From Belnapia moabensis DSM 16746 (lineage in GTDB: Bacteria > Pseudomonadota > Alphaproteobacteria > Acetobacterales > Acetobacteraceae), in contig NZ_JQKB01000026.1 in NCBI RefSeq assembly GCF_000745835.1, positions 1 through 63,943 of the forward strand: a stretch of 63,943 bases of DNA, in the 5' to 3' direction. Below the pieces are notes generated by a model. That model did not search any database, was not told where the DNA came from, and saw only the letters and a list, made by a program, of their open reading frames with translations. A program made the position numbers and the translations under genes. Below, one piece after another: positions 1 to 63,943 of this stretch. Numbering within the stretch: the stretch's first letter is position 1; every line of letters starts with the position of its first letter.

Positions 1-81
1 CTTCAAGGCATGGACCTCGCCCCGTAGCTCGTTGAGCTGGTCGCGCTGCTGCACAGGAAGGCCGATTGGATCCGAGGTCAT
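1..81 (-). CDS. Hypothetical protein, N-terminal fragment at window edge
   Basis: Only the first 27 codons are visible; the gene runs off the left edge. The peptide begins MTSDPIGLPVQQRDQ and continues with a charged, helix-prone stretch (QLNELRGEVHAL) that looks like the start of a coiled coil. The ATG is chosen because the reading frame, strand and direction agree with the neighbouring leftward genes of the integrated element; no clear Shine-Dalgarno sequence precedes it. About 205 bases of non-coding sequence separate it from the next gene upstream. No function can be assigned. Confidence 0.5.
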   Translation of the reverse strand, partial: MTSDPIGLPVQQRDQLNELRGEVHALK

Positions 82-286
82 GGGTGCCACCCGCTGCTGG
101 ATCCTAGCACCATCGGCCGAAGCACTGGCGAAAGGGAACCACCCAAATCAAGTCTACCTGCCGCTGCTGATGTCGCGGGCCAGAGCGGTGCTGGATGGAT
201 TCTGGGAGAGCCTCCAAAGCGGCCATGAGCCAGCCTCCCGATCACATGCGATAATGCCGAATTACCACAGGTTAGCCGGGCTTGCC

Positions 287-595
287 TCATTTGGGGTCCA
301 GCTCGCAGCCCCAGTCCTCGGCATCCAGATCCAGCTCGATGGACAGGCGGCGCATGGACTCTGCCATATCGACCCCAAGGGCCAGCGCATTCTCGGGGGC
401 TCTCGCCCGCCTAGCATCATCGGCGATCTTCCGGTGGTGCGCCTCGCAGGCCGGGCACATGCCTGCTACCAGTTCCATGAGCGGCATATCGTATGGGTCC
501 GACTGCCGAGCCCGCGGGATGCTGTGCGTCGCGGTGTGGCGGCAGACATGCTCCACCGTCACCTCCACCATCCGACGCCCAGGTTTCGCCCTCAT
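287..595 (-). CDS. Small Cys/His-rich protein of integrated element, putative zinc-binding
   Basis: 102 residues, not assigned to a named family. Two clusters of potential metal ligands are visible: VCRHTATH near residue 18 and CPACEAHH near residue 49, a spacing that could form one small zinc site. The C-terminal third is acidic and helical (LSIELDLDAEDWGCE). The ATG overlaps the stop of the upstream frameshifted gene as ATGA, which indicates translational coupling and supports this start over the longer open frame. It belongs to the leftward gene block with the RepA-like ATPase. Small zinc-ribbon-like proteins of this size are common on plasmids and ICEs, but the exact role here is unknown. 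Confidence 0.6.
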   Translation of the reverse strand: MRAKPGRRMVEVTVEHVCRHTATHSIPRARQSDPYDMPLMELVAGMCPACEAHHRKIADDARRARAPENALALGVDMAESMRRLSIELDLDAEDWGCELDPK

Positions 596-1126
596 TTCCG
601 CCCCTGTCTTCGCGGAGCCGGTTCCAGCCGCGGTGGTGGGGGTGGTGCCACCTTCGGCTTGAGAGCCCCTAACAGGCGCAACGTGGTGCCCTGCTGGACC
701 ACCTTCACCGGGCCGGCAGGCACCATGGGCACGATGGGCGCAGGCTTTGCCGCTGGCTTGCCCTCTGGAGCCTTCCGCGCCTTGACCGGGGGTTTGTAAC
801 CGCGGGCTTGGCCGCTGCCGCCTCAGCAGCCTTCCTGGCGGCCTTCTCGGCAGCCAGGCCTCACGGGCCGCGATCGCCGCCCGGAACTCCGCCGCCGCGT
901 CGCGGGGCGCAGGCCGGCAGAAGATCGGCTGGCCGAGCTTGTTGACCCCCACCAGCAGGGCGGTACCGGTGCGCTCATGCACGACCGGGCGCAGGTCGGG
1001 CTGCCCCTCCATGGGTTTGACCTGGGCCGCGGCGCGCTTGAGGCGGGAGTACTCGCCGAACTCCAGCACGATGCCCCAGCGCTGGAATAGGAAGCGGCAG
1101 AACTTCCACGAGTGCTTCTCCACCAC
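592..1126 (-). pseudogene. Element gene with two frameshifts in a Lys/Ala/Pro-rich tail
   Basis: A coherent product can be read only by changing frame twice. The N-terminal part (from a GTG at 1126 or 1123; VEKHSWKFCRFLFQRWG onward) is good coding sequence through an AAIAAREAW segment near 850. It then needs a +1 repair at about 847 to read AEKAARKAAEAAAAKPA, and another at about 800 to read KPPVKARKAPEGKPAAKP through to a stop at 592-594. That stop overlaps the next start as ATGA, so the downstream frame is clearly the native one. The repaired protein would be about 178 residues with a histone-H1-like tail. The lesions are either sequencing errors in repetitive GC-rich DNA or genuine decay. 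Family not recognised. Confidence 0.55.
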
Positions 1127-1155
1127 CCAGCCATCCCAGGGTAACTTGCGCTGTA

Positions 1156-1331
1156 TTGCGCCATATCTGCGCCATATCCCCTCCGGGCGGCGTTCTGCGC
1201 CATATGATCGCGCCAAATAATCCTTCTCCGAGGGAGAAGGATTATTTGGCGCATATGGCGCAAGCCGCCCTCCGGCCCCCGGTTTGCGCCATATTGCGCC
1301 ATATGCGCCCCGAACCCCCGGATATGGCGCA
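1156..1331. repeat. Iteron-like array of TGCGCCATAT (5 direct, 2 inverted copies)
   Basis: The 10-mer TGCGCCATAT occurs at 1157-1166, 1168-1177, 1196-1205, 1285-1294 and 1295-1304. Its reverse complement ATATGGCGCA occurs at 1253-1262 and 1322-1331. Two adjacent pairs are spaced 11 and 10 bp apart, about one helical turn. The array lies in the gap between the RepA-like ATPase stop (1344) and the next leftward gene. Clustered short repeats beside a replication ATPase resemble the iterons of plasmid and phage origins. A multi-copy binding site for an element-encoded regulator is the alternative. The repeat is seen directly; the origin role is inferred. Confidence 0.8.
1210..1252. repeat. 20-bp perfect inverted repeat (hairpin with GAG loop) inside the iteron array
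   Basis: GCGCCAAATAATCCTTCTCC at 1210-1229 is followed by a 3-nt GAG loop and its exact reverse complement at 1233-1252. The arms begin and end with GCGCC/GGCGC, the core of the flanking repeats, and their inner part is unusually A/T-rich for this genome. No run of T follows on either strand, so a simple intrinsic terminator is unlikely. A cruciform or single-strand initiation/transfer site, or an RNA hairpin closing the ATPase operon, are the likelier readings. Confidence 0.8.
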
Positions 1332-1343
1332 AACCCAACTGCA

Positions 1344-2615
1344 TCAGACCGGCCGCCGTTTGGAACGATCCACATACAGACCGGACACCGTTTTCCGCTG
1401 CCGGAAATCGGTGTAATCCCGCACAACTAGCAGGCCGTTCTTCAACCATGTGGTGACGATGGCTTTCGCTTGGGTTTCATTCATGCCGAAGCGCTTCACC
1501 AAGTAATGGCCAAGCCACCGGGTCGCCCCGCCCTTGGCGCTGTCGGTGTAGCGCTCGCCCGGACCAGGGCCGCCGCGATCGATCTCGGCCAGCGCCTCAT
1601 CGACATCTGCATCCGAAAGGCGCGAGAACACTCCGGCGGGCTGGTAGGACTCCACCGCCTGGACGTTATCCCCCTCGGGATAATCGGGAGTGCCATTGCC
1701 GAGGTTGACGCTCCGCAGGCGGAACCAGCGCGCCTTGTCCCGCGGCGACAGGTTGGCCTTGGCGCGGGCCAGCCGGGTGTAGAAGGGCCGCTCATCCTCC
1801 GCGATGCCGGAGGTCTCCGCGCTTTTCTCATCCATCGGCGTGAGGGTGTAGGTCACCCGCGAGGCGTTGGTGAGAGCGCCGGCACCGCGCGAGGCTTCGG
1901 CATTGCCGGCTTCGGCCCCTTTGCGGGTATGGTGCGAGGCCAGCATGCCGGCCCCGGTAGCCTGCCCGACCCGGATGATCGCCCGTGCCGCTTCGTTGAC
2001 CTGGGCGTTGTCGTTCTCGTTGAGCATGTGAGCATTGACCCAAGGGTCAACCATCACCGCGCCGATCCCCTCCTCGCGCACGAAGTGGGTCATCGCCTCC
2101 TCATCGGGGTAGACCATCTCGCCCGAACTCAGCGCGGCGAGCACCAGAGGCGCCTCCCGGCCGAACCGCACGAAGACCCGGCCCCGCAACTCGTCCACAT
2201 CCAAGCGGTGGTGCCGGGCGAAGGCCGCCGTCAGCCGGTCGAACTCGTCTTCCGAATCCTCCAGCGAGCAGAACAGCACCCGGCAGCCGCCGGCATGCAC
2301 GCGATCGCCGAGCAGTGGGCGGTTGCACGCCAGGGAGAGGCCGATTCCCATCGTCAGGGAGGTCTTCCCGACGCCGCCGGGAGCGGCCAAGACGGTGAGG
2401 TACCGCCGCAGCAGCAGGTCGCCATAGAGCCACTGCCGGGGCGGGATGCTCCCCGGATCGGGGAAGCGCGCCGGGCGGAACAGGGTGCTCCCAGCACCGC
2501 CCGGATGGACGGTGAAGGGGTTCTGCTTGCGGGGCTCGGGCTCCTCCCAGTACTCCGGGTTCGCCCGCTCGGGGTGAGGGGAGGCGCGAAAAGCGGCGAG
2601 TTCCTCCTCGGTCAT
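1344..2615 (-). CDS. RepA-like AAA-family ATPase (AAA_25 type) of integrated element
   Basis: 423 residues. A RecA-fold ATPase core is visible: Walker A AAPGGVGKTSL near residue 87, a Walker B-like strand AVMVDPWV, and a following LASHHTRKG segment typical of the RepA/AAA_25 helicase-like proteins found on plasmids, prophages and ICEs. The C-terminal 120 residues (ATRWLGHYLVKRFGM, TTWLKNGLLVVRDY) look like a winged-helix DNA-binding module. The ATG at 2615 gives an ATGA overlap with the upstream gene stop and starts MTEEELAAFRASPH; a longer upstream frame exists but is poor coding sequence. Family knowledge suggests a replication or primase-loading role. The adjacent repeat array supports replication, but a regulatory ATPase cannot be excluded. 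Confidence 0.8.
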   Translation of the reverse strand: MTEEELAAFRASPHPERANPEYWEEPEPRKQNPFTVHPGGAGSTLFRPARFPDPGSIPPRQWLYGDLLLRRYLTVLAAPGGVGKTSLTMGIGLSLACNRPLLGDRVHAGGCRVLFCSLEDSEDEFDRLTAAFARHHRLDVDELRGRVFVRFGREAPLVLAALSSGEMVYPDEEAMTHFVREEGIGAVMVDPWVNAHMLNENDNAQVNEAARAIIRVGQATGAGMLASHHTRKGAEAGNAEASRGAGALTNASRVTYTLTPMDEKSAETSGIAEDERPFYTRLARAKANLSPRDKARWFRLRSVNLGNGTPDYPEGDNVQAVESYQPAGVFSRLSDADVDEALAEIDRGGPGPGERYTDSAKGGATRWLGHYLVKRFGMNETQAKAIVTTWLKNGLLVVRDYTDFRQRKTVSGLYVDRSKRRPV

Positions 2616-3100
2616 GCTGCCCTCCGCGACCCGGAGGTCTCGGCCCGCTGCCAACGGAGCAAACGCTCCGCCGCCTCGTGGGGCTCGATCCCCAGGCGGA
2701 AGGCCACCAGCCCGGCCAGCGTGCCGCCCTGGACGGTCTCGCTGTGGACCTGCCGCCAGCCGGTCCACCAGACCCGGCGCAGCCGCCAGTAGCCGGTCCG
2801 CCGGTCGATCAACGCCCCGACGCTCGGCCAGGTATTGCCGAACAGGGACACGAAGCCACTCTGGCTCTCCGGCCACCAGATCAGCTCGCCGGGGCGCCAG
2901 TCATGGCAATGCAGCGGCAGGTCGATCCACCGCATCACCACCGGGAGGCGGGCCAGACCGATGCGGTCCCAGGCGGTCAGGGTAGGGCGGTCCTCCGCCC
3001 GTGCCATCGAGGCCCGAATCCAGTCGTCCGGGCCGTTCAGCGGTGTGTCGCCCCGATCCGCATCTGGATCGTCAACGTAATGGACAGGTTCGTCGTGCAT
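2612..3100 (-). CDS. Hypothetical protein of integrated element
   Basis: About 162 residues with many tryptophans (WRPGELIWWPE, YWRLRRVWWTGWRQ), suggesting a compact aromatic-rich fold. It is the first gene of the leftward block and overlaps the ATPase start by 4 bases, so the two are probably made together. The ATG at 3100 is preferred; an in-frame TTG at 3109 is possible but would place the start inside the dyad that seems to regulate the operon. No family is recognised. Co-occurrence with a RepA-like ATPase suggests a replication or element-maintenance accessory role (inference). Confidence 0.6.
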   Translation of the reverse strand: MHDEPVHYVDDPDADRGDTPLNGPDDWIRASMARAEDRPTLTAWDRIGLARLPVVMRWIDLPLHCHDWRPGELIWWPESQSGFVSLFGNTWPSVGALIDRRTGYWRLRRVWWTGWRQVHSETVQGGTLAGLVAFRLGIEPHEAAERLLRWQRAETSGSRRAA

Positions 3101-3106
3101 GACAGC

Positions 3107-3218
3107 CAACTCACATCGAGTTGCGGAATCGATGTGTTGAAAGCGCAGCGATCTTCTGCCATAAGCGGGACGAGTGCTAGTTTTCCCGCGTGTGGAGAAG
3201 TCTGCACCTTCAACACAC
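3107..3218 (-). promoter_or_regulatory. Nested dyad symmetries upstream of the element operon
   Basis: Three inverted repeats sit just before the first element gene: CAACTC-N5-GAGTTG (3107-3123), CACATCGA-N9-TCGATGTG (3112-3136), and the arms TGTGTTGAA (3133-3141) and TTCAACACA (3209-3217). Overlapping dyads of this spacing at the 5' end of a phage or plasmid operon are typical operators for a dimeric repressor. No repressor gene is in the window, and no convincing -10/-35 pair could be set. Confidence 0.45.
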
Positions 3219-3242
3219 CACAGTTCAGACGACGCCTACGGA

Positions 3243-3276
3243 CCCTCCCTTCCCCAAGGGAGGGTTTCGGCGTTTT
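3243..3276 (+). terminator. Rho-independent terminator-like hairpin at element boundary
   Basis: CCCTCCCTT, a CCCC loop and AAGGGAGGG form a 9-bp perfect stem (3243-3264), followed by TTTCGGCGTTTT. It lies between the element operon and the truncated MFS gene. On the plus strand it could stop transcription arriving from the element side. Confidence 0.6.
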
Positions 3277-3294
3277 AGGGGACTCGTCAGCTAA

Positions 3295-3867
3295 ACGGCA
3301 TGGGGCTATCTCCCGGTTGGACCGTTCACAACTCCTCTAGCAACGACCTGCGCCATCCTCCCCGGATGGGGCGTGACGGGGACGGTGCTGACCGCCGTAC
3401 AATCGACCCTCGCCGCGGGCGGCCAGCCGCTCGCCGGCCCCTTCGCCGCCTGCGGCATGATGCTGATCGGCGTCATCGCCCAGCGCGGCTTCCGCCACGT
3501 CGCGCCGCGGCGGGCGGTGCGGATCGGCCTCGGCATCCTGCTGCTCGGCGCCGGGCTGACCTTCCTCGGCGCGACGGGGGCCGGGATGGCGCCGCTCCTG
3601 CTCGGCGGCGCCGTGGTCGGCATCGGCACCTATGGCTTCGTCTATCCCGGCGGTCTCGCCGCGGTGGCCGAGGCCGCCTCGGGCGAGGAGCGGGCGCGCG
3701 CCGTCGCCGGCTATTTCGTCCTCGCCCATCTGGGCTTCGGCGCGGTGCCGCTGCTGGTCGGCCTGGCGATCGATACCTTTTGCGCCGGGCCCGCCCTGGC
3801 GGGGAGCTGGCTGGCCTTGCTCCTCGCTGCCTGTCTGCTGTGGTGGATTACTTTTCGCAGCGAATGA
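3295..3867 (+). pseudogene. MFS transporter remnant (C-terminal part only)
   Basis: Only the last five or so membrane segments of a 12-segment major facilitator are present. Recognisable are a cytoplasmic loop RGFRHVAPRRAVRIG between two hydrophobic helices, then ILLLGAGLTFLGA, LLLGGAVVGIGTYGFV, the GEERARAVAGYFVLAHLG stretch, and a last helix ending WWITFRSE. The open frame begins after a TAA at 3292, and the coding character becomes convincing around 3349 (CAILPGWGVTGTVL). A GTG at 3373 could start a short protein, but half an MFS domain is unlikely to work. The missing 5' half together with the adjoining element block suggests disruption by integration or a deletion. The 3' end overlaps the convergent protease gene by 20 bases. 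Confidence 0.65.
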
Positions 3868-4912
3868 AGAGCGTGCTGCGGTTGGCGATCTCGCCGACAT
3901 CGGCCGCGCCGCGTTCCGGCCCGCTGCTCTCCGCCACCTGCGGATTGAGGCCCGCACGACGAAGGAAGACCTGCGCCGCCTCCCCCTTCACCGCGAAATT
4001 GATGTTCTGCGCGATATCCCCGGTGACACGGGCGATGCGCTGCGCATTCAGCTTCGAGACGACGACGCCGAGGATATTGCCATGCATGTCGAGCAGCGGC
4101 CCACCCGAGTTGCCCGGCTGCACCTCGGCGCTGATCTGGTACTGGTTGCGGTTGTCGGCGAGGCCGGCGAGCCCGTTGACCTCCCCCCGCGTCAGCTTGG
4201 CATCGGAGGAGAGCAGCCCCGCCAGCGGGAAGCCATAGGCGACGACGCCATCGCCCCGCCGCACCGCCGGCCCGCTGCGGAAGGGCAGCGCCGGCCCCGG
4301 CAGCCCCGGCACCGCGAGCAGGGCAAGGTCGAGATCGTTGTCCACCCGCGCCGGCGGCACTGCGGCAAGCCAGCGCCCATCCGGCGCGCGCATGACGATG
4401 CGGTCGCAGCCATTCACCACATGCTGGTTGGTCAGCACCCGGTCGGGCGCGACGAGGAAGCCGCTGCCGGTCGAGACGTTGCGGGCATTCTGGTTCGGCC
4501 GCTGCTGCGGCACGTTGGAAGGCGGCGGCACCACCGCAGCGGTGGCCGGCGCCGGCTTGCCCGAGGGCAGCGGCCGGCTCGCCGCCTCCAACGCCAGCTC
4601 GCGGTTGGCGCAGATGTCCTGGTTCTGCAGCATCGCCTCCCGCCCATCCTCCAGCACCAGGCGGAGGTCGAAGCGGCAGCCGGCAGCCTCGGCCGGGTTG
4701 ACGCGGAAGCCGCCGCCCGGCGCCAGCGGCCGGTCGGGCGAGAGCAGGTTGCGCCCCCAGTCGCTCGCCGCGCCGCGCGGCGTGCGGACGGCGTTCAGCT
4801 CCTTCGCCGGCACGCCGGTGCGGTTCACCACATGGAAGGGCTGTCCCTGGGCCAAGGCAGCGCCCGGCAGGAGCAGGAGGAGGAGCAGCGCGAGGCGGAA
4901 CGGGTGCGGCAT
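3848..4912 (-). CDS. Secreted trypsin-like serine protease (S1C/DegP-like core)
   Basis: 354 residues. The N-terminus is a signal peptide (LLLLLLLPGAALAQG), so the enzyme should act in the periplasm. A catalytic triad typical of trypsin-like peptidases is visible: His in LTNQHVV near residue 162, Asp in NDLDLALL near 193, and Ser in QPGNSGGPL near 270. No PDZ domain follows, unlike classic DegP/HtrA proteins, and a roughly 130-residue N-terminal region with two cysteines precedes the protease fold. The chosen ATG opens directly into the signal peptide; an upstream in-frame ATG would add a non-signal stretch. It is transcribed leftward and ends inside the MFS remnant. The substrate is unknown. 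Confidence 0.85.
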   Translation of the reverse strand: MPHPFRLALLLLLLLPGAALAQGQPFHVVNRTGVPAKELNAVRTPRGAASDWGRNLLSPDRPLAPGGGFRVNPAEAAGCRFDLRLVLEDGREAMLQNQDICANRELALEAASRPLPSGKPAPATAAVVPPPSNVPQQRPNQNARNVSTGSGFLVAPDRVLTNQHVVNGCDRIVMRAPDGRWLAAVPPARVDNDLDLALLAVPGLPGPALPFRSGPAVRRGDGVVAYGFPLAGLLSSDAKLTRGEVNGLAGLADNRNQYQISAEVQPGNSGGPLLDMHGNILGVVVSKLNAQRIARVTGDIAQNINFAVKGEAAQVFLRRAGLNPQVAESSGPERGAADVGEIANRSTLFIRCEK

Positions 4913-4944
4913 GGCTGGGGATGTCGGACGCGGGCGCGGCATAG

Positions 4945-5662
4945 TCAATCGCCCGGGGCGTGACGCCGCAGCGCCTCGGCCAGCGCCCCCACCATCGCCG
5001 CCGCGGCGGCCGCCCCGCGCGCGCCCATCGGCTGCGGCACCGCCTGCCAGCGGCCGGGGAAGGCGGCCTCCAGCTCCGCCCGCAGCACCCGCGCCACGCC
5101 AAGGCCGATCACCACCACCCCCGCCGGCCCGAGCGCCGGCAGCACCACGCCATGATGCAGCCGCCAGCTCTCCCGCAGCGCCGCGCCGTAAGCCGCCGGC
5201 GACACCCGCGCCCCGCCCGGCCCGGCGACCGCCACCAGCGAGGCATCGGTCAGCCAGACCCCCCTTCGCCGCAGCCGCTCCAGCAAGGCGAGCTTGGCAG
5301 CAAGCCGCGCCTCCACCGCCGGGAAGGCCGCGCGGGTCGGCGCCGTGCTGCCCTCGGCCGCGGCAAGCAGGCGCCAGTATTGCGGCGTCCCTGCATTGCG
5401 GGCCACCGCGGGCGCCAGCGAAGGCTCGCCATAGGCCGGGCAATAGAGATGCCGCACGAAGCCCGCCACCATCGGCCAGCCCGGCGCCGGCCCCAGCGGC
5501 ACCGCCAGCTCCTCCGCCGAGCCCGCCATATGGCTCTCAGCCAGCAGCAGCAGGCGAAGCCGCTCCGGCCGCCAAGCCTGGCGCCAGGCCTCGACGGCGA
5601 TGGCAACCTCTGGCGGTTCCAGCCCTTGACCCTCCCATTGTGGGAGGCCCCATATCCCCGCC

Positions 5663-5664
<2 letters not shown>
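4945..5664 (-). CDS. Conserved hypothetical protein divergent from copA
   Basis: 239 residues, no family recognised. Visible features are RLRLLLLAESHMAG near residue 38, an Ala/Arg-rich middle (EARLAAKLALLERLRRRGVWL) and GPAGVVVIGLGVARVL near the C-terminus. The first motif and overall size recall uracil-DNA-glycosylase-like folds, but no catalytic signature can be confirmed. Its ATG is on the opposite strand of the same CATG that carries the copA start, and a GGGAGGGG Shine-Dalgarno-like sequence lies 10 bases upstream of it, inside copA. The copA promoter therefore lies within this gene. A start further in is possible, but no better codon is obvious. Confidence 0.6.
5626..5656 (+). promoter_or_regulatory. 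CueR-type copper-responsive promoter of copA
   Basis: A -35 TTGACC (5626-5631) and a -10 CATATC (5651-5656) are separated by 19 bp, the lengthened spacer of MerR-family promoters. The spacer contains the dyad CCTCCC-ATTGT-GGGAGG. This matches the architecture of the E. coli copA promoter (TTGACC, CCTTCC-type dyad, 19-bp spacer). The cueR gene is in the operon it would control. The predicted transcription start, 6-7 bases after the -10, falls on or beside the A of the copA ATG at 5663, which implies a leaderless mRNA. Confidence 0.8.
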
Positions 5665-7983
<2,319 letters not shown>

Positions 7984-7987
<4 letters not shown>

Positions 7988-8385
7988 CCGCTAGCATCGG
8001 CGAGGCCGCCCGCGCCTCCGGCGTCTCGGAGAAGATGATCCGCCACTATGAGTCGATCGGCCTGCTCCGCCCCGCCCGCGAGGCGAACGGCTACCGCCGC
8101 TACGCCGAGGCCGACATCGCCGTGCTGCGTTTCATCCGCCACGCCCGCGACCTCGCCTTCCCGCTGGAGGAGGTGCGGCGCCTGCTCGCCCTCTGGCAGG
8201 ACCGGGGCCGGGCCAGCGCCGAGGTCCGCGCCATCGCCCTCGCCCATGTCGCCGCGCTGGAGGAGAAGGCCGAAAGCCTCCGCCGCATGGCCGAGAGCCT
8301 CCGTCACCTGGCCGCGCACTGCCACGGCGATGCCCGGCCCGACTGCCCCATCCTCGATGGTCTGGAAGGAAAGCACCCATGTTGA
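7984..8385 (+). CDS. cueR: Copper-sensing MerR-family regulator CueR
   Basis: 133 residues. An N-terminal winged helix-turn-helix ([24 protein letters not shown]) is followed by the dimerisation helix and a C-terminal metal loop. [15 protein letters not shown] holds the two cysteines with the spacing of the Cu(I)-binding pair of CueR. It would bind the dyad upstream of copA and activate when copper is bound. The ATG at 7984 overlaps the copA stop by 4 bases; an in-frame GTG at 7975 is less likely. Placing the regulator inside the operon, between pump and chaperone, gives autoregulation. Its end overlaps the copZ start. Confidence 0.93.
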
Positions 8386-8579
8386 CCCTGCATGTCGAAG
8401 GCATGAGCTGCGGCCATTGCGTTCGCGCCGTGACCGAGGCCATCCGCGCGCTCGACCCTCGGGCGGAGGTCGCCATCGACCTCGCCACCGGCACCGTCCG
8501 GGCGGAAACCGGGGCCGAGCCGAAGGCGGTCACCGCCGCCGTGGAGGAAGAGGGCTACAAGGTCACAAGCGCCGCTTGA
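8379..8579 (+). CDS. copZ: Copper chaperone CopZ (heavy-metal-associated domain protein)
   Basis: 66 residues forming a single ferredoxin-like metal-binding domain with the copper motif GMSCGHC near residue 8. It would carry Cu(I) in the cytoplasm and hand it to the metal domains of CopA. The ATG overlaps the end of cueR by 7 bases and is preceded by a GGAAGGAAAG Shine-Dalgarno region. It is the last gene of the copA-cueR-copZ operon; trpS starts 32 bases downstream. Confidence 0.92.
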
Positions 8580-8611
8580 CCTGCGGGTCCGGCGGGTGGA
8601 TCAACCGCGCC

Positions 8612-9613
8612 ATGCAGCGCGTCTTCTCCGGCATCCAGCCCTCCGGCATCCCGACCCTCGGCAACTACCTGGGCGCCATCCGCAACTGGGTGCCGTTGCA
8701 GGAGACGCATGACGCGATCTATTGCGTCGTCGACCTGCACGCCATCACCGTCTGGCAGGACCCCAAGGAGCTGGCGGCCCAGACGCGGGAGATGGCCGCG
8801 GCGCTGATCGCCTGCGGGCTCGACCCGAAGCGCTGCATCCTTTTCATCCAGAGCCATGTCCACGCCCATGCGCGGCTGGCCTGGATCTTCAACTGCGTCG
8901 CCCGGCTCGGCTGGCTGAACCGGATGACCCAGTTCAAGGACAAGGCCGGCAAGGACCGCGAGGCCGCCTCCTCCGGCCTCTATGTCTATCCGAACCTCAT
9001 GGCCGCCGACATCCTGGCCTACAAGGCGACGCTGGTGCCGGTCGGCGACGACCAGAAGCAGCACCTGGAGCTGGCCAACGACATCGCCGAGAAGTTCAAC
9101 CACGACTTCTCCGCTGAGGGCTTTTTCCCTCGCATCGAGCCGCTGATCCAGGGCGTCGCCGCCCGCGTCATGTCGCTCCGCGATGGCACGAAGAAGATGT
9201 CGAAGTCGTCCCCCTCCGACCAGTCGCGCATCAACTTGACCGACGACGCCGACGCCATCGCGTTGAAGGTCCGCCGCGCCCGCACCGACCCGGAGCCATT
9301 GCCCGAGGCGGTTGCCGGGCTCGAAGGCCGCGCCGAGGCGCGCAACCTTGTCGGCATCCTTGCCGCCATCACCGGCACCACGCCCGATGGCGTGCTGCGC
9401 GAGCATGGCGGGAAGGGCTTCGGCGCCTTCAAGGAGGTGCTGGCCGAGGCGCTGGTCGCGCATCTCTCGCCGATCCAGGCCGAGATGCGCCGCCTGCTGG
9501 ACGACCCGGCCTCGCTCGACGCTGCGCTGCGCCTCGGCGCCGACCGGGCGGCGGCCATCGCCGACCCCATTGTCACCGAGGCCGAGCGCATCGTCGGCTT
9601 CCTGCCGCGGTAA
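8612..9613 (+). CDS. trpS: Tryptophanyl-tRNA synthetase
   Basis: 333 residues, the usual length for bacterial class Ic TrpRS. It charges tRNA-Trp in the cytoplasm. The HIGH-equivalent motif is [12 protein letters not shown] near residue 10 and the KMSKS loop is [10 protein letters not shown] near residue 192. The start is set at the ATG that opens [12 protein letters not shown], as in homologues; the longer upstream frame crosses copZ. It sits alone between the copper operon and an MlaC-like gene, 62 bases before the latter. Confidence 0.95.
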
Positions 9614-9675
9614 AGCCTGATGTGATCCCGGTCCCGGATCGCAGGCCGGGGCCACCCCATGCTAGAGGGCGCCGC

Positions 9676-10263
9676 ATGAACACGCCCTCCCGCCGCACCC
9701 TGCTCGCCGCGCTCGCGGCCCTCTCCCTCGCTCCCGCCGCCCGGGCGCAGACGGCGCCGATCGAGCGGCTCAACGCCGCCCTGCTCGATGTGATGAGGAA
9801 CGCCCGCAGCCTCGGCGTCCGCGGGCGGGAGCAGCGGCTGCGGCCGGTGATGGAGCAGGTCTTCAACCTGCCGGCCATGACGCGCATCGCCGTCGGCCCG
9901 TCCTGGACCACCATCTCCCCGGCCGACCAGCAGGCGCTGGTGGCGGCCTTCAGCGACTGGTCCATCGCCACCTATGCCAACCGCTTCGACGGCTATGGCG
10001 GCGAGAGCTTCGAGATCCAGGGCAGCACGCCGCGCCCGAACGGCGACGTGCTGGTCGAGACCCGCATCCTCCGCCCAAGCGACTCGCCGGTGCAGATCAA
10101 CTACCTGCTGCGCGAGGGCCGCATCGTCGATGTCTACCTGACGGGCACGATCAGCGAGCTGGCCAGCCGCCGCTCCGAATTCGCCGGCCTGCTCCGCGAC
10201 GGCGGGGCACAGCGGCTGGTCGCCGAGCTGCGGCGGCGGACGGCGGAGGCGCTGCGGGGCTGA
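9676..10263 (+). CDS. MlaC/Ttg2D-family periplasmic phospholipid-binding protein (HpnM-like)
   Basis: 195 residues with a twin-arginine-like signal peptide (SRRTLLAALAALSLAPAARA), so periplasmic. The body follows the MlaC/Ttg2 family pattern: an IERLNAALLDVMRNA opening helix, FNLPAMTRIAVGPSW near residue 65, and the closing ISYL-like strand INYLLREGRIVDVYL. MlaC shuttles phospholipids between MlaA at the outer membrane and the inner-membrane MlaFEDB transporter; the hopanoid-linked version is HpnM. mlaA and the hpn cluster lie 11 kb away in this window, which fits either assignment. The ATG after AGAGGGCGCCGC is chosen because it opens into the signal peptide. Confidence 0.8.
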   Translation: MNTPSRRTLLAALAALSLAPAARAQTAPIERLNAALLDVMRNARSLGVRGREQRLRPVMEQVFNLPAMTRIAVGPSWTTISPADQQALVAAFSDWSIATYANRFDGYGGESFEIQGSTPRPNGDVLVETRILRPSDSPVQINYLLREGRIVDVYLTGTISELASRRSEFAGLLRDGGAQRLVAELRRRTAEALRG

Positions 10264-11463
10264 TCACAGCCCCGGCGCATACCCCACCGCCTGGTTGAGC
10301 CGCGACCGCGCCCGGCCGAGCTGCACCGCCGTCCGCGCCTCGGCGCCTGCGGCTTCGAGCTGGAGCTGCCGCACCCGGTAGAGGTCGAAGATGCCCGTCT
10401 CGCCGGCGCGGAAGGCCCGGCGTGCCGTATCCAACTGCTGATCGGCCACGGCGAGCCGCTGGCGCGCGATCCGCGCCGCCTCCTCCGCCGCGCGCAGCGC
10501 CTGCTCCGCCGCCAGCACCCCGGCCCGCACCAGCCGCTGCTGCTGGGCCAGCACCGCCGTGGCACGGGTGATGTCCGCCTCGGACGCTGCACGGCGCGGG
10601 GCATTCCGCGCCTCGGTCGCCAGCGGCACGCGTAGGCGCAGGCCGAGCGAGACGCCCTGCTCCGTCACGTTGCCGCTCTGGTTCTGGCCGAACAGGCCGA
10701 GCTCCGGGTTGTCGCGCGGCGTCACGGCCACCAGCCGCGCCTCCGCCTCGGCGCGGGCGAGGCTCGCCTCGGCGGCGACGAGCAGCGGATGGCTGGCACG
10801 GCGCGGCGCCGGCGGCTCCGGCGGCAGGTCGGGCTCGGCGCCGCCGGTCAGCGTGGCGTAGGTGGCCCGCGCGGCGATCAGCGCCGCCTCGGCATCGGCC
10901 AGGGCCAGTTCCGCCGCCAGCGTCTCGTTCTGCGCCAGCAGGCTGTCGGAGGGCGGGATGTCGCCAAGCTGCGCCCTGCGGCCCACGTCGCGGGCGATGT
11001 CCCGCGCCGTCGCCAGCCGGTCGCGGGCCAGGCGCTGCTCGCGCGCCGCCAGCACCGCGTTCCACCAGTATTCGCGCAGCAGCCCGGCCACTTCCAGCCG
11101 GCGCTGGGCGAGCTGGCGCTCCACTTCGGTGACGCCCGTCGCCACCGTGTTGCCGAGAGCGCTGCGCTGGCCCGGCAGCCAGAGCGGGGCCCCGACTTCA
11201 AGGTCGAATTGCAGCGCCTCGCGCGGCCCGCGGGTATCGGTGCGCCAGGCGCCGATCACGGCCGGGGAGCCGGCGATGGGTGAGCGCACCTGGGCACTCC
11301 GTGCCGCCACCGCCCCGCGCTGGGCGGCGAGGCCACGGCTGGCGGCATCGAGCGAGACTGCCTGGTCGAGATGCCGGGCGAGGAGCGAGTCGCCCTGCGC
11401 ATGCGCCGCCACGGGCGCGAGCAGAAGGGCGAGCAGAAGCAGGATCGGACGCATCGTCGGCAT
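10264..11463 (-). CDS. TolC-family outer-membrane component of RND metal efflux (CzcC-like)
   Basis: 399 residues with a signal peptide (LLLLALLLAPVAAHAQG) and the long alternating helices of TolC-type outer-membrane efflux proteins. Examples are LAQRRLEVAGLLREYWW, the repeat half RLAVADQQLDTARRAFRAGE, and IFDLYRVRQLQLEA near the end. It would form the outer-membrane exit duct of the RND pump encoded just upstream. Its ATG shares one base with the pump stop (TGATG), so the two are translationally coupled. It is the last gene of the efflux operon and abuts the stop of the convergent mlaC-like gene. Confidence 0.85.
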   Translation of the reverse strand: MPTMRPILLLLALLLAPVAAHAQGDSLLARHLDQAVSLDAASRGLAAQRGAVAARSAQVRSPIAGSPAVIGAWRTDTRGPREALQFDLEVGAPLWLPGQRSALGNTVATGVTEVERQLAQRRLEVAGLLREYWWNAVLAAREQRLARDRLATARDIARDVGRRAQLGDIPPSDSLLAQNETLAAELALADAEAALIAARATYATLTGGAEPDLPPEPPAPRRASHPLLVAAEASLARAEAEARLVAVTPRDNPELGLFGQNQSGNVTEQGVSLGLRLRVPLATEARNAPRRAASEADITRATAVLAQQQRLVRAGVLAAEQALRAAEEAARIARQRLAVADQQLDTARRAFRAGETGIFDLYRVRQLQLEAAGAEARTAVQLGRARSRLNQAVGYAPGL

Positions 11464-14400
11464 CACTCGGCAGGCACCGGCTTGGCGCCGGCCGGGGCTG
11501 ATGTTGCTTCGGCTTCCGCCTTCGGCAGGGCGAAGCGGGAGTAGAGGATCGGCAGCAGCACCAGCGTCAGCACCGTCGCCGTGACCAGGCCCCCGATGAC
11601 GACCACGGCGAGCGGCCGCTGGATCTCGGCGCCCGGCCCGGTGGCGAAGAGGAAGGGCACGAGGCCGAAGGCGGCGATGGTCGCCGTCAGGATCACCGGC
11701 GTCATCCGCCGCTTCGCTCCCTCGCGCACCGCATCCACCAGCGACAGCCCCTCCTCGGCGATCAGCCGGTTGATGTAGGAGACCAGCACCACGCCATTGA
11801 GCACGGCGATGCCGATCAGCGCGATGAAGCCGACCGAGGCCGGCACCGAGAGGAATTCGCCCGAGCCCCAGAGCGCCACCACGCCGCCGATCACCGCGAA
11901 GGGCACGTTGCAGAAGACGAGCGCCGCCTGCCGCGCCGAGCCGAAGGTGAAGTAGAGCAGCAGAAAGATCATGCCGAGCGCGATCGGCACGACGACGGCG
12001 AGCCGCGCCGAGGCGCGCTGCTGGTTCTCGAACTGCCCGCCCCATTCCATGCGGTAGCCGGGCGGCAGCTCCACCCGCTGCGCCACTGCCGCCTGCGCCT
12101 CGGCGACGAAGCCGACGAGGTCCCGCCCGCGCACATTGGCGAGGATGGTGGCGTAGCGCTGCGTACCCTCACGGATGACCTGGATCGGCCCCTCCTCCTC
12201 GGCGATGCGCGCGACCTGCGAGAGCGCCACGGTCCGCCCGCCCGGCAGGGCGAGCACCAGCCGCTGCAGGTCGGTGGCGGAACGCCGCAGGCTGCCCTCG
12301 CCACGCAACATCAGCGGAATGCGCCGCTCCTGCTCCAGCACCAGCCCCATGTCGCGCCCGTCCACCCAGACGCGCAGCGCCTGCTGCACCTCGCGCACGT
12401 TGAGGCCGAGCCGCCCCGCGGCGAAGCGATCGATCTCGACGCGGAGGTACTTCATCCCCTCGTTGCGCAGGGCGAAGACATCGGAGGAGCCCTGGATGTC
12501 CTTCACCGTCTCCTCCACCTGGCGGGCGATCTTGTTCAGCTCGCCGATCGAGTAGCCGAAGACCTTCACCACCACGTCGCCGCGGGCACCGATGATCATC
12601 TCCTGCACCCGCATGTCGATCGGCTGGTTGATGGCGTAGGAGATGCCGGGGAAGGCATCGAGCACCTTGCGCACCTCGTTGATGACGAAGTCGCGGTTCT
12701 TCTTGTCGCGCCACTCCTCGCGCGGCGCGATGGTGAGGAAGAGGTCGCTGTCGTTCAGCCCGACCGGGTCGATGCCCAGCTCGTCGGCGCCGGCGCGGCC
12801 CATGATGCCGCGCACCTCGGGCACCCGCTGCATGATCTCGCGCTGGAGCAGCAGGTCGCTCTCGGCGGCCTGGTCGACATTGACGGTGGGGTGCTTGCGC
12901 AGGGTGACGACGGGCGTACCTTCGTCCATCACCGGCATGAAGGTGGAGCCGATGCGGCCGAACAGGAACACCGCCAGGCCCAGCCCGGCCAGTGCCGCGC
13001 CGCCCACTTTCAGCGGGTTCTTCATCGCCCAGGCGAGGAAGGGATCGTAGACCGCGTGCAGCTTGCGGACCAGCCACGGCTCCTTGCCATGCCCGCCCGC
13101 CGTCAGCACCGAGGCGGCGAGCGCCGGCACCACGGTGAGCGAGATCAGCAGCGCGGCGCAGAGCGCGAAGATGATGGTCAGCGCCACCGGCCCGAACAGC
13201 CGCCCCTCCAACCCCTGCAAGGAGAGCAGCGGCACGAAGACGGTGACGATGATGACGACGCCCGAGACCAGCGGCACCGCCACCTCCCGCACCGCCTCCA
13301 ATGTCGCCTGGCTGCGCGCCTTGAGGTTCGGCTTGCCCTCCATGGTCGAGAGCCGGTGCGCCACGTTCTCCACCACCACCACCGCGCAATCGACCAGCAG
13401 GCCGATGGCGATGGCCAGGCCGCCGAGCGACATGATGTTGGCCGAGAGCCCGTAGAGCGACATCACCCCGAAGGTGGACAGCACCGAGAGCGGCAGGGCG
13501 AGCGAGACGACCAGCGCCGCACGCAGGTTGCCGAGGAAGAGGATCAGCAGCACGGTGACGAGGGCGATCGCCTCCAGCAGCACCTTCTGCACCGTCCAGA
13601 CCGCCTTCTCGATCAAGTCGTTCCGGTCGTAGAAGATGCTGATCTTGACCCCCTCGGGCAGCGTCTTCTGGATCTCGTCGAGCTTCGCGGTGACGCCGTT
13701 GACGACGGTCCGCGCATTCGCCCCGCGCAGCCCGAGCACGATGCCCCAGACCGCCTCGCCCTCGCCGTTGCGGGTGACGACGCCGTTGCGCGCCAGCGCC
13801 CCGAACCGCACATCGGCGATGTCGCCGACGCGCACCACCCCGGTCGGGTGCGAGACGACGACGATGGCGCGGATGTCCTCCAGCGTGCGGATGCGCCCCT
13901 CGGCGCGCACCAGCAGCGCCTCCTCGCCGTCCTGCACGCGGCCGGCGCCGTCGTTGCGGTTGTTCTGGCCGAGCACCTCGGCCAGCATCGCGGTGGTGAT
14001 GCCGCGCGCCGCCATCGCCGCCGGGTCGGGCGCCACCTCATAGGTCCGCACATGGCCGCCGAGGGTGTTGACGTCGGCGACGCCCGGCAGGCCGCGGAGC
14101 TGTGGGCGGATCACCCAGTCGAGCAGCGTCCGCCGCTGCATGGGCGAGAGCGTGCCGCCCTCCAGCGTGAACATCAGCATCTCGCCGAGCGGCGTGATGA
14201 CCGGGGCAAGGCCGCCCGAGACGCCGTCGGGGAATTGCGATTCGAGGTCGTCGAGCCGCTGGTCCACCTGCGTCCGCGCCCAGTAGATGTCGGTTCCCGG
14301 TGCGAATTCGAAGGTCATCAGCGCCGTCGCATAGCGCGTGATGGAGCGGATGTTGACGAGGCCGGGGATGCCCTTCATCGCCAGCTCGACCGGGTTGGTG

Positions 14401-14594
14401 ACCTGGGTCTCCAGCTCCTCCGGCGGCAGGCCGGGCGCCTGCATGGCCACCAGCACCTGGGTCGGCGAGACATCGGGGAAGGCGTCGATCGGCAGCTTGC
14501 GGTAGGCGTTCACCCCCCAGGCGATCAGGCCGAGCGTGGCGAGCGCGACGATCAGCCGCTGGCTCAAGGCCAGCGACACAAGGCGCATCAGCAT
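11463..14594 (-). CDS. Heavy-metal RND efflux pump (CzcA/CusA family)
   Basis: 1043 residues, full length for a heavy-metal efflux RND protein, with 12 predicted membrane helices and two large periplasmic loops. The signature PIDAFPDVSPTQV near residue 34 is diagnostic of the CzcA/CusA family. The helix-4 proton-relay region reads AIAIGLLVDCAVVVVEN near residue 400. It lacks the DFG-type motif of zinc/cobalt CzcA, so metal specificity cannot be read with confidence; copper/silver or another divalent metal is possible. The ATG has a GGGGG-rich Shine-Dalgarno sequence and lies 7 bases after the fusion-protein stop. Middle gene of a three-gene pump operon. Confidence 0.9.
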   Translation of the reverse strand: MLMRLVSLALSQRLIVALATLGLIAWGVNAYRKLPIDAFPDVSPTQVLVAMQAPGLPPEELETQVTNPVELAMKGIPGLVNIRSITRYATALMTFEFAPGTDIYWARTQVDQRLDDLESQFPDGVSGGLAPVITPLGEMLMFTLEGGTLSPMQRRTLLDWVIRPQLRGLPGVADVNTLGGHVRTYEVAPDPAAMAARGITTAMLAEVLGQNNRNDGAGRVQDGEEALLVRAEGRIRTLEDIRAIVVVSHPTGVVRVGDIADVRFGALARNGVVTRNGEGEAVWGIVLGLRGANARTVVNGVTAKLDEIQKTLPEGVKISIFYDRNDLIEKAVWTVQKVLLEAIALVTVLLILFLGNLRAALVVSLALPLSVLSTFGVMSLYGLSANIMSLGGLAIAIGLLVDCAVVVVENVAHRLSTMEGKPNLKARSQATLEAVREVAVPLVSGVVIIVTVFVPLLSLQGLEGRLFGPVALTIIFALCAALLISLTVVPALAASVLTAGGHGKEPWLVRKLHAVYDPFLAWAMKNPLKVGGAALAGLGLAVFLFGRIGSTFMPVMDEGTPVVTLRKHPTVNVDQAAESDLLLQREIMQRVPEVRGIMGRAGADELGIDPVGLNDSDLFLTIAPREEWRDKKNRDFVINEVRKVLDAFPGISYAINQPIDMRVQEMIIGARGDVVVKVFGYSIGELNKIARQVEETVKDIQGSSDVFALRNEGMKYLRVEIDRFAAGRLGLNVREVQQALRVWVDGRDMGLVLEQERRIPLMLRGEGSLRRSATDLQRLVLALPGGRTVALSQVARIAEEEGPIQVIREGTQRYATILANVRGRDLVGFVAEAQAAVAQRVELPPGYRMEWGGQFENQQRASARLAVVVPIALGMIFLLLYFTFGSARQAALVFCNVPFAVIGGVVALWGSGEFLSVPASVGFIALIGIAVLNGVVLVSYINRLIAEEGLSLVDAVREGAKRRMTPVILTATIAAFGLVPFLFATGPGAEIQRPLAVVVIGGLVTATVLTLVLLPILYSRFALPKAEAEATSAPAGAKPVPAE

Positions 14595-14601
14595 GGTGCG
14601 G

Positions 14602-15735
14602 TCAGCCCCCGTAGATCTCGGTGAGTTCGGCCAGCAGCGAGAGGATGCCGCGTGTCGCCACCTGGTCCTCCGTGGTGAGGCTGGCACGGATGGAGACGGT
14701 GCTGGCGGTCTCGGCGATCACCACCACCGGCCGGGCGCGGAAGCCATGCGCGCTGCGGACGAAGACCCAGGACTGGCCCGCATGGCGCACCACGGCGCCG
14801 GCGGGCAGCCGCCATTGCGGCGTGCCGTTGGGGCGGAGCGCGACACTCGCCGTCACCACCTGGCCAGGCCGCAGCGCCTCCGCCCCGTCCGTGACCTCGA
14901 CCACCGCGGCGAGCGATTGCGTGGTGGCATCCACCGCGCGGCCGAGCCGAATGACCTCGCCCTGCGCCGGCGTCCCCGGCACGCCGACGCGGGTGCCGGG
15001 GGTGATGGCGTTCGCCTGCGACAGCGGCATCTGCAAGGTGATCCAGAGCGGGTCGAGCTGGGCGATGCTGAACAGCGGCGCGGCGGGAGCGATGCGCTCG
15101 CCGGCCGTGGCGCGGACCTCGAGCACCACGCCATCGGCCGGCGCGCTGACGGTCAGCGCCGGGACCATGCGGCGCTGGTCGCGGACGGCGCTGATATCCA
15201 CCTCCGCCATGCCGAGCAGCGCCAGCATCTGCTCGCGCTCCTGCAAGGTGGTGCGGGCATAGTCGTAATCGGCGCGGGTGGTCAGCAGGCGGCGCTCGGC
15301 GATGATGCGTTCGCGGTGCATCTGCTCGTCGCGGCGCAGCTTTTCGGCCGCCAGCTTCTCGGCCGAGAGGGCCTGAAGATAGGTGCGCTGCGCCTCCAGC
15401 AGGTCCGTGCTGCGCAGCCGGGCGATGGGCTGGCCCTCCTTCACCGGCTCGTTCGGCGCGACCAGGATGGACTCCACCAGCCCGGCCGCCGGGGAGGCGA
15501 CGACGCGCAGCTGCTGCGGCGGCACGCTCACCGTGCCGGGCAGCATGGTCTGGGTGGTGCCCCCCTCAGCCTCGACGCGCACGACCTCGATACCGGCGGC
15601 GCGGTATTGCCGCTCGTCGATCGGGATCTGTACCTCGTTCGGCGCGGGTTCCACCCCCTGCACCGGCAGCGGGGCCAGCAGCAGCAGGGTGGACAGGGCG
15701 CACGCGAGAAAGGGCGCGCCGAGGGGTATTCGCAC
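14602..15735 (-). CDS. RND efflux periplasmic adaptor (CzcB/CusB-like membrane fusion protein)
   Basis: 377 residues with a signal peptide (ACALSTLLLLAPLPVQG). The order of segments is that of heavy-metal membrane fusion proteins: a barrel-sandwich strand VVASPAAGLVESILVAPNEPV, a helical hairpin LEAQRTYLQALSAEKLAAEKL, the second lipoyl half VSAPADGVVLEV, and a beta-barrel domain. It links pump and outer-membrane duct. A GTG start is chosen: a TAG lies immediately upstream in frame and GGAGG sits 8 bases before it. First gene of the efflux operon, with a likely promoter about 50 bases upstream. Confidence 0.87.
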   Translation of the reverse strand: MRIPLGAPFLACALSTLLLLAPLPVQGVEPAPNEVQIPIDERQYRAAGIEVVRVEAEGGTTQTMLPGTVSVPPQQLRVVASPAAGLVESILVAPNEPVKEGQPIARLRSTDLLEAQRTYLQALSAEKLAAEKLRRDEQMHRERIIAERRLLTTRADYDYARTTLQEREQMLALLGMAEVDISAVRDQRRMVPALTVSAPADGVVLEVRATAGERIAPAAPLFSIAQLDPLWITLQMPLSQANAITPGTRVGVPGTPAQGEVIRLGRAVDATTQSLAAVVEVTDGAEALRPGQVVTASVALRPNGTPQWRLPAGAVVRHAGQSWVFVRSAHGFRARPVVVIAETASTVSIRASLTTEDQVATRGILSLLAELTEIYGG

Positions 15736-15781
15736 GGTCTATGCCTCCAGATGGGTCGGGAGGCGCATGGCTCAGCGCCCT

Positions 15782-15807
15782 ATTTTAGCACCAACCGCCC
15801 GGGCGGT
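15782..15807 (-). promoter_or_regulatory. Promoter with extended -10 and 14-bp palindrome for the RND operon
   Basis: Read leftward, TGC-TAAAAT (15790-15782) is a good extended -10 box about 47 bases before the adaptor GTG. Immediately upstream is the perfect palindrome ACCGCCCGGGCGGT (15794-15807), covering the expected spacer and -35 region. A repressor or metal-sensing activator site is the natural reading; no regulator gene is adjacent. Confidence 0.5.
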
Positions 15808-15959
15808 GGCACATCGGCTCAACAGGTGCCCATATGAATGGGAACATGCCACCTTGACGGTAGTCTACAGCGCCGGCCGACTGGCGGGAGATGGACAAAC
15901 CGTAAGATTTTTCAATCCCCGGCCGCATTGGCCTCGATCACGCCCGCGCGAAGGAATGC

Positions 15960-16709
15960 ATGATGATCGTCCTCGTCACCGGAGCCACGGCCGGATTCGG
16001 CCTCGCCATCGCCCGCCGCTTCGCGGCCGACGGCGCCCGCATCATCGCCGCCGGCCGCCGGCAGGAGCGGCTGGACACCCTGGCCGCCGAGCTGCCCGGC
16101 CAAGTCCTGCCGCTCGCCCTCGACGTCGCCGACCGGGCGGCGGTCGAGGCGGCCATCGCCGGCCTCCCCGCCGAATGGGCCGCCATCGACCTGCTGGTGA
16201 ACAATGCCGGCCTCGCCCGCGGCCTGGCCCCGGCGCAGGAGGCCTCGCTCGACGACTGGGAGGCAATGCTCGACACCAACGTGAAGGGGGTGATGTACGT
16301 CACCCATGCCGTGCTGCCGGGCATGGTGAAGCGCAATGCAGGCCACATCCTCAACATCGGCTCGACCGCGGCAGAATGGCCCTATCCCGGCGGCAATGTC
16401 TACGGCGCCACCAAGGCCTTCGTCCGCCAGTTCAGCTACAACCTCCGCGCCGACCTGCACGGCACGAAGGTGCGGGTGACGGATATCGAGCCGGGCCTCG
16501 TCGGCGGCACGGAATTCTCGACCGTCCGCTTCGGCGGCGATGCCGAGAAGGCCGCCGGCGTCTATGCCGGGACCGACCCGCTGACGCCGGAGGACATTGC
16601 CGACATCGTCCATTGGGTGGCGACCCGCCCGGCCCGGGTGAACGTCAACCTGCTGCAGGTGATGCCGGTGGTGCAGAGCTTCGGCCCGCTCCGCGTCCAC
16701 AAGGAATGA
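15960..16709 (+). CDS. Short-chain dehydrogenase (YdfG-like NADP-dependent hydroxy acid dehydrogenase)
   Basis: 249 residues, classical SDR fold. The cofactor motif is TGATAGFGLAIA near residue 9, followed by an arginine-containing loop (AAGRRQERL) that favours NADPH. The structural NNAG motif is near residue 81, a catalytic Ser is in NIGSTAAEWPY, and the YGATK active site lies near 155. The C-terminal segment DIEPGLVGGTEFS matches the YdfG group, which oxidises L-allo-threonine/serine or reduces malonic semialdehyde to 3-hydroxypropionate. Two consecutive ATGs open the gene after AAGGA; the first is used. It stands alone, convergent with hpnL. Confidence 0.88.
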   Translation: MMIVLVTGATAGFGLAIARRFAADGARIIAAGRRQERLDTLAAELPGQVLPLALDVADRAAVEAAIAGLPAEWAAIDLLVNNAGLARGLAPAQEASLDDWEAMLDTNVKGVMYVTHAVLPGMVKRNAGHILNIGSTAAEWPYPGGNVYGATKAFVRQFSYNLRADLHGTKVRVTDIEPGLVGGTEFSTVRFGGDAEKAAGVYAGTDPLTPEDIADIVHWVATRPARVNVNLLQVMPVVQSFGPLRVHKE

Positions 16710-17675
16710 TCAGGAGGGCTGCGGCACCATCCGCCGCTCCATCCAGACCCAGGCCAGCAGCCCCGGCAGGAAGATGATGAGGTCCCTCAGGCGGCGGGCG
16801 ATGGCGAGCGCCGCCGCCGCCTCCGCCGGCAGGCCGAGCAGCAGGCCGAGGCCGAGGAACCCCGCCTCCTGCAACCCCAGTGCCCCCGGCACGAGGAAGG
16901 CGGCCGAGGAGAGCGCCTGGATCATCGCCTCGATCGCCACCGCCTCGGCGATGGAGACCGGGTAGCCGAGCGCCGCGAGCGCGATCCAGATCTCGAGCGA
17001 CCCCGCCAGCCACCCGGCAAGCTGCCAGAGGAAGCACCCAGCAATCGCCCCCCGCACCTGCCAGATGCGCCGCGTCATCCGGTCGATCCTCGCCGAATGC
17101 GCGGCAATGCCGGGGAAGCGCCCCGCAGCCACCCCATTGAGCAGCCGCGCAAGCCGCGACAGGACATCCGCCCGCTGCGCCAGGATGAAGCCGCCCGCCA
17201 TGGCAAGCCCGGCCAGCAGCCCGAGCCCGGTGGCACCCCAGCCGATCCCCGCCCCCGCCCAGGCCAGCAATGCGAGGCCGAGCAACGCGAAGCCAAGCTG
17301 GCTGAGGATGGAGATCGCCATATCCACCATCAGGCTCGCCGCCGCCGGCGCCACCGCGACGCCCTCGCCTCGCAGCAGCCTGTAGGAGGCGATCTCCCCC
17401 CCGATCCGCGCCACCGGCAGCAACCCGTTCACCGATTCCCGAATCCACACATTGGCTGTCATCGCCCCGAGCCCCGGCCGCCGCGCCCGCGGCAGCAGCA
17501 GCCGCCAGGCATGGCCGTTGAGCGCCATCGACGGCACATGCGCCAGTGCCGCCAGCACCAGCCCGAACCCGGCCGTCGCCAGCAACCCGCCGACCTCGCT
17601 GAGGTCCTGCTGCCCGATCAGCAGCAGCGCCCCGGCCAGCCCCCCGACCGCGAGCAGCAGCCCGAGCCGGCTCAC
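16710..17675 (-). CDS. hpnL: Hopanoid-associated integral membrane protein HpnL
   Basis: 321 residues with about seven or eight hydrophobic helices. It belongs to the lysylphosphatidylglycerol synthase transmembrane-region family (UPF0104). The conserved positions ANVWIRESVNGLLPVARIGGEIASYR near residues 75-100 and SSAAFLVPGALGLQEAGFLG near 245 are typical. HpnL is tied to hopanoid clusters and is thought to act in transport or linkage of modified hopanoids in the membrane. It starts with GTG overlapping the hpnK stop (GTGA). Last gene of hpnI-hpnJ-hpnK-hpnL. Confidence 0.88.
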   Translation of the reverse strand: MSRLGLLLAVGGLAGALLLIGQQDLSEVGGLLATAGFGLVLAALAHVPSMALNGHAWRLLLPRARRPGLGAMTANVWIRESVNGLLPVARIGGEIASYRLLRGEGVAVAPAAASLMVDMAISILSQLGFALLGLALLAWAGAGIGWGATGLGLLAGLAMAGGFILAQRADVLSRLARLLNGVAAGRFPGIAAHSARIDRMTRRIWQVRGAIAGCFLWQLAGWLAGSLEIWIALAALGYPVSIAEAVAIEAMIQALSSAAFLVPGALGLQEAGFLGLGLLLGLPAEAAAALAIARRLRDLIIFLPGLLAWVWMERRMVPQPS

Positions 17676-18472
17676 GCCAGCATCGCCGCATAGCCGCCGG
17701 TCGCGAGTCCGGCGCAGGTGGCGCGAATCCGCGGATCGACCAAGGCCGCAAGCTCCTCCGCATAGCGATAACCCGGCGCCGCGCCGGGGAAGCCGCCCTC
17801 CGTCGCCGGATGGAAATACAGCTCGGTTACACCCGGCGGCAGCTTGGCCAGCGCCCCCGCCAACCTCCCCACGGTGAAGGCCCCCGTCCAGCCAAGCCCG
17901 ACGACACGATCCGGCGCCCGCAGCCCATGCCGCGCCGCCAGCCGCCGCAGCCAGAGGATCAGTGGCGCCAGCGCCCGTCCCGCCCCCGGCTCATAGGGGA
18001 TGCGCACCGTGCGGATGCCCGTGCGCGCCGCTTCGGCAAAGGCCATGGAAGCGATCACCGGATGCAGATGATAATGCTTATGCGCATTGAGGTGGTCGCA
18101 TTCGAGCCCCGTCGCCCGGAAGGCCGCGCATTGCGCCGCAATCTCCGCCCGCAGCTGCGCCCGCGCGGCGCGAGAGACGGCGAGGCTGAGCCCAAGCCCC
18201 GCCATATCATCGCGGAAGCGCCCATTCGCCTGGACAAGGGCCGGAATCCGCTCCGGCGGCAGGGTCGGCGTGCCATCGGTCAGCGTCAGATGCAGCCCGA
18301 CCGCCAGCCGCGGATTGCGCCGCGCCACCTCCACCCCCTCCGCCGCCGCCGGCTCGCCGACCATGAGGCTGGCCGCCGTCAGCACGCCCTCGCGGTGCGC
18401 CTGCTCAATCGCGGCATTCACCGGCCCGGCGAGGCCGAGGTCATCGGCATTGAAGATGAGGCGAGCGGTCAT
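17672..18472 (-). CDS. hpnK: Hopanoid biosynthesis deacetylase HpnK (ChbG/HpnK family)
   Basis: 266 residues of the YdjC/ChbG/HpnK deacetylase fold. The metal and catalytic signature is clear: IFNADDLGL near residue 6, a histidine in VGLHLTLTDG near residue 58, and HLNAHKHYHLHP near residue 127. HpnK removes the acetyl group from N-acetylglucosaminyl-bacteriohopanetetrol made by HpnI, giving the glucosamine form. The position between hpnJ (35 bases upstream) and hpnL (4-base overlap) is the standard cluster order. Confidence 0.92.
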   Translation of the reverse strand: MTARLIFNADDLGLAGPVNAAIEQAHREGVLTAASLMVGEPAAAEGVEVARRNPRLAVGLHLTLTDGTPTLPPERIPALVQANGRFRDDMAGLGLSLAVSRAARAQLRAEIAAQCAAFRATGLECDHLNAHKHYHLHPVIASMAFAEAARTGIRTVRIPYEPGAGRALAPLILWLRRLAARHGLRAPDRVVGLGWTGAFTVGRLAGALAKLPPGVTELYFHPATEGGFPGAAPGYRYAEELAALVDPRIRATCAGLATGGYAAMLA

Positions 18473-18507
18473 AACGATCCCCGGGCCAGGGGCCCTGGGC
18501 GTTCCAG

Positions 18508-19950
18508 TCAGGCGGCCTGCTGCTCCCCCGCCGTCTTCCGCTCGCGCAGGAAGTGGAAGAACTCCACCCCCTCGCGCAGCCGCCGCACCAGCATCTGCCG
18601 GTCGCGGATCATCTCGCCGCAGATCGAGGCGATCTTCGGCGCCCGGAAATAGAACTTCCGGTAGAATTCCTCGACGCCGTTGAAGATCTCGGTATGGCTG
18701 AGATGCGGATAGGCCAGCGGCGCGATCTGCACGCCATGCGCATCGACGTATTCCGTATGCGCCGTGTCGAGCCAGCCCTCCTTCTGCGCCTGGTCGAACA
18801 GGAACGTCCCCGGATAAGGCGCCGCCAGCGAGACCTGCAGCGTGTGCGGGTTGGTCTCGATGGCGAACTGGATGGTCTCGCGGATGGTCTCCGTCGTCTC
18901 GCCCGGCAGGCCGAGGATGAAGGTGCCGTGGATCATGATGCCGAGCTCATGGCAATCCTTGGTGAACCGCTTGGCGACGTCGATCCGCATGCCCTTCTTG
19001 ATGTTGTGCAGAATCTGCTGGTTGCCGCTCTCGTAGCCGACCAGCAGCAGGCGCAGCCCGCCATCCTTCAGCACCTTCAGCGTCTCGCGCGGCACATTGG
19101 CCTTGGCGTTGCAGGACCAGGTGACGCCGAGCTTGCCCATCTCGCGCGCGATCGCCTCGGCGCGGGGCAGGTCGTCGGTGAAGGTGTCGTCGTCGAAGAA
19201 GATCTCCTTCAGCCCCGGGAAATTGTCCCGGATATACCGGATCTCCTCGATGACGTTGCCGACGCTGCGCGTCCGGTAGCGATGCCCGCCCACCGTCTGC
19301 GGCCAGAGGCAGAAGGTGCAGCGGCTCTTGCAGCCCCGGCCCGTGTAGATCGAGACATAGGGGTGCTTCAGGTAGCCGATGAAGTACTTCTTGTAGTCGA
19401 GGTCGCGCTTGTAGATCGGCGAGACGAAGGGGAGGCTGTCCATGTCCTCCAGCACCGGCCGGTCGGCATTGTGGACCAGCACGCCCTGCCCGTTGCGCCA
19501 GGACAGGCCCTTGATCGAGCCCCAGTCGCGCCCCTCGGCGACTTCCTTCACGGTGAAGTCGAACTCGTTGCGAGCGACGAAATCTACCACCGGCGCATCG
19601 CGCAGGCTCTCCTCGGCCTGCACGGCCACCTTGGCGCCGATCAGCCCGACCTTGAGGTTCGGGTTCTCGGCCTTCAGCCGCTCCGCCACCTTCACGTCGG
19701 AGCTGAAGGAGGGCGTCGAGGTGTGCAGCACGACCATGTCGTGGTCGCGCGCCATCGGCGCCACGTCGGCCAGGCTCTGCCGGTGCGGCGGCGCATCGAC
19801 CAGCTTCGAGCCCTCGACCAGCGCGGCCGGCTGGGCGAGCCAGGTCGGGAACCAGAAGCTCTTGATCTCGCGCCGCGCCTGGTAGCGCGAGCCGGCGCCG
19901 CCATCGAAACCGTCGAAAGAGGGAGCCTGGAGGAACAGGGTACGCATCAT
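18508..19950 (-). CDS. hpnJ: Hopanoid biosynthesis radical SAM protein HpnJ
   Basis: 480 residues: an N-terminal B12-binding-like domain (MVVLHTSTPSFSSDV; VGLIGAKVAVQAEES) and a radical SAM core with GRGCKSRCTFCLWP (CX3CX2C) near residue 205, ligating a 4Fe-4S cluster. HpnJ is required to rearrange the glucosamine of bacteriohopanetetrol glucosamine into the cyclitol ether side chain. Two tandem ATGs open the gene; the first is used and only a weak Shine-Dalgarno sequence is seen. It follows hpnI by 8 bases. Confidence 0.93.
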   Translation of the reverse strand: MMRTLFLQAPSFDGFDGGAGSRYQARREIKSFWFPTWLAQPAALVEGSKLVDAPPHRQSLADVAPMARDHDMVVLHTSTPSFSSDVKVAERLKAENPNLKVGLIGAKVAVQAEESLRDAPVVDFVARNEFDFTVKEVAEGRDWGSIKGLSWRNGQGVLVHNADRPVLEDMDSLPFVSPIYKRDLDYKKYFIGYLKHPYVSIYTGRGCKSRCTFCLWPQTVGGHRYRTRSVGNVIEEIRYIRDNFPGLKEIFFDDDTFTDDLPRAEAIAREMGKLGVTWSCNAKANVPRETLKVLKDGGLRLLLVGYESGNQQILHNIKKGMRIDVAKRFTKDCHELGIMIHGTFILGLPGETTETIRETIQFAIETNPHTLQVSLAAPYPGTFLFDQAQKEGWLDTAHTEYVDAHGVQIAPLAYPHLSHTEIFNGVEEFYRKFYFRAPKIASICGEMIRDRQMLVRRLREGVEFFHFLRERKTAGEQQAA

Positions 19951-19958
19951 CGCCGGAA

Positions 19959-21092
19959 TCAATCCCCAACCCGCGCCTCGGCCATGCGGCCTTCGCGGTC
20001 CATCCGATATCGCTGGCCCTGCCACGTCACCGTGCCGCGGGCAAGCCCAACCCCCCATATAGCGAAGGAGATCACGTCGCGCAGTGGCAGAAGTGCCAGC
20101 CGCGCCATGCGCCAGGGTCGCCCCAGCACCCCATCCACCGTGAGGGCCAGCCCAAGCCGCGCCGCCAGCGCCACCCCCAGCACCGCCAGCCCCCGCGGCG
20201 CCAGCAATGCGGCCAGCAGCCCCGGCACCAGCGGATAGGTCAGCCCCATCCCCCAATAGCCGCGTGGGTCGAGCAGCCGCAGCGTCCGCGCCCAGCGCAA
20301 TTCGTGGCCGAAGAGGGCAGGGAGGCTCGCCTCTGCCTGGACATGCAAGGGCAGCACCGGCGCCACCACCACCCGCAGCCCGAGCCGCCGCACCGCCGCC
20401 CCAAGCGCATGGTCATCCGCCAGCAACCCGGCCAGCGCCCGGAAGCCGCCGATCCGCTCCAGCGTCTCCGCCCTGAGCGCCATGGTCGCTCCATAGCAGC
20501 CATTCGCCCGCCCCATCGCCTCGCCGAGCGCCGCATTCGGCAGGAACTGCCAGTCGATCCCGAGCGCCCCCAGCCGCGACCACAGCCCCGGCTCCGCCGG
20601 CGCCCCTTGGTAGAGGCAGGTGACGAGCCCGACCGAAGGGTCCGCCAGCGGCGCCGTCACCGCCGTCAGCCAATGCGGCGGCACCCGCATATCGGCATCG
20701 GCGACCACCAGCACCGGGTGCTCGGCCCGCTCGGCCAGGTTGACGAGCTGCGAGACCTTGCGGTTCGGCCCATGGATGCGCGGATCGACCACCAGCCGGG
20801 CCGGAACATCCGGCCGGTCCGCCATGGCCGCCTCCGCCACCGGCCCCGCCCCATCGGCATCCTGGGGCACGGCAAAAAGCACCTCGAAAGGCGCCGCATG
20901 CTCCTGGTCGAGCGTCGAAAGCAGGTTCTCCCGCAGCCCCGGCTCCGCCCCATGCAGCGGCTTCAGGATGCTGGCAGGCAGGGCCGGCCCCGCCGGCGGC
21001 GCAATGCGGCCGAGCCGGTGGACGGCACGCGCCCCCATCACCGCCGTCACCGCTCCAGCCAGCGCCGGGATAGCGAGGAGCAGATCAAGCAC
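19959..21092 (-). CDS. hpnI: Hopanoid glycosyltransferase HpnI (GT2)
   Basis: 377 residues: an N-terminal membrane anchor, a family-2 glycosyltransferase domain, and C-terminal hydrophobic helices. ILKPLHGAEPGL near residue 41, the metal-binding VVADADMRVP near 128, and LLADDHALG plus HELRWART near 215-260 match HpnI and ceramide-glucosyltransferase-like enzymes. HpnI transfers N-acetylglucosamine to bacteriohopanetetrol. A GTG start is used; the leader between it and mlaA is short (77 bases) and carries a tandem GCGGGGTGCCGCG. First gene of the leftward hpn operon. Confidence 0.9.
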   Translation of the reverse strand: MLDLLLAIPALAGAVTAVMGARAVHRLGRIAPPAGPALPASILKPLHGAEPGLRENLLSTLDQEHAAPFEVLFAVPQDADGAGPVAEAAMADRPDVPARLVVDPRIHGPNRKVSQLVNLAERAEHPVLVVADADMRVPPHWLTAVTAPLADPSVGLVTCLYQGAPAEPGLWSRLGALGIDWQFLPNAALGEAMGRANGCYGATMALRAETLERIGGFRALAGLLADDHALGAAVRRLGLRVVVAPVLPLHVQAEASLPALFGHELRWARTLRLLDPRGYWGMGLTYPLVPGLLAALLAPRGLAVLGVALAARLGLALTVDGVLGRPWRMARLALLPLRDVISFAIWGVGLARGTVTWQGQRYRMDREGRMAEARVGD

Positions 21093-21169
21093 GCGCGGGG
21101 TGCCGCGATGCGGGGTGCCGCGCGCTCGCGCTTTGCGTTAGCGTCGCCTTCCCCCTGCCGGTTGGTCCG

Positions 21170-21958
21170 ATGCGCCGAATAGCTCCCCTCCTCGTCCTGC
21201 TCCTCGCCGCCTGCGCCCAACAGGGGGACGGGCGGCAGGTCGTCGCCTCCAGCGGCCGCACCGCGACCGACATCACCGGCACGGCCCTGCCGGTGACGGT
21301 GACGGCGCCGACCGACCCGACCGACCCCTACGAGGCGACCAACCGCCGCGTCCTCGACTTCAACTTCGCCGTGGATGACGCGGCCATCCGCCCGGCCGCG
21401 GTCTTCTACCGCAATTCCGTCGGCGGCTGGACCCGCACCCGCATCCGCAACGTGCTGAGCAACCTGAACGAACCGGCCGTCGCCGCCAACAGCCTGTTGC
21501 AAGGCCGGCCGCTGGAATCGGCGCAGACCGTGCTGCGCTTCGTCTTCAACAGCACGGCCGGGCTCGGGGGCATGTTCGACCTCGCCCAGTTCGGCGGCCC
21601 GCCGCGGCTGGAGCGGGATTTCGGCCAGACCCTCTACACCTGGGGCCTGCCGGACGGGCCTTACCTGATGGTGCCCATCGTCGGCCCCTCCAACCCACGC
21701 GAGCTGACCGGCTCCGTCGTCAACGGCTTCATGAATCCGCTCAGCTACTTCATCCCGCTCGGCGCCAATCTCGGCCGCGGCGCGGTGGAAGGGCTCGACA
21801 CCCGCGAGCAGAACATCGAGACGCTGGACGAGGTCCGCAACGGCTCGCTCGACGCCTATGCGCGCCTCCGCAGCCTCTGGCAGCAGCACCGCAACGCCGA
21901 GCTGGGCCGCACCACGACCAATTCGATCGAGGTCCTGGACGACCCCGGCGCCAACTGA
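21170..21958 (+). CDS. mlaA: Outer-membrane lipid asymmetry lipoprotein MlaA (VacJ)
   Basis: 262 residues. The signal peptide ends in a lipobox (LLLAACAQ), so the mature protein is lipid-anchored. The MlaA family core is plain: DPYEATNRRVLDFNFAVDD near residue 54, NVLSNLNEPAVAANSLLQG near 104, and the GPYLMVPIVGPSNPRE block near 165. MlaA extracts misplaced phospholipids from the outer leaflet and passes them to MlaC. It diverges from hpnI, so hopanoid modification and lipid asymmetry are neighbours. The gene ends 2 bases before the convergent GMC oxidoreductase. Confidence 0.92.
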   Translation: MRRIAPLLVLLLAACAQQGDGRQVVASSGRTATDITGTALPVTVTAPTDPTDPYEATNRRVLDFNFAVDDAAIRPAAVFYRNSVGGWTRTRIRNVLSNLNEPAVAANSLLQGRPLESAQTVLRFVFNSTAGLGGMFDLAQFGGPPRLERDFGQTLYTWGLPDGPYLMVPIVGPSNPRELTGSVVNGFMNPLSYFIPLGANLGRGAVEGLDTREQNIETLDEVRNGSLDAYARLRSLWQQHRNAELGRTTTNSIEVLDDPGAN

Positions 21959-21960
21959 GG

Positions 21961-23571
21961 CTACCGGATCAGGTCCGCCGCCTTCTCCGCGACGGACAGC
22001 ACCGTCGCGTTGATGTTGCAGACCGGGATGTCCGGAAAGACCGAGGCATCCACCACCCGCAGCCCCTCGACGCCTCGCAGCCGCAGCGCCGCATCGAGCG
22101 GCGCGTCCGGGTCTGCCCCCATCCGCACCGTCCCACATGGGTGATAGACGGTGCCGCCCGTGGCGCGAGCGAAGTCGAGCAGGTCGGCATCGCTCTCCGC
22201 CACCGGCCCCGGCCGCGACTCGCCCGCGACGATGCCCGCCAGCGGCGCTGCCGCCATCCACCGTCGCGCCAGGCGCAGCCCGCGCAGCACGCAGGCCCGG
22301 TCGCCCTCCGTCGCCAGGTAGCGCGGGGCGATGCGCGGCGCCACGGCCGGATCGGGAGAGGCAAGGTTGACGCTACCCCGGCTCTCCGGCCGGCATTGCC
22401 AAACGCCGATCGTCATCCCCGGCGCGCTTTCGGGCGTGCCGATCGCCAGCCCCGGCCATCGCCCCTCGCCCGGCACCTCCGCCCAGGAGAGCGGCCCCCC
22501 GTTGATCTGAATGTCGGGCGCCTCCAGCCCCGCCGCCGTGCGGGCGAAGAGCGAGAACATCCCCGGCGACCAGGTCAGCACGCCCGTCCCGTTGAGTGCC
22601 CAGCGCATCGCCTCGACCGGCAGCCGCCAGCCATGGATGCGCCGGTTGGCCGACCAGCGATGTGAGGCCAGCCGGTAGCCGAGCCGGACGATGTAATGGT
22701 CCTGCAGATTGGCCCCGACCCCCGGCATGTCCCGCAGCACGGGGATGCCGAGACCCTGCAACGCCTCCCCAGGCCCCATCCCCGAGAGCATCAGCAACTG
22801 CGGCGAGCCGATCGCCCCGGCTGAAAGGATAACCTCCCGCCGCGCCTCCACCACCTGCTCCACCCCGCCCCGGCGGATGGCAACCCCCGTCGCCCTTCCT
22901 TCCTTGACGACGACCCGCAGCGCCATCGCCTCATCGATCACCGTCAGATTCGGCCTGCCGAGCGCCGGATGCAGATAGGCCCGCGCCGCCGAGATGCGCC
23001 GCCGCCCCCGCCTGGTCTGCTGAAATTCGGAAAAACCCTCCCGCACCGGCCCGTTCATGTCCGGCTGCACCGGCAGGCCGATGGCCCGCGCCGCCTCAGC
23101 CAGGTGGTCGAGCAGGGGAGGGCGGTCGGCCAGCGCCTCCACCCTCTGCGGCCCTTCGGTGCCCCGCCCCTCGCCCCCGCCCGCATAGGCCTCGTGCTTC
23201 TGAAAATAGGGCAGCAGGTCATCCCACCCCCAGCCCGTGCATCCCTTCTGCGCCCAGAGGTCGTAGTCCGACGGGTGCCCCCGCACATGCCCCAGCCCGT
23301 TGATCGAGGAGGAGCCGCCCCAGACCCGCCCGCGCGGATAGTCGAGGGCGCGGCTGGCGGTGCCCGGATCGGGCTCCGTCCGATACCCCCAGGTCAGGCG
23401 CGGATGCCCGAGGATGCGCGCATAGCCGGCGGGGATATGGATATAGGGGTGCCGGTCCCGCCCCCCGGCCTCGACCAGCGCGACGCTCGCCCGCCCGTCC
23501 TCGCTCAGCCGCGCCGCCAGCACGCACCCCGCGCTGCCGCCGCCGACGACGACATAGTCGAAGGGCCCCAT
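21961..23571 (-). CDS. GMC-family FAD-dependent oxidoreductase (choline/alcohol dehydrogenase-like)
   Basis: 536 residues. The N-terminal FAD-binding Rossmann motif is VVVGGGSAGCVLAARLSE. The GMC signatures follow: RGRVWGGSSSINGLGHVRG near residue 82 and ILSAGAIGSPQLLMLSG near 250. The C-terminal active-site region HPCGTVRMG and DIPVCNINATV supplies the catalytic His and Asn. It would oxidise a primary alcohol; the substrate cannot be read, and sequence resemblance to choline dehydrogenases is family-wide. The start shares a base with the stop of the LysR gene (TGATG), so regulator and enzyme form one operon. Confidence 0.88.
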   Translation of the reverse strand: MGPFDYVVVGGGSAGCVLAARLSEDGRASVALVEAGGRDRHPYIHIPAGYARILGHPRLTWGYRTEPDPGTASRALDYPRGRVWGGSSSINGLGHVRGHPSDYDLWAQKGCTGWGWDDLLPYFQKHEAYAGGGEGRGTEGPQRVEALADRPPLLDHLAEAARAIGLPVQPDMNGPVREGFSEFQQTRRGRRRISAARAYLHPALGRPNLTVIDEAMALRVVVKEGRATGVAIRRGGVEQVVEARREVILSAGAIGSPQLLMLSGMGPGEALQGLGIPVLRDMPGVGANLQDHYIVRLGYRLASHRWSANRRIHGWRLPVEAMRWALNGTGVLTWSPGMFSLFARTAAGLEAPDIQINGGPLSWAEVPGEGRWPGLAIGTPESAPGMTIGVWQCRPESRGSVNLASPDPAVAPRIAPRYLATEGDRACVLRGLRLARRWMAAAPLAGIVAGESRPGPVAESDADLLDFARATGGTVYHPCGTVRMGADPDAPLDAALRLRGVEGLRVVDASVFPDIPVCNINATVLSVAEKAADLIR

Positions 23572-24521
23572 CACTCCATCAGCTCCGGCCCGGTCTGCAA
23601 CCCGCTCGGCGGCTCCACCCCCCGCGCCACCGCCAGCACCAGCCGCCGCATCCAGGCATGCCCCGCATCCGCCTCGAAGCGGCGATGGAAGAGCAGCGAC
23701 AGCCGCGTATGCCGCGGCGCCACCGGCGGATCGCGCAGCGCCAGCCCATGCGTCTCCGCCAACCGCACCGCAAGGCGGGAGGAGAGCGTCATGATCATCT
23801 CCGTCCGCAGCAGGATGTCCGGCACCGCCGAGAGATGCGCGACCACCGCGCCGAGCCGCCGCTTGTGGCCGATCTCCGCCAGCATGTCGTCGATCGCCCC
23901 GCTGCGCGACCCGTTCGGCGAATGCAGCAGATGCGGCACGCTGGTGAAGCGCTCGACCGTCAGTTCCCCCTCGGCCAGCGGATGGTCCGCCCGCATCAGC
24001 GTGCAGAACCCCTCCGGCAGCAGCCGCAGCCGGGTGTAGAGCGCCGGCGGCTCCGGCAGCACGCCGACCGCCATGATGGCGACATCGCCCTCCAGCAGCG
24101 CCTCCCAATTCGTCCGGTCGGCATGGCTGATGGCGAGGAGCGCATGCGGCGCCTCCTCCGCCATGCGGGCGAGCAGCGGCGGCGCCAGCACGGCTTCGGC
24201 ATACTCGCTGAAGGCCAGCGGAAAGATGCGCTCCGTCGTCGCCGGGTCGAAGGGCGCCTGGGCCGAGATCGCCTCGCCGATCCGGTCGAGCGCATCCGCC
24301 ACCGGCCCGGCCAGGCTGAGGGCGAGCGCCGTCGGCTCCACCCCGCCCGGACGGCGGAGGAACAGCTCATCCCCCAGCGCATGCCGCAGCCGCGCCAACG
24401 CATTGGAGACCGCCGGCTGGGAGAGGTTCAGCCGCTCCGCCGCGCGGGTGACGTGCCGCTCGCGCGCGACGGCATCGAAGACGCGCAGCAGGTTGAGGTC
24501 CAGGCTGCCGAGACCGGCCAT
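23571..24521 (-). CDS. LysR-family transcriptional regulator
   Basis: 316 residues. The N-terminal winged helix-turn-helix is typical (LLRVFDAVARERHVTRAAERL, then LSQPAVSNALARLRHALGD), followed by a periplasmic-binding-like effector domain. The NodD/SyrM-like subgroup is suggested by LDLNLLRVFDAVARE. It is co-transcribed with the downstream GMC oxidoreductase, its probable target, and diverges from doxX. A dyad in the divergent gap is a candidate binding site. Confidence 0.88.
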   Translation of the reverse strand: MAGLGSLDLNLLRVFDAVARERHVTRAAERLNLSQPAVSNALARLRHALGDELFLRRPGGVEPTALALSLAGPVADALDRIGEAISAQAPFDPATTERIFPLAFSEYAEAVLAPPLLARMAEEAPHALLAISHADRTNWEALLEGDVAIMAVGVLPEPPALYTRLRLLPEGFCTLMRADHPLAEGELTVERFTSVPHLLHSPNGSRSGAIDDMLAEIGHKRRLGAVVAHLSAVPDILLRTEMIMTLSSRLAVRLAETHGLALRDPPVAPRHTRLSLLFHRRFEADAGHAWMRRLVLAVARGVEPPSGLQTGPELME

Positions 24522-24532
24522 TCACGCCCCGT

Positions 24533-24553
24533 ATCATTCACCGGCGTGATGAT
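24533..24553. promoter_or_regulatory. Candidate LysR operator in the lysR/doxX divergent gap
   Basis: ATCATTCAC at 24533-24541 and GTGATGAT at 24546-24553 form an imperfect inverted repeat. It is centred between the divergent starts, 12 bases from the LysR ATG, the usual place for an autoregulatory LysR site with a T-N11-A core. Confidence 0.4.
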
Positions 24554-24636
24554 GGACGTTCCATCCCTGCGTTGGAAGCAGGGGCGGCGGCGCGGCACCT
24601 TCCCGGCATCGCACATCCCTTTTTGGAGACAGACCG

Positions 24637-25065
24637 ATGCCCGAAACCTCCGCCACAACCCCCTATGCCACCGCCCTGCTGCGCATCGCCCAGGGCGTCA
24701 TGTTCCTCGCCCATGGCGCCGTGCTGAAGCTCGGCACCTTCGGCCTCGCGGGGACGATGGGCTACTTCGCCAGCATCGGCTACCCGGCCGCGCTCGGCGC
24801 CGTCGTCATCGCCGCCGAGATCCTGGGCGGCCTGGCGCTGATCGCCGGCCTCGCCACCCGCTGGGTGAGCCTCGCCCTCGTGCCGCTCATGCTCGGCGCG
24901 ATGCTGCAGCACACCGGCAATGGCTGGGTGTTCAGCGCCCCCGGCGGCGGCTGGGAGTACCCGGCCTTCTGGACGGTGACGCTGCTGGTCCAGGCCGGGC
25001 TCGGCGCCGGCGCCTGGGCGCTGGACGGCGCCCGCCTCGCCGCCCGGCGCCCCGCCATTGCCTGA
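24637..25065 (+). CDS. DoxX family membrane protein
   Basis: 142 residues with four hydrophobic helices. The DoxX signature is visible in ALLRIAQGVMFLAHGAVLKL near residue 14, VIAAEILGGLALIAGLATRW near 57, and the small GGGWEYPAFWTV loop before the last helix. DoxX-type proteins are inner-membrane proteins linked to thiosulfate:quinone oxidoreduction or redox stress; in most bacteria the reaction is not known. GGAG lies 9 bases before the ATG. It is divergent from the LysR-GMC operon and may share its regulation. Confidence 0.85.
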   Translation: MPETSATTPYATALLRIAQGVMFLAHGAVLKLGTFGLAGTMGYFASIGYPAALGAVVIAAEILGGLALIAGLATRWVSLALVPLMLGAMLQHTGNGWVFSAPGGGWEYPAFWTVTLLVQAGLGAGAWALDGARLAARRPAIA

Positions 25066-25080
25066 CCCGCGCGGCGGTCC

Positions 25081-27543
25081 TCAGCCGGGGACCGCCGCCT
25101 CCTGCGGCAGCAGGCGGGCCTGCCGTTCCGCGATGGCCCGGGACAGCGGCGCCCGCAGCCGGCAGGCCAGGCCGTCCGGGCGCCAGTCCAGGGCGACCTC
25201 GCCGCCGAGCTGCTGCAGCGTCGATGCAAGCACGCGCGAACCGAAGCCGCGCCGCATCGGCGAGCCCGGCACCGGCGGGCCGCCCGTCTCGGTCCAGTCC
25301 AGCAGCAGCATCCCCGCCGCCTCGTCCGCCGTCCAGGCGACCGTCACCAGCCCACCCGGCACCGACAGCGCGCCATACTTGGTCGCATTGGTGGCAAGCT
25401 CGTGCAGCGCCATGGCGAGCGGCTGCGCGGCCTCGGTGGCGACCAGCAGGGGCGGCCCGTCCAGCTGCGCCCGGGGCTGCGCGCCACCCTCATCGTTGCC
25501 GACGAAGCCCGCGAGTTCCCCCTCGATCAGCGTGCGCAGCTGCGCACCGCTCCACTTCCCCTCGGCGAGCAACGTCTGCGCGCGGGCCAGCGCGCCGACG
25601 CGGCCCTCGATCACCTTGGCGAAGGTCCGTGCTTCGGTCTTCGGCGTCAGCCGCAGCGCCGCCTGCACCACCGCGAGCGCGTTCTTCGCCCGGTGGTCCA
25701 CCTCGCGCGCCAGCAGCGTCTGGCGCTCCTCCGCCAGCCTTCGCTCGGTGATGTCCTGCATCGTGGCGATCATCGTCGCCCCCCGCAGCGGCGCACGGGG
25801 CAGCAGCACCGCGGAAAGGATCACCCAGCGCAGGCCGCCATCCTTGTGCAGCAGCCGGCTCTCCGTGCGGTAGGGCTGCCCTTCGGCCATCGCCTCGCGG
25901 AACTCCGCCTCCTTGGCGGCGCGGTCCGCCGGGTGCATGATATCGAGGTAGGTCATTCCCCCGAGCAGCTCGGCCTCCTCGTATCCCACGATCTCGCAGA
26001 GGGAGCGGTTGACCCGGAGGAAGCGCAGCGTGGCCAGCTCCGCCTGCGCCTTGCCGACCACTGAATTCTCGAAGATGGCGCGGAACTCCGCCTCGCTGGC
26101 CGCGAGCGCGGCCTCGACGCATTTGGCTTCGGTCACGTCGATATTGACCCCGACGAAGCGCGCAGTGCCTTGGCCGCCACCCGCCGACCAGCGCCCATGC
26201 GCACGAATCCACCGCTCCTCGCCCGTATCCGCCCGGAGGATGCGGAACTCGTCGTCATAGGCAGCCCCCGAGGTGATCGCGGCATGCACCGTCGCCTCGA
26301 CACGCGCCCGGTCGTCGGGATGGATGCGGGCGAGCCAGGCATCCCAGCCGAAGCCGTGCGGCGCCGCCTCGGCCGGCATGCCGTAGAGCCGGACCTGCGA
26401 CACGCTCACCACCGCTCGCCCGGCGGTCAGGTCCACCACCTCCCAGGTGCCGATGCGGCCCGCCTCCTGGGCCAGGCGCAGCCTTTCCTCGCCGGATGCC
26501 AGCGACACGGCGACCTGGTCGAGCTCGCAGATCGTCGTCGGGCCCACCGCGCGCGCGGCGCCCACCTCGGCGGCGGCGCGGCCGAGCGCCCGGATCGGGC
26601 GGGCAAGGCGGCGGACATAGAGCAGCGCCGCCGCCACCGACGCCCCGACCGCCAGCAGCCCCACCAGGCCGAGCCAGAGCGCCGATCGCCGCAGCGGCGC
26701 GTCGAGCGCCTCTTCCGGTACGCCGAGGGCCACGCGCCATCCCCAGGCCGGCAGCCGGACATAGGCGCCCCAGACCGGCACCCCGGCGACGTTCAGGCTG
26801 CGGACACTGCCCTCGTCCTCAGTCGCGTTCTCGCGGAGCGAGGCACTGGCCAAGTTTCCGACGTAGCGGTCATGGTCCGGCATGCGCGCGACGATCCGGT
26901 CGCGGCGGTCGAGGATGGAAACCCCCCAGCCGGGCGGCAGCCGGTGCGCCTCCAGCAGCGACGCCATGTGCCGCGCCCGGACCGCGATGTTCAGGGCGAA
27001 CACCACCTCGCCCTCGCGGAAGACCGGCGCGTCGAGCAGCACATAGGGCTGGCGGTCCGTGGTGCCGGTGTAGAGGTCGGAGACGCAATTGGCCCGTGTC
27101 CGGAACACGCAGGCATCCGCCTCCAGGACGGCCGGGGCGGTGCTGACCGGCAGGGGCGTTCCAAAGGGGAAGAGGGTGTTGATCAGCTGCTGTCCCGACC
27201 GGTCCCGCAGCACGATCGCCCCGCCCGCCGGCACCACCCGCGCCGCCTGCTCGTGGAACCGACGGAGGTCGCCGTCCTGCAGCGCCGGCGAGGTCGCCAG
27301 GGCGTGCAGGATGCCGCCGAAGCCGGCCAGCTCTCGGTCCAGCTCGAGGGCCAGGTTGCGCGCGACGAGCATCGTCTGCTGCTGGTTCTCGCGCCGGGCC
27401 TGCTGCACCGAGGTCCAGGCAACGAGTCCGAGCAGGCACCACAACGGAACGACGATCGAGAGCGCGAAGGTGACGAGATGCACCCAGACAGGGTGCGCGC
27501 GCGGGAGGGCGGAGTGTATCACCGGGCCTATTCTATCCGCCAA
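25081..27543 (-). CDS. HWE-family sensor histidine kinase with Cache and two PAS domains
   Basis: About 820 residues. A transmembrane helix near residue 25 leads into a periplasmic Cache-like sensor (residues ~50-265), followed by a second transmembrane helix (LWLGLVGLLAVGASVAAALL). Two PAS domains come next (IGTWEVVDLTAGRAV; FRAIFENSVVGKAQAE). The kinase end is HWE type: H-box EVDHRAKNALAVVQ near 614, N-box HELATNATKYGALS near 705, and LDWTETGGP. HWE kinases often feed the general stress response or PAS-linked signalling. No response regulator is nearby. The start is uncertain: TTG at 27543 or GTG at 27522, neither with a good Shine-Dalgarno sequence. Confidence 0.85.
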   Translation of the reverse strand: MADRIGPVIHSALPRAHPVWVHLVTFALSIVVPLWCLLGLVAWTSVQQARRENQQQTMLVARNLALELDRELAGFGGILHALATSPALQDGDLRRFHEQAARVVPAGGAIVLRDRSGQQLINTLFPFGTPLPVSTAPAVLEADACVFRTRANCVSDLYTGTTDRQPYVLLDAPVFREGEVVFALNIAVRARHMASLLEAHRLPPGWGVSILDRRDRIVARMPDHDRYVGNLASASLRENATEDEGSVRSLNVAGVPVWGAYVRLPAWGWRVALGVPEEALDAPLRRSALWLGLVGLLAVGASVAAALLYVRRLARPIRALGRAAAEVGAARAVGPTTICELDQVAVSLASGEERLRLAQEAGRIGTWEVVDLTAGRAVVSVSQVRLYGMPAEAAPHGFGWDAWLARIHPDDRARVEATVHAAITSGAAYDDEFRILRADTGEERWIRAHGRWSAGGGQGTARFVGVNIDVTEAKCVEAALAASEAEFRAIFENSVVGKAQAELATLRFLRVNRSLCEIVGYEEAELLGGMTYLDIMHPADRAAKEAEFREAMAEGQPYRTESRLLHKDGGLRWVILSAVLLPRAPLRGATMIATMQDITERRLAEERQTLLAREVDHRAKNALAVVQAALRLTPKTEARTFAKVIEGRVGALARAQTLLAEGKWSGAQLRTLIEGELAGFVGNDEGGAQPRAQLDGPPLLVATEAAQPLAMALHELATNATKYGALSVPGGLVTVAWTADEAAGMLLLDWTETGGPPVPGSPMRRGFGSRVLASTLQQLGGEVALDWRPDGLACRLRAPLSRAIAERQARLLPQEAAVPG

Positions 27544-27586
27544 TGATTGCCGGATTTTGTTTTATCCCGAAGAACCCTTGCCGCGT

Positions 27587-27629
27587 CGAGATCGATCTCG
27601 GCCCCTCGGCACGGTTTTGACCGAACCGT
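27587..27629. promoter_or_regulatory. Two palindromes in the divergent gap between the HWE kinase and tctC
   Basis: CGAGATCGATCTCG at 27587-27600 is a perfect 14-bp palindrome. ACGGTT-N7-AACCGT at 27611-27629 is a second inverted repeat containing TTGACC. The gap is 173 bases long and serves two divergent transcription units. No full promoter could be set with confidence. Confidence 0.35.
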
Positions 27630-27716
27630 TATCGAATTGAAACTGGCCCGCGCCGGGCATTGCCCGGTGCGGCCGGACAGGCTTACCTCCGCCCGCACGA
27701 GAACGGAGGACCTGCC

Positions 27717-28706
27717 TTGCAACCCCTGCCGCGCCGCCGCCTGTTCCTCGCCGGTGCCGGGCTGCTCGCCGCCCCCGCCCTGATCCGCCCCGCCGCCGCC
27801 CAGGCGGGCTGGCCGGACCGGCCGATCCGTGTCGTCGTGCCCTTCGCCCCGGGCACCAGCACCGACATCATGACCCGGCTGGTCACGCCGCGCATGGGCC
27901 AGGAATTGGGCCAGAGCCTTGTCGTCGAGAACCGGGCGAGCGCCGGCGGCATCGTCGGCTCCGACGCCATCGCCAAGTCGGCGCCGGACGGCTACAGCCT
28001 CTGCATGGGCAGCATCGCCTCGCATTCGGTGAATGCCTCGCTGATGCCGCGCCTGCCCTATGACGTGCTGCGCGACTTTACCCCGATCTCGCTGGTGACC
28101 ACCGCGCCGAACCTGCTCGTCGTCGGCAACCACGTCCCGGCCAGCAACCTCCAGGAGTTCCTCGCCTGGACGAAAACCCAACGCGGCGGCGCCTCCTACG
28201 CCTCGGCCGGCAACGGCACCTCCTCCCACCTCGCCGGCGAGCTGCTGAAGCTGAAGACCGGCGCGGCGCTGGAGCATGTCCCCTACCGCAACGCCCCGCA
28301 GGCGCTGAGCGACATCATGGCCGGTCAGGTGGCGATGACCATCTACCAGGTGACGGCGGTGCTGCCGCTGGTGCGCGACGGGCGGCTGAAGGCTCTCGCC
28401 ACCACCTCCAACCGCCGCCTGCCCTGGACGCCGGAGGTGCCGACGGTGGAGGAGCAGGGCGTCGCCCCCTTCGACGTCGCCGCCTGGCATGGCCTCTTCG
28501 CCCCCGCCCGCCTGCCGGCGCCGGTGACGGAGCGCATCCATGCCGCCCTCGCCACGGCGCTCGGTGATGCCGAGCTGCGGCCGCGCCTCATCGAGCAGGG
28601 GCTGGAGCCCGTCGGCATGCCGCCCGCCGAATTCCGCCCCTGGCTGGAGGCCGACATCGCCAAGTGGCGAGAGGTGGTGCAGACCGCCCAGATCAAGCCG
28701 GACTGA
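27717..28706 (+). CDS. TctC/Bug-family tripartite tricarboxylate transporter solute-binding protein
   Basis: 329 residues from a TTG start with GGAGG 8 bases upstream. A twin-arginine-type signal peptide (PRRRLFLAGAGLLAAPAL) sends it to the periplasm. Bug-family features are WPDRPIRVVVPFAPGTSTDIMTR near residue 30, ENRASAGGIVGSDAIAKSAPDG near 70, and HVPYRNAPQALSDIMAGQV near 190. It would bind a carboxylate ligand. The membrane partners TctA/TctB are absent here, as is common for orphan Bug proteins. Four bases separate it from the AtuA-type gene, so the ligand may be a substrate of that pathway. Confidence 0.88.
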   Translation: MQPLPRRRLFLAGAGLLAAPALIRPAAAQAGWPDRPIRVVVPFAPGTSTDIMTRLVTPRMGQELGQSLVVENRASAGGIVGSDAIAKSAPDGYSLCMGSIASHSVNASLMPRLPYDVLRDFTPISLVTTAPNLLVVGNHVPASNLQEFLAWTKTQRGGASYASAGNGTSSHLAGELLKLKTGAALEHVPYRNAPQALSDIMAGQVAMTIYQVTAVLPLVRDGRLKALATTSNRRLPWTPEVPTVEEQGVAPFDVAAWHGLFAPARLPAPVTERIHAALATALGDAELRPRLIEQGLEPVGMPPAEFRPWLEADIAKWREVVQTAQIKPD

Positions 28707-28710
28707 GGCC

Positions 28711-30045
28711 ATGACGCGCAGCATCCGCATCGGTGCCGGGGCCGGCTTCTCCGGCGACCGCATCGACCCCGCCGTGGAACTGGCCGAGCAGGGCGGCCTC
28801 CACTACCTCGTCTTCGAATGCCTGGCGGAGCGCACCATCGCCCTCGCCCAGCTCGCCCGACAGCGCGACCCGGAGGCGGGCTACGACAAGCTCCTCGCCG
28901 CCCGGATGCAGGCCGTACTGCCCGCCTGCCGCCGCCAGGGCATCCGCATCGTCACCAACATGGGCGCCGCCAACCCGCTCGCCGCCGCCCGCAAGGTGGC
29001 CGAGGTGGCGCGCGGCCTCGGCCTCGCCGGCCTCAAGGTCGCGGCGCTCACCGGCGACGACGTGGCCGATGCCCTCCGCGGCACCGAGACTCCGCTCGAT
29101 GAGGGCGGCACCGTGGCCGGCCTCGGCAACCGGCTGGTCTCGGCCAATGCCTATCTCGGCGCCGCCCCGATCGCCGAGGCGCTAGCCGGCGGCGCCGAGG
29201 TCGTCGTCACTGGCCGCGTCGCCGACCCCGCCATGTTCCTCGCCCCGATGATCCGGGAGTTCGGCTGGTCGCTGGAGGACTGGCCCCGCCTCGGCCGCGG
29301 CACGGTGGTGGGCCATCTGCTGGAATGCGCCGGCCAGGTGACCGGCGGCTACTTCGCCGACCCAGGCTTCAAGGACGTACCCGACCTCGCCCGCCTCGGC
29401 TTCCCGTTGGCCGAGGTGACGGAAGACGGCGACGCGCTCCTCACCAAGGTCCCCGGCAGCGGCGGCCGCGTGACGCCCGCCACCTGCAAGGAGCAGCTGC
29501 TCTACGAGGTGCACGACCCCGCCCGCTACCTGCAACCCGACGTGGCCGCCGACTTCACCGGCGTCCGCCTGGACCCGGCCGGCGAGGACGCCGTCCGCAT
29601 CACCGGCGGCACCGGCACCGCGCGGACGGGGATGCTGAAGGTCTCCGTCGGCTGCCATGAGGGCTGGTTCGGCGAGGGCCAGATCTCCTATGCCGGCCCG
29701 GGCGCGCTGGCCCGCGGCGAGCTGGCCCGGGCGGTGGTGCGCGAGCGCCTCCGCCTGATCGGCCTGGAGGCCGAGGACCTCCGCCTCGACCTCATCGGCC
29801 TCGACGCCATCATCGGCGCCGGCTCCGCGCCCGCCGAGCCCCGCGAGGTCCGCCTCCGCGTCATCGGCCGCTGCGCCAGCGCCGCGGCGGCCGAGCGCAT
29901 CGGCCATGAGGTCGACAGCCTCTACCTCAACGGCCCCGCCAGCGGCGGCGGCGTGACGACCTCGGTCCGCGAGGTCATCGGCATGCGCTCCTGCCTGGTG
30001 CCTGCCGCCATGGCCCGCCCCGCGCTCCATTGGCTGGAGGCCTGA
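28711..30045 (+). CDS. Acyclic terpene utilisation AtuA family protein (DUF1446)
   Basis: 444 residues. The DUF1446/AtuA N-terminal pattern is IGAGAGFSGDRIDPAVELAE, followed by YLVFECLAERTIALAQ, NMGAANPLAAARKVAEVAR near residue 90 and VVVTGRVADPAMFLAP near 165. AtuA is needed for growth on citronellol and geraniol in Pseudomonas, but its reaction is unproven, and homologues occur widely outside terpene pathways. The rest of an atu cluster (carboxylase AtuC/F, dehydrogenases) is not present, so a different carboxylate or hydroxy-acid pathway is likely. Followed 2 bases later by the short AtuA-related gene. Confidence 0.85.
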   Translation: MTRSIRIGAGAGFSGDRIDPAVELAEQGGLHYLVFECLAERTIALAQLARQRDPEAGYDKLLAARMQAVLPACRRQGIRIVTNMGAANPLAAARKVAEVARGLGLAGLKVAALTGDDVADALRGTETPLDEGGTVAGLGNRLVSANAYLGAAPIAEALAGGAEVVVTGRVADPAMFLAPMIREFGWSLEDWPRLGRGTVVGHLLECAGQVTGGYFADPGFKDVPDLARLGFPLAEVTEDGDALLTKVPGSGGRVTPATCKEQLLYEVHDPARYLQPDVAADFTGVRLDPAGEDAVRITGGTGTARTGMLKVSVGCHEGWFGEGQISYAGPGALARGELARAVVRERLRLIGLEAEDLRLDLIGLDAIIGAGSAPAEPREVRLRVIGRCASAAAAERIGHEVDSLYLNGPASGGGVTTSVREVIGMRSCLVPAAMARPALHWLEA

Positions 30046-30047
30046 CG

Positions 30048-30359
30048 ATGCTGCTCCGCGACCTCGCCCATGCCCGCGCCGGCGACAAGGGCGACACCTC
30101 CTCCATCGGCGTCATCGCCTACCGCGCCGAGGACTATGCCCGCCTCGAGCGCCTGCTGACGCCGGAGCGCGTCCGCGCTCATTTCAGCGGCATCGTCCAT
30201 GGCGAGGTCCGGCGCTATGCCCTGCCCGGAATCGGCGCCCTGAATTTCGTGATGGAGGGCGCGTTGGGCGGTGGCGTCACCCGCTCCCTCGCCCTCGACG
30301 CCCATGGCAAGTGCCTGGCCTCGGCGATGCTGGAGATCGAGCTGCCGGACGAGGCCTAG
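30048..30359 (+). CDS. AtuA-related short protein (C-terminal AtuA-like ferredoxin-fold domain)
   Basis: 103 residues. [24 protein letters not shown] opens the domain that in some proteins is fused to the C-terminus of DUF1446. Here it is a separate gene starting 2 bases after the AtuA stop, so the two halves are likely subunits of one enzyme. [21 protein letters not shown] is the second conserved block. It overlaps the convergent metX stop by 4 bases. The ATG that opens MLLRDLAH is used. Confidence 0.85.
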
Positions 30360-31510
30360 ACGCCGAGCCGATCCGCACACCCCGCCAGGAACCCGCCCAG
30401 CGCCCGGTGAAAGTCCGGCTCCTCCAGCAGGAAGGCGTCGTGCCCCTTGTCGGAGGCGATCTCGACGAAGCTGACATTCGCCGCCGCCGCGTTCAGCGCC
30501 CGGACGATGGCGCGGCTCTCGGTGGTCGGGAACAGCCAGTCCGAGGAGAAGGAGGCGACGAAGAACCGCGTCCGCGTCCCCCGGAAGGCCGCCGACAAAT
30601 CCCCGCCATGCTCCGCCGCCATGTCGAAGTAGTCCATCGCCCGGGTGATGGTCAGGTAGCTGTTGGCGTCGAAGCGGCGGACGAAGGTGCTGCCCTGGTG
30701 CCGCAGGTAGCTCTCCACCTCGAACACATCCTCGAGGAAGGTGAGCGCGCTCGCCCCCCGCAGCCGGCGCCCGAATTTCCGCGTCAACGCCTGCTCGGAA
30801 AGGTAGGTGATATGCGCCACCATCCGCGCGACGGAGAGGCCCTTGGCAGGCACCAGCCCCTCCTCCCAGTACCGCCCGCCGCGCCAGTCCGGGTCGGCAT
30901 GCACCGCCGTCCGCCCGACCTCGTGGAAGGCGATGTTCTGCGCGCTATGATAGGCGGCCGTGGCGATCGGCGCCGCCGCATAGACCGCATCGGGGAAGGT
31001 CGCCGCCCATTCCAGCACCTGCATCCCGCCCATCGAGCCGCCGACCACCGCCAGCAGCCGCTCGATCCCTAAGTGGTCCGTCAGCTTCTTCTGCGCCCGC
31101 ACCATGTCGCGGATGGTGACATTGGGGAAATCCGTCCCCCAGGGCCGCCCCATCGGCCGCCCCTCCGCATCCGTCATCTCGTCGCGCGGCCCGGTCGAGC
31201 CCATGCAGCCGCCGAGCACATTGGCGCAGATGAGGAAGTAGCGGTCGGTATCGAGCGGCCGCCCCGGCCCGACGATGGTCTGCCACCAGCCCGGCTTCCC
31301 CGTCAGCGGCTGCGGCTCCGCCAGGTACTGGTCGCCGGTCAGCGCATGGCAGACGAGGATGGCATTGCTCCGCGCCGCGTTCAGCCGCCCGTAGGTCCGG
31401 TAGGCGACGGCGAGCGGCGCGATCGCCATGCCGCAATCCAGCGCCAGCCCCTCGGGGAAGAGGGCGCGCTGGTGGTCGACCTGCGGGAAGGGGGCGACGT
31501 GTGTTGACAT
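30356..31510 (-). CDS. metX: Homoserine O-acetyltransferase MetX
   Basis: 384 residues of the alpha/beta-hydrolase type MetX family. The nucleophile elbow is [10 protein letters not shown] near residue 147, with the Asp in FSSDWLFPT near 320 and the His in SDKGHDAFL near 352 completing the triad. The oxyanion-side block is [13 protein letters not shown]. It acetylates (or succinylates) L-homoserine in methionine synthesis. metW, which often follows metX in alphaproteobacteria, is absent downstream. The gene diverges from the chorismate mutase operon across a 99-base gap. Confidence 0.92.
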
Positions 31511-31609
31511 GGCAAGCGAGGAATAGGCCCCCCGGCCCGGGTCTTCAACGGCTGGCCTTGGCGGGGCGCCACCACGCGTCTAAAGCTGCCGGGCAAAGAC
31601 GCCCGGACC

Positions 31610-32452
31610 ATGACCCCCGACACCACCCTCGACCCCGCCGCGCCCAACCCGCTCGCCGCCGCCCGCGCGGAGATCGATGCGCTGGACGACGCGCTGCACG
31701 ATCTGGTGATGCGCCGGGCGGAGGTCGTCGCCCGCCTCGCTGCCAGCCGCGCCAAGGCCGGCAGCCCGAGCCCGCTCCGCCCCGGCCGAGAGGCGATGAT
31801 CCTCCGCCGCCTGCTCGCCCGCCACCACGGCGCCCTGCCACCCGAGGCGCTGGTCCGGCTCTGGCGCGAGATTCTCGCCGCCTCCTCCGCCCAGCAGGGC
31901 GGCTTCACCGTCGCGGTCTATGCCCGCACCCCGGAATTCGGCCGCGTCGCGCGCGAGCATTTCGGCAGCCTGACGCCGCTCCGCACCCTGCCGACCGCGA
32001 CCCGCGCGCTGGCCGCCGTCGCCGCCGGCGAGGCCCAGGTCGCCGTCCTCCCCCTGCCGGAGGAAGCCGAGGCGCCCGAGGAGGCCTGGTGGACCAGCCT
32101 CGACAGCCCCCGCCTCCAGGTCATCGCCCGGCTGCCCTTCTACAGCGCGGAGCCGCGGCCCGAGGCCCTGGCCCTCGCCCCCGGCGCGCCGGACCCGAGC
32201 GGCGCCGACCGCTCCCTCCTGCGCATCGAGGCGATGGCGGATCGCAGCCGCGCCCAGCTCGCCACCGCGCTGGCCTCCGCCGGCCTCGCCCCCTGCATGA
32301 TGCAGCTTCGCCGCGACGGCGGCGTGCTGCGCGCCCTGGTCGAGGTCGATGGCGTGCTCGAGGCGGGCGACCCCCGCCTCGCCGCCCTGCCCGTCGACCG
32401 TGCCCTGCCGCTGGGTTTCTACGCGGTGCCCGAGAGAGGAGACATCGGCTGA
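31610..32452 (+). CDS. Chorismate mutase (AroQ class) with degenerate prephenate-dehydratase-like C-terminus
   Basis: 280 residues. The N-terminal 90 form an AroQ helical mutase: [23 protein letters not shown], then [19 protein letters not shown]. The remaining 190 residues resemble the periplasmic-binding lobes of prephenate dehydratase followed by an ACT-like end. The catalytic N-x-T-R-F motif of PheA is not present, so dehydratase activity is doubtful and a regulatory role is inferred. Its stop overlaps the hisC ATG (TGATG). With hisC and tyrC it makes a chorismate-to-tyrosine operon. Confidence 0.8.
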
Positions 32453-33543
32453 TGCCCACCCTGCTGCCCCGCCCCTCCATCCTCTCGATTGAGCCCTATG
32501 TCGGCGGCGAGTCGAAGATTCCGGGCGTCAACCGCATCATCAAGCTCTCCTCCAACGAGGGCGCCTTCGGCGTCCCCCCCGGCGCCCAGGCCGCTTATGC
32601 GAAGCTGGCGACGGAACTGCACCGCTACCCCGACGGCGGCAGCACCGCCCTCCGCCAGGCCATCGCCGCCCGCTACGGCCTGGACGTGGAGAAGATCGTC
32701 TGCGGCAACGGCTCCGACGAGCTGATCGGCCACATCATCATGGCCTATGGCGGCGAAGGCACGGAGCTCGTGATGAGCGCCCATGGCTTCGTCATGTACG
32801 ACATCGCCGGCCGCTATGCCGGCTGCCGCATCATCAAGGTGCCGGAGCGGAACCTGACCGCCGATGTCGATGCGTTGCTCGCCGCGGTCGGGCCCCGCAC
32901 CCGTCTGATGTTCCTCGCCAACCCGAACAACCCGACCGGCTCCATCCTGCCGCAATCCGAGATCGAGCGCCTGCGCGCCGGCCTCCGCGAGGACGTGCTG
33001 CTCGTCCTCGACAGCGCCTATGCCGAATACGTCACCCGCCCCGACTACGACCCGGGCGTGGCGCTGGTCGAGGCCGGCACCAACACCATCATGACGCGGA
33101 CCTTCAGCAAGGTCTTCGGCCTCGGCGGCGTGCGCCTCGGCTGGACCTATGCGCCGCCACACATCACCGACGTGCTGAACCGCGTCCGCGGCCCCTTCAA
33201 CGTCAACGCCCCCGCCATGGCCGCCGGCATCGCGGCGCTGGCTGAGCCCGGCTGGGTCGAGAAGTCCGTCGCCCACAACAGCGAATGGCGGTCGAAGCTC
33301 TCCGACGGCCTCCGCGCCGCCGGCATCACCGTCCACCCGAGCGAGGGCAATTTCATCCTCGCCGATTTCGGCACCACTGAGCGCGCCAAGGGCGCCGACG
33401 CGGCGCTGAAGTCCCGCGGCCTCATCGTCCGCGCCATGGCCAGCTACAGCCTGCCGCAATGCCTGCGCATCACCATCGGCACCGCGGAGGAGTGCGGCAT
33501 GGTGCTCGACGCGCTGACGGGCTTCATGCACGGCACCACATGA
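32452..33543 (+). CDS. hisC: Pyridoxal-phosphate aminotransferase, HisC2-type (aromatic/histidinol-phosphate)
   Basis: 363 residues, fold type I aminotransferase. The PLP-binding lysine lies in [17 protein letters not shown] near residue 212, [11 protein letters not shown] near 158 binds the cofactor ring, and [11 protein letters not shown] is near residue 34. The HisC family assignment is clear, but the operon (chorismate mutase before, prephenate dehydrogenase after) argues that it mainly transaminates prephenate, phenylpyruvate or hydroxyphenylpyruvate. It overlaps both neighbours by 1 and 4 bases. Confidence 0.88.
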
Positions 33544-34427
33544 GCGAGCCCCTGTTCCGGCGCCTCTGCCTCATCGGCGCCGGCCTCATCGGCAGCTCCA
33601 TCGCCCAGCTGGCGCGGGAGCGGGGCGACATCGCGGAGACGATCGTCGCCCATACCCGCAAGCCGGAGACGCTGGCTCGCATCCGCGAGCTCGGCTTCGC
33701 CGATGTGGTCGAGGAGGACGCCGCCCGCGCCGTCGCGGGTGCGGATTGCGTCATTCTCTGCGTCCCCGTCGGCGCCTATGCTGGGGTGATGGCGCAGATC
33801 GCGCCGCATCTCTCGCTCGGCTGCATCCTCACCGATGTCGGCAGCACCAAGGGCAGCGTCATCCGCGACCTCGCGCCTCTCCTGCCGCCGGGCGTCCACT
33901 TGGTCCCCGCCCACCCCATGGCCGGCACCGAGCATTCCGGCCCCGATGCCGGCTTCGCAACGCTCTTCGAGGGCCGCTACGTCATCCTCACCCCGCTGCC
34001 GGGCGGCGACCGCGCCGCGCAGGAGCGGGTGGCCGAGCTCTGGCGCCGCGCCGGCTCCACCGTCGAGAGCATGGACGCCGCGACCCATGACAAGGTCGTC
34101 GCCATCGTCTCCCACCTGCCGCACCTCATCGCCTTCACCATCTGCGGCACCGCCGATGACCTGGCCGAAGAGACGCGCGAGGCCGTGCTGAAATTCGCCG
34201 CCTCCGGCTTCCGCGACTTCACCCGCATCGCCGCCAGCGACATCGACATGTGGCGCGACATCTTCCTCAACAACCGCGACGCGCTCCTGGAGATGCTCGC
34301 CCGCTTCACCGAGGACAGCCACGCCCTGGCCCGCGCCGTCCGCTGGGGCGAGGCGGATTTCATCGAGGACCGCATCCGGCGGGGGCGCCGCATCCGGCGG
34401 GGGCTGATCGAGCGGAAGCAAGCGTAG
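33540..34427 (+). CDS. tyrC: Prephenate/arogenate dehydrogenase TyrC
   Basis: 295 residues. The NAD-binding motif is [18 protein letters not shown] near residue 9. The catalytic region [14 protein letters not shown] near 128 and [11 protein letters not shown] near 195 are those of TyrA/TyrC-type dehydrogenases. No mutase or ACT domain is fused. It produces hydroxyphenylpyruvate or tyrosine from prephenate or arogenate. The ATG overlaps the hisC stop (ATGA). Last gene of the tyrosine operon; a DUF29 gene follows after 32 bases. Confidence 0.92.
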
Positions 34428-34459
34428 CGCCCAGCCTCGCCGCGCCCTATCTTCTGCCC

Positions 34460-34945
34460 ATGGACGGGCTCTACGACCGCGACATTCTGCTCTGGTCCGA
34501 GCAGCAGGCCGATCTGCTCCGCCGCCTCGCCGCCGGCGAGCGGGTGAATGACGCCGTCGACTGGACCAACCTGATCGACGAGGTCGAAAGCGTGGGGCGG
34601 AGCGAACTCAACGCGACCGAGAGCTTGATCGAGGTCGCGCTGCGCCACCTCCTGCTGGCCCATGCCTCACCCCAGCCGGAGCCGGTGCAGCACTGGCTGG
34701 CCGAAGCCCAGGCGGCCCTGGACAGCGCGCGGGACCGTTTTTCGCCCAGTATGGCGCAACGGCTTCGCCTGACCGAGAAATGGCGCCGGGCGCACCGCTT
34801 CGCCGAACGTAAGCTCCAGGCGATGGGCGGCCCGTCGCGCCCGCTGCCCCCCGCCTGCCCCTATACCCTCGCCGAACTCCTCGCCCCCGAGGCCGATATT
34901 GACGCCCTTCTGGCCCGGCTCACAGCGCCTTCATCAGCGTCCTGA
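34460..34945 (+). CDS. DUF29 family protein
   Basis: 161 residues of the DUF29 family, which is mostly helical and of unknown function. The N-terminal DRDILLWSEQQADLLRRLA and the conserved DWTNLIDEVESVGRSELNATES near residue 34 are the family hallmarks, with LRHLLLAHA following. DUF29 genes are common in cyanobacteria and proteobacteria, often in variable copy number. The 3' end overlaps the convergent 37-codon cyd accessory gene by 26 bases. Confidence 0.85.
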   Translation: MDGLYDRDILLWSEQQADLLRRLAAGERVNDAVDWTNLIDEVESVGRSELNATESLIEVALRHLLLAHASPQPEPVQHWLAEAQAALDSARDRFSPSMAQRLRLTEKWRRAHRFAERKLQAMGGPSRPLPPACPYTLAELLAPEADIDALLARLTAPSSAS

Positions 34946-35033
34946 GCACCATGGCGACGGCCCCCACCGTCACCACCCCCGCCGCCCAGAGCCCGAGGAA
35001 CCACAGCCAGCGGCTAATGGTACCCCTCGCCAT
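34920..35033 (-). CDS. DUF2474/CydX-like small subunit of bd oxidase
   Basis: 37 residues, MARGTISRWLWFLGLWAAGV and onward: one transmembrane helix with Arg/Trp at its start and a basic end. A tiny single-helix gene immediately after cydB is characteristic of CydX/DUF2474 proteins that stabilise the bd oxidase heme site. It begins inside cydB (20-base overlap), so it depends on coupled translation, and ends inside the convergent DUF29 gene. Confidence 0.8.
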   Translation of the reverse strand: MARGTISRWLWFLGLWAAGVVTVGAVAMVLRTLMKAL

Positions 35034-36042
35034 GCTTCACCTTCCCCCGGAACAACCAATAGACGTAGCCGGTATAGGCCAGGATGATTGGGATCAGCAC
35101 CGCCGCCCCGACCAGCAGGAAGAGCTGCGAATCCCGCGGCGCCGCCGCATCCCAGATCGTCAGCTCCGGCGGCACGATCATCGGCCACATGGAGATGCCG
35201 AGCCCCGTATAGGCGAGGAAGAATAGCCCGAGCGCACAGAGGAAGGGCAGCCCGTCCCGCCACGGATGCCCATTCGTCTCCCTCAGCGCCTTGAACATCC
35301 GCCACCCGAGGAACACCACCAGCACCGGCACCGGCAGCGCCGTCAGGATCGCCGGGAAGGCGAACCACCGCTCCCGGAACTCCGGCAGCAGGAAGGGCAT
35401 GATCGCACTCACCAGCGCGATGAGCAGCAGCGTCAGCACGCCGAGCCCGCGCGCCAGCCCGCGCGCCTGGTCCTGCAACTCGCCCTCGGTCTTCCATACC
35501 AGCCAGCAGGCGCCGAGCAGCCCGTAGCCCACCACCAGCGCGACGGCGGTGAGGCAGGAGAAGGGCGTCAACCAGTCCCACCAGCCGCCGGCATAAGCCC
35601 GCTCCTCCACCTCGATCCCCTGGACGAAGGCGCCGAGCGCCACCCCCTGGCACAGCGTCGCCGCGTAGCTCCCCCAGGAGAAGGCCCGGTCCCAGGCGAG
35701 CCGCTGCCCCTCCGTCGCCGCGCGGAAGCGCATCTCGAAGGAGACGCCGCGGAAGATCAGCGCCAGCAGCATCAGGATGATGGGCATGTACAGCGCCGGC
35801 ATGATCGTCGCATAGGCCAGCGGGAAGACGGCGAAGAGCCCCGCACCCCCCATCACCAGCCAGGTCTCGTTCCCGTCCCAGACCGGAGCGATGGTGTTGA
35901 CCGAGACATCGCGATCCTCCTGCCCCCTGATCCAGGGGAAGAGGATGCCGACGCCGAGGTCGAACCCGTCCATGCAGACATAGAGAAAGACGGCGGTGGC
36001 GATCAGGAAGGCCCAGATCGTGGCGATCGTCTCGGCGGTCAT
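35014..36042 (-). CDS. cydB: Cytochrome bd-type quinol oxidase subunit II (CydB/CioB)
   Basis: 342 residues with about nine membrane helices. The conserved N-terminus AFLIATAVFLYVCMDGFDLGVG and APVWDGNETWLVMGGAGLFA near residue 51 identify subunit II of bd oxidases. It supports quinol oxidation and oxygen reduction at the inner membrane but carries no heme of its own. The ATG overlaps the cydA stop by 4 bases. With cydA and the small gene it forms a complete three-subunit operon. Confidence 0.93.
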   Translation of the reverse strand: MTAETIATIWAFLIATAVFLYVCMDGFDLGVGILFPWIRGQEDRDVSVNTIAPVWDGNETWLVMGGAGLFAVFPLAYATIMPALYMPIILMLLALIFRGVSFEMRFRAATEGQRLAWDRAFSWGSYAATLCQGVALGAFVQGIEVEERAYAGGWWDWLTPFSCLTAVALVVGYGLLGACWLVWKTEGELQDQARGLARGLGVLTLLLIALVSAIMPFLLPEFRERWFAFPAILTALPVPVLVVFLGWRMFKALRETNGHPWRDGLPFLCALGLFFLAYTGLGISMWPMIVPPELTIWDAAAPRDSQLFLLVGAAVLIPIILAYTGYVYWLFRGKVKHGEGYH

Positions 36043-37469
36043 TCGGCGGGCTCCGGGTGCCGCGCCGGCGGCCGCTGTGCCGAGGGCGCGGGCGTGATGC
36101 CAGCGGTGCGGATCGGCTGGTCGTTCCGCGGCCCTTCCTCCTGCGGCAGCGGCGGCTTGCCGACGAGGCGGAACAGGTACCACATGCCCGCGCCGAAGAC
36201 GCAGAAGTAGACGATGACGAAGGCCGCCAGCGAGGCCGCGACCGCCGGCGCCGCGATCGGGCTCACGCTCTCTGCCGTCCGCATCAGCCCATAGACGGTG
36301 AAGGGTTGCCGCCCCGCCTCCGTGGTGATCCAGCCGAAGGTGACGGCGATGAGGCCGGCCGGCGCCATCGCCACCGCCCATCGCTGGAACCAGGGCGTGT
36401 CGTAGAGCCTCCCCCGCCACCGCAGCCAGAGCGAGACCGCGCCGAGCGCGATCATCAGGCAGCCGATGCCGACCATGATGCGGAAGGACCAGAAGACCAG
36501 CGGCACATTGGTCGGCCGCTGGTCGGGCGGGAAGTCCTTCAGCCCGCGGATTTCGCCATCCAGGCTATGCCGCAGGATCAGGCTGCCGAGATAAGGGACC
36601 TCGACCCGCATCCGCGTCTCCTCCCGCTCCATGTCCGGCATGCCGAACAGGATGAGCGGCGCGCCGCGCTGCGTCTCCCAGTGCCCCTCCATGGCGGCCA
36701 CCTTCTGTGGCTGGTGCTCCAACGCCACCAGCCCCTGCATGTCGCCGAATACGGCCTGCATGGGCGAGACGCAGGCCGCCATCCACATCGCCATGGAGAA
36801 CATCAGCCGCGCCCGCTCATTCCGCCTGTCGCGGAGGATGTGGAAAGCCCCCACCGCGCCGACGATCATCGCTGTCGTCAGGTAAGCCCCGGTGATGGTG
36901 TGCAGGTAGCGGAAGGGAAAGGACGGGTTGAAGACGATCGCCCACCAGTCCGCCGGCAGGAAGCGCCCATCCGGCCCGATCGTGTAGCCGGCCGGCGTGT
37001 GCATCCAGGAATTGGCCGAGAGGATCCAGAAGCCCGAGATCAGCGTCCCGATGGCAACCAGGCTCGTCGCCGCGAAATGCAGCCCTTTCCCCACGCGCCC
37101 CAGCCCGAACAGCATCACCCCGAGGAACCCCGCCTCAAGGAAGAAGGCCGTCAGCACCTCATAGCCCATCAGCGGCCCGAGGATCGGCCCGGTGCGGTCG
37201 GCGAAGACCGACCAATTGGTGCCGAACTGGTAGGACAGCACGATGCCGGAGACGACGCCCATGGCGAAGTTCACCGCGAAGACCTTCAGCCAATAGCGGA
37301 ACAGGTCGAGATAGGCCGCCCGCCCGGTCCAGAGCCACAGCCCCTCCAGCACCGCGAGATAGCTGGCGAGCCCGATGGTGAAGGCCGGAAACAGGAAGTG
37401 GAAGGTGACCGTGAAAGCGAACTGGATGCGCGCCAGCAGCAGCGCATCGGGGAGGGCGTCCCATAGCAT
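36039..37469 (-). CDS. cydA: Cytochrome bd-type quinol oxidase subunit I (CydA/CioA, short Q-loop type)
   Basis: 476 residues, shorter than E. coli CydA. This fits the CIO group with a short Q-loop, often poorly sensitive to cyanide. The heme-ligand region HFLFPAFTIG near residue 24, the quinol-site block around NSWMHTPAGYTIGPDG near 152, and the GWITTEAGRQPF motif near 385 are present. It holds the hemes and oxidises ubiquinol. A tail of about 40 Pro-rich residues follows the last helix. First gene of the leftward cyd operon. Confidence 0.93.
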   Translation of the reverse strand: MLWDALPDALLLARIQFAFTVTFHFLFPAFTIGLASYLAVLEGLWLWTGRAAYLDLFRYWLKVFAVNFAMGVVSGIVLSYQFGTNWSVFADRTGPILGPLMGYEVLTAFFLEAGFLGVMLFGLGRVGKGLHFAATSLVAIGTLISGFWILSANSWMHTPAGYTIGPDGRFLPADWWAIVFNPSFPFRYLHTITGAYLTTAMIVGAVGAFHILRDRRNERARLMFSMAMWMAACVSPMQAVFGDMQGLVALEHQPQKVAAMEGHWETQRGAPLILFGMPDMEREETRMRVEVPYLGSLILRHSLDGEIRGLKDFPPDQRPTNVPLVFWSFRIMVGIGCLMIALGAVSLWLRWRGRLYDTPWFQRWAVAMAPAGLIAVTFGWITTEAGRQPFTVYGLMRTAESVSPIAAPAVAASLAAFVIVYFCVFGAGMWYLFRLVGKPPLPQEEGPRNDQPIRTAGITPAPSAQRPPARHPEPAE

Positions 37470-37559
37470 CGGCCGAGTCCTTATCCGGTCCTCGGTCAGG
37501 GAAGTCCCGGCCGCGAAGACCGTCGCAGCGCCATGTTGCGCTGCACATTAACTTTGCCG

Positions 37560-37832
37560 TCAAGCGGCCAATTGCAAGGCCGAACCGGCAACGACTCGCA
37601 CCTCCATCACGCCCATCACCTGCCCGAGGTTGCCGGCAACGAGATGCACCATCTCCTCTGGCATGGCGTCGAGCACCAGTTCCACCCGCATGTCGTCGCC
37701 CTCGCGCCGCGCCGTCATGGCGTCGGCGGTCAGGTCGCGCTTGGCGAGTGGCTGGAGCAGGCGCGGCAGCAGCCCCGGGCTGCTCTCGGCGAGCACGGAA
37801 AATCGGACGGAGACGAGGTTAGAATCGCACAT
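37560..37832 (-). CDS. Small ACT-domain-like protein
   Basis: 90 residues making one ACT-like beta-alpha-beta-beta-alpha-beta unit: VSVRFSVLAESSPGLLPRLL, then MRVELVLDAMPEEMVHLVAGN and a final strand VMEVRVV. The pattern resembles the small subunit of acetohydroxyacid synthase (IlvM/IlvH) without its C-terminal domain, so it probably binds an amino acid. No partner enzyme lies nearby; cydA begins 90 bases downstream. Function unknown. Confidence 0.7.
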   Translation of the reverse strand: MCDSNLVSVRFSVLAESSPGLLPRLLQPLAKRDLTADAMTARREGDDMRVELVLDAMPEEMVHLVAGNLGQVMGVMEVRVVAGSALQLAA

Positions 37833-38005
37833 GATGGAAGCTTCCGGACTGGCGTGTGGGTGGGCGGGACAACCCGGCGGCGCGGACGCGCCGTACCCAC
37901 GGCGCGGCTCAGGCAGCCGGGCCGGTAATTCGCGCAGTGCGGAGGAAGCGAGTGTGCATCGAGGCGGAGCCTAGCCCATCGCGCCTGGCCTGGCCACCCC
38001 TCATC

Positions 38006-39019
38006 TCACGGCCACTCCCAGGCGCCGATCCGCCCGACCGCCATGCCGGCGATGCCGAGGCGCTGCCGCTCCAGCGTCACCGGCACATCGATCCGCGGCG
38101 GCCCGCCCTCCGGCGGCACCCGGGCCAGCATGCCGACCATCCTCCGCGCCATCCCCGCCCCGCGCGGCGCCACCACCCCGGCCGCCACCAGCGCATCCAG
38201 CGCCGCCGCCGCCCCGGTCAGCCGCAGCGTGCCCGCCCCCATCGGCTGCAATTCCCGGTCGAGCGACAGCGTCGCCTGGAGCACCGCCACCGCCGGCCCC
38301 CAGGCGAGGTCGAGGCGCGACACGGCCAGCGTCCCGCCACCATCGCGCCAAGCGGCGGCCTGCGCCCGCGGCCCGCCCGGCGGCGGCACCGGCCCGGTCA
38401 GCGCCGCCTCGATCCCGGCCCGCACCACCCGCCCACCCAGCCCCGCCACCGGCACCGGCAACTCCACCCCGTCGAGCCCGCCCCGCAGCGCCAGCGCCGT
38501 CTCGCCCTCGGCAGCGCCCTCACGCGTCTCGAGATCGAGCCGCAGCCCCGCCACCCCCAGCCCGCCGATCCTGAGCCCGCCCCCCTCGATCGCCGCCTCG
38601 CTCGGCAGTGCCCGCCGCTCGACCGGCAGGCGCGCGACCAGCCGCTCCGCCGTCACCGGCACCTCCGCATCCCCGAGCCGCAGCCGGTGCTCTCCCGCCA
38701 GCACCACCTCCAGCCGCATCGGCCGCAGCATCTCGACGGCGAGGTCGAGCGACGGCGCCCGCCACTCCACCCCTTCGGATGCCAGCCGGAAATCCGGCAC
38801 CCGCAGCCGCACGACCAGCGGCCAGCCGCCGCGCACCGGCGCCCCATGCTCCACCACCCAGCCTTCGGCTTGCCGCGCCGCCGCCCAGCCGGCGAGCCCC
38901 GCCTCCACCTGCCCCGCCATCCAGCGCCAGAGCACCACCTGCCCCAGCCCGAGCAGCAGCAGCAACGCCAGCCCCCCGAGAAGGAGACGGCGGGGGAGGG
39001 GGTTCGGCTTGGCTGGCAT
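38006..39019 (-). CDS. DUF2125 domain-containing protein
   Basis: 337 residues. An N-terminal transmembrane anchor (LLLGGLALLLLLGLGQVVLW) is followed by a large beta-rich periplasmic domain with GWPLVVRLRVPDFRLA near residue 65, as in the DUF2125 family of alphaproteobacteria. The fold is AsmA-like, suggesting an envelope role, but no function is established. It is divergent from the gamma-glutamylcyclotransferase gene 59 bases away, an association seen in related genomes. Confidence 0.85.
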   Translation of the reverse strand: MPAKPNPLPRRLLLGGLALLLLLGLGQVVLWRWMAGQVEAGLAGWAAARQAEGWVVEHGAPVRGGWPLVVRLRVPDFRLASEGVEWRAPSLDLAVEMLRPMRLEVVLAGEHRLRLGDAEVPVTAERLVARLPVERRALPSEAAIEGGGLRIGGLGVAGLRLDLETREGAAEGETALALRGGLDGVELPVPVAGLGGRVVRAGIEAALTGPVPPPGGPRAQAAAWRDGGGTLAVSRLDLAWGPAVAVLQATLSLDRELQPMGAGTLRLTGAAAALDALVAAGVVAPRGAGMARRMVGMLARVPPEGGPPRIDVPVTLERQRLGIAGMAVGRIGAWEWP

Positions 39020-39078
39020 GATGCCCGGCGCTATACCGCGCCCCCACGCGGCAGGCGATTGCCGATACCCGGACCCGC

Positions 39079-39609
39079 ATGCCCGAATCCCTCCATATCT
39101 TCGCCTATGGCTCGCTGATCTGGCGCCCCGGCTTCGCCTACGAGTCGCGTCACCCTGCGCTGCTGCGTGGCTTCCACCGCCGCTTCTGCCTCACCAGCCG
39201 CCACTACCGCGGCACGGCGGAGCAGCCCGGCCTGGTCCTCGGCCTCGACCGCGGCGGCGCCTGCCGCGGCGTCGCCTTCGCCGTCGCCCCCGAAGCGGCG
39301 GAGGAAACCCTCGCCTATCTCGACGCGCGGGAGAATGTCGCCGGCGAGATTGTCTACACCCGCCGCCTGCTGCCCGTCCGCCTGCTTGATGACGGCCGCA
39401 CCGTACAAGCCGTCACCTATGTCGCGAACCGCCGCCACGCCGCCTATTGCCGCCCGGCGCCGGAGGTTGCCGCCGCCGCCATCGCCCTCGGCATCGGCCA
39501 GGCGGGGGCGAACCGGGACTACCTGATGAACACCGTCTCCCATCTCCGCGACCTCGGCATCCGCGACGCCGCGCTCGACCGCATCGCCGCCCTGCTGCCG
39601 CCGGGCTGA
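39079..39609 (+). CDS. Glutathione-specific gamma-glutamylcyclotransferase (ChaC-like)
   Basis: 176 residues. The ChaC substrate loop FAYGSLIWRPGF lies near residue 8, and the catalytic glutamate is probably in YLDARENVAGE near 88. RGFHRRFCLTSRHYRG is a second family block. ChaC enzymes split glutathione into 5-oxoproline and Cys-Gly in the cytoplasm. The gene is single, divergent from DUF2125, and ends in a 225-base convergent gap before plsC in which no gene or clear terminator is seen. Confidence 0.88.
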   Translation: MPESLHIFAYGSLIWRPGFAYESRHPALLRGFHRRFCLTSRHYRGTAEQPGLVLGLDRGGACRGVAFAVAPEAAEETLAYLDARENVAGEIVYTRRLLPVRLLDDGRTVQAVTYVANRRHAAYCRPAPEVAAAAIALGIGQAGANRDYLMNTVSHLRDLGIRDAALDRIAALLPPG

Positions 39610-39834
39610 GTCCCGGGAACAAAGCATCCACACTTCTCCCAACCCCTTCAATTTGCGGCCGAATCATTGAAGAGCGCGTGATCGGGGCCGGGGGACGGCT
39701 TGTGGCTATCTCGCGGAATATCCGCCTATTTCAATGCGTTAGCCTGTGCAATGTGCGGTGGATGAGTGGCCCTGCACAAGCCTCCTCTGTGGAAAAACCC
39801 CGCTCCGGCAGCAGCTTGCGGTCTCCGGCTGGCC

Positions 39835-40593
39835 TCACGGCGCAGCGGTCGGCACCAACTCATCCACGGTTTTATCCACAGGGGCCAGGCCCATCAGCCG
39901 GTCCGTCTCCCGCTCGATGACGGCCTCCAACTCGCGCATCAGCACCGGCCTCGGCAGCCCCGCCGGCAGCGGCGGCAGCACGGCGATGGAGATCACCCCC
40001 GGCCGCTTGCGGAAGGCCCGCCGCCCCCAGAGCCGCCCGCTATCGGTCGCCACCGGGATCACCGGCAGCCCCGTCGCCGAGGCCAGCGCCGCAATCCCCG
40101 GCTGATAAGGGCTGTGCTGCCCCGGCGCCACCCGCGTCCCCTCGGGGAAGATGACGAGCTGCCGCCCCGCCGCCATCGCCTTTCGCCCGTCCTTCAGCAG
40201 CTGCCGCATCGCCGCCCCGCCGCCCTCGCGGTCCACCGGAATCATCCCCGCCTTGGCGACGAGGAAGCCGTAGAAGGGAATGCGCAGCAATTCCTGCTTC
40301 AGCACGTAGCAGCAGCGCGGCACCAGCAGCAGCCAGATGATGGTGTCGAGCGCCGACTGGTGCTTCGCCGCGATCAGCGCCGGCCCGGACTGCGGCAGGT
40401 GCTCCCGCCCCGTTACATGCAGGCGGATGCCGCAGATCAGCCGCAGCTCCTGCACCACCAGCCAGGCCCAGAAGCGGATCACCGGCATGGTCCAGCGGCC
40501 GGGCGCCAGGAGCACCGGCGTCGCTAGCACCGCGACCATCGCCGTGCTGCCGAAAAAGGCAATGTTGAACAGAACAGAACGAAGCCAGGTCAT
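39835..40593 (-). CDS. plsC: 1-acyl-sn-glycerol-3-phosphate acyltransferase (PlsC family)
   Basis: 252 residues with an N-terminal membrane helix. The acyltransferase motifs are in order: HX4D as KHQSALDT near residue 77, GMIPVDREGG near 115, and FPEGTRVAPG near 150. The enzyme acylates lysophosphatidic acid in phospholipid synthesis. The ATG overlaps the ydcF-like stop (TGATG), placing it as the last gene of ftsE-ftsX-ydcF-plsC. The C-terminal codons contain a perfect DnaA-box-like TTATCCACA, considered incidental. Confidence 0.88.
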   Translation of the reverse strand: MTWLRSVLFNIAFFGSTAMVAVLATPVLLAPGRWTMPVIRFWAWLVVQELRLICGIRLHVTGREHLPQSGPALIAAKHQSALDTIIWLLLVPRCCYVLKQELLRIPFYGFLVAKAGMIPVDREGGGAAMRQLLKDGRKAMAAGRQLVIFPEGTRVAPGQHSPYQPGIAALASATGLPVIPVATDSGRLWGRRAFRKRPGVISIAVLPPLPAGLPRPVLMRELEAVIERETDRLMGLAPVDKTVDELVPTAAP

Positions 40594-41219
40594 CAAGGGG
40601 GATCCAGGGGCAGGCCGAGCAGGTAGGGCAGGCCGGCCCAGGCTGCGAGGAATTTCAGGTACTCCCCCGCCAGCAGCGACCAGGTCCTCGCCCGTCCGCC
40701 CGCTGCCGGGTCGCGCAGCCTGGCCGGCACCACGGGATGGGCAACCAGCACAACCTCCGGCAGGCGTCGCCGCAGCTCCAGCAGCGCCCGCGGCATGTGA
40801 TAGCCCGCCGTCACCACCAGGAGCGAGCGGATTTCCTTCGCTCGCGCCCAATCGGCGATCTCGGCGGCATTGCCCCGCGTCGTCGTCGCCCGCGGCCCGA
40901 GGCTGACGCGCTCGCCGAGCGCCTCCGGCTCCAGCGCCGCCAGCCGCGCCAGGTCGGCCAAAGTCACCTGCGGATGCACGCCGGAGACGAGCAGATGCTC
41001 CGCCCGCCCCTCGCGCAGCAGCCGCAACCCGGTCTCGACGCGCTCCGCCCCGCCGGTCAGCACCGCGATGCCATCCGTATGCCGCCCCGGCTCCGCCGGC
41101 CCCTGCCCCGCCACCACCAGGAACCAGCCGAAGCCGAGAACCAGCAGGCTGAAGCCCAGCACCGGCGCCAGCACCAGCCAGCGCCGCCTCTTCCTGCTCC
41201 GGAGGGCCGCCTCGCTCAC
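40593..41219 (-). CDS. YdcF/ElyC-family membrane protein (DUF218)
   Basis: 208 residues. One N-terminal transmembrane helix (WLVLAPVLGFSLLVLGFGW) is followed by the DUF218 domain: IAVLTGGAERVETGLRLL near residue 50, LLVSGVHPQ, and the TTRGNAAEIADWA and VVTAGYHMPRALLEL blocks near 112-140. Members such as ElyC and SanA act in envelope integrity and peptidoglycan-precursor supply. A GTG start gives a GTGA overlap with ftsX. Sits between the cell-division ABC pair and plsC. Confidence 0.87.
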   Translation of the reverse strand: MSEAALRSRKRRRWLVLAPVLGFSLLVLGFGWFLVVAGQGPAEPGRHTDGIAVLTGGAERVETGLRLLREGRAEHLLVSGVHPQVTLADLARLAALEPEALGERVSLGPRATTTRGNAAEIADWARAKEIRSLLVVTAGYHMPRALLELRRRLPEVVLVAHPVVPARLRDPAAGGRARTWSLLAGEYLKFLAAWAGLPYLLGLPLDPP

Positions 41220-42112
41220 GGCAGCCGCCGCAGCCAGCGCCGCACCGTCACCTGTGCCGTCAGCCAGCCGAGCGCCGCGCCCAGCAGCGGCAGCAGGGCG
41301 AGCGCCGCCCAGGGCACGCTCCCCCAGGGCAGCCCCGCCACCGACCCCGCCGGCACCTGCCCGAGCAGCGGCGCCGCCAGATCGGCGAAGCCCGCCAGCA
41401 CCGGCGCCGCCAGCAGCGTCCCGAGCAGCGCCCCGGTCCCCACCAGCAGCCCCGCCCGCCCGGCGAAACGCCCGGCGATATCGGTATCCGTCGCACCCAT
41501 GTCGTGCAGCAGGGCGATCGCCGCCCGCCGCGCCGCGATCCCCGCCCGCACCGCGACCGCGACCACCGCCGCCGCGATCCCCGCCACCAGCACCAGCGCC
41601 GCGAGCGCCACCGTTTGCAGGCTCCGTGCCAGCGCCACCAGCCGCGCCACCCAGACGCCATGCGACTCGACCACGCCCCCAGGCACCGCCGCCGCGATCC
41701 GCCCCGCCAGCTCGTCGGGCGAGGCCGGCAGCTCCGCCAGCCGCAGCTCGATCACCAGCGGCAGCGCGACTGCCGGCGCCTCGCCCAGCCAGGGCCTGAG
41801 CAGCGCCTGCATCTGCGCCTCGCTCATCACTCTGGCCTCGGCCACCTCCGGCAGCGCCTCGAGCGCCGCCAGCGCCCGCTCCAGCCGCCCGCCCGAGGCG
41901 GCGGCCGGCGGCAGCTGCACCGTCACCGCCGCGGCGGCGCCGGCCTCCCACCGCGCCGTCAGCTCCGCCGCCCCCTGCGCTCCGGCGAGGGCCAGCGCCG
42001 CCAGCAACGCCATCGCCGCCACCAGCGCCGGCAGCAGCCGGTCCGACAGCGCCCGTCGCAGCCCGAGCGGATCCCGCCCCCGGCTGCGCCTTACTCTTGG
42101 CGGCCTAGCCAT
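41216..42112 (-). CDS. ftsX: Cell division protein FtsX
   Basis: 298 residues with four transmembrane helices and a large periplasmic domain between the first two. The C-terminal half ([20 protein letters not shown] near residue 200) is the coupling segment that contacts FtsE. FtsEX controls periplasmic amidases in cell division. The N-terminal tail is basic ([18 protein letters not shown]). The chosen ATG overlaps ftsE by 8 bases. Confidence 0.88.
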
Positions 42113-42770
42113 GCGCCACCAGCCGTCCTTCCTCCATGCGCAGCGCCGGAGCCGGATGCTCGGCGACCAGACCCTCCGCATGGGTCGCCACGACAACGGT
42201 AGTGCCCAGCCGATGCATCTCCCGCAGCAGCGCCAGCACCCGCCGCGCCTGCACGCCGTCGAGGTTGCCTGTCGGCTCGTCCGCGACCAGCAGGGCAGGG
42301 CGCATCACCACCGCCCGGGCGAGCGCCACCCGCTGCTGCTCACCGCCCGAGAGCGTCGCCGGCAGCGCCCCCGCCTTCGCATCGAGCCCCGTCCAGCGCA
42401 GCATCTCGCCGACATCCGCCCGCAGCTGCGCTTCCGCCCGCCCGGCGATGCGCATCGGCAGCGCCACGTTGTCGAAGACGGTGAGGTGCGGCAGCAGCCG
42501 GAAATCCTGATAGACCACGCCGATCCTGCGCCGGAGCCCCGGCAGCGCCCCGCGCCGTAGTCGGGAAAGCGGCTGGCCCAGCACCTCTACCTCCCCCCGG
42601 CTCGGCCTCAGGGCGAGATGCATCAGCCCGAGCAGCGAGGACTTCCCCGCGCCCGATGGCCCGAGCAGCCAGTGGAAGCTGCCCTGCGGCAGGACGAAGC
42701 TGACGTCGCGCAGCACCTCCGGCGCCGGCCCGGACCCGTATCGCAGCCCGACATCATCGAAGCGCACCAT
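42105..42770 (-). CDS. ftsE: Cell division ATP-binding protein FtsE
   Basis: 221 residues. ABC ATPase with Walker [11 protein letters not shown] near residue 37, the ABC signature [14 protein letters not shown] near 134, and Walker [14 protein letters not shown] near 155. [21 protein letters not shown] is typical of FtsE. It is the cytoplasmic partner of FtsX. The ATG opening [12 protein letters not shown] is used; an in-frame TTG 12 bases upstream is an alternative. First gene of the leftward ftsE-ftsX-ydcF-plsC operon, divergent from a zinc-ribbon gene. Confidence 0.92.
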
Positions 42771-42862
42771 GGGGCCGGACAATGCCGCCGCCGGGCCGGC
42801 ACGCCAAGGCCCGTGCGCGGGCGCTTGCGGCGCGGGCAGGGGGGCCGCACATTACGGCCCCG

Positions 42863-43258
42863 ATGCGCATCCATTGCCCCCAATGCCAAGCCGCCTATGA
42901 CGTGCCGGAGCGGCTGATCGCCGGCGGGCGGATGCTGCGCTGCGTGAAGTGCCGCCACGAATGGGCCGAGGCCGCCCCGCCGCCCCCCGCCGCGCCGCCC
43001 GAAGCACCATCACCGAAGCCGCCGCCGCCCGAGCCGGACCGGCCCCTGCCGCCGCCGATCCCGACGCAGAACCGCCTGCACCAGCCCATCGACCCGCCGA
43101 AGCCGCCACGCCGCGCCCGCCTGGCCCTCGCCGCCGCCTGGGCCGCCTCCGCGCTGGTGCTCATCGGCTTCGTCATCGCCCTGCTCGCCTGGCAGGCGCC
43201 GATCACCGCCGCCTGGCCCCCCGCCGCCCGCCTCTACGTGCTGCTCGGCCGCGCCTGA
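42863..43258 (+). CDS. MJ0042-type zinc-ribbon membrane protein
   Basis: 131 residues. It begins with the MJ0042 zinc finger MRIHCPQCQAAYDVPERLI and a second CxxC pair in LRCVKCRHEWAE. A long proline-rich linker (residues ~43-90) and one transmembrane helix (ALVLIGFVIALLAW) follow. This is the common architecture of zinc-ribbon proteins found next to ftsE in alphaproteobacteria; the function is unknown. Divergent from ftsE. Confidence 0.85.
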   Translation: MRIHCPQCQAAYDVPERLIAGGRMLRCVKCRHEWAEAAPPPPAAPPEAPSPKPPPPEPDRPLPPPIPTQNRLHQPIDPPKPPRRARLALAAAWAASALVLIGFVIALLAWQAPITAAWPPAARLYVLLGRA

Positions 43259-43350
43259 TCCGAGGCCGGCATCCGCCCAACCGTTGCTAAGCCGATGCCG
43301 GTCTTGCCCGTGTCGAGCCAGCGATTCACGCCCTGGACTTCGATTGAGCC

Positions 43351-43929
43351 CTACCGCAGCAACGGCCCCACCAGCAGCAGCACGCCGAACCCCGCCACCG
43401 CCGTCGCCCCGAGCCGCGGCACAACCCCGGCGATGCCCCGCCGCGCCGCCGCCCGCCCCAGCACCGCGCCGAGCCCGATCCAGCCCACCGCCACCGTGAC
43501 CAGCAGCGCGAGAAAGCCGAGCATGTAAGGCAGCACCGGCGCCTTGCCGAAGGGGACGATGCCGAGCGCGAAGACGATGGCCTTTGGATTGAGCAGCGTG
43601 GTGAGGAACAACTGCCGCGGCCTTACCAGCCCCGCCCCCACCACCGCGCCGGCGCCCCGCCGCCACAGCCGCCAGGCCAGCATGAGCAGATAGGCCCCGA
43701 CCGCCGCCCGCAGCGCCGCCGCCAGCAGCGGCTGCCCCGCCATCACCGGCCCCAACACCAGGCCAAGCGTCAGGATGGCGATGCCATACCCCGCCGCCTC
43801 CGCCGGCACGAGCGGCAGGGAGCGCCGCAGCCCCACCATCGCCCCGGAGGTCGCCAGCAGCGTATTGGTCGGCCCCGGCGTCGCCAGCACGGCGAGCACG
43901 GCAAGGGCGAAAAGCAGCGGGTCTTTCAT
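43351..43929 (-). CDS. LysE/RhtB-family amino acid exporter
   Basis: 192 residues with five or six hydrophobic helices. The family opening VLATPGPTNTLLATSGAMVG near residue 14 and LNPKAIVFALGIVPFG near 112 mark the LysE/RhtB group, which exports amino acids across the inner membrane. No LysR-type partner is adjacent, so the substrate is unknown. It is a single gene in a leftward run; a hairpin repeat lies just upstream. Confidence 0.88.
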   Translation of the reverse strand: MKDPLLFALAVLAVLATPGPTNTLLATSGAMVGLRRSLPLVPAEAAGYGIAILTLGLVLGPVMAGQPLLAAALRAAVGAYLLMLAWRLWRRGAGAVVGAGLVRPRQLFLTTLLNPKAIVFALGIVPFGKAPVLPYMLGFLALLVTVAVGWIGLGAVLGRAAARRGIAGVVPRLGATAVAGFGVLLLVGPLLR

Positions 43930-43964
43930 GGGTCCTCGGGCGGCAATGTCCCGAGGCGCTTAGA

Positions 43965-43997
43965 GCAAACCCCGGCCGGATGGAATCATCCAGCCGG
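43965..43997. repeat. Extragenic palindromic repeat candidate
   Basis: CCGGCCGGATG (43972-43982), a GAAT loop and CATCCAGCCGG (43987-43997) form an 11-bp stem with one mismatch, preceded by TTAGAGCAAAC. A TTAGAGCA start followed by a hairpin resembles the intergenic palindromic units scattered through alphaproteobacterial genomes. Only one copy is in this window. Confidence 0.4.
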
Positions 43998-44056
43998 CGG
44001 TATTCGCTTGCCGGAGCACCACGCTGAAGCCGCCCCGGCCCGCTGCGGGCCCGGTC

Positions 44057-44284
44057 TCAGGCATGCCCGATCGGCCCGAATGCATCGTAGCTCGTCGCCG
44101 TCACCACGGCGGCGAAGAGCCGCAGCGCATCCGGCCCGCCGCGATCGCTCAGCGTGCCCTGTTCCATCTCGATGGCCAGCAGCCTGGCATGTTCCGCCAG
44201 GGTCTCCGTGGCACGGCGCAACGCCTCGCGCGAGAGGGCGAGTTGCAGGTCGTCGGTCAGCAAATTCCAGTCGGCGGGCGGCAT
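44057..44284 (-). CDS. Small hypothetical protein
   Basis: 75 residues, mostly helical: MPPADWNLLTDDLQLALSRE, then ALRRATETLAEHARLLAIEME and a C-terminal ALRLFAAVVTATSYDA. No family is recognised. The ATG with GGGA upstream is chosen; a longer open frame reaching 44338 would cross a palindrome and looks non-coding at its start. A palindrome about 50 bases upstream may be its operator. Isolated between lysE and a hydratase gene, all leftward. Confidence 0.5.
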   Translation of the reverse strand: MPPADWNLLTDDLQLALSREALRRATETLAEHARLLAIEMEQGTLSDRGGPDALRLFAAVVTATSYDAFGPIGHA

Positions 44285-44330
44285 GGGGTTTCCCAATCCC
44301 TGTCGCCATCCTGGCGGAAGCCAATACTTA

Positions 44331-44346
44331 GCCACCACATGGTGGC
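44331..44346. promoter_or_regulatory. Inverted repeat upstream of the small hypothetical gene
   Basis: GCCACCA-CA-TGGTGGC is a 7+7 bp perfect inverted repeat in the 109-base gap between the hydratase stop and the small gene start. It could be an operator or part of a hairpin ending the hydratase transcript; no T-run follows. Confidence 0.3.
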
Positions 44347-44393
44347 CGCTGCATCCTGCCCCATCGCCGATTAACGCCCCCTTTCCGCCGCCA

Positions 44394-45158
44394 TCACACC
44401 AAGCGGAGCCGCGCCTCCCCCAGCCCCTCGAATTCGGCGATGACCTCGCAGGGCCCCTCCAGCCAGACCGGCAGTGTCACCGAGCCGAGCCAGACCACCT
44501 GCCCCGCCCGCAGCCCGCCGAATTCCCGCGCCGCCCCCGACCCGGCGAGCCAGGCCAGCGCCTCCAGCGGATGGCCAAGCAGCTCCCGCCCATGCCCCTC
44601 CGCCACCACCTTTCCGCCGATGTGGAAGCGGCCGCGCACCGAAGCGAGGTCGATCTCCCGCCACCCCGCGACCGGCGCCCCGATCACCCCCGAAGCATGG
44701 AAGACCTGGTCGGCGATCAGCGCCGGCGTCCCCAACTCCATGAGGTCGCCATAGCGCCGCTCGACGATCTCGATGGCGGGGAACAACTCCCCCACAGCCT
44801 CGGCCGCCTGTGCCCGGGTGCAGGGCCCGGCCGGCAGGTCCCGCCCGAGCCGCACCCCGATCTCGCACTCGACCCCCGGCGCGACGAAATCCGCGAAGCG
44901 GAACTCCGTCCCGCTCGGATTGACGCTCGCCGCCGTCACGAACCCCGCCGCCGGCCCACCGAGGCCGAGATACTCCTGCATCTTCCGCGTCGTCGCGCCG
45001 ATCTTGAAGCCGGCCGGGGGCAGGGCGCCCAGCGCCGCGGCAACCTCGCGCTGCACCGCATAGCCCTCGGCCTCATTCTTGGGGGCCGCGCCCCCGAGCG
45101 GCGCCAACACCCGCCGCCCCCGCCTCGCCTCGAGGATCGCCTCCGCCGCCGCCCCCAT
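44394..45158 (-). CDS. Hydratase/decarboxylase of the 2-keto-4-pentenoate hydratase family
   Basis: 254 residues of the fumarylacetoacetate-hydrolase superfamily. PPAGFKIGATTRKMQEYLGL near residue 47, the acidic metal-binding stretch ECEIGVRLGRDLP near 97, and AIEIVERRYGD near 130 match MhpD/DmpE-type hydratases. These act on 2-hydroxypenta-2,4-dienoates or related keto acids. No aromatic meta-cleavage genes are near, so the physiological substrate is open. It lies 14 bases downstream of rlmB and may be co-transcribed. Confidence 0.85.
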   Translation of the reverse strand: MGAAAEAILEARRGRRVLAPLGGAAPKNEAEGYAVQREVAAALGALPPAGFKIGATTRKMQEYLGLGGPAAGFVTAASVNPSGTEFRFADFVAPGVECEIGVRLGRDLPAGPCTRAQAAEAVGELFPAIEIVERRYGDLMELGTPALIADQVFHASGVIGAPVAGWREIDLASVRGRFHIGGKVVAEGHGRELLGHPLEALAWLAGSGAAREFGGLRAGQVVWLGSVTLPVWLEGPCEVIAEFEGLGEARLRLV

Positions 45159-45172
45159 CGCTTCCTCCGTTA

Positions 45173-45952
45173 TTACTTCCGCCCCAACTCATACAGCGCC
45201 ACCGCGGCGGCAGCCGAGACGTTGAGGCTCTCCATCTCCGGCGCGATGGGCAGCCGGCACAGCTCGTCGCAGCCCTCCCGCGTGAGCCGCCGCATCCCGT
45301 CGCCCTCCGCCCCGAGCACCAGCGCCACCCTACGCCCGCCGAGGCCCGACTGCGCCAGCGTCACCGGCGCCTCGCCCGCCAGCCCGACGACCCAAAGTCC
45401 CGCCTTCTTCAGCTCGTCGAGCGCCCGCGCCAGGTTCACCACGCGTACCACCGGCACGATCTCGAGCGCGCCCGAGGCCGCCCGCGCCAGCGCCCCCGTC
45501 TCCGGCGGCGCATGCCGGTCCTGCATCACCAGCGCCGACGCCCCGAAGGCCGCGGCAGAGCGCAGGATCGCCCCGATATTCCTGGGGTCCGTCACCTGAT
45601 CGAGCACCAGGACCGGCCCCGAGCCATGCTCCACCGCCCGGTCGAGCGTCAGGTTCGGCAGCGGCTCCACCAGCAGCGCCGCGCCCTGATGCACCGCATC
45701 CTCCGGCAGGAAGGTGGCGAAGCGCCCTCGCTCCACCCGCTCCGGCGCCACCCGCCAGCGCTCGCCGAGCCGCGCCGCCAGCGCCGCCTCCGCATCCTCC
45801 GTCACCAGCAGCCGCTTCAGCCGCCGCGCCGGGTTGGCCAGCGCCGCCGCCACCGCATGCAGCCCGTAGAGCCACAGCCCGCCGGCCCCTCCACGCGCCT
45901 CAGCCTGGGGCGGACGGCGAGGGGCGGGCGGGGTCTGGCTCGATCGACGCAT
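45173..45952 (-). CDS. rlmB: 23S rRNA (guanosine-2'-O-)-methyltransferase RlmB (SpoU/TrmH family)
   Basis: 259 residues. An N-terminal substrate-binding domain (LYGLHAVAAALANPARRLKRL) leads into the SPOUT knot with the three SpoU motifs: DQVTDPRNIGAILRSAAAFG near residue 117, LVLGAEGDGMRRLT near 210, and IPI-like LPIAPEMESLNVSAAAAVAL at the end. It methylates G2251 in 23S rRNA. The N-terminal 25 residues are basic and Pro-rich. Divergent from the rhodanese gene. Confidence 0.9.
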   Translation of the reverse strand: MRRSSQTPPAPRRPPQAEARGGAGGLWLYGLHAVAAALANPARRLKRLLVTEDAEAALAARLGERWRVAPERVERGRFATFLPEDAVHQGAALLVEPLPNLTLDRAVEHGSGPVLVLDQVTDPRNIGAILRSAAAFGASALVMQDRHAPPETGALARAASGALEIVPVVRVVNLARALDELKKAGLWVVGLAGEAPVTLAQSGLGGRRVALVLGAEGDGMRRLTREGCDELCRLPIAPEMESLNVSAAAAVALYELGRK

Positions 45953-46031
45953 GCGTCCATTTGGCCCGCGCCCGTGTTGCTGTCCATGCCCCTGCGACAT
46001 ACCCTCCGCCGCAAGACCGAGGACGCGACAG

Positions 46032-47618
46032 ATGCAGAGGATCACCCCCGCCACCCTCAAATCCTGGATCGGCGACGGGCAGGAGCTCGCCATCCTCGAT
46101 GCCCGCGAGGATGGCGAGTTCGGCCGCTCCCACCTGTTCTGGGCCAATCCCTGCGGCCTCTCCCGCGCCGAGCTGCGGGCGCGGGCCATCCTGCCCCGCC
46201 TCGCCACCCGCATCGCCTGCGTCGATGGCGGCGAAGGCGGCCTCGCCGAGCGCCTCGCCACCTATCTGGAGGGCATCGGCTGCACCGACGTCTCGGTCAT
46301 GGAAGGCGGCACCCCCGCCTGGGAAGCCGCCGGCTACGTCCTCTTCTCCGGCGTCAACGTGCCCTCCAAGGCCTTCGGCGAATGGGTGGAGCACCACTAC
46401 CACACCCCCTCCATCGACCCGGCCGAGCTGCAGGCGATGCGCGCCTCGGGCGAGCGCATGGTCATCCTCGACAGCCGACCGATGGACGAGTTCCGCCGCA
46501 TGTCCATCCCCGGCGCCATCGACGTGCCGGGCGGCGAGCTGGTCTACCGCATCGGCGACATCGCCCCCGACCCGCAGACGACCATCGTGGTGAACTGCGC
46601 CGGCCGCACCCGCAGCATCATGGGCGCCGAGAGCCTCCGCAGCGCCGGCCTGCCCAACAAGATCGTGGCGCTGCGCAACGGCACCATGGGCTGGGAGCTG
46701 GCCGGCTTCGCCTGCGAGACCGGCCGCACCGACACCTACCGCCCCGGTACGCCCGAAAGCCTGCCGGAAGCCCTCGCCCGCGCCACCGCCTTCGCCGGGC
46801 GGGCCGGGGTGAAGACCCTCCGCCGGGCCGACCTTCCCGCCCTCATGGCGGATGCGAGCCGCACCACCTACCTCCTCGACGTCCGCGACCCGGCCGAATA
46901 CGCCGCCGGCCACCTCGCCGGCAGCCGCAGCGCCCCCGGCGGCCAGTTGGTCCAGGCGACCGACCAGTGGGTCGCCGTCCGCGGCGCCCGCGTCGTGCTG
47001 GTGGACGACACCGGCGTCCGCGCCCGCATGGCCGGCGGCTGGCTCCGCCAGCTCGGCCAGTGGGAGGTCCATGTGCTGGAAGACGGCCTCAGCGGCCCGC
47101 TGGAAACCGGCCTCTGGCGCCCCGCCTGCCCCGAGGCCGATGCCATCGAGGCCGAGACCGTCACCCCCGCCGAGCTCTCCGCGCTGCTCGCCGAAGGCGG
47201 CGCCCAGGTCGTCCAGCTCTCCCGCTCCATCGACTTCCGTGAGGCGCATATCCCCGGCGCGCTCTGGGGCATCCGCACCCGCCTCGCCGCGCTTGCCCGC
47301 CGCCTCACCGCCGGCCGCCCGGTCGTGGTGACGGCGCCCGACGAGGCCACCGCCCGCCTCGCCATCCCCGAACTCCAGGCCCTGACCTCTGCCCCGGTGC
47401 GCCTGCTGTCCGGCGGCCTCGCCGCCTGGCGCGAGGCCGGCCTCCCCCTCGCGGCCAACCGCCGCACCCCGGAGGATGCCGACTGCCTCGACACCTATCT
47501 CCGCCCCTATGACCGCAACGAGGGCGTCGAGGCGGCCATGCACGAATACCTCTCCTGGGAGATCGACCTGGTCCACGAGGTCGCCCGCGACGGCGACGCC
47601 CGCTTCGGCCAGATGTGA
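46032..47618 (+). CDS. Four-domain rhodanese-like sulfurtransferase
   Basis: 528 residues carrying four rhodanese repeats. Each starts with a DxR/DxxE-type strand: ELAILDAREDGEFGRSHL, MVILDSRPMDEFRRMSIPGA, YLLDVRDPAEYAAGHLAGS, and VVQLSRSIDFREAHIPGALW. Only the second has a canonical active loop, VVNCAGRTRS near residue 195. The first has a cysteine without the basic end (ACVDGGEG), the third has Asp in its place (VDDTGVRA), and the fourth has none. It probably moves sulfane sulfur in the cytoplasm with one working site. Its stop overlaps the comF GTG. Confidence 0.88.
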   Translation: MQRITPATLKSWIGDGQELAILDAREDGEFGRSHLFWANPCGLSRAELRARAILPRLATRIACVDGGEGGLAERLATYLEGIGCTDVSVMEGGTPAWEAAGYVLFSGVNVPSKAFGEWVEHHYHTPSIDPAELQAMRASGERMVILDSRPMDEFRRMSIPGAIDVPGGELVYRIGDIAPDPQTTIVVNCAGRTRSIMGAESLRSAGLPNKIVALRNGTMGWELAGFACETGRTDTYRPGTPESLPEALARATAFAGRAGVKTLRRADLPALMADASRTTYLLDVRDPAEYAAGHLAGSRSAPGGQLVQATDQWVAVRGARVVLVDDTGVRARMAGGWLRQLGQWEVHVLEDGLSGPLETGLWRPACPEADAIEAETVTPAELSALLAEGGAQVVQLSRSIDFREAHIPGALWGIRTRLAALARRLTAGRPVVVTAPDEATARLAIPELQALTSAPVRLLSGGLAAWREAGLPLAANRRTPEDADCLDTYLRPYDRNEGVEAAMHEYLSWEIDLVHEVARDGDARFGQM

Positions 47619-48364
47619 GCATCCTCGCCCGCCTCGGCATCCGCCTCCTGGATGCCGTGCTCCCACCCCACTGCCTCACCTGCGAGGCAGAGGTCGGCGA
47701 GCAGGGCACGCTCTGCGAGGCCTGCCATGGCGGCCTCGCCTTCCTGGCCGAGCCCCTCTGCCCGCATTGCGGCGTGCCGCTCGCCAAGCCCGCCCCGTTC
47801 TGCCTCACCTGCGAGATGCAGCCCCCCGCCTTCTCCGCCGCCCGCGCCGCCCTGCGCTACGACGATGCCGCCCAGCGCCTGCTGCTGCCCTTCAAATATG
47901 CCGACCGCACCGAGCTGGCCGGCTTCCTTGCCCGCCAGATGGCCGCCGCCGGCGCCTCCCTGCTGGCCCGCGCCGACCTCATCGCCCCCGTGCCCCTGCA
48001 TTGGCGCCGCCAATTCGCCCGCCGCTACAACCAGGCCGGGCTGCTCGCCGCCCGCCTCGCCCGCCGCGCCCGCAAGCCCTATGCGCCGCGCCTGCTCCGC
48101 CGCATCCGCCGCACCATCCCCTTGGGCGAGCTGGGCGCCGACGAGCGCGAGGAGGTCCTGCGCGGCGCCTTCGCCCTCGGCTTCCGCGCCGGCCCGCGCA
48201 TCGCCGGCCGCCGGGTGCTGCTGGTGGATGACATCCTCACCTCCGGCGCCACCGCCGAGGCCTGCGCCCGCATCCTGCTCGATGGCGGCGCCGCCGCGGT
48301 CGACATCCTCGCCGCTGCCCGCGTCCCCGATCCCCGGTCCGATTCGGCGCTAACCGCCGCTTAA
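47615..48364 (+). CDS. comF: ComF family phosphoribosyltransferase-like protein
   Basis: 249 residues. An N-terminal double zinc-ribbon (CLTCEAEVGEQGTLCEACHGG, CPHCGVPL, CLTCE) precedes a type I PRTase domain with the PRPP loop VLLVDDILTSGATAEAC near residue 207 and PVPLHWRRQFARRYNQA near 125. In naturally competent species ComF helps DNA uptake or handling; elsewhere its role is unclear. A GTG start gives a GTGA overlap with the rhodanese gene. Confidence 0.87.
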   Translation: MSILARLGIRLLDAVLPPHCLTCEAEVGEQGTLCEACHGGLAFLAEPLCPHCGVPLAKPAPFCLTCEMQPPAFSAARAALRYDDAAQRLLLPFKYADRTELAGFLARQMAAAGASLLARADLIAPVPLHWRRQFARRYNQAGLLAARLARRARKPYAPRLLRRIRRTIPLGELGADEREEVLRGAFALGFRAGPRIAGRRVLLVDDILTSGATAEACARILLDGGAAAVDILAAARVPDPRSDSALTAA

Positions 48365-48415
48365 TGCAAATCCGGCATCCTGCCCGCGTCCCCCAATACG
48401 GAAGGATGCGGCAAG

Positions 48416-48649
48416 ATGCCCGGAACGCCCGACCCCGATCCCTTCACCATCCCGCCCCCGCCGGCCGAGCCCATCCTCAGCCGCCGCACCCCGCCGCCGC
48501 CACCGTCCGAGCCGCCCGGCCCGGCCCCGACTCAATCCAGCCGCAGCATGGAGGAGGACAACGCACTCCGCCATTTCGCCCTGGCCCTCGCCCTGGTCTT
48601 CGCCCCGGCGGCAGTCCTGCTCAGCCTCGCGATCCTCCCCGGCCCTTGA
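48416..48649 (+). CDS. Small proline-rich single-pass membrane protein
   Basis: 77 residues. A Pro-rich, disordered N-terminal 45 residues (PPPPAEPILSRRTPPPPPSEP) is followed by SMEEDNALRHFALALALVFAPAAVLLSLAILPG, which contains one transmembrane helix. No family recognised. It lies between comF and grxC on the same strand, 51 bases after comF, and may be part of that run. Coding status rests on composition and position only. Confidence 0.5.
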   Translation: MPGTPDPDPFTIPPPPAEPILSRRTPPPPPSEPPGPAPTQSSRSMEEDNALRHFALALALVFAPAAVLLSLAILPGP

Positions 48650-48680
48650 TCCGGATGGGCCGGGTGCCAAGCTCCATGGC

Positions 48681-48938
48681 ATGCCCAAGGTCGAAATCTA
48701 CACCATCCCGTTCTGCCCCTATTGCGAGCGCGCCAAGGCGCTGCTCGGCCGGAAGGGCGTGTCGTTCGAGGAGATCGACGCCCCCACCGGCTCCCAGGCG
48801 CGGAAGGACGCCATTTCCCGCTCCGGCGGCCGCACCACCGTGCCGCAGATCTTCATCGACGGGCAGGCGATCGGCGGCTCCGACGACCTCACCGCCCTCG
48901 AGCGCGCCGGCAGGCTGGACCCGCTGCTCGCCGCCTGA
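48681..48938 (+). CDS. grxC: Glutaredoxin 3
   Basis: 85 residues, a complete class I dithiol glutaredoxin: active site FCPYCERAK near residue 11, the cis-proline TVPQIFIDG near 53, and GGSDDLTALERAG near 65, which binds glutathione. It reduces disulfides using glutathione in the cytoplasm. The neighbourhood comF-grxC-DUF1178-ubiG is a conserved alphaproteobacterial arrangement. Confidence 0.93.
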   Translation: MPKVEIYTIPFCPYCERAKALLGRKGVSFEEIDAPTGSQARKDAISRSGGRTTVPQIFIDGQAIGGSDDLTALERAGRLDPLLAA

Positions 48939-48958
48939 ATTCCGCCGGCGCAAGGGTC

Positions 48959-48974
48959 TGGCACTCGAATTGCT
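48959..48974 (+). promoter_or_regulatory. Candidate sigma-54 promoter upstream of the DUF1178 gene
   Basis: TGGCAC-TCGAA-TTGCT has the invariant GG (48960-48961) and GC (48972-48973) 10 bases apart, as sigma-54 requires. The predicted start near 48985 is about 50 bases before the DUF1178 ATG. No enhancer-binding protein or site is seen, and the pattern is short enough to occur by chance. Confidence 0.3.
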
Positions 48975-49037
48975 CGACTGCCAGGCTATATTGCGGATCG
49001 GTTGCGGCCCGCAGGTGGGCCCAGGGATGAGCGGGGA

Positions 49038-49505
49038 ATGATCCACTACGATCTGCGCTGCGGCGCCGGGCACGACTTCGACAGCTGGTTCAAGGACAGC
49101 GAGGCCTTCGCCGCCCAGTCGAAGGCCGGTTTCGTCGAATGCCCGGTCTGCGGCTCGAAGGATGTCAGCAAGCGGCTGATGGCCCCGGCCATCCCGAAGA
49201 AGGGCCGCACCCGCGCGAAGGAGGCCCCGGCCCAGCCCCCGGCCCCCGTCGCCGCGGCCCCTGCGGCCCCGCCGCCGCCGCCCATCCCGGCGCAAATGGT
49301 CGCCTTCCTCCAGCGCATCCGCGCCGAGGTCGAGAAGAGCGCCGATTATGTCGGCCGCGACTTCGCCGAGGAGGCCCGTAAGATCCACCGCGGCGAGAGC
49401 GAGCGCACCGCCATCTACGGCGAGGCCTCCGATGCCGATGCCGAGGCGCTGCGCGACGAAGGCATCGAGGTCGCCCGCATCCCCTGGGTGCCGCTGGCCG
49501 ACTAG
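49038..49505 (+). CDS. DUF1178 family protein
   Basis: 155 residues. The N-terminus MIHYDLRCGAGHDFDSWFKD and CPVCGSKDVSKRLMAPAI form the zinc-ribbon-like DUF1178 signature, followed by an Ala/Pro-rich linker and a helical end with GRDFAEEARKIHRGESE near residue 115. The function is unknown; the family resembles FmdB-type regulatory zinc ribbons. The ATG after GGGGA is chosen. It ends 3 bases before the convergent ubiG. Confidence 0.87.
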   Translation: MIHYDLRCGAGHDFDSWFKDSEAFAAQSKAGFVECPVCGSKDVSKRLMAPAIPKKGRTRAKEAPAQPPAPVAAAPAAPPPPPIPAQMVAFLQRIRAEVEKSADYVGRDFAEEARKIHRGESERTAIYGEASDADAEALRDEGIEVARIPWVPLAD

Positions 49506-49508
49506 CCC

Positions 49509-50201
49509 CTATCGGGCCATGACGATGTAGTTGACGCCGACATCGCGGCTGACCCGCCAGCCGCCGCCCGCGCCCATGCTCAGCCCGGCGATGTCGGCGA
49601 CGCGCAGCCCCGCCGCCCTGAGGTCCGCCCCCAGCTCCGCCGGCCGGACGAACATCCGCCAGTCATGCGTACCCACCGGCAGCAGCCGCAGCAGGTACTC
49701 CGCCCCGAGCTTCGCCATCAGGAAGGAGCGCGGCGTCCGGTTCAGCGTCGAGAGGAAGACCGGCCCGCCCGGCTTCACCAGCCGCGCCAGCTGCCGGCAG
49801 AACTCCACCCGGTCCGCCACATGCTCGATCACCTCGAGGGCTATGACGGCATCGAAGCCGTCCGTCTCCAGCGCCTCCGGCATCCCCTCCCGGTAGTCGA
49901 TATCGAGACCCTGGCTCGCCGCATGCGCCCGCGCGGCCCCGAGCGCCGAGGCCGCGGCATCGAGCCCCGTCACCCGCGCCCCGGCCCGCGCCAGTGCCTC
50001 GCTCGCCAGCCCGGCCCCGCAGCCGACATCCAGCACCCGCAGCCCGTCGAGCTTTCCGCCAAGCCGCTGGATGATCCAGCCCATCCGCGCCGGATTCATC
50101 GCGTGCAGCGGCGCCATCGGCCCCTTCGGGTCCCACCATTCCGCCGCCAGCCGGTCGAATTTGGCGATCTCCGCGCCGATTGCGGTTCCGGGTCCCGGCA
50201 T
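49509..50201 (-). CDS. ubiG: Ubiquinone biosynthesis O-methyltransferase UbiG
   Basis: 230 residues, class I SAM-dependent methyltransferase. The N-terminal FDRLAAEWWDPKGPMAPLHAMN stretch is diagnostic of UbiG; SAM binding is through VLDVGCGAGLASE near residue 57, with VIALEVIEHVADR near 118. It catalyses both O-methylations of ubiquinone synthesis at the inner membrane face. AGAGGAG lies before the ATG. Divergent from lysC across 108 bases, a widely conserved pairing in alphaproteobacteria. Confidence 0.93.
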   Translation of the reverse strand: MPGPGTAIGAEIAKFDRLAAEWWDPKGPMAPLHAMNPARMGWIIQRLGGKLDGLRVLDVGCGAGLASEALARAGARVTGLDAAASALGAARAHAASQGLDIDYREGMPEALETDGFDAVIALEVIEHVADRVEFCRQLARLVKPGGPVFLSTLNRTPRSFLMAKLGAEYLLRLLPVGTHDWRMFVRPAELGADLRAAGLRVADIAGLSMGAGGGWRVSRDVGVNYIVMAR

Positions 50202-50309
50202 GCGCGCTCCTCTTCCGGTTGCGGCCCGCGGGCCGGATCGGTATCTGTGCCGCCTTTCGCGCGGTCGCAACCGCCGCCGCGGCCTAATTTCGGACCCAGA
50301 CGCCCCGCC

Positions 50310-51533
50310 ATGGCCCGCATCGTGATGAAGTTCGGCGGCACCTCCGTCGCCGATCTCGACCGTATCCGCAACGTCGCCCGCCGCGTCCAGCGCGAGGTGG
50401 AGGCGGGCAACGAGGTCGCCGTGGTGGTCTCCGCCATGTCCGGCGTGACGAACCAGCTGGTCAAATGGTGCCAGGAGCTCTCGCCGCTCCATGACGCCCG
50501 CGAGTACGACACGGTCGTCGCCACCGGCGAGCAGGTGACCATTGGCCTGCTGTCCATCGCCCTGCAGACCATCGGCGTCGATGCCCGCTCCTGGCAGGGC
50601 TGGCAGGTGCCCATCATCACCGATGCCGCCCATGGCAAGGCCCGCGTCGAGAGCATCGATGGCACCCTCCTGATCGAGCGGATGCAATCCGGCCAGGTCC
50701 CCGTCATCGCCGGCTTCCAGGGCCTCGAGCCCGTCCGCAACCGCATCACGACGCTCGGCCGCGGCGGCTCCGACCTCTCGGCCGTCGCCATCGCCGCCGC
50801 GGTGAAGGCCGACCGTTGCGACATCTACACCGATGTCGACGGCATCTACACCACCGACCCCCGCATCGTCCCCCGCGCCCGCAAGCTGGAGCAAATCAGC
50901 TACGAGGAAATGCTGGAACTCGCCTCGGTGGGTGCCAAGGTGCTGCAGACCCGCTCGGTCGAGCTCGCCATGAAGCAGCGCGTGCGGGTGCAGGTGCTAT
51001 CCAGTTTCGAGGACAAGCCAGGTTCCCTGGTGGTGGATGAGGACGAGATCGTGGAACAGCCGGTCGTGAGCGGCATCGCCTATTCCCGTGACGACGCCAA
51101 GGTGACGCTCCGCCGCGTGCCGGACCGGCCGGGCGTCGCCGCCAATGTCTTCGGCACCCTGGCGAAGGCGAATGTCAACGTGGACATGATCGTCCAGAAC
51201 ATCGGCGCCGACGGCACCACGGACATGACCTTCACCGTTGGCAAGGCCGACCTCGCCCGCGCCCAGGACGTGCTGGAGAAGGCCCGCGCCGAGATGGGCT
51301 TCGAGAGCCTCGTCGCCGACCCCGACGTCGCCAAGATCAGCGTCGTCGGCGTCGGCATGCGCAGCCATGCGGGCGTCGCCAACACCATGTTTGGGGCCCT
51401 GGCCGAGAAGGGCATCAACATCCAGGTCATCTCCACCAGCGAGATCAAGGTGAGCGTCCTGGTCGGCGCCGACTACACCGAGCTCGCCGTCCGCGCCCTC
51501 CACACCGCCTACGGCCTGGACGGCCCCGGCTGA
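50310..51533 (+). CDS. lysC: Aspartate kinase
   Basis: 407 residues. The kinase domain opens with IVMKFGGTSVADLDRIRNVA and has TTLGRGGSDLSAVAIAAA near residue 150. Two C-terminal ACT domains (VTLRRVPDRPGVAANVFG; ISVVGVGMRSHAGVANTMFG) make it feedback-regulated by lysine and/or threonine. It commits aspartate to lysine, methionine and threonine synthesis. No lysine riboswitch is seen in the 108-base leader. Its stop overlaps the next ATG (TGATG). Confidence 0.95.
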   Translation: MARIVMKFGGTSVADLDRIRNVARRVQREVEAGNEVAVVVSAMSGVTNQLVKWCQELSPLHDAREYDTVVATGEQVTIGLLSIALQTIGVDARSWQGWQVPIITDAAHGKARVESIDGTLLIERMQSGQVPVIAGFQGLEPVRNRITTLGRGGSDLSAVAIAAAVKADRCDIYTDVDGIYTTDPRIVPRARKLEQISYEEMLELASVGAKVLQTRSVELAMKQRVRVQVLSSFEDKPGSLVVDEDEIVEQPVVSGIAYSRDDAKVTLRRVPDRPGVAANVFGTLAKANVNVDMIVQNIGADGTTDMTFTVGKADLARAQDVLEKARAEMGFESLVADPDVAKISVVGVGMRSHAGVANTMFGALAEKGINIQVISTSEIKVSVLVGADYTELAVRALHTAYGLDGPG

Positions 51534-52573
51534 TGGACGGCATCACCCCCACCGCCGCCCCCGGCATGGCCGCCCTCGACCGGCTGATGGAGCGCGGCGC
51601 CGCCTTCCTCGGCAGCCGCTACGCCATCCTCGGCGGCGCCATGTCCTGGGTCAGCGAGCGCAACCTCGTCGCCGCCCTCTCCAATGCCGGCGCCTTCGGC
51701 GTCATCGCCTGCGGCGCGATGGAGCCCGACCGGCTGGCCCAGGAGATCGCGGGCACCCAGGCCCTCACGCGCCGCCCCTTCGGCGTCAACCTCATCACCA
51801 TGCACCCGCGCCTCGACGCGCTGGTCGAGACCTGCCTCGAGGCGAAGGTCGGCCACATCGTCTTCGCCGGCGGCATCCCGCCCGGCTCGGCCATCAAGCG
51901 GGCGAAGGAGGGCGGCGCCAAGGTCGTCTGCTTCGCCCCGGCGCTCGCGCTCGCCAAGAAGCTCGTCCGCTCCGGCGCCGATGCCCTGGTCATCGAGGGC
52001 TCCGAGGCCGGCGGCCATATCGGCCCCGTCTCCCTCAACGTGCTGGCGCAGGAGATCCTCCCCGCCATGGCCGAGCAGGTGCCGATCTTCGTGGCGGGGG
52101 GCATCGGCCGCGGCGAGGCCATGCTCTCCTACCTGGAAATGGGCGCCGCCGGCGCTCAGCTCGGCACCCGCTTCGTCTGCGCGACGGAATGCGTCGCCCA
52201 TCCGCTGTTCAAGCGCGCCTTCATCCGCGGCGCCGCCCGCGACGCCGTGCCGACACTCCAGATCGACGAGCGCTTCCCCGTCATCCCGGTCCGCGCGCTG
52301 ACCAATGCCGGCACCAAGCGCTTCATGGCCCATCAGGCCGAGATGCTGGCCAAATTCCAGGCCGGTGAGCTGTCGAAGGAAGCCGCCCAGCTCGAGATCG
52401 AGCATTTCTGGGCCGGCGCCCTCCGCCGCGCCGTGGTGGACGGCGATGTGGAGAACGGCAGCCTGATGGCCGGCCAGTCCGTCGGCATGGTGGACCGCGA
52501 GGCCCCGGCGGCGGAGATCATCGCCGAGCTGATCGGCCAGGCCGCCGCCGCCCTGGCTCGCCGCGGAGCCTGA
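51533..52573 (+). CDS. Nitronate monooxygenase family flavoprotein
   Basis: 346 residues, TIM-barrel FMN enzyme of the 2-nitropropane dioxygenase family. FGVNLITMHPRL near residue 83, LVIEGSEAGGHIGPVS near 157 (with the catalytic-type His), and VPIFVAGGIGRGEAML near 183 plus LGTRFVCATE are the FMN-binding blocks. It would detoxify alkyl nitronates; FabK-like enoyl reductase activity is a formal alternative but less likely from these motifs. Coupled to lysC by a one-base overlap, although no metabolic link is obvious. Confidence 0.88.
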   Translation: MDGITPTAAPGMAALDRLMERGAAFLGSRYAILGGAMSWVSERNLVAALSNAGAFGVIACGAMEPDRLAQEIAGTQALTRRPFGVNLITMHPRLDALVETCLEAKVGHIVFAGGIPPGSAIKRAKEGGAKVVCFAPALALAKKLVRSGADALVIEGSEAGGHIGPVSLNVLAQEILPAMAEQVPIFVAGGIGRGEAMLSYLEMGAAGAQLGTRFVCATECVAHPLFKRAFIRGAARDAVPTLQIDERFPVIPVRALTNAGTKRFMAHQAEMLAKFQAGELSKEAAQLEIEHFWAGALRRAVVDGDVENGSLMAGQSVGMVDREAPAAEIIAELIGQAAAALARRGA

Positions 52574-52662
52574 GCCGCAACGGGTGACGGGCGGGTGACG
52601 CGTACAACCGGGGATGCGATTCGGTTTGCCGCAAGGCCGACCAGGGTCTACATCCCGGAAAC

Positions 52663-53586
52663 GTGTTGGACGACATGAAACGCCCCTTCCGCCCCGAACC
52701 CTCTGCCGGCGAGGCCGCCCGCCTCGGAGAGGAGCTGCGCGACGCCCGCTTCGCCCTCGGCTTCTCCATCGAGGACATCGCCGCCTCGCTCCGCATCCGC
52801 CGTCCCTATCTGGTGGCGCTGGAGGAGGGTAGGGTGCGCGACCTGCCGGCCCCCGCCTATGCCGTCGGCTTCGTCCGCACCTATGCCCGCGCCCTCGGCC
52901 TCGACGAGGATGAGGTCGTCCGCCGCTTCCGCGAGGCCAGCGGCCCGGCAGTGCAGCGCAAGACGGACCTTGTCTTCCCCGAGCCGGTGCCGGAGCGCGG
53001 CCTGCCCGCCGGCGCCGTGATCCTGGTCGGCGCGGTGCTCGCGGTCGGCGCCTATATCGGCTGGTATCAATGGTCCGGCAGCGGCAACCGCACGGTCGAT
53101 GCCGTCCCTCCCGTTCCGGCCCGCATCGAGCGGGCCGCCCGGCCAGAGCCGCCGCCCGCCCCGGCTCCCGACCTCGCCGCCCCGCCGCCTTCGCTGGCCG
53201 CGCCCCCCGCCGCCTCGCCGCTGAACGCCCAGGCCGCCCCGCCGCCCCCCGCGCCGCCGCCTGCGGCCGCCACGCCGGAAGGCCGTATCGTCCTCCGCGC
53301 CAAGGCCGATGCCTGGATTCAGCTCCGCGACCGCGCCACCGGCACGGTCATCCTCAACCGCGTCCTCCGCCCCGGCGAGACCTATACGGTGCCGCCACGC
53401 GACGGCCTGCTCTTCACCACCGGCAATGCCGGCGGCCTCGACATCTTGGTGGATGGCCAGCCCGTCCCCGCCCTGGGCGGCGCCCAGTCCGTTCGCCGCG
53501 ACCTGCTGCTGGAGCCGGACCGGCTGAAATCCGGCCAGCCGCTCCAGGCCGCCACTCCCGCGCCGGCGCCTCGCCCCGCGCAATGA
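52663..53586 (+). CDS. RodZ-like helix-turn-helix membrane protein (DUF4115)
   Basis: 307 residues. An N-terminal cytoplasmic XRE-type helix-turn-helix ([20 protein letters not shown], then [14 protein letters not shown]) is followed by a transmembrane helix near residue 115 ([17 protein letters not shown]). A long Ala/Pro-rich periplasmic linker and a C-terminal DUF4115 beta domain ([15 protein letters not shown]) complete it. RodZ anchors MreB to keep rod shape; its place just before ispG is the conserved one. GTG at 52663, TTG at 52666 and ATG at 52675 all fit; the GTG is listed. Confidence 0.85.
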
Positions 53587-53660
53587 TCCGCCAGGCGGCT
53601 TGGGCATCCGTGCCCGCGCTGCCATATTGCCCGCCAGGACCCAAACGGGATTTTCACCGC

Positions 53661-54791
53661 ATGAGCTATCGCCCGTACCAGATGATCACCCGGCGCAAGT
53701 CGCGCCAGATCATGGTGGGCAAGGTGCCGGTCGGCGGCGACGCCCCGATCACCGTCCAGACCATGACCAACACCCCAACCGAGGATGCCGCGGCGACCAT
53801 CGCCCAGATCCGCCGGGCCGAGGTGGCGGGCGTCGACATCGTCCGCGTCTCCTGCCCGACGCCGGAGAGCACCGCTGCGCTGCATGAGATCGTGCGCGAG
53901 GTGAATGTCCCGATCGTCGCCGACATCCACTTCCACTACCGCCGCGCCATCGAGGCGGCGAAGGCCGGCGCTGCCTGCCTCCGCATCAACCCAGGAAACA
54001 TCGGCAGCGCCGACCGGGTGAAAGAGGTGGTGAAGGCCGCCCGCGACCACGGCTGCTCCATCCGCATCGGCGTCAACGCCGGCAGCCTGGAGAAGCACCT
54101 GCTCGACAAATACGGCGAGCCCAACCCGGAGGCCCTGGTCGAGAGCGCCCTCTGGCACGCCGCCCACCTGCAGGACAACGACTTCCACGAGTTCAAGATC
54201 AGCGTGAAGGCGTCCGACGTCTTCCTCGCGGCGGCGGCCTACCAGCAGCTCGCCGAGGTCTGCGACCACCCGCTCCACATCGGCATCACCGAGGCGGGCG
54301 GCAAGCGCACCGGCACGGTGAAGAGCGCCATCGGCCTCGGCAGCCTGCTCTGGGCCGGCATCGGCGACACCATCCGCGTCTCCCTCTCGGCGGAGCCCGA
54401 GGAGGAGGTCCATGTCGGCTGGGAGATCCTGAAGTCGCTGGGGCTGCGCCATCGCGGCGTGAAGATCATCTCCTGCCCCTCCTGCGCCCGGCAGGGCTTC
54501 AACGTCATCAAGACGGTGGAGACGCTGGAGGAGCGGCTGGCCCATATCGAGACGCCGGTGACGCTCTCGATCATCGGCTGCGTGGTGAACGGCCCCGGCG
54601 AGGCGCTGATGACCGATATCGGCCTCACCGGCGGCGGTGCCGGCCGGCACATGATCTACGCCTCCGGCAAGACCGACCACACCATCGACGAGGCCGCCAT
54701 GGTCGACCACCTGGTCGAGCTGGTGGAGCGCCGCGTCGAGGCGATCAAGGCCGCGGACGCCGCCGAGAAGGCCGCGCTCGCGGCCGAATAG
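53661..54791 (+). CDS. ispG: 4-hydroxy-3-methylbut-2-enyl diphosphate synthase (flavodoxin), IspG/GcpE
   Basis: 376 residues. The TIM-barrel half has [19 protein letters not shown] near residue 24 and [15 protein letters not shown] near 85. The 4Fe-4S ligands are in [10 protein letters not shown] near 273 and [10 protein letters not shown] near 310. It makes HMBPP in the non-mevalonate isoprenoid pathway, which also feeds hopanoid and ubiquinone synthesis. The ATG opening [14 protein letters not shown] is chosen. A 50-codon gene follows after 2 bases. Confidence 0.95.
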
Positions 54792-54793
54792 CG

Positions 54794-54946
54794 GTGAACG
54801 GCCTCGGCTTCTCCGCCCTGCTGCTCGGCCGGCTGAAGCCGCGGGAGGAGGCCGCGCCCCGCGACCTCCGCCGCCTCGCCTGGATGCTGCTGGCCGAGCT
54901 GGTGCTCTTTCTCGCCATCACCCTGGCAGACCGCCTGCCGCGCTGA
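54794..54946 (+). CDS. Small single-pass membrane protein downstream of ispG
   Basis: 50 residues from a GTG two bases after the ispG stop: MNGLGFSALLLGRLKPREE, a basic stretch (DLRRLAW), then one transmembrane helix MLLAELVLFLAITLADRL and a stop. The position, codon usage and lack of any gap argue for a real gene coupled to ispG. Not recognised; could be a small membrane adaptor. It ends 23 bases before the convergent DUF4142 stop. Confidence 0.55.
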   Translation: MNGLGFSALLLGRLKPREEAAPRDLRRLAWMLLAELVLFLAITLADRLPR

Positions 54947-54969
54947 GCGGCAGGCGGCCCTGAGGCACC

Positions 54970-55551
54970 TCAGCGGTGGCTATGGGTGGCGCCCCGCGCG
55001 CTCGTCCGCGTCCCCTCCAGCCGCTGCGCCGCCTGCAGATGCTCCTGCAGCACCGGCAGGTGGCGCTGGGCGAAGGCCTTCACATCCGGATCAGTCCCGT
55101 CCCGCGCCTCGGTCTGGAAAGCCGTTACATCCTCCTGGTGGTCCGCGACCATCGCCTGGGCGAAGGCCCGGTCGAAGGCCCGGCCGCGCAGCCCGGCCAG
55201 CCGGTCATACATCGCCTGGTGATGCGCGCCCATGCTGTCCGGCGGGGTGATCTGCTTCTGCTGGGCGAGGGCCAGCATCTCCTGGTTGATCTGGGTATGG
55301 TCCGCCACCATCCGCTCACCGAGGCGCCGCACCGCCGGGGAGCTTCCGCGCTGCTGGGCGAGCCGGCCCATCTGCACCTCGGCGATGCCGCCGCGGGTCG
55401 CCGTCGTCATGAAGCCGGCATCGGTGGTGGAGAGGGTCGGGTTCACCTGCGCCTTCGCCGCGGCGACCGTGGTATCCGCCGCCTGCTGCGTCTGCGCGCA
55501 GCCCATGAGCAGGGCGGGCATCAGCGCCGCCGACCAGAGCCATTGTCTCAT
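54970..55551 (-). CDS. DUF4142 lipoprotein
   Basis: 193 residues. A lipobox signal peptide ends in ALLMGCAQ, so the mature protein is an outer- or inner-membrane lipoprotein. The DUF4142 helical bundle has the paired motifs AVRRLGERMVADHTQINQEM near residue 74 and FAQAMVADHQEDVTAFQTEA near 133, and PDVKAFAQRHLPVLQEHL near the end. The function is unknown; homologues are often stress-induced. AAGGAG lies 8 bases before the ATG. Divergent from hisS. Confidence 0.87.
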   Translation of the reverse strand: MRQWLWSAALMPALLMGCAQTQQAADTTVAAAKAQVNPTLSTTDAGFMTTATRGGIAEVQMGRLAQQRGSSPAVRRLGERMVADHTQINQEMLALAQQKQITPPDSMGAHHQAMYDRLAGLRGRAFDRAFAQAMVADHQEDVTAFQTEARDGTDPDVKAFAQRHLPVLQEHLQAAQRLEGTRTSARGATHSHR

Positions 55552-55667
55552 CCTGCGTCTCCTTGGCCGTATGATCCCGTAAACGGGCGGTGTAACAGCG
55601 CCTGAGAACCGGCACCGTTCCGTTGCGTCGCTTGCCCTCAACGGGACGGAGGGCTATCCGGCATCCC

Positions 55668-56915
55668 ATGAGCTCCCTGCAACCCGCCCGCGGCACCCGT
55701 GACCTGATCGGCGAGGAGTTCCGCCGCCACCACCACGTCATCGACACCGCGCGCCAGATCGCGGCCCTCTACGGCTTCGAGGAATGGGCGACGCCCATCT
55801 TCGAGGATACCCGCGTCTTCGCCCGCGGCCTCGGCGACACCTCGGATGTCGTCTCGAAGGAGATGTACAGCTTCGAGGATCGCGGCGGCGAGAGCGTCAC
55901 CCTGCGCCCCGAGAACACCGCCGGCGTCTGCCGCGCCCTGGTCAGCAACGGCCTCACCCAGGCGAACCTGCCCCGCAAGGTCTTCTACGCGGGGCCGATG
56001 TTCCGCTACGAGCGCCCGCAGAAGGGCCGCTACCGCCAGTTCACCCAGATCGGCATCGAGGTGCTCGGCGCCGCCGAGCCGCTGGCCGATGCCGAGGTCA
56101 TCGCCTGCGGCTGGCACATCCAGCAGGCGCTCGGCATCACCGAGGGCACGGTTCTCGAGATCAACACCCTCGGCGACGCCGCCAGCCGCGACGCCTACCG
56201 CGCCGCCCTCGTCGCCTACTTCACCGCCCACCAGGACCGCCTCTCCGCCGACAGCCGCATGCGCCTCGAGCGCAACCCCCTGCGCATCCTCGACAGCAAG
56301 GACGAGGGCGACCGCGCCATCATCGCCGACGCACCCACCATCTTCGACCACCTTACCCCCGAGGCTGCCGCCTTCTTCGACGCGGTCCAGCGCCATTTGG
56401 CGGCCTTCGCCGTTCCCTTCCGCATCAACCCGCGGATCGTGCGCGGCCTCGACTACTACAGCCACACCGCCTTCGAATTCGTCACCGAACGCCTCGGCGC
56501 CCAGGGCACGGTGATGGGCGGCGGCCGCTACAACGGTTTGGTCGAGGAGATGGGCGGCCCGCCCACCCCCTCCGTCGGCTGGGCCGCCGGCGTCGACCGC
56601 CTGGCCCTGCTGATCGAGGCCATGGGCCTCACCCCCGCCGCCCCCCGCCCCGTCGCCGTCATTCCCGTCGGCGACACCGCTGAAGCCCCGGCGCTCGCCC
56701 TGCTGCAAAGCCTCCGCCAGGCCGGCATCCCCGCCGAGATCGCCTACAAGGGAAACCTGAAGCGCCGCATGGAGCGCGCCAACCGCCAGTCCGCCCGCGC
56801 CGCCGTAATCCTCGGCGAGGAGGAGCTGGCGAATGGCACCGCCCAGCTCCGCGACCTCGACGCCGGCACGCAGCAGGTGGTCCCGCTGGCGGAGATCCCC
56901 GGCCGCCTCGCATGA
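55668..56915 (+). CDS. hisS: Histidyl-tRNA synthetase
   Basis: 415 residues, class II synthetase. [14 protein letters not shown] opens the protein; motif 2 is [15 protein letters not shown] near residue 108; the histidine-specific HisA motif [13 protein letters not shown] lies near 260; GGGRYNGL and [13 protein letters not shown] near 285-310 complete motif 3; an anticodon-binding domain ends the protein. The ATG opening [10 protein letters not shown] is used. Its stop overlaps the prfA ATG (ATGA), starting the hisS-prfA-prmC operon. Confidence 0.95.
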
Positions 56916-57967
56916 GCATTTCCGACAAGCTCGACCGCGTCCTGACCCGCGCCGAGGAGGTCCGCCACCTCCTCTCGACGGCCGAGGGCAGCCAGTTCGG
57001 CGCCCTCTCCAAGGAACTGTCCGAACTCGAACCCCTGGTCGAGAAGGTCGAAGCCCTCCGCGCCGCCATCCGCGCCCGCGACGAGGCCGAGGCCATGCTC
57101 GGCGACCCCGAGCTGCGCGAACTTGCCGAGGACGAGTACCTCGCCCAGAAGGAGGCCGTCCCCCGCCTGGAGCGCGAGGTCCGCCTCATGCTCCTGCCCA
57201 AGGACAGCGCCGACGAGCGCAGCGCCATCCTCGAGATCCGCCCCGCCGCCGGCGGCGACGAGGCCGCCCTCTTCGCCGCCGAGCTGTTCCGCGCCTACCA
57301 GCGCTACGCCGAAAGCCGCCGCTGGCGCTTCGAGGTCCTGGAATACGACGAGGGCGAGCTGGGCGGCGTGAAGGGCGCCACCGCCGAGATCGCCGGCACC
57401 GGCGTCTTCGCCCGCTTCAAGTACGAGAGCGGCGTCCACCGCGTCCAGCGCGTGCCCGCGACCGAGACGCAGGGCCGCATCCATACCTCCACGGTGACGG
57501 TCGCCATCATGCCGGAAGCCGAGGAGGTGGACGTCCAGATCAACGAGAGCGACCTCCGCATCGACACCTACCGGGCGAGCGGCGCCGGCGGCCAGCATGT
57601 CAACAAGACCGACAGCGCCGTCCGCATCACCCACATCCCGACGGGCACGGTAGTGGCGATGCAGGAGGAGCGCAGCCAGCACAAGAACCGCGCCAAGGCG
57701 ATGAAGGTGCTGCGCGCCCGCATCTACGAGGCTCAGCGCGCCCGCCTCAGCGAAGGCCGCGCCGCCGACCGCAAGTCCCAGGTCGGCACCGGCGACCGCA
57801 GCGAGCGCATCCGCACCTACAATTTCCCCCAGGGGCGGGTGACCGACCACCGCATCGGCCTGACTCTCCACAAGATCGATAAGGTCATGCTCGGCGATTT
57901 TGACGAGATCATCGACGCCCTGACCCAGGAGGACGAGGCCGCCCGCCTCGCCGCCGAGGGCGAGTGA
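56912..57967 (+). CDS. prfA: Peptide chain release factor 1
   Basis: 351 residues. The stop-codon recognition motif is the RF1 type ([13 protein letters not shown], with the PAT tripeptide), and the peptidyl-hydrolysis GGQ is in [15 protein letters not shown] near residue 225. It releases peptides at UAG and UAA. Overlaps hisS by 4 bases and prmC by 4 bases; prmC methylates its GGQ glutamine, so the operon order is functional. Confidence 0.95.
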
Positions 57968-58833
57968 CCGCCTGCGCCGATCCTGCCGGGACGGTCGGCT
58001 TCTTCCTCTGCCGCGCCGGCCAGGCCCTCCGCGCCGCCGCCATCGAGACCCCCCGCCAGGAGGCCCGCCTCCTCCTCGCCCACAGCCTCGCCTGCCGCGA
58101 GGAGGACCTGCTGCGCGACCCGCGCGCCCCCGTCCCCCCCGAGGCCGCCGCCCGCTTCGCCACCCTGCTCCGCCGCCGCCTCGACCACGCCCCCATCGCC
58201 CATCTGCTGGGCGAGGCCGAATTCTGGTCGCTCCCCTTCCGCGTCTCCGCCGCGACCCTGATCCCCCGCCCCGATTCCGAGAGCCTGGTCGAAGCCGCCC
58301 TCGACGCCTTCCCCGACCGCTCGGCCCCCCTCCGCCTGCTCGACCTCGGCACCGGCACCGGCTGCCTGCTGCTGGCGACCCTCTCCGAGTACCCGCAGGC
58401 GACCGGCATCGGCCTCGACCGCATCCCCGCCGCCGCCGCCCTGGCGCAGGAGAACGCAAGCCGCCTCGGCCTCGCCCCTCGCGCCCGCTTCCTCGCCGCC
58501 GACTGGGCCGCCCCGCTCGCCGCCCGCTTCGACCTGATCCTCTCCAACCCCCCCTATATCGAGAGCGCGGCGATCCCCGCCCTGATGCCCGACGTCGCCC
58601 GCCACGAGCCCGCCTCCGCGCTCGATGGCGGCGCCGACGGCCTCGCCGCCTACCGTCACCTCGCCACGATCCTCCCCGGCCTGCTCGCCCCCGGCGGCCG
58701 GGCCGTGCTGGAACTCGGCCAGGGCCAGCGCCCCGCCGTCGAGGCCCTGGCCCGCGCCGCCGGCCTCACCCCCATCGCCTGCCGCCCCGACCTCGGCGGC
58801 ATCGACCGCGCCCTGGTCCTGGCCACGGAATGA
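57964..58833 (+). CDS. prmC: Release factor glutamine methyltransferase PrmC
   Basis: 289 residues. An N-terminal helical domain is followed by [18 protein letters not shown] near residue 77, the SAM-binding [13 protein letters not shown] near 123, and the catalytic NPPY in [14 protein letters not shown] near 190. It methylates the GGQ glutamine of release factors RF1 and RF2. A GTG start gives a GTGA overlap with prfA. Confidence 0.93.
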
Positions 58834-58999
58834 CCCAATCTTGCGCGGCACCGCAAAAAAACAGTTTGGCGCCGGGCCCGGCAGCGACTAGCTTGAGGGC
58901 AGGCCTTCGCGTGCCGGCGGGCTTGTCCCACGCTGCGCAGGCCCCAATCCGTAGGGCAGCCCTGGCAAGCATGGCGTCCGCGGCGCTTTGAACCACATC

Positions 59000-59048
59000 G
59001 ACCGCCACTGCCGATCCGGCCCGACAATCGGGCGGGGACGGGGCGGTC
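59000..59048 (+). other. Structured leader of the DUF4167 gene (nested stem-loops)
   Basis: Within the 243-base gap between prmC and the DUF4167 ATG, GACCGCC (59000-59006) pairs with GGCGGTC (59042-59048). It encloses a second hairpin, GCCCGA-CAA-TCGGGC (59019-59033). The stem ends 28 bases before the ATG. The gap also holds a seven-A run (58855-58861) and the palindrome GCCGGGCCCGGC (58871-58882). This suggests a folded 5' untranslated region, possibly regulatory. Confidence 0.4.
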
Positions 59049-59076
59049 AAGCTGCGAGACGGCAGACGCAATACCG

Positions 59077-59601
59077 ATGAACATGAAACGGATTCGCGGC
59101 CGCAGCCACCGGCATGGTGGAGGCGGCGGAGGCGGCGGCGGCGGTGGCGGCGGGCAATATCGCCAGGCCTCCCACCAGCCGATGAGCCGGAACCACGTCT
59201 TCGACTCTAACGGCCCCGACATGCGCCTGCGCGGCACCGCGCAGCAGCTCTTCGAGAAGTACCTCCAGCTCGGCCGCGATGCGACCGGCTCGGGCGACCG
59301 GGTGATGGCCGAGAGCTACTTCCAGCACGCGGAGCATTATTTCCGCATCATCAACGCCATGAATCAGGTCCAGCAGCAGCAGGGCGGCCAGCAGCAGCAG
59401 CCCCGCCGCTACCAGAACGGCCCCGATAGCGGCGAGGGCGGCGAGAACCAGGGTGACCAGCAGCCCGAGTTCAACGGCCATGCCCAGAACGGCCAATCCA
59501 ACGGCCAGCCCTACAACCAGAACGGCCAGTCCATGGACAACGGCCAGGACGAGGACGAGCAGCCCGCCCAGCCCGGGATGCGCGAGCGCGAGCAGCTCTG
59601 A
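59077..59601 (+). CDS. DUF4167 domain-containing protein (glycine-tract, Gln/Asn-rich)
   Basis: 174 residues. MNMKRIRGRSHRHG is followed by an uninterrupted run of about a dozen glycines, then the DUF4167 core NHVFDSNGPDMRLRGTAQQL, QLFEKYLQLGRDA and MAESYFQHAEHYFRIINAMN (residues ~39-95). The tail is rich in Gln, Asn and Gly. The composition suggests an RNA-binding, condensate-prone protein, but its function is unknown. In related genomes it usually sits directly between prmC and clpB; here thiC and two other genes intervene. Confidence 0.88.
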   Translation: MNMKRIRGRSHRHGGGGGGGGGGGGGQYRQASHQPMSRNHVFDSNGPDMRLRGTAQQLFEKYLQLGRDATGSGDRVMAESYFQHAEHYFRIINAMNQVQQQQGGQQQQPRRYQNGPDSGEGGENQGDQQPEFNGHAQNGQSNGQPYNQNGQSMDNGQDEDEQPAQPGMREREQL

Positions 59602-59623
59602 CGCAGCGCGCCACATCGGCGCG

Positions 59624-59655
59624 TTGACAGCCTCGGGCGCCGGCCCCAGGCTACC
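59624..59655 (+). promoter_or_regulatory. Promoter candidate for the TPP riboswitch-thiC transcript
   Basis: A perfect -35 TTGACA (59624-59629) is followed about 20 bases later by GCTACC (59650-59655) as a weak -10. The start would fall about at the beginning of the riboswitch P1 stem. The -10 assignment is uncertain. Confidence 0.45.
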
Positions 59656-59659
59656 GGAT

Positions 59660-61648
<1,989 letters not shown>

Positions 61649-61656
61649 GAGAAAAT

Positions 61657-61680
61657 CCGGGGAGAAGGTATTCTCCCCGG
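61657..61680 (+). terminator. Hairpin terminator after thiC
   Basis: CCGGGGAGAA, a GGTA loop and TTCTCCCCGG form a 10-bp perfect stem 8 bases after the thiC stop. Only a weak T-rich stretch follows (ATCTATTTCT), so termination may be partial or Rho-assisted. Confidence 0.7.
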
Positions 61681-61758
61681 ACCCCTCATCTATTTCTCCG
61701 GGTTTACCGAATACGCTATCCTGGCACCCGGAACGGCGCTGCAGCAGGAGGGTCAGCG

Positions 61759-62232
61759 ATGCCGAAGAACACGATCTGCCTCTGGTTCGACAAGGATGCC
61801 GAGGCCGCCGCCTGCTTCTACGCTGCGACCTTCCCCGACAGCGCGGTTGTCGCCGTCCACCGCGCCCCGGCCGACTACCCGGCCGGCAAGCAGGGCGATG
61901 TGTTGACGGTGGAGTTCACCGTTGCCGGCATCCCCTGCCTCGGCCTGAACGGCGGCCCCGCCTTCCGGCACAGCGAGGCCTTCTCCTTCCAGATCGCCAC
62001 CGACGACCAGGAGGAGACCGACCGCTACTGGAACGCCATCGTCGGCAATGGCGGCCAGGAGAGCGCCTGCGGCTGGTGCAAGGACCGCTGGGGCATCTCC
62101 TGGCAGATCACCCCCCGCGTCCTGACCGAAGCGATCGCCGCCGGCGGCGAGGAGGCGAGGCGCGCCTTCGAAGCCATGATGACCATGCGGAAGATCGACG
62201 TCGCGGCGATCGAGGCCGCCCGGCGCGGCTGA
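61759..62232 (+). CDS. VOC/PhnB-like family protein
   Basis: 157 residues of the PhnB-type vicinal-oxygen-chelate fold: ICLWFDKDAEAAACFYAATF near residue 6, GIPCLGLNGGPAFRHSEAFSF near 60, and the C-terminal CGWCKDRWGISWQITP near 107. Some relatives are annotated 3-demethylubiquinone-9 3-methyltransferase, but no SAM site is present and that label is doubtful. AGGAGGGTC precedes the ATG. Single gene after the thiC terminator. Confidence 0.85.
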   Translation: MPKNTICLWFDKDAEAAACFYAATFPDSAVVAVHRAPADYPAGKQGDVLTVEFTVAGIPCLGLNGGPAFRHSEAFSFQIATDDQEETDRYWNAIVGNGGQESACGWCKDRWGISWQITPRVLTEAIAAGGEEARRAFEAMMTMRKIDVAAIEAARRG

Positions 62233-62565
62233 CGCCCGGCCTCCGCGCTTGCATCGGCGCAGGCCCAAGTATATAGGAATAAAAGCCAACAGCCGAGCCG
62301 TGCCCGCCGCTTCGCCGCAGGGCGCCTAAATCCCTAAAAACTTGAATTCCCCACTCGGCCTCCAGCAAGATCAACGCCTTGGTGCGGGCCCGCTTCAATT
62401 CTTGAGCCCTGGCACCGCCCTCCGGGGGAGTCTTGAACGCCTATCCAACCCGGCCCCTGCCCGATGCTTCCCCGCAGCTTCGCCATGGAGGGCTGTACAG
62501 GGCGTTGGACGTTGAGCGCCATCCGAGGCCTCCGCGAAACCGCGAAGCGGTTTCGCGGGGAAGTC
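62233..62565. other. Intergenic stretch with locally low G+C, no supported gene
   Basis: These 333 bases separate the PhnB-like gene from the convergent MOSC gene. The segment 62270-62400 is markedly richer in A/T than the window (AGTATATAGGAATAAAAG; CTAAATCCCTAAAAACTTG). A leftward frame across 62270-62440 reads plausible residues (ELKRARTKALILLEAEWG) but has no start, so it could be a gene remnant. The right end holds the MOSC terminator. No tRNA or known RNA motif is seen. Confidence 0.5.
62532..62558 (-). terminator. Hairpin terminator after the MOSC gene
   Basis: CCGCGAAACCGC, a GAA/TTC loop and GCGGTTTCGCGG make a 12-bp perfect stem 7 bases beyond the MOSC stop on the leftward transcript. 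No strong T-run follows. Confidence 0.65.
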
Positions 62566-63336
62566 TCAGTGCAGCAGCTCTCCCTGCAACGGCTCCAGCG
62601 CATCGCCCACCGCCAGCCGCCCGCCCTCGATCACCTCGGCATAGACGCCGAGATCGGCATGCCCGAACGCCTCCCGCAGCACCTTGGGCGGCTTCGCATC
62701 CCGCTCCGCCGTCTCCGGGTTCACCTCCGTCGCCGGGCAACGCACGATCCGCTTGAACACTCGCAGCCGCGCCCCGCCGAGCTGGATCTCCTGCCCCACC
62801 AGGCCGAAATCCGCCCAGGGGACGCCGCCCGAGACATAGACATTCGCCCGGAACCGCAGCGGGTCGAGCCGCATCCCCGCCGCCGCCTCCAGCGCGGCGA
62901 GGCTGGCAAGGCTGATGATGGAGACGCATTTCGCCGCCACATCGGTGAAATTATGCCCCGGCGCCTCGACGAAACGCGGCACCCCGCGCGCCTCCTCGCC
63001 CATGAAGTCGGCCAGGAAAGCCGCGATCGCCGCCCGCCCCGCCTCGCTCCTGGTATCGCCGATGAAGGCCGCCCCCTCCGGCGGCCGGATCAGCAACTGC
63101 CCGCTGCGTGGGTCGAAGGCCGTGTGCAGCAGCGCCAGCCTGGCATTCGCCATCAGGCAGCCGAAATGCCGCTTCTGCATCCAGCTCGGCGCCGCCGGGT
63201 CGAAGGGTGCATCCCCCTGGGCGAGCGCGAAGCGGCGGTCATGCGGCAGGCACTCGCCCTCGCGGAGGGTGACCTCCTCCATCGCCTCGGCGGTGAGGCC
63301 CTTCACCGGGTACCGGTAGATATGTTCGACCCGCAT
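62566..63336 (-). CDS. MOSC domain-containing protein (YcbX-like)
   Basis: 256 residues. The N-terminal MOSC beta-barrel (MRVEHIYRYPVKGLTAEAME; LPHDRRFALAQGDAPFDP) leads to the MOSC domain, with FRANVYVSGGVPWADF near residue 168 and the molybdenum-cofactor cysteine in RIVRCPATEVNPETAERD near 195. Related proteins (YcbX, mARC) reduce N-hydroxylated compounds using a pterin molybdenum cofactor. The ATG opening MRVEHIYRYP is chosen over a longer frame. Divergent from clpB. Confidence 0.87.
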   Translation of the reverse strand: MRVEHIYRYPVKGLTAEAMEEVTLREGECLPHDRRFALAQGDAPFDPAAPSWMQKRHFGCLMANARLALLHTAFDPRSGQLLIRPPEGAAFIGDTRSEAGRAAIAAFLADFMGEEARGVPRFVEAPGHNFTDVAAKCVSIISLASLAALEAAAGMRLDPLRFRANVYVSGGVPWADFGLVGQEIQLGGARLRVFKRIVRCPATEVNPETAERDAKPPKVLREAFGHADLGVYAEVIEGGRLAVGDALEPLQGELLH

Positions 63337-63461
63337 CGGAATAAATTCTCCCGCCTCTTGACCACGCGCAAGGCGAATTACCACATCCCGTGGCGAACTG
63401 GGTGCCGTCGTCGCCTCTTGAGGGGCGGTGGAACCCGTCGCCTCGATGAGGGACAAGACTG

Positions 63462-63943
63462 ATGGACATTGAGAAATTCACCGAACGGTCCCGCGGCTTC
63501 CTCCAGGCCGCCCAGACCATCGCCATCCGCGAGTACCACCAGCGCGTCACGCCCGAGCACCTGCTCAAGGCGCTGCTCGACGATGATCAGGGCGCGGCCG
63601 CGGGCCTGATCCGCGCCGCCGGCGGCGACCCCGCCCGCGCGAAGCAGGCCGTCGACCTCGAAGTCAGCCGCCAGCCGAAAGTCACCGGCGGCGGTGCCGG
63701 CCAGCCGCAATTCACGCCGGACATCGTCCGCGTGCTCGACGCCGCGCAGCAGCAGGCCCAGCGCGCCGGCGACGAATACGTCGCCCAGGACCGCCTGCTG
63801 GTCGCGCTCGCCGCCAGCGACGGCGCGGCCGGCCGCATCCTCAAGCAGGCCGGCGCCGATGCCCAGCGCTTGGAGGCCGCCGTCACCGACCTCCGCAAGG
63901 GCCGCAAGGTCGACAGCCAGAACGCCGAGCAGAGCTTCGACGC
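63462..63943 (+). CDS. clpB: ATP-dependent chaperone ClpB, N-terminal part (cut by window edge)
   Basis: The first 160 codons are present. MDIEKFTERSRGFLQAAQTIA, HQRVTPEHLLKALLDDDQG near residue 28, and the second Clp-N repeat FTPDIVRVLDAAQQQAQ and YVAQDRLLVALAA near 85-115 match the ClpB N-domain. The two AAA modules lie beyond the edge. ClpB disaggregates heat-damaged proteins with DnaK. The 125-base gap upstream holds CTTGACC (63357-63363), a possible heat-shock or housekeeping -35, but no matching -10 could be fixed. Confidence 0.93.
   Translation, partial: MDIEKFTERSRGFLQAAQTIAIREYHQRVTPEHLLKALLDDDQGAAAGLIRAAGGDPARAKQAVDLEVSRQPKVTGGGAGQPQFTPDIVRVLDAAQQQAQRAGDEYVAQDRLLVALAASDGAAGRILKQAGADAQRLEAAVTDLRKGRKVDSQNAEQSFD

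What the first reader, a model, noticed from the sequence alone, without database searches (positions are those of the whole stretch)
1156..1331. Iteron-like repeat array with a 20-bp hairpin beside a RepA-like ATPase: candidate origin of an integrated element
Seven copies of TGCGCCATAT or its complement lie in 176 bases, two pairs at one-helical-turn spacing, with a perfect 20-bp stem and 3-nt loop between them. They sit immediately downstream of a replication-type AAA ATPase in a non-coding gap. This arrangement is expected for a plasmid- or phage-type origin or for an element that excises and replicates. The mix of direct and inverted copies around a cruciform is not a standard named origin type.
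Basis: partly seen in the sequence, partly recalled or inferred. Interest (0 to 1): 0.75.

Follow-up and report, generated by a model that had tools for sequence, protein, structure and literature searches.

The report
Phage-type origin beside its own helicase
A repeat-and-hairpin DNA cluster at the end of an integrated virus-like element is very probably a replication start site, and comparison with related elements suggests that the neighbouring replication motor protein recognises these repeats itself through an extra DNA-reading domain.

Summary
The array is real: seven exact TGCGCCATAT copies (nine TGGCGC cores) around a perfect 20-bp hairpin, starting 13 bp past the stop of a RepA-type helicase gene. 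It lies at one end of an element integrated in an MFS gene; a large serine recombinase lies inside the other end, on another contig.

A short-repeat array follows the same gene in 27 of 40 family relatives and 62 of 79 tested viral contigs. Of 85 non-redundant classed loci, 63 have inverted and direct cores at the hairpin feet and 57 have direct copies on both sides; 188 of 437 gaps are 11-12 bp. The core (YG-NN-GCA) varies between elements. The helicase has a C-terminal domain modelled as a winged helix. One wing residue, K408, tracks NN: K in 49 of 50 YGGCGC elements and 0 of 13 with a non-G first base; 7.5 of 9 independent tree pairs agree, none disagree (next column: net 2.9); 7 of 7 strictly called new elements agree. 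YGGA/YGGG elements fit poorly (K in 3 of 15).

Best reading: an iteron origin of temperate phages and integrative elements, read by the helicase's own winged helix. It works like SaPI Rep or P4 alpha, with a RecA-fold helicase. Binding and replication are untested.

The parts
1156..1331 (.). iteron array: nine TGGCGC cores (seven exact TGCGCCATAT), six direct and three inverted relative to the helicase gene; proposed replication origin
1210..1252 (.). central hairpin, perfect 20-bp stem and 3-nt loop; its feet are an inverted pair of the iteron core
   Evidence: such feet in 63 of 85 non-redundant classed loci
1344..2615 (-). RepA-type helicase (AAA_25), 423 aa from the ATG at 2615; matches phrog_25693 over residues 50-421
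   Evidence: Walker A region invariant in alignment A1
1620..2486 (-). [not shown]
1356..1613 (-). C-terminal domain, residues 335-420, modelled as a winged helix; proposed iteron-binding domain
   Evidence: pLDDT 93 alone; weak matches to winged-helix proteins
1392..1394 (-). codon of K408, start of the second wing strand; co-varies with the central two bases of the iteron
   Evidence: codon checked
2612..3100 (-). 162-aa ORF upstream of the helicase; no family match; sits where relatives carry a 118-155-aa gene of unknown function
290..1126 (-). ORF beyond the array, no family match; coding status unsure
3337..3343 (.). right junction of the element in the MFS gene (6-bp ACGACC shared with the left junction on contig C54)
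3373..3867 (+). C-terminal half of the interrupted MFS transporter gene (window fragment 29.1 bits, under the Pfam cut-off of 33.4; intact congener copy 67.4 bits)

Best explanation
The array is an iteron-type replication origin of a phage-like integrative element. The RepA-type helicase encoded just before it reads the iterons through its own C-terminal winged-helix domain: copies bind the direct iterons, laid out at about one helical turn, on both sides of the hairpin; the hairpin with its inverted iterons is opened or extruded and gives single strand; the RecA-fold ring is placed on it and unwinds outward for the host replisome. Shown by comparison: array, position, recurrence in phage elements, co-variation of one wing residue with the iteron core. 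Predicted: the winged-helix fold. Inferred: binding, strand opening, self-loading, role of the hairpin, excision.
For: Array and its uniqueness. Recurrence just after the same gene: 27 of 40 relatives at no more than 2 of 200 shuffles; 53 of 77 genome loci, many from the same genomes, and 62 of 79 viral contigs at no more than 1 of 100. Layout in 85 non-redundant classed loci: inverted core at the left foot and direct core at the right foot 63; at least two direct copies on both sides 57; hairpin score of 10 or more 49 against 1 in shuffled copies; 188 of 437 gaps are 11-12 bp. Phage context. RepA body, modelled extra winged helix. Specificity: in 75 proteins K408 has z 14.4 against iteron NN, next 5.1; K in 49 of 50 YGGCGC, 0 of 13 with non-G first base; independent pairs on a helicase-only tree 6.4 same, 0 opposite, 1.6 no difference of 8, and over 215 testable columns K408 7.47 of 9 with 0 opposite, next best net 2.87. 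L072 against L074: 5 substitutions in residues 15-335 but 19 in 336-396, K to R included, with YGGCGC becoming YGACGC. New viral loci: 7 of 7 strict, 14 of 14 relaxed, of 20.
Against: No binding, unwinding or replication data. 13 of 40 relatives fail the array test; five of them (L077-L081) show none right there, though L078, L080 and L081 have a cluster about 300-500 bp further on. Two plasmid relatives fail it (24 and 3 of 200). 79 of 157 non-redundant proteins had no callable iteron class and were left out. YGGA and YGGG elements do not follow the K rule (K in 3 of 15), and the wing there aligns with gaps. Per-base scans reach z 11.5 at helicase columns for base -3 and 7.4 for base Y, so z values alone carry phylogenetic noise. 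K408 was picked by a scan, and the new loci are relatives of the first set. The isolated domain has no PDB match at E 0.001 or better (best 0.045). No AT-rich opening region: AT 0.386, reached by 32 of 159 windows nearby.
Confidence: 0.8

Rival explanations
1. The array is an origin, but another element protein (such as the upstream 162-aa gene product or a host factor) binds the iterons, and the helicase winged helix serves to contact that protein or DNA non-specifically, as RepC and RepA divide the work in RSF1010.
For: RSF1010 splits these tasks (PMC4234260 section 18). The gene before the helicase has no known family, so it could be an initiator.
Against: K408 co-varies with the iteron core far beyond the next column in the tree test, and in L072/L074 the C-terminal domain diverged together with the iteron. 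I did not run the same scan on the upstream gene product.
Confidence: 0.12
2. The array is a partition site (parS-like centromere) or operator cluster that regulates the early genes, not an origin.
For: Some mycobacteriophages carry a parS of five direct repeats directly downstream of repA (PMC7157519, passages). Iteron arrays often also regulate their rep gene (recalled).
Against: In the gene tables that I read, a ParA-type gene was annotated in one plasmid relative (L041) and I noticed none beside the array in the other loci, though I made no family search for ParA/ParB. The repeats track a helicase residue. No promoter-like site in 1-3400.
Confidence: 0.05
3. The array is a packaging (pac/cos) signal read by the terminase.
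For: Terminase genes follow within a few kb in L043, L055 and L065.
Against: In L042 the SSB gene and about eleven more lie between array and terminase; only 3 of 29 DUF6362-type loci show the terminase/portal families in the fetched stretch, while the helicase gene is always adjacent by the way the loci were chosen.
Confidence: 0.02
4. The hairpin is only a transcription terminator and the repeats are intergenic mobile repeats.
For: Position just after a stop codon.
Against: No terminator-like site (no T run); no other same-orientation pair in the genome; stem sequence and iterons change together between elements.
Confidence: 0.01

Closest known systems
SaPI Rep helicase and its downstream iteron origin (Ubeda 2007, as cited in PMC7581432, passages seen)
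   Same: Origin of short repeats directly downstream of the helicase gene, recognised by the C-terminal domain of that helicase; integrated, phage-related element.
   Different: That helicase is of another class according to my recollection (AAA+/SF3-like), whereas this one has the RecA-fold body of RSF1010 RepA; here a central hairpin with iteron feet stands between the direct iterons.
P4 alpha protein and ori (as described in PMC4234260 section 18)
   Same: One protein joins helicase and a winged helix that binds origin repeats.
   Different: P4 alpha carries a Toprim primase, and its helicase is SF3 (recalled); here only the helicase and winged helix are in one chain and the window holds no recognised primase.
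RSF1010 (IncQ) RepA/RepC/oriV
   Different: In RSF1010 RepC, a separate protein, reads the iterons (PMC4234260 section 18); here the helicase has an extra C-terminal domain beyond the RepA-aligned part.
pRN1 ORF904 and its stem-loop origin (PMC4234260)
   Same: Replication protein with a C-terminal winged helix; stem-loop origin directly downstream of its gene.
   Different: pRN1 has no iterons and an archaeo-eukaryotic primase with an SF3 helicase.
Lambda O / ori (recalled)
   Same: Phage origin of iterons tied to a replication gene.
   Different: Iterons lie inside the O gene and O is not a helicase.

Membership tests
RSF1010 RepA-type (AAA_25) hexameric helicase | AAA_25 domain with P-loop | tested here: met
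   PF13481 E 3.8e-28; P79 G80 G81 G83 K84 invariant in 40 sequences
RSF1010 RepA-type (AAA_25) hexameric helicase | RepA fold of the helicase body | tested here: met
   [not shown]
RSF1010 RepA-type (AAA_25) hexameric helicase | hexamer with 5'-3' helicase activity | not testable with these tools
   needs purified protein
Iteron-type origin | several direct repeats near one helical turn apart beside the rep gene | tested here: met
   188 of 437 gaps 11-12 bp in 85 loci
Iteron-type origin | AT-rich opening region | tested here: inconclusive
   AT 0.386 in the array against 0.335 for window 1-3340; 32 of 159 windows as AT-rich
Iteron-type origin | iterons bound by the element's initiator | tested here: inconclusive
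   co-variation only
Iteron-type origin | supports autonomous replication | not testable with these tools
   needs a replication assay
SaPI-type Rep/ori | origin directly downstream of the helicase gene | tested here: met
   13 bp past the stop
SaPI-type Rep/ori | helicase of the SaPI Rep family | not tested
   no SaPI Rep was compared; the body matches RSF1010 RepA and DnaB-type RecA folds
IncQ oriV system | separate RepC initiator and RepB primase genes | tested here: inconclusive
   neighbouring ORFs match no family, and the element is cut by the contig end
Large-serine-recombinase integrative element | Resolvase, Recombinase and zinc-ribbon domains at an element end | tested here: met
   L100:5655-7625(-): PF00239 1.6e-15, PF07508 8.5e-10, PF13408 2e-5 at its cut-off
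Large-serine-recombinase integrative element | one continuous element between both junctions | tested here: inconclusive
   junctions lie on contigs C26 and C54; the middle is not assembled

The most novel reading that the evidence does not exclude
These elements use a RecA-fold (RepA/DnaB-like) ring helicase that is its own origin-recognition protein: a winged helix fused to the ring reads the iterons, one wing residue (K, R or N at position 408) sets much of the choice of the central iteron bases, and a hairpin built from inverted iterons gives the entry point, so no separate initiator or loader is needed. The rule would let origins and their iteron class be predicted across alphaproteobacterial temperate phages.
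Probability: 0.5. Interest if true: 0.85.

Novelty: new variant of a known kind. Interest (0 to 1): 0.7.

Why it matters
Ring helicases of the RepA/DnaB kind are generally taken to rely on other proteins for origin recognition; one paper seen here says that substrate recognition by replication helicases is structure- rather than sequence-specific (PMC8965321, passages). A helicase of this fold that reads its own origin would be a compact, self-contained initiation module found in many alphaproteobacterial phages. The natural variation of repeat and protein gives a ready-made test of how such a module changes specificity, and it makes origins of many unstudied prophages predictable from sequence. 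In ten searches of an open-access library I saw no description of this arrangement in the listings; subscription papers are not covered.

Tried and rejected
Rejected: terminator (no terminator-like site); known RNA family (five Rfam hits up to E 1, all under their gathering scores); scattered mobile repeat. Led nowhere: close relatives of the window helicase alone in genome contigs and viral contigs (none; an alignment then worked); DNA similarity of 1000-3342 to phage records (none); DUF6362 in papers (none); PDB search with the domain profile (best FeoC, E 0.0019). No direct repeat of 12 bp or more was found at the two element junctions, only ACGACC by eye. A per-base scan for contacts other than NN named K361, D358 and S359 in the C-terminal domain for bases -2, -1 and +7, but its noise level is too high to claim them.

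Limits of the samples: searches kept the best 80 of 196 and of 407 candidate relatives; many genome-contig loci are the same genomes as the unnamed G handles; 3 of 80 and 1 of 80 loci could not be tested. In one search, of 56 loci 30 were already in the first set and 2 lacked downstream DNA; 24 new gave 20 non-redundant, 13 of which had no strict iteron call.

Full report
What is there. Seven exact copies of TGCGCCATAT lie in 1157-1331, five on one strand and two on the other, around a perfect 20-bp inverted repeat with a 3-nt loop at 1210-1252. Counting the core TGGCGC there are nine copies, and the two outside the seven are the feet of the hairpin. The commonest 7-mer is present 8 times in the 260 bp after the ATPase stop; 0 of 200 dinucleotide shuffles and 0 of 70 other windows of the first 10 kb reach that. 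The genome (6.73 Mb, 282 contigs) has 18 exact 10-mers, 7 of them here, against 2 for the reversed control, and its only same-orientation pairs within 30 nt are the three in this array.

Neighbourhood. The array starts about 13 bp past the stop of an AAA_25 (PF13481) ATPase, 423 aa from the ATG at 2615, which also matches the phage family phrog_25693 over residues 50-421. A 162-aa ORF without family lies before it, and an ORF without family lies beyond the array.

The element. Homology to intact MFS genes of five congeners begins at window 3337-3343. The other half of the MFS gene is on contig C54, and directly inside that junction is an ORF with Resolvase, Recombinase and zinc-ribbon domains, a large serine recombinase. 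The two junctions share ACGACC; no longer shared stretch of 12 bp or more was found. None of seven congeners has the helicase at E 1e-20. So window 1-3343 is one end of an element integrated by a serine recombinase; its middle is not assembled.

Conservation. The helicase is found in 53 of 397 genomes of the family at E 1e-20. I took the surroundings of 40 of these matches. In 27 of the 40, the 260 bp after the stop hold a 7-mer array that at most 2 of 200 shuffles reach. The 13 failures are L058, L061-L065, L070, L071 and L077-L081; by eye several of the first group keep a hairpin and imperfect cores, and L078, L080 and L081 have a cluster 300-500 bp further on. With an alignment as query, 80 named genome loci and 80 viral contigs were fetched (best 80 of 196 and of 407). 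Arrays at no more than 1 of 100 shuffles: 53 of 77 testable genome loci, many from the same genomes as before, and 62 of 79 testable viral contigs. Context is phage-like where enough DNA is held: L042 has RecT-like, RusA-like, SSB, terminase and portal genes; L043 and L065 have terminase and portal.

Layout. The repeat differs between elements but mostly fits YG-NN-GCA. In 85 non-redundant classed loci, 188 of 437 gaps between successive direct copies are 11 or 12 bp; 63 of 85 have an inverted core at the left and a direct core at the right foot of the best hairpin; 57 of 85 have at least two direct copies on both sides; the hairpin score is 10 or more in 49 of 85 against 1 of 85 shuffled copies. 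These loci were picked for a clear core class, so they are not a random sample.

Who reads the repeat. Of 199 regions, 111 had a clear NN class and 75 of these were non-redundant. Mutual information with within-cluster permutation puts one column first: K408, z 14.4, next 5.1. In the larger set of 157 non-redundant proteins, 78 have a class: YGGCGC 49 K and 1 H; first base not G 0 K of 13; YGGA and YGGG together 3 K of 15. On a tree built from the helicase part alone, pairs that differ in the first base on separate starred branches go the same way at residue 408 in 6.4 of 8, the opposite way in 0, and do not differ in 1.6. Ranking 215 testable columns of 367 by the same test with 85 rows, K408 scores 7.47 of 9 with none opposite, and the next best column net 2.87. 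As a check on new data, 56 further viral loci gave 20 new non-redundant ones; 7 had a strict call and all fit (GC with K 4, TA with R 3), and with a looser of 14 fit and 6 stay ambiguous. The new strict ones are 64-83% identical to their nearest earlier relative, so they are related, not independent families. A close natural pair, L072 and L074, has 5 substitutions in residues 15-335 but 19 in 336-396, with K to R at this place and YGGCGC to YGACGC.

Against it. Per-base scans show z up to 11.5 at helicase columns for base -3, so mutual information alone is not trustworthy here; the tree test and the new loci carry the claim. K408 was found by scanning. In distant elements the wing aligns with gaps and the K rule fails for YGGA and YGGG. 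The array is not clearly AT-rich. Nothing was tested at the bench.

Mechanism. Most likely an origin: the helicase's winged helix binds direct iterons on both sides of the hairpin; the hairpin, made of inverted iterons, yields single strand; the ring loads and unwinds. Shown: array, place, recurrence, co-variation. Predicted: domain fold. Inferred: binding, loading, direction, excision.

Known relatives. In SaPIs a Rep helicase recognises, with its C-terminal domain, iterons directly downstream of its gene (PMC7581432, passages, citing Ubeda 2007). P4 alpha binds origin repeats through a winged helix; RSF1010 uses a separate RepC; pRN1 has a stem-loop origin downstream of a gene whose product has a C-terminal winged helix (PMC4234260, passages and section 18 part 1). 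The present system works like SaPI Rep and P4 alpha but has the RepA body of RSF1010, so I file it as a new variant of a known kind and not as a member of those families. Ten library searches listed no paper that I recognised as describing it; PMC7157519, PMC8965321 and PMC11288001 were seen in passages only.

Noticed in passing
29 of the 40 loci L042-L081, e.g. L074:8021-11293: A compact cassette: XRE regulator (in 22 of 29), a small unknown gene F3 (22 of 29), helicase, array, DUF6362 gene. Terminase or portal families were seen in the fetched stretch of only 3 of 29 (L065, L074, L075), so many may be phage remnants or domesticated modules that kept an intact origin.
   Followed up: partly
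same 29 loci: The DUF6362 frame is open back through the array to the helicase stop in 28 of 29, and the iteron pitch there is 12 bp in 69 of 93 gaps of 8-14 bp (31 of 74 in viral contigs, 15 of 52 in other loci), a multiple of three as if the origin lay inside a gene.
   Followed up: partly
L072 against L074 and L066: Helicase bodies nearly identical while the C-terminal domain has 19 substitutions in residues 336-396, together with a new iteron class: looks like domain exchange or rapid divergence of specificity.
   Followed up: partly
G000 contig C54:1-7711 (L100): The other end of the element: a large serine recombinase next to the MFS junction, then ORFs that look like IS transposases up to the contig end (transposase reading by eye, not scanned).
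   Followed up: partly
window 3854-8382: Beside the insertion site: a trypsin-like peptidase, a heavy-metal P-type ATPase with two HMA domains and a MerR-type regulator.
   Followed up: no
L056:4267-6061: A gene pair next to a cassette: an AAA_21 ATPase (Pfam note: putative AbiEii) and a 208-aa unknown, possibly a defence pair.
   Followed up: no
L040 (pR24_3) and L041 (pVL1_6): Plasmid relatives pair the helicase with a toprim-domain gene upstream; pVL1_6 also has a phage tape-measure gene. Their downstream arrays did not pass the test (24 and 3 of 200 shuffles).
   Followed up: partly
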